A DNA stretch of 8,551 nucleotides from Acidobacteriota bacterium (GTDB lineage: Bacteria; Acidobacteriota; Vicinamibacteria; Marinacidobacterales; SMYC01): positions 1 to 8,551 of the forward strand of contig JAUVQL010000029.1 of NCBI GenBank assembly GCA_030598165.1, written 5' to 3'. Shown here in pieces: positions 1 through 8,551 of this stretch (position 1 is the first letter of the stretch; each line of letters opens with the position of its first letter). The position numbers were made by a program, and so were the translations under genes. A model generated the notes under the pieces. The model made no database searches. It was not told where the DNA came from and worked only from the letters and a program-made list of their open reading frames with translations.

Positions 1-60
1 TCGACGTTCTCGGTTCGTGACCGTAATTATGAACCAGGGCACTTAGGTGATTGCACGAAA

Positions 61-110
61 GCTCCGGCGGGTCCGCCGACCTGTCCGCCGGAGCCTTGGC
101 GTAGGCGGAC
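61..110. repeat. Nested GC-rich palindromes upstream of tdk
   Basis: A perfect 10-bp inverted repeat pairs GCTCCGGCGG (61-70) with CCGCCGGAGC (85-94). A second, overlapping stem pairs GTCCGCC (83-89) with GGCGGAC (104-110), and a short GGCGG/CCGCC pair lies inside the first loop. The stems are mutually exclusive, so the RNA could switch between folds. There is no T-run after either stem, so it is not a canonical intrinsic terminator. It could be a dispersed palindromic (REP-like) element or the processed end of an upstream transcript. It lies 64 nt before the tdk start. Confidence 0.5.
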
Positions 111-173
111 TGATTGCTCGACTGCCGCCGTCAAGTAGTGTGGCAGCAAAGTTAGTTGGAAGGTAGGAGAGCT

Positions 174-773
174 ATGGAAGGTTATCGTTTCAACCTCGGT
201 TGGGTCGAGGTCATCACAGGAAGCATGTTCAGCGGCAAGAGCGAAGAAATGATACGCCGCCTACGAAGAGCTCAAATCGCCCGCCAGCGCGTACAGATCT
301 TCAAGCCCCATATCGACAATCGATATACATCTGATCACATCGTTTCCCACAGCGAAATGCGTATCAAAGCCGAGCTCGTTGCGACCGCGGCGGAGATCCT
401 CGAGAAATTGGACCACAAGACGGAGGTCGTGGGAATCGATGAAGGTCAGTTCTTCGACCCCTTTCTCGTCAACGTTTGCAATCAACTCGCCGACATGGGA
501 AAGCGGGTTATCGTTGCAGGATTGGATCAGGATTATCTCGGCAAACCTTTCGAGCCCATGCCACAACTCCTCGCCATCGCCGAGTACATTTCAAAAACAC
601 TCGCAATTTGCATGCGTTGCGGCAATCCAGCCAACCACACGCAGCGGCTCGTTTCGTCGACCGATCGGGTGGTTGTAGGCGGCTCAGAAACTTACGAGGC
701 GCGCTGTCGTCGCTGCTTCGAGCCCCATCCTATCTTGGAAGAGCCGGACGCATCCTCCCCCCAACCTAAATAG
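174..773 (+). CDS. tdk: Thymidine kinase (type II, zinc-binding)
   Basis: This enzyme phosphorylates thymidine to dTMP with ATP in the cytoplasmic pyrimidine salvage pathway. The 199-aa product has the P-loop GSMFSGKS at residues 16-23, then the RRLRRAQ helix. The Walker B/catalytic segment is DEGQFF (89-94), whose Glu is the expected general base; the more usual form is DEAQFF. A structural zinc ribbon is formed by CMRC (146-149) and CRRC (178-181). Length and motif order fit the bacterial type II family, and the N-terminus resembles the Firmicutes type more than E. coli Tdk. I chose ATG at 174, preceded by AGGAG at 165-169. An in-frame TTG at 156 would add six residues but lies upstream of that ribosome site. 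The last 82 bases, including the second Cys pair, overlap the convergent permease gene. No partner gene is visible on this strand. Confidence 0.97.
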
Positions 774-1672
774 GTACGCCGGAGTCCTTCCACCCACAAG
801 TTCGCGGCTAACACCGCCACAGTCAAAGCCACCGCAGGAACCATCAACGTCCACCAATACGTTGTCATAACCGTCAAGTTGTTCGCTGCGTCCGAAAGCA
901 TCTTCCCCCAACTCGATGCGGGCTCCGGAACGCCCAAACCAAGAAAGGAGAGCGTAGCTTCTCCCAGTAAGAAGTATGGAATTGTGATGCCTACCTGAAG
1001 AAGAATGAACGGCATCGCATTCGGGAGAATATGACGAAACAAGAGCCTCGCCCTCGTCGCGCCGAGGGCGACCGCGGAGGACACATAGTCTTCTTCGCGC
1101 AGAGAAAGAACTCTTCCACGGAGCAGACGAGAAACACTACACCAACCGACCGCGGCGAGGGACCCCACCAAGATCAGCGAGGCCTGACCGGCCGTGAGGT
1201 CGTCGGGGAACAGCTTTCTCACGGCGAGAACCAGATAAAGAGCCGGCAACGCCATAGCAAGCTCGGCCAATCGCATGAGAAAACGGTCCGTCAGACCGCC
1301 CATGAATCCTGCAGCGGCCCCAACTAGAGTGCCAAAGGCAACGGTGAAAATTACCCCGAGGGCAGCAGCGCTTACGCTCAATCTGGCACCATAAATGGAA
1401 CGGGAAAGCATATCTCGGCCCAGTGCATCGGTCCCCAAAAGGTAAGCTCTACATCCATCGAAGCCGAAGAAGTGACGTCGTCCCGTGTCGTCAACGGCAA
1501 ACCAATTCGTCCGGCAGTCCTCGGAAGGAAGCGCCGGAGGATGGTAGAAGCTCGACCGATCCTGGTAACGCGGGTCATAAGGCGCCAGGAAAGGAGCACC
1601 GACACCGACGGCCAATAGCACGAGCAGGAGGACAGCTCCCCACCGACCCGCACTGTCTCTCCACCAGAGCAC
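692..1672 (-). CDS. Oligopeptide ABC transporter permease, OppC/DppC type
   Basis: This is one of the two inner-membrane channel subunits of a peptide/opine/nickel-class ABC importer. The 326-aa product has an N-terminal membrane helix (about 12-30) ending in [10 protein letters not shown] periplasmic stretch contains [12 protein letters not shown] (80-91), the family hallmark that follows HP(F/L)GTD in relatives. Several further helices follow. The ATPase-coupling EAA loop, [20 protein letters not shown], is at about 195-214. An insertion before GTD (about 50-79) holds two cysteines (53, 74) that could form a disulfide. I chose GTG at 1672: it follows GGAGGAAGG with good spacing and lies just after the OppB-like stop (TAA 1676-1674). 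A longer frame from 1720 would need a TTG start inside the OppB-like gene. Conserved sequence ends near residue 300. The last 26 residues are a polar and basic tail read opposite the tdk 3' end. Confidence 0.95.
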
Positions 1673-1673
1673 T

Positions 1674-2645
1674 TTATCCTTCCTCCAGCCGAATCCGAGG
1701 ATCTGAAGCGGTAATGGCAATATCGGCGACCAAGTTGCCCAAGATCATGAGGACGGCCGCCAACAGCAGCACTCCTAGAACGAGGAATGAGTCTCTCGCT
1801 AGAAGCGCACTCCAAGCGAGTCGTCCCATCCCCGGCCAACCCATCACGACTTCGACGAGAAAGGCTCCATTGAGTAATCGGCCGACAGAGCTTCCTGCGA
1901 AGGTCAACACCGGGACCAATGCGGCAGGCAGACAGTGTTTGAGAAGGACTTGAAGATCACTCAAACCGCGAGAACGAGCCGCCTGTGCGAATCCCGATGG
2001 GAGAATCTCCATCAATGCACCACGGGATTGCAGGTAATAGAGGGGGGCGAGCGTAAGACTCAGCACCAAGCTCGGCAACAGTAAATGATTCACAAAATCA
2101 AGGAACTTGGCTCCGGGGCTAACAACCGCTAGCCCCACTGATGACCCGCCTCCAAGAGGAAACACACCGGTGGAGGCGGCCAACCCGAGAGCTCCGACGG
2201 CAATCACCAATGTCGGAACGGAAGCAGCCACAACGGCAAGACCCGAGAGAGTCCGATCCGATGCCCCGCCGGGACGTAGAGCAACGAGGAGGGCCAACGC
2301 CAGACCACCAAGAAAGGCTATAACGCCCGCGGAGACAACCAACGCCGTCGTATACAATACGGACTCCCCCAGAAGTTGCGCAACTGGTCTCTGAAAGGCC
2401 ATCGAGAATCCGAGGTCCCCTTTGAACAAGCCGAAAAACCAAGAAAGGTACTGTTCATACCAAGGCTGGTCTAAGCCATAGCGGCTCTCGAGAATCTTGA
2501 CTGTTTCCCGAGGGATGGAAGGATTTAGCAATAATCGGTCAACAAAAGATCCTGGCGCAAGATGCAGGAGTAAAAAGGATACGAGGCTTACCCCAACAAG
2601 GAGGGGCACCGCGGAGGCGAACCGGGCCAACACAACCCGATGCAC
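1674..2645 (-). CDS. Oligopeptide ABC transporter permease, OppB/DppB type
   Basis: This is the first channel subunit of the same importer. The 323-aa product begins with a helix (about 9-29, ending LLLHLAPG) typical of OppB proteins. It continues with RYGLDQPWYEQYLSWF (55-70) and GDLGFS (76-81), all strongly characteristic. Helices lie around 97-122, 134-155, 187-205, 244-265 and 286-310. The EAA loop (SGFAQAARSRGLSDLQVLLK, 217-236) contacts the ATPase, and the protein ends near DPRIRL as usual in the family. The start is GTG at 2645, with AGGAGG about 10 nt upstream. It is translationally coupled to the OppC-like gene, whose ribosome site lies inside its last codons. The pair follows the c-di-GMP gene by about 100 nt. 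Substrate specificity (di-/oligopeptide, nickel or other) cannot be read from the sequence. Confidence 0.95.
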   Translation of the reverse strand: MHRVVLARFASAVPLLVGVSLVSFLLLHLAPGSFVDRLLLNPSIPRETVKILESRYGLDQPWYEQYLSWFFGLFKGDLGFSMAFQRPVAQLLGESVLYTTALVVSAGVIAFLGGLALALLVALRPGGASDRTLSGLAVVAASVPTLVIAVGALGLAASTGVFPLGGGSSVGLAVVSPGAKFLDFVNHLLLPSLVLSLTLAPLYYLQSRGALMEILPSGFAQAARSRGLSDLQVLLKHCLPAALVPVLTFAGSSVGRLLNGAFLVEVVMGWPGMGRLAWSALLARDSFLVLGVLLLAAVLMILGNLVADIAITASDPRIRLEEG

Positions 2646-2662
2646 GCCTCGCTATCCTCCTC

Positions 2663-2731
2663 TCAGGTGAGACCGGTGGAGATTCCAGCCGGACGATGGA
2701 ATTCGTACTCTTCTGCAAGGTTGCGGATCAT
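2663..2731 (-). CDS. Possible 22-aa small ORF between c-di-GMP gene and permease
   Basis: An ATG at 2731 opens a 22-codon frame (starts MIRNLAEEYEFHR, ends PAGISTGLT) that stops at 2663. GAGGTG lies 7 nt before the ATG, just after the stop of the HD-GYP gene. Its TGA immediately precedes the AGGAGG of the OppB-like gene, an arrangement typical of translational coupling. There is no recognisable family, membrane segment or signal peptide. It may be a real coupling peptide or a chance frame in a 100-nt spacer. Confidence 0.3.
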   Translation of the reverse strand: MIRNLAEEYEFHRPAGISTGLT

Positions 2732-2746
2732 ACGCTGGCACCTCGC

Positions 2747-5260
2747 TCAACCCACACGGGGTTCCACGTTTTCCTCGGTTCCGAACAGACTCGGCTGATG
2801 AGTGCCAGGCTCGTATTCCTCCCGGCGACGACGGCCCTTGCGGCGACTCTTATGTTCGTACATGTTCTTATCCGCCGCCATCAGCAACGACTCGAGATCC
2901 GTTCCATCCGTTGGGTAGGACGCCAATCCCAACGATATCCCCACCGAGAGCATCTTACCGATGCCTACGTCGATCTCCGCCGATTCAACCGCATCTTGGA
3001 GACGATATGAAAACAAGCGCGCTTGCTCTGTTGTTGTCTTCGGCAAAACGGCAATGAACTCATCACCAGCGTAGCGCACCAATACGTCACTCTCTCGCAT
3101 CAGAGCTTTTAGAATGCGACCGACCTCCTTGAGAAAACGATCTCCGGAGTGATGGCCGTACCGATCATTGATACTTTTGAAATCATCGAGATCCATCTCG
3201 ATGACCGTCAAGGGCTCTTTGTATCGTTTTGCCTCGGACAGAGTCTGATCAAAAAAGATATAGAGGAAACGGGAGTTACTCAAACCCGTAAGACGATCCG
3301 TGAAAGCGTCTTCCTGCGTCTCCTCGAAGCGAATGGCGTTGTACAGCGCTATAGAAGCTCGGTTCGCCACAATTTCCATAAGACGTATGTGGTCGTCCGT
3401 ATAACGGAAACTCTGCCCCGCGTAGAGAGCGATGGCACCGATGGGCCGCTCCTCATGTGCCAGCGGCGCAAGTATCGCGTTTTGATACCGTTCACGGATG
3501 CCTTCCGGCAAACCCATCGTGTCCGGTCCCGGGTCGACGTTGTAGAGCATCCGGTTGTTCGCCGCCACCCAGCCAGCCAATCGGGTTCCAATCTCGATCG
3601 AGATGCCACGGAACGCATCCTGATTCAATCCGGCGGTGTGGGATGCATTGAGTACGGCACCGCTCTCATCGGCAAGATAAATGACCAGCGTATCGAAAGG
3701 AATGATCTTCGCGATTTTGGAAGCCAGAATCGTGAGCGTATCAGTGCGTGACAACGAGGTACCCATGGTCTGAGATATCTCGAATAGGTGAAAGACCTCG
3801 CGCTGCGGGGCAGTAATGAGATTCCCGAGAGCGGGTGGGTGTGGCACACCGATGATGTCTGGGGCACGCTTGGTATCCTTGTGCTCTTTTAGATCCACGA
3901 GCCGGTCAGGAATCTCAGAGCTCTCGAGAACCTCATCGACCAGGGGCACGATCTCGAGGAACGTGGAGAAAACCTGGGGATCGAATCGGTGTCTCTCTCT
4001 CTTCATCACGTCGACGGCGCCGCCTTGATCGAGTGAACGTGTGCGATACACCCTCCGGGCCCGAAGAGCCTCGTAGCAATCGGCCACTCTCAATATTCTC
4101 GATCCAAGAGGAATCTCTTCTCGCTGGAGCGCATCCGGGTAGCCACTCCCGTCCCAGTTCTCGTGATGATGCTTCACGATCTCGATGACCGGACCCTGAA
4201 AATCGATGGAGGAGAGTATCTGAGCTCCCACCACGGGATGAGTACTCATCTTCTGGAACTCGAGTTGTGTCAGCTTACCCGGCTTATGAAGGATATAGTG
4301 GGGAATAGAGATCTTTCCGACATCGTGAAGCATGGAAGCAATTTCGAGGGCTTCGTAAGTCCGATGATCCACGCCCATGGCTTTGGCCAATTTCAAAGTC
4401 ACGATTTGCGTACGGGAGACGTGCTTCCTGGTCTCACTTTTGTAGTCGGTGTGAATCTCGAGTGCATCGATGGAGTTGGCAAATGCCCTCACTGTTTGGA
4501 GGTAGAGACCGCGAACCTCCTCATACTTCTCGTTGTAGAAGCGATGGGCGTAGTAGACCACCATGAGGATCGGCAGCGCTAGCAAAAAGGCCCAGGGGCC
4601 GGCAACCCGTTGAAAAAAATAGACAACGGCCGCGCCGGAAGCGGACGCCATGAAGTATAACGGTACAAGAGGAAAGTTTTGACTCCAATGCTTCTTGAAA
4701 TTACTCTGTCCCGCAAGACTCATGACGGCGTGCACGCAAGTAGTATTAATAAGAAAGGACGTTCCCGCCATCAAAACTACCGGGAGAAGAATCTCATGGG
4801 CGGTCACAGGCCCGTCAGGCAGGAATACATTGTAAGCCCACCCATATAAGAAGGCGGAGATGCCGTTGACAGCCAAATTGAAAATGGACTGGATGTTACG
4901 CCACTGCAGGATTTTGCCGCGATGCTCGGGAGGCATTTTCCGAAGAGCCACCCAATAACTGACGAAATGAGACGGTCCGTTGGCTATGATACCGGGACCG
5001 ATCCCGTAGATCATGGTGATGGATAGCATGAGGCAGTCCGCCACTGCCATCCATGTAATAGTGCGTGGTATGCGTACGACCCAAGAGGAGCCTAACCAAG
5101 CGACAATGGTAATTCCGACGAGGGATGACCACTCTTCCCAACGGTAGTTGGCAGATAACCGGTGGAGGTCGTAGATCGCCCAGATATAGATCGGGACGGC
5201 CACCGCGACGACCGCGTTGACGAATAACTTAGCTTTGGCTGGCGGATTCTGCCAGTCCAT
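2747..5260 (-). CDS. Membrane c-di-GMP protein: 7TM, HD-GYP, GAF and GGDEF domains
   Basis: This 837-aa protein probably both makes and breaks cyclic di-GMP at the inner membrane. Residues 1-240 hold about seven hydrophobic helices (near 12-30, 45-61, 67-92, 124-147, 156-180, 198-216, 221-238), a putative sensor. An HD-GYP phosphodiesterase domain spans about 250-445. It has H280, HDVGK (312-316), H341, HHHENWDGSGYP (364-375) and D394, so the metal-binding set looks complete. A GAF domain covers about 485-645. The GGDEF diguanylate cyclase domain (about 650-805) has DLDDFKSINDRYGH (690-703) and the active-site variant AGDEF (731-735), a form known in active cyclases. An RESD inhibitory I-site lies exactly five residues upstream (722-725). 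The C-terminus is basic (RRKGRRRR), then polar. ATG at 5260 is the natural start, though the site before it (CGGGGGGACC) is a weak Shine-Dalgarno. It sits between the binding-protein and permease genes on the same strand, so a regulatory link with peptide uptake is possible but unproven. Confidence 0.96.
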   Translation of the reverse strand: MDWQNPPAKAKLFVNAVVAVAVPIYIWAIYDLHRLSANYRWEEWSSLVGITIVAWLGSSWVVRIPRTITWMAVADCLMLSITMIYGIGPGIIANGPSHFVSYWVALRKMPPEHRGKILQWRNIQSIFNLAVNGISAFLYGWAYNVFLPDGPVTAHEILLPVVLMAGTSFLINTTCVHAVMSLAGQSNFKKHWSQNFPLVPLYFMASASGAAVVYFFQRVAGPWAFLLALPILMVVYYAHRFYNEKYEEVRGLYLQTVRAFANSIDALEIHTDYKSETRKHVSRTQIVTLKLAKAMGVDHRTYEALEIASMLHDVGKISIPHYILHKPGKLTQLEFQKMSTHPVVGAQILSSIDFQGPVIEIVKHHHENWDGSGYPDALQREEIPLGSRILRVADCYEALRARRVYRTRSLDQGGAVDVMKRERHRFDPQVFSTFLEIVPLVDEVLESSEIPDRLVDLKEHKDTKRAPDIIGVPHPPALGNLITAPQREVFHLFEISQTMGTSLSRTDTLTILASKIAKIIPFDTLVIYLADESGAVLNASHTAGLNQDAFRGISIEIGTRLAGWVAANNRMLYNVDPGPDTMGLPEGIRERYQNAILAPLAHEERPIGAIALYAGQSFRYTDDHIRLMEIVANRASIALYNAIRFEETQEDAFTDRLTGLSNSRFLYIFFDQTLSEAKRYKEPLTVIEMDLDDFKSINDRYGHHSGDRFLKEVGRILKALMRESDVLVRYAGDEFIAVLPKTTTEQARLFSYRLQDAVESAEIDVGIGKMLSVGISLGLASYPTDGTDLESLLMAADKNMYEHKSRRKGRRRREEYEPGTHQPSLFGTEENVEPRVG

Positions 5261-5647
5261 GGTCCCCCCGAGCCCCAGTAAAGTGAGACCCTCAACCTAA
5301 ATGAATTATTCGGGTTTTCTACGTAAATAGTCCGACGGAGATACCTCCGCTAACTACAGGGACCACTCCACCTATCGAATTGCTCGGAAAGATAAATGAG
5401 TTGCTTTATAAGAGCTTGATTTTGAATCCTAGCACATGGTGTAACAGGGCGTCAAGATATGCAATTGGCTAAACACGAACAGGTTACTCGAACTGCAAGG
5501 AAGGATTCTGTTAGCAGGTTGAACGCCGGGTGCTGGTTGATGCCTTACACCTCGCGATCTCGCAAAGTCCACGGGTGGGGCCCCCCCGAGCCACCACCCC
5601 TTGAGTCAATAAAACTGAGGAAACTCTGTGAAAATATTGCTTCCGGC
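5261..5647 (-). other. Leader region of the c-di-GMP gene
   Basis: There is no credible gene on either strand. The region contains the promoter candidate at 5426-5455, followed by an inferred untranslated leader of about 160 nt. The leader holds a small hairpin (CGGAG-GTAT-CTCCG on the minus strand, near 5335-5350) and the G-rich sequence just before the start codon. That sequence recurs near 5582-5592 as the same 11-base core (CCCCCCGAGCC on the plus strand). Around 5571-5600, GGGTGG and CCACCC can pair but no T-run follows. I found no match to a c-di-GMP-I riboswitch core. Confidence 0.5.
5426..5455 (-). promoter_or_regulatory. Candidate sigma-70 promoter for the c-di-GMP gene
   Basis: On the minus strand, TTGACG (5455-5450) is followed after 18 nt by TAGGAT (5431-5426), with TG one base before the -10 (extended -10, TGC-TAGGAT). 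The -35 matches consensus at five of six positions and the -10 at four of six. The predicted start is near 5419, about 160 nt before the HD-GYP/GGDEF start codon. This would let that gene be transcribed separately from the peptide minigenes upstream. Confidence 0.45.
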
Positions 5648-5671
5648 TTAAATCCAAACGATTCCACGCAT
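5648..5671 (-). CDS. Heptapeptide minigene MRGIVWI, copy 2
   Basis: This is an eight-codon frame, ATG to TAA, encoding MRGIVWI. AGGAG lies 7 nt before the ATG (after CCTG), the ideal place for a Shine-Dalgarno sequence. The same peptide is encoded by copy 1 (5836-5859). Compared with that copy, codon 4 is ATC rather than ATT, codon 7 is ATT rather than ATC, and the stop is TAA rather than TGA. Every difference is silent, while the sequences on both sides have diverged; this points to selection on the peptide. The frame starts 19 nt after the stop of the 27-aa peptide gene and probably shares its transcript. Peptide genes this short are known: mccA of microcin C encodes MRTGNAN, and biarylitide precursors are pentapeptides. 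The C-terminal Asn required for microcin C is absent. I do not recognise a family, and the function is unknown. Confidence 0.55.
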   Translation of the reverse strand: MRGIVWI

Positions 5672-5690
5672 TGTCTATCTCCTCAGGGTC

Positions 5691-5774
5691 CTAACCACAA
5701 ATAATAATCCCGGGCGAGGTACGCTCTTCGAGCTCTTCCACGTTGAGTTCTTCGATTTCGGTGATAGTTTCCAT
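5691..5774 (-). CDS. 27-aa acidic peptide with hydrophobic Cys tail, precursor-like
   Basis: An ATG at 5774, 8 nt after AAGGAG, opens a frame of 27 codons ending in TAG. The N-terminal part (METITEIEELNVEELEER) is strongly acidic with regularly spaced Leu/Ile/Val, as in a short amphipathic helix. The C-terminal part (TSPGIIICG) is uncharged and hydrophobic, with one Cys next to the final Gly. An acidic ELNVEELEE-like leader before a short compact core is the usual plan of precursors of ribosomally synthesised, modified peptides. The core boundary and any modification are my inference, and no maturase or protease gene is visible nearby. The tail also loosely recalls short hydrophobic pheromones. 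The gene is flanked by the two heptapeptide copies, 61 nt after copy 1 and 19 nt before copy 2. No secretion signal or membrane span is present. Confidence 0.5.
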   Translation of the reverse strand: METITEIEELNVEELEERTSPGIIICG

Positions 5775-5835
5775 TACTTCTTCTCCTTTTTACATTGGCG
5801 CCATCGAATGGGTATGCTGCAACTTCAGCGACGCT

Positions 5836-5859
5836 TCAGATCCAAACAATTCCACGCAT
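5836..5859 (-). CDS. Heptapeptide minigene MRGIVWI, copy 1
   Basis: This is an eight-codon frame, ATG to TGA, with a full AGGAGG seven bases before the start (CCTAGGAGGTGTGGCC then ATG). It encodes the same peptide as copy 2 at 5648-5671; 21 of 24 coding bases are identical and the three differences are silent or stop-to-stop. It is the first of three closely spaced small frames. Its product has one Arg, then Gly and four hydrophobic residues including a Trp. It could be a secreted or reimported signal, a substrate for a modifying enzyme, or a leader peptide at which ribosomes pause. CTGAAGTTG-NAG motifs occur on both sides (near 5817-5829 and 5905-5917). Confidence 0.55.
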   Translation of the reverse strand: MRGIVWI

Positions 5860-6493
5860 GGCCACACCTCCTAGGAAAGACTCGAATCGAGAAACTGCAC
5901 CACTCCTCCAACTTCAGACACTCTTGCCTAATGGCAGCTCGGCCTACCGCCGACACTGACCAAAACGCCCTAAGTTGTGTTCAGGGGGAGAAGCGTTCGA
6001 GAGAACGGGACGGGATGGAACTTGAGAAGGTTCGAGCGATGACTACGAATAAATTGTGTCAATGACGAGCTTAAGTTGAATCTCGGTGCTCGCTTAGTCT
6101 TCTCAGGTCGTTCTCCGCAACCCGTTGACTACAAATAACTTCTTCCCTCTTGTACCTCCTATTCAGGACCAGACACTTGTTCTATTCAATGTAAACTCAA
6201 CTCATTAAAGGAATGGCACCATATAACGCAGGTCGGCGGTACTGAGCAAGATAGAAATGCTCCAGTAAAATGGTGCAAATGGACTATAAAACGCTTGGGA
6301 GCGCATCGTGGCACATGGCGTGATTCTATGTTTTTGCCATCGACTTCGTTTAGCACAACTTCAAACCTCATAACGACGGCCCCGCAGTGAGAGGTCCCTA
6401 TCGCCACTGTGCAAAATATGTCGGGTTTTACCCCCAGGTCAGTGACAGATGTCACGAATCGATAGATTTCCCGCACAAAATTGCCAAAAGAAG
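5860..6493 (-). other. Gene-poor region between binding-protein gene and peptide minigenes
   Basis: I find no convincing protein gene here. A perfect -35 hexamer TTGACA lies at 6062-6057 on the minus strand, but no good -10 follows it, so a promoter for the minigenes is only suggested. An AGGAGG at 6160-6155 has no usable start codon after it. Short palindromes include GTGACA-GA-TGTCAC (6441-6454) and GGGT-TTT-ACCC just before it. The motif TCGAAC followed by CTTCTC-like sequence occurs twice on the minus strand (about 6034-6023 and 6000-5988). I see no U-tract terminator after the binding-protein gene, so read-through into the minigenes is possible. Confidence 0.4.
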
Positions 6494-8194
6494 CTATTTT
6501 GAAGACAGCGCTATTTCCTCGCTGTTCCAAAGTGGCGGGCTCCAAAAGGGGGTGGGCTTCAGATTCTCGACGCGATGGCTCACACCAATGAGAGCATGGG
6601 GAACGACGAGCTCTATCAACGGCATTTCTTCTGCCAAGATCATCTGTACTTCGTCAAAGAGCTTCTTTCGTTCTGTAACATCGACAGCATACATGTTGCG
6701 CTCCATCAATGTGTCCACCCGGGCCTCCCAGTCGGTGGCGGGACGTTCCTGCGAGGGATTCCAGAAATGGAGGGGGCCTCGACTGAGCCACAGTGCGAGC
6801 CCCGCCGAGGGATCCGGGTCCGTTTGTGTCATCCCTAGGAGACAGGCTTCATAGTCGAAGCTCTGAGTGATCCGCACAATCAAGTCCGTCAGGTCCAACG
6901 GTGCCACGGTCATATCGATCCCGATTTGGGCGAGATCTTCTTGGATAATCGTGGCCATCCGAGCTCGATGACGGATTTCTACAGTCGTGATAAGAGTAAA
7001 ACTTACGGGTAGGTTTTCCCCGCTACGGAGCCCTCCACTCGAGTCCCAATGGAATCCCGCCTCTTTCAAGAGGCGTCGAGCTTTTTCACGGTCCAATGTC
7101 AATGGGGAGATGGCCTCATTGCGCCACATCCAATTTGCAGGTGAAACGGATCCAGCAGCAGAAGAAGCAAGACCGTGATACACGGCTTGTACGATAGCGG
7201 ATCGATCGATGGCCAGTGAGACGGCACGGCGGAATCTGACGTCCTCGAACCAAGCCCTTTTCTCGGCGGAAAGCGCGGAACTGCGGGGGTTCATATTGAA
7301 CCAAAGTCGCTCCGGTCTGGTACCAGGCCCGAGATCAAGCAAACGTAATCCGGAGCTGTCACGCCCCTTCAAGCTCGAAAAGTCCTCCGGCAACAAAGCT
7401 CCTTGAATGTCCAATTCTCCCGCGGAAAACTTGAGTAATCTCGCATTACTGTCAGGCAAGATCTCGAAGATGATGCCATCGAGGAGCGGGAGCTTCTCTC
7501 CTCGCGATCCTTGCTTCCAATAACGAGAGTTCCTCCGCAAGACCACCCTTTGACCTGGCAGGTATCGCTCCAGCACGAAAGGACCAAGACCAGCGATCTC
7601 CTCAGCGGAAGTGCCAACACCATAGGCTGAGGGGAAGCTGCCGCTTTCCAGTGCTGCCTCCAACCGGTGCGCGGGGAGGATATAGACACCATCGAAAATC
7701 CGTTCGACAACAGCCGTCCGACGCGGGATTTCGAAACGAACCGTGAGCTCGTCCACGACCTCAGGGACGAGCGCCTCACCGCCGATCTTGACGGTCTCAG
7801 CCAAGGGACTTGCCACATTAGGGTCATGCAGCGCTTCGAAGGTAAAGGCGACGTCTTTCGCAGTAAATGGGTGCCCGTCGGAGAAGACAACGCCAGAGCG
7901 GAGATGAAACGTGAGGGCTTTTCCATCTTCGGAAAAGTTCCATGATTCAGCCAGTTCGGGCTCGACTTCTTGAGTTTGAGGGTTGATTCGCACCAGCGTC
8001 GCATGGATCTGTTCACCAATCGTTTGGCTCACCTCGTCGACGGAGAGGAGGAGATTCCAGGAGAGGGGCTCGGCAGATGTACCCACAACTAGATAGCCCG
8101 CCGCTGGCGAAGGTGATGGTGCATCACCGGCGCAGGCTATCCATAGAGTGAAGACACAAAGTATCGCTGGACGCCACAGGATTCTCGTTCTCAT
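6494..8194 (-). CDS. Peptide/nickel-type ABC transporter substrate-binding lipoprotein (SBP family 5)
   Basis: This is the extracytoplasmic receptor that captures the solute and delivers it to the OppB/OppC-type permeases. The 566-aa product begins with a signal peptide (MRTRILWRPAILCVFTLWIAC). The likely lipidated residue is Cys21 in a slightly atypical lipobox (LWIAC, Trp at -3). The mature part has the SBP_bac_5 hallmarks: ELAESWNFSEDGKALTFHLR followed by GVVFSDGHPFTAKDVAFTFE (about 80-120). It also has VRFRRAVSLAIDR, AGFHWDSSGG, and a C-terminal EVQMILAEEMPLIEL segment. I chose ATG at 8194, preceded by GGGAG at 6-nt spacing and immediately before the signal peptide. An ATG at 8248 would add 18 residues rich in Trp and Pro, has no ribosome site and would displace the signal. 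It is separated from its probable permeases by the minigenes and the c-di-GMP gene. Ligand identity cannot be inferred. Confidence 0.96.
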   Translation of the reverse strand: MRTRILWRPAILCVFTLWIACAGDAPSPSPAAGYLVVGTSAEPLSWNLLLSVDEVSQTIGEQIHATLVRINPQTQEVEPELAESWNFSEDGKALTFHLRSGVVFSDGHPFTAKDVAFTFEALHDPNVASPLAETVKIGGEALVPEVVDELTVRFEIPRRTAVVERIFDGVYILPAHRLEAALESGSFPSAYGVGTSAEEIAGLGPFVLERYLPGQRVVLRRNSRYWKQGSRGEKLPLLDGIIFEILPDSNARLLKFSAGELDIQGALLPEDFSSLKGRDSSGLRLLDLGPGTRPERLWFNMNPRSSALSAEKRAWFEDVRFRRAVSLAIDRSAIVQAVYHGLASSAAGSVSPANWMWRNEAISPLTLDREKARRLLKEAGFHWDSSGGLRSGENLPVSFTLITTVEIRHRARMATIIQEDLAQIGIDMTVAPLDLTDLIVRITQSFDYEACLLGMTQTDPDPSAGLALWLSRGPLHFWNPSQERPATDWEARVDTLMERNMYAVDVTERKKLFDEVQMILAEEMPLIELVVPHALIGVSHRVENLKPTPFWSPPLWNSEEIALSSK

Positions 8195-8441
8195 AGCAGT
8201 CTCCCAACCGACCTTCGTCGGCCACGGGTAGGGCCATGGTACGCCCATAGAACATTGGCTGAAGGTTGCGCGATGCCCACCGGTCCCTTCAAATGCTAAG
8301 TTGTTATTGATGTATCTTTTCCAGGCATTCTAACATCAAAGACCAAAAAAATAGCCTAAAATGGTATTTGTTTTCGAGGGGTGGGATATCTTGCATGTCC
8401 CTTCTAGGTAAGCTATATAAATACCAGGACTTCTGTAAATC
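8195..8441. other. Upstream region of the binding-protein gene
   Basis: There is no supported gene. The region is AT-rich from about 8290 to 8440. A weak minus-strand promoter match, TTGATG then GATACA after 17 nt (about 8338-8310), is too poor to call. An open frame crossing 8336-8551 on the minus strand has no ribosome site, a protein-like composition I do not recognise, and runs through the inverted repeat, so I do not treat it as coding. Confidence 0.4.
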
Positions 8442-8500
8442 GGGGACAGGCAATTAATATTTGCCTTAGATATCATCGCAAATATTGAATGCCTGTCCCC
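8442..8500. repeat. 23-bp near-perfect inverted repeat, hairpin with 13-nt loop
   Basis: The left arm (8442-8464, beginning GGGGACAGGCA) and right arm (8478-8500, ending TGCCTGTCCCC) are reverse complements except for two positions, around a 13-nt loop. The outer 11 bp are perfect and GC-rich and the inner 12 bp are AT-rich. GGGGACAGGCA-type ends recall palindromes mobilised by, or bordering, IS200/REP-associated (Y1) transposase genes. That link is from memory and no transposase is in view. It could also act as a bidirectional transcript end for a gene to the right. Confidence 0.65.
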
Positions 8501-8551
8501 ATAAAACTTGGCCAGCTCTAACGTAGGAGAGTGGACTCGTCGTGGAAACAA

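What the first reader, a model, noticed from the sequence alone, without database searches (positions are those of the whole stretch)
5648..5859. The same heptapeptide (MRGIVWI) is encoded twice by minigenes with strong ribosome sites
Both frames have ATG, seven codons and a stop, and each has a strong Shine-Dalgarno (AGGAGG or AGGAG) exactly 7 nt upstream. The 24-nt coding units differ at three positions, all silent or stop-to-stop, while flanking DNA has diverged. This pattern suggests selection for the peptide rather than a DNA repeat. Known genes of this size include mccA (MRTGNAN) and biarylitide precursors, but this sequence lacks the C-terminal Asn of MccA and no MccB-like enzyme or P450 is visible. 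Standard gene callers ignore frames this short, so it would be missed.
Basis: partly seen in the sequence, partly recalled or inferred. Interest (0 to 1): 0.88.

Follow-up and report, generated by a model that had tools for sequence, protein, structure and literature searches.

The report
Conserved seven-codon gene in micropeptide operon
In a small group of uncultured Acidobacteriota, a gene only seven codons long is kept by selection beside a second tiny gene for a leader-type peptide, in a small operon that matched no described family here and may make peptide signals or other peptide products.

Summary
On the minus strand, between a peptide-binding protein gene (SBP_bac_5) and an HD-GYP/GGDEF gene, lie two copies of an MRGIVWI minigene with strong Shine-Dalgarnos. 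Four relatives keep the arrangement at the same place (one minigene copy each): MRGILWV, MSGILWV, MRGILWV, MNGILWV, each followed by a 28-31 aa peptide with an acidic leader ending APG and a mostly hydrophobic tail of 4-5 residues. Codons are scrambled while the peptide is kept (Leu5 and Val7 each use four codons in four genomes; pS 0.71, pN 0.17), and spacers have diverged (29% identity against 78%). All five loci share a CRP-like palindrome upstream and a 10-11 bp stem-loop downstream. The long peptide's leader takes the place of double-glycine leaders in other proteins, so it is probably an export or processing leader. No modifying enzyme was found among the neighbours scanned. Best guess: a two-peptide export or signalling operon; RiPP precursors are the main rival. 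The coding operon is near certain; its function is inferred.

The parts
5836..5859 (-). minigene copy 1, MRGIVWI, stop TGA (the upstream copy, syntenic with the single copy in relatives)
   Evidence: orthologues in L002, L003, L004, L092
5867..5872 (-). Shine-Dalgarno AGGAGG of copy 1, 7 nt from ATG
5691..5774 (-). peptide 2, METITEIEELNVEELEERTSPGIIICG (27 aa), leader of VEELEERx(A/S)PG type plus a 5-residue tail
5783..5787 (-). Shine-Dalgarno AGGAG of peptide 2, 8 nt from ATG
5648..5671 (-). minigene copy 2, MRGIVWI, stop TAA, downstream of peptide 2 (seen only in the window)
5679..5683 (-). Shine-Dalgarno AGGAG of copy 2, 7 nt from ATG
6439..6456 (-). CRP-like palindrome CGTGACATCTGTCACTGA, present in all five loci
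6413..6418 (-). -10-like TATTTT, 22 nt after the 16-nt palindrome (21 nt in the four relatives), i.e. class II activator spacing; picked out by eye, inferred
5573..5600 (-). G+C-rich stem-loop after the operon, possible terminator; no T tract, and the terminator scan did not list it
   Evidence: 10-11 bp stem-loops after peptide 2 in all four relatives
5426..5455 (-). promoter-like TTGACG-18-TAGGAT before the next gene, downstream of the stem-loop; at chance level by itself
   Evidence: similar TTGA(C/T) elements at this place in relatives, by eye
6494..8248 (-). neighbour: family 5 solute (oligopeptide-type) binding protein; a second possible start is the ATG at 8197
2747..5260 (-). neighbour: HD-GYP/GAF/GGDEF protein (837 aa) with a hydrophobic N-terminal part
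1674..2645 (-). oligopeptide-type permease B (in the window; absent from this place in L002-L004)
692..1720 (-). oligopeptide-type permease C (in the window; absent from this place in L002-L004)

Best explanation
The locus is a stand-alone micropeptide operon. SHOWN by sequence conservation: a seven-codon gene encoding M-x-G-I-(L/V)-W-(V/I) and a 27-31 aa peptide with a conserved acidic leader ending (A/S)PG and a short tail, both kept as peptides by purifying selection and syntenic in five loci. INFERRED: transcription starts at a class II promoter activated by a CRP-family regulator that reads the conserved palindrome, and ends at or near the stem-loop before the HD-GYP/GGDEF gene. INFERRED: the long peptide is exported or processed like a double-glycine-leader peptide, releasing a 4-6 residue peptide (for example (G)IIICG, (G)LVWT, (G)MIVVL). 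INFERRED: the heptapeptide is made as it stands, at high yield because the ORF is so short and well initiated. Most likely the two small peptides act as cell-to-cell or self-sensing signals, with uptake by the adjacent oligopeptide-binding protein. That last step is the weakest.
For: Frame, residues and minigene Shine-Dalgarno kept in 4 of 4 relatives that have the orthologous neighbour gene. Codon-level test: heptapeptide pS 0.71, pN 0.17; 18-codon leader block pS 0.62, pN 0.15. Spacers diverged. The pattern with Shine-Dalgarno and any residue 2 hits 5 of 192 class genomes, of which 4 are the cassette and 1 ends in TGG. Palindrome YGTGA-N6-TCACTGA in 5 of 5 loci with a TAnnnT-like element 21-22 nt later, against 19 GTGA-N6-TCAC in 849,823 bases of 78 other loci. 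Stem-loop of 10-11 pairs after the operon in 5 of 5. Leader exchange: of 48 relatives of the G010 protein, 46 carry the NNGWG core, behind an LEERxAP leader (23), a double-glycine-like leader (22) or a Sec-like signal (1); the two leaders align as LTIEELKQ-IAGG and LVIEELEERIAPG. The SBP_bac_5 gene is upstream in 5 of 5 loci.
Against: No receptor or dedicated exporter is among the neighbours scanned. A C39 peptidase domain was found in 3 of the 4 cassette genomes, on other contigs than the cassette, but not in G001, and not in G010, which also has an LEER-leader protein (completeness of these genomes is not told). The binding-protein family occurs in 106 of 191 class genomes, so its vicinity is weak evidence for a functional link. 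Permeases follow the HD-GYP/GGDEF gene only in the window (0 of 3 relatives where this can be seen). Synteny in related species also comes for free. Peptide 2 of L092 has only a weak GGAG. Peptide 2 and the LEER leaders match no Pfam or NCBIfam model above cut-off. The promoter and terminator scans of the region are at chance level and list neither the palindrome promoter nor the stem-loop. The -10-like elements were picked out by eye. No expression data exist. The window's minigene is 581 nt from the palindrome against 293-302 nt in relatives.
Confidence: 0.4

Rival explanations
1. RiPP precursors: the heptapeptide is a minimal, leaderless substrate (as mccA and the biarylitide bytA are) and peptide 2 a leader-core precursor; tailoring enzymes encoded elsewhere act on the invariant Trp or on the C-terminus.
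For: Length of exactly 7 and G-I-x-W in 6 of 6 copies. Precedent that 7 codons favour reiterative translation and that MccB prefers the formylated heptapeptide in microcin C (PMC6495379, abstract and passages), and the 5-residue bytA product (PMC8708641, abstract and passages). Leader-tail layout of peptide 2.
Against: No P450, MccB-like, radical SAM, YcaO or lanthipeptide enzyme among 5 window proteins, 10 flanking proteins of L002 (one of them without any family) and 10 of L003, L004 and L092. The characterised minimal RiPPs named here have the enzyme beside the precursor. The heptapeptide C-terminus (V/I) is not the Asn of MccA.
Confidence: 0.25
2. Translational or transcriptional attenuator: the heptapeptide is a leader peptide (upstream ORF) whose translation or ribosome stalling, for instance at Trp or Ile codons, controls peptide 2.
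For: It lies 52-77 nt upstream of peptide 2 in all five loci, with a strong Shine-Dalgarno and a conserved sequence that includes Trp.
Against: In the window a second copy with its own Shine-Dalgarno lies downstream of peptide 2, with no further Shine-Dalgarno-led ORF to control before the stem-loop (one search lists there only a GTG frame that starts inside the copy itself). The spacer is not conserved (29% identity), and the five folded spacers show no unusual stability (z -1.7 to +1.7). No Rfam family.
Confidence: 0.15
3. Non-signalling small peptides: a two-peptide membrane-active or antimicrobial pair, or a regulator of a membrane protein such as the HD-GYP/GGDEF sensor.
For: Both peptides, in the expected final form, are short and hydrophobic; the sensor gene is next door in every locus, and its orthologue (E <= 1e-150) was found in 4 of 192 class genomes, the same four that have the cassette.
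Against: The sensor has its own promoter-like element after the stem-loop; co-occurrence may be shared descent in one small clade; no immunity-like gene recognised.
Confidence: 0.15
4. Chance ORFs or a DNA repeat.
For: The two window copies are 95% identical over 20 nt.
Against: Conservation with scrambled synonymous codons in four other species; 0 of 200 shuffles.
Confidence: 0.02

Closest known systems
mccA of microcin C (heptapeptide MRTGNAN)
   Same: A seven-codon gene starting MR; 7 codons favour reiterative translation (PMC6495379, abstract and passages seen).
   Different: No MccB-like enzyme among the neighbours scanned; C-terminus V/I instead of Asn; hydrophobic sequence; second leader-type peptide in the operon.
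biarylitide bytA (five-residue precursors such as MNYLH)
   Same: Minimal, leaderless micro-gene (PMC8708641, abstract and passages; that automatic detection misses it is from the abstract start of PMC13417212 in the listing).
   Different: No P450 among the neighbours scanned; no pair of aromatic/His residues to crosslink.
Opp-imported hydrophobic pheromones of Firmicutes (SHP/Rgg, XIP/ComR, PrgX peptides)
   Same: Short hydrophobic peptides and an oligopeptide-type binding protein nearby (PMC9765709, passages; the resemblance to particular pheromones is recalled).
   Different: Gram-negative phylum; no RRNPPA-type receptor among the neighbours scanned; the precursor has an acidic APG leader rather than a Sec-type signal; the heptapeptide has no leader.
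Double-glycine-leader peptides (bacteriocin and GG-type precursors)
   Same: The leader of peptide 2 aligns with LxxEELxxIAGG leaders that precede the same NNGWG core in other proteins.
   Different: APG instead of GG; no adjacent C39 transporter; tail of only 4-5 residues after APG.

Membership tests
microcin C-type mccA | MccB-like adenylating enzyme encoded next to the precursor | tested here: not met
   Neighbours scanned in the window, L002, L003, L004 and L092: SBP, HD-GYP/GGDEF, permeases, tdk, heme and cytochrome assembly genes, NTPase, GHMP kinase, NUDIX, ligase, Ku
microcin C-type mccA | C-terminal Asn accepting the nucleotide | tested here: not met
   6 of 6 copies end in Ile or Val
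biarylitide bytA | P450 gene beside the precursor and two crosslinkable aromatic/His residues | tested here: not met
   No P450 in the neighbours scanned; only one aromatic residue, Trp6
RRNPPA/Opp pheromone systems | Cognate cytoplasmic receptor encoded beside the peptide | tested here: not met
   No HTH-TPR gene among the neighbours scanned; the rest of the genomes was not searched for one
RRNPPA/Opp pheromone systems | Peptide imported by an oligopeptide-binding protein | not testable with these tools
   SBP_bac_5 gene adjacent in 5 of 5 loci; binding not testable
Double-glycine-leader peptides | L(S/T)xxELxxIxGG leader (recalled) | tested here: inconclusive
   Peptide 2 aligns with L-x-x-E-E-L and has A-P-G in place of GG; no NCBIfam or Pfam leader model hit for peptide 2
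Double-glycine-leader peptides | C39 peptidase/ABC exporter in the genome | tested here: inconclusive
   PF03412 in G002, G003, G036, not in G001 or G010 (completeness not told)
Attenuator leader peptides | Conserved alternative RNA structure between leader ORF and controlled ORF | tested here: not met
   Spacer identity 29%, no unusual folding in 5 of 5 loci, no Rfam match

The most novel reading that the evidence does not exclude
A Gram-negative counterpart of Opp-imported peptide pheromones in Acidobacteriota: a CRP-controlled operon makes two tiny hydrophobic peptides, one leaderless from a seven-codon gene and one released from a PG-type variant of the double-glycine leader, which are taken up by the adjacent oligopeptide-binding protein.
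Probability: 0.25. Interest if true: 0.88.

Novelty: new variant of a known kind. Interest (0 to 1): 0.72.

Why it matters
I know of few genes of seven codons or fewer, and those that I know (mccA, bytA) are recognised by an enzyme beside them. Here the evidence for selection comes from the peptide alone, in uncultured bacteria, and shows that such genes can be found by asking for a kept peptide with scrambled codons. The partner peptide's leader is of a kind that takes the place of double-glycine leaders elsewhere, which gives a handle on a wider set of small exported peptides. If the peptides signal, the locus would make peptide communication testable in a phylum where I know of none (one search, whose 15 listed papers of 94 held no mention of Acidobacteria).

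Tried and rejected
Chance or DNA repeat: rejected. Readthrough of the TGA stop: the in-frame continuations of the upstream copy in the window and of the single copy in the four relatives (five checked) look unrelated by eye, though the window's is open for 50 codons or more; the second window copy ends in TAA. Attenuator: second copy downstream of peptide 2, spacer unconserved, no unusual structure. RNA family: no Rfam match at gathering score in the window or in L002, L003, L004, L092. Mobile element: no match of the cassette DNA in phage or plasmid records. Exact peptide elsewhere: none in genome contigs; the viral hit is the end of a longer reading frame. Other loci in hand: Shine-Dalgarno plus heptapeptide with any residue 2, and the leader motif, occur only in L002, L003 and L004 of the 81 loci. 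Wider phylum: the pattern hits 5 of 396 genomes: G001 is the cassette, three end in TGG (not a stop), one (G348, MDGIVWV*) has no peptide 2 and no shared context by eye; the reversed control pattern hit 3 genomes, so these are at chance level. A known family for peptide 2: none (one weak spore-protein hit below cut-off). The recalled LEPR-XLL motif as a relative of LEER leaders: no NCBIfam hit; 2 papers hold the term (listing only), not pursued. Leader profile hits in G019, G067, G081 (E 0.0005-0.013) were not accepted. Papers: MRGIVWI 0, GNNGWGNG 0, EELEER/LEERIAP/LEERTAP 16 listings, by title and abstract start unrelated; searches on pheromones, minimal RiPPs, YejABEF and small proteins were seen as listings except for the four papers opened, and showed nothing on this locus. 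In those four I saw abstract and passages, passages and abstract with section list; no whole text was read.

Full report
Observation. The window holds two minus-strand minigenes for MRGIVWI, 5859..5836 and 5671..5648, each with a strong Shine-Dalgarno 7 nt upstream. They differ at 3 of 24 positions without changing the peptide. The coding pattern has 2 hits in the window and none in 200 shuffles. A scan for ORFs of 3-60 codons with a strong Shine-Dalgarno gives 8 in the window.

Setting. Upstream is a family 5 solute-binding protein (6494-8248), of the kind that binds oligopeptides. Downstream are an HD-GYP/GAF/GGDEF protein (2747-5260), two oligopeptide-type permeases and, convergent, thymidine kinase. 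Some relatives of the HD-GYP/GGDEF protein are named Acidobacteria or Vicinamibacteria by their sources. No genome is held for the window.

Relatives. Loci were fetched through an alignment of that neighbour protein, not through the peptides, so the finding of peptides there is independent. The three loci with close orthologues (59-63% identity) all have the cassette: L002 MRGILWV (5533) and MNNVQETIEIVELTVEELEERTAPGLVWT; L003 MSGILWV (2423) and MDNVQDVQEIVELTVEELEERTAPGMIVVL; L004 MRGILWV (3124) and MENTQEEMQEVLELIVEELEEISAPGLVVVL. A profile of the long peptide (A2) matched 6 of 192 class genomes: these three, a fourth with the cassette, G036 (L092), with MNGILWV (1411) and MEQEVQEIVELTVEELEERTAPGVIVAF (1501), then G010 (below) and a weak hit in G019. 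All four lie between a solute-binding gene (PF00496 in each) and the HD-GYP/GGDEF gene (in L092 only its start is on the contig, recognised by eye). In the 81 loci, Shine-Dalgarno plus heptapeptide with any residue 2, and the leader motif, occur only in L002, L003 and L004. Peptide 2 has AGGAG in the window, L002, L003 and L004 but only GGAG in L092.

Distribution. In whole genomes of the class, the Shine-Dalgarno-plus-heptapeptide pattern hits 5 of 192; four are the cassette genomes and the fifth ends in TGG. An earlier, narrower pattern without the Shine-Dalgarno hit 3 of 193, all cassette, with 1 hit of the reversed control (it missed G036, which has Asn at position 2). The HD-GYP/GGDEF orthologue (E <= 1e-150) is in 4 of 192, the same four. 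The solute-binding protein (E <= 1e-80) is in 106 of 191, with the four cassette genomes as best hits at 47-52% identity. In the phylum sample the pattern hits 5 of 396, the reversed control 3: one cassette (G001), three TGG endings, and one unrelated MDGIVWV. So, among genomes sampled, the cassette belongs to a small clade.

Selection on the peptide. Six minigene copies give pS 0.71 and pN 0.17 over 15 pairs (pairs share ancestry, so this is descriptive). Leu5 is CTT, TTA, CTA, CTG and Val7 GTT, GTA, GTG, GTC in the four relatives. Mean pairwise identity over five loci is 78% in the ORF, 29% in the spacer to peptide 2 and 32% in 60 nt upstream; the last 54 nt of the peptide 2 leader have 74%. 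The 18-codon leader block of peptide 2 gives pS 0.62 and pN 0.15. Residue 2 is free (R, S, N) and residues 3-7 are G-I-(L/V)-W-(V/I).

Operon anatomy. All five loci have a palindrome YGTGA-N6-TCACTGA whose first base lies from 17 nt before to 38 nt after the last base of the solute-binding gene. A TAnnnT element, picked out by eye, follows 21 nt later in four relatives and 22 nt in the window, which places the palindrome centre near -41.5, the class II position of CRP (recalled). In 849,823 bases of 78 other loci GTGA-N6-TCAC occurs 19 times. The minigene starts 293-302 nt after the palindrome in relatives and 581 nt in the window. After the last peptide gene all five loci can form a stem-loop of 10-11 pairs, -16 to -21 kcal/mol. 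Longer stretches around it fold no better than shuffles in four loci (z -0.6 to -1.3; in L002 the best fold of the long stretch pairs otherwise) and better in L092 (z -2.9). There is no clear T tract and the terminator scan does not list it, so termination is a guess. A promoter-like element for the HD-GYP/GGDEF gene follows (at chance level; by eye in relatives).

Peptide 2 leader. In G010, MEKKDKLELVIEELEERIAPGVI precedes a KGNNGWGNGAEGTNPGS... sequence. Of 48 database relatives of that 71-aa protein, 46 carry the NNGWG core. By script, and by eye for the four that the script left as other, 23 have an LEERxAP leader, 22 a double-glycine-like leader (MRNLTIEELKQIAGG and the like; one of these, P0157, also starts with a signal-like stretch), and one a Sec-like signal. 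The other two of the 48 have the LEER leader without that core. Six leaders of each of the two main kinds, chosen by me, were aligned with one peptide 2: L, E, L and the last G are invariant. Of six GG-leader proteins scanned, three have hits below cut-off with bacteriocin or RiPP leader models; two LEER-leader proteins have none. So the LEERxAP segment takes the place of a double-glycine leader. That supports export or processing of peptide 2, with a tail of only 4-5 residues after PG. The tails (IIICG, LVWT, MIVVL, LVVVL, VIVAF) resemble the heptapeptide in chemistry (G followed by aliphatic residues, with Trp in L002).

Function. No modifying enzyme, receptor or exporter was found among the neighbours scanned. 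C39 peptidase domains were found in three of four cassette genomes, on other contigs, and not in G001 or G010. I favour a two-peptide export or signalling operon with possible uptake by the neighbouring binding protein, but the last link is weak because that protein family is common in the class. RiPP precursors are the main rival; the length of seven has a known benefit for microcin C (PMC6495379, abstract and passages). YejA, an oligopeptide-binding protein of an ABC importer, was found with peptides bound, though its tests with unrelated peptides gave no evidence of binding (PMC10924461, abstract). The attenuator reading is disfavoured by the extra copy downstream of peptide 2 and by the diverged spacer.

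Verdict. The coding operon is close to certain (about 0.93, my estimate). The mechanism given is about 0.4. It is not a member of the microcin C or biarylitide families, whose defining enzymes were looked for and not found among the neighbours scanned.

Noticed in passing
L093:1042-1257 and proteins P0121-P0168: Small proteins (60-93 aa; 46 of the 48 fetched) with an NNGWG(N/Q) core occur behind three kinds of N-terminal leader (LEERxAP, double-glycine-like, Sec-like); no Pfam or NCBIfam family was found for the G010 member.
   Followed up: partly
window 692-2645: Two oligopeptide-type permease genes sit between the HD-GYP/GGDEF gene and thymidine kinase in the window; in L002, L003 and L004 the thymidine kinase follows directly.
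   Followed up: partly
L002 5308, L003 2189, L092 1171: A GGAGGTG element with no ATG close after it recurs in the roughly 300-nt stretch between palindrome and minigene in three of the four relatives (not in L004); its role is unknown.
   Followed up: no
L135 (G348), minigene at 1510 of the reverse strand: A Shine-Dalgarno-led MDGIVWV* in another genome of the phylum, without peptide 2 or shared neighbours; probably chance.
   Followed up: partly
L004 (G003), solute-binding gene 1097-2806: The solute-binding gene is interrupted by one in-frame TGA in this MAG; could be a sequencing error or a pseudogene.
   Followed up: no
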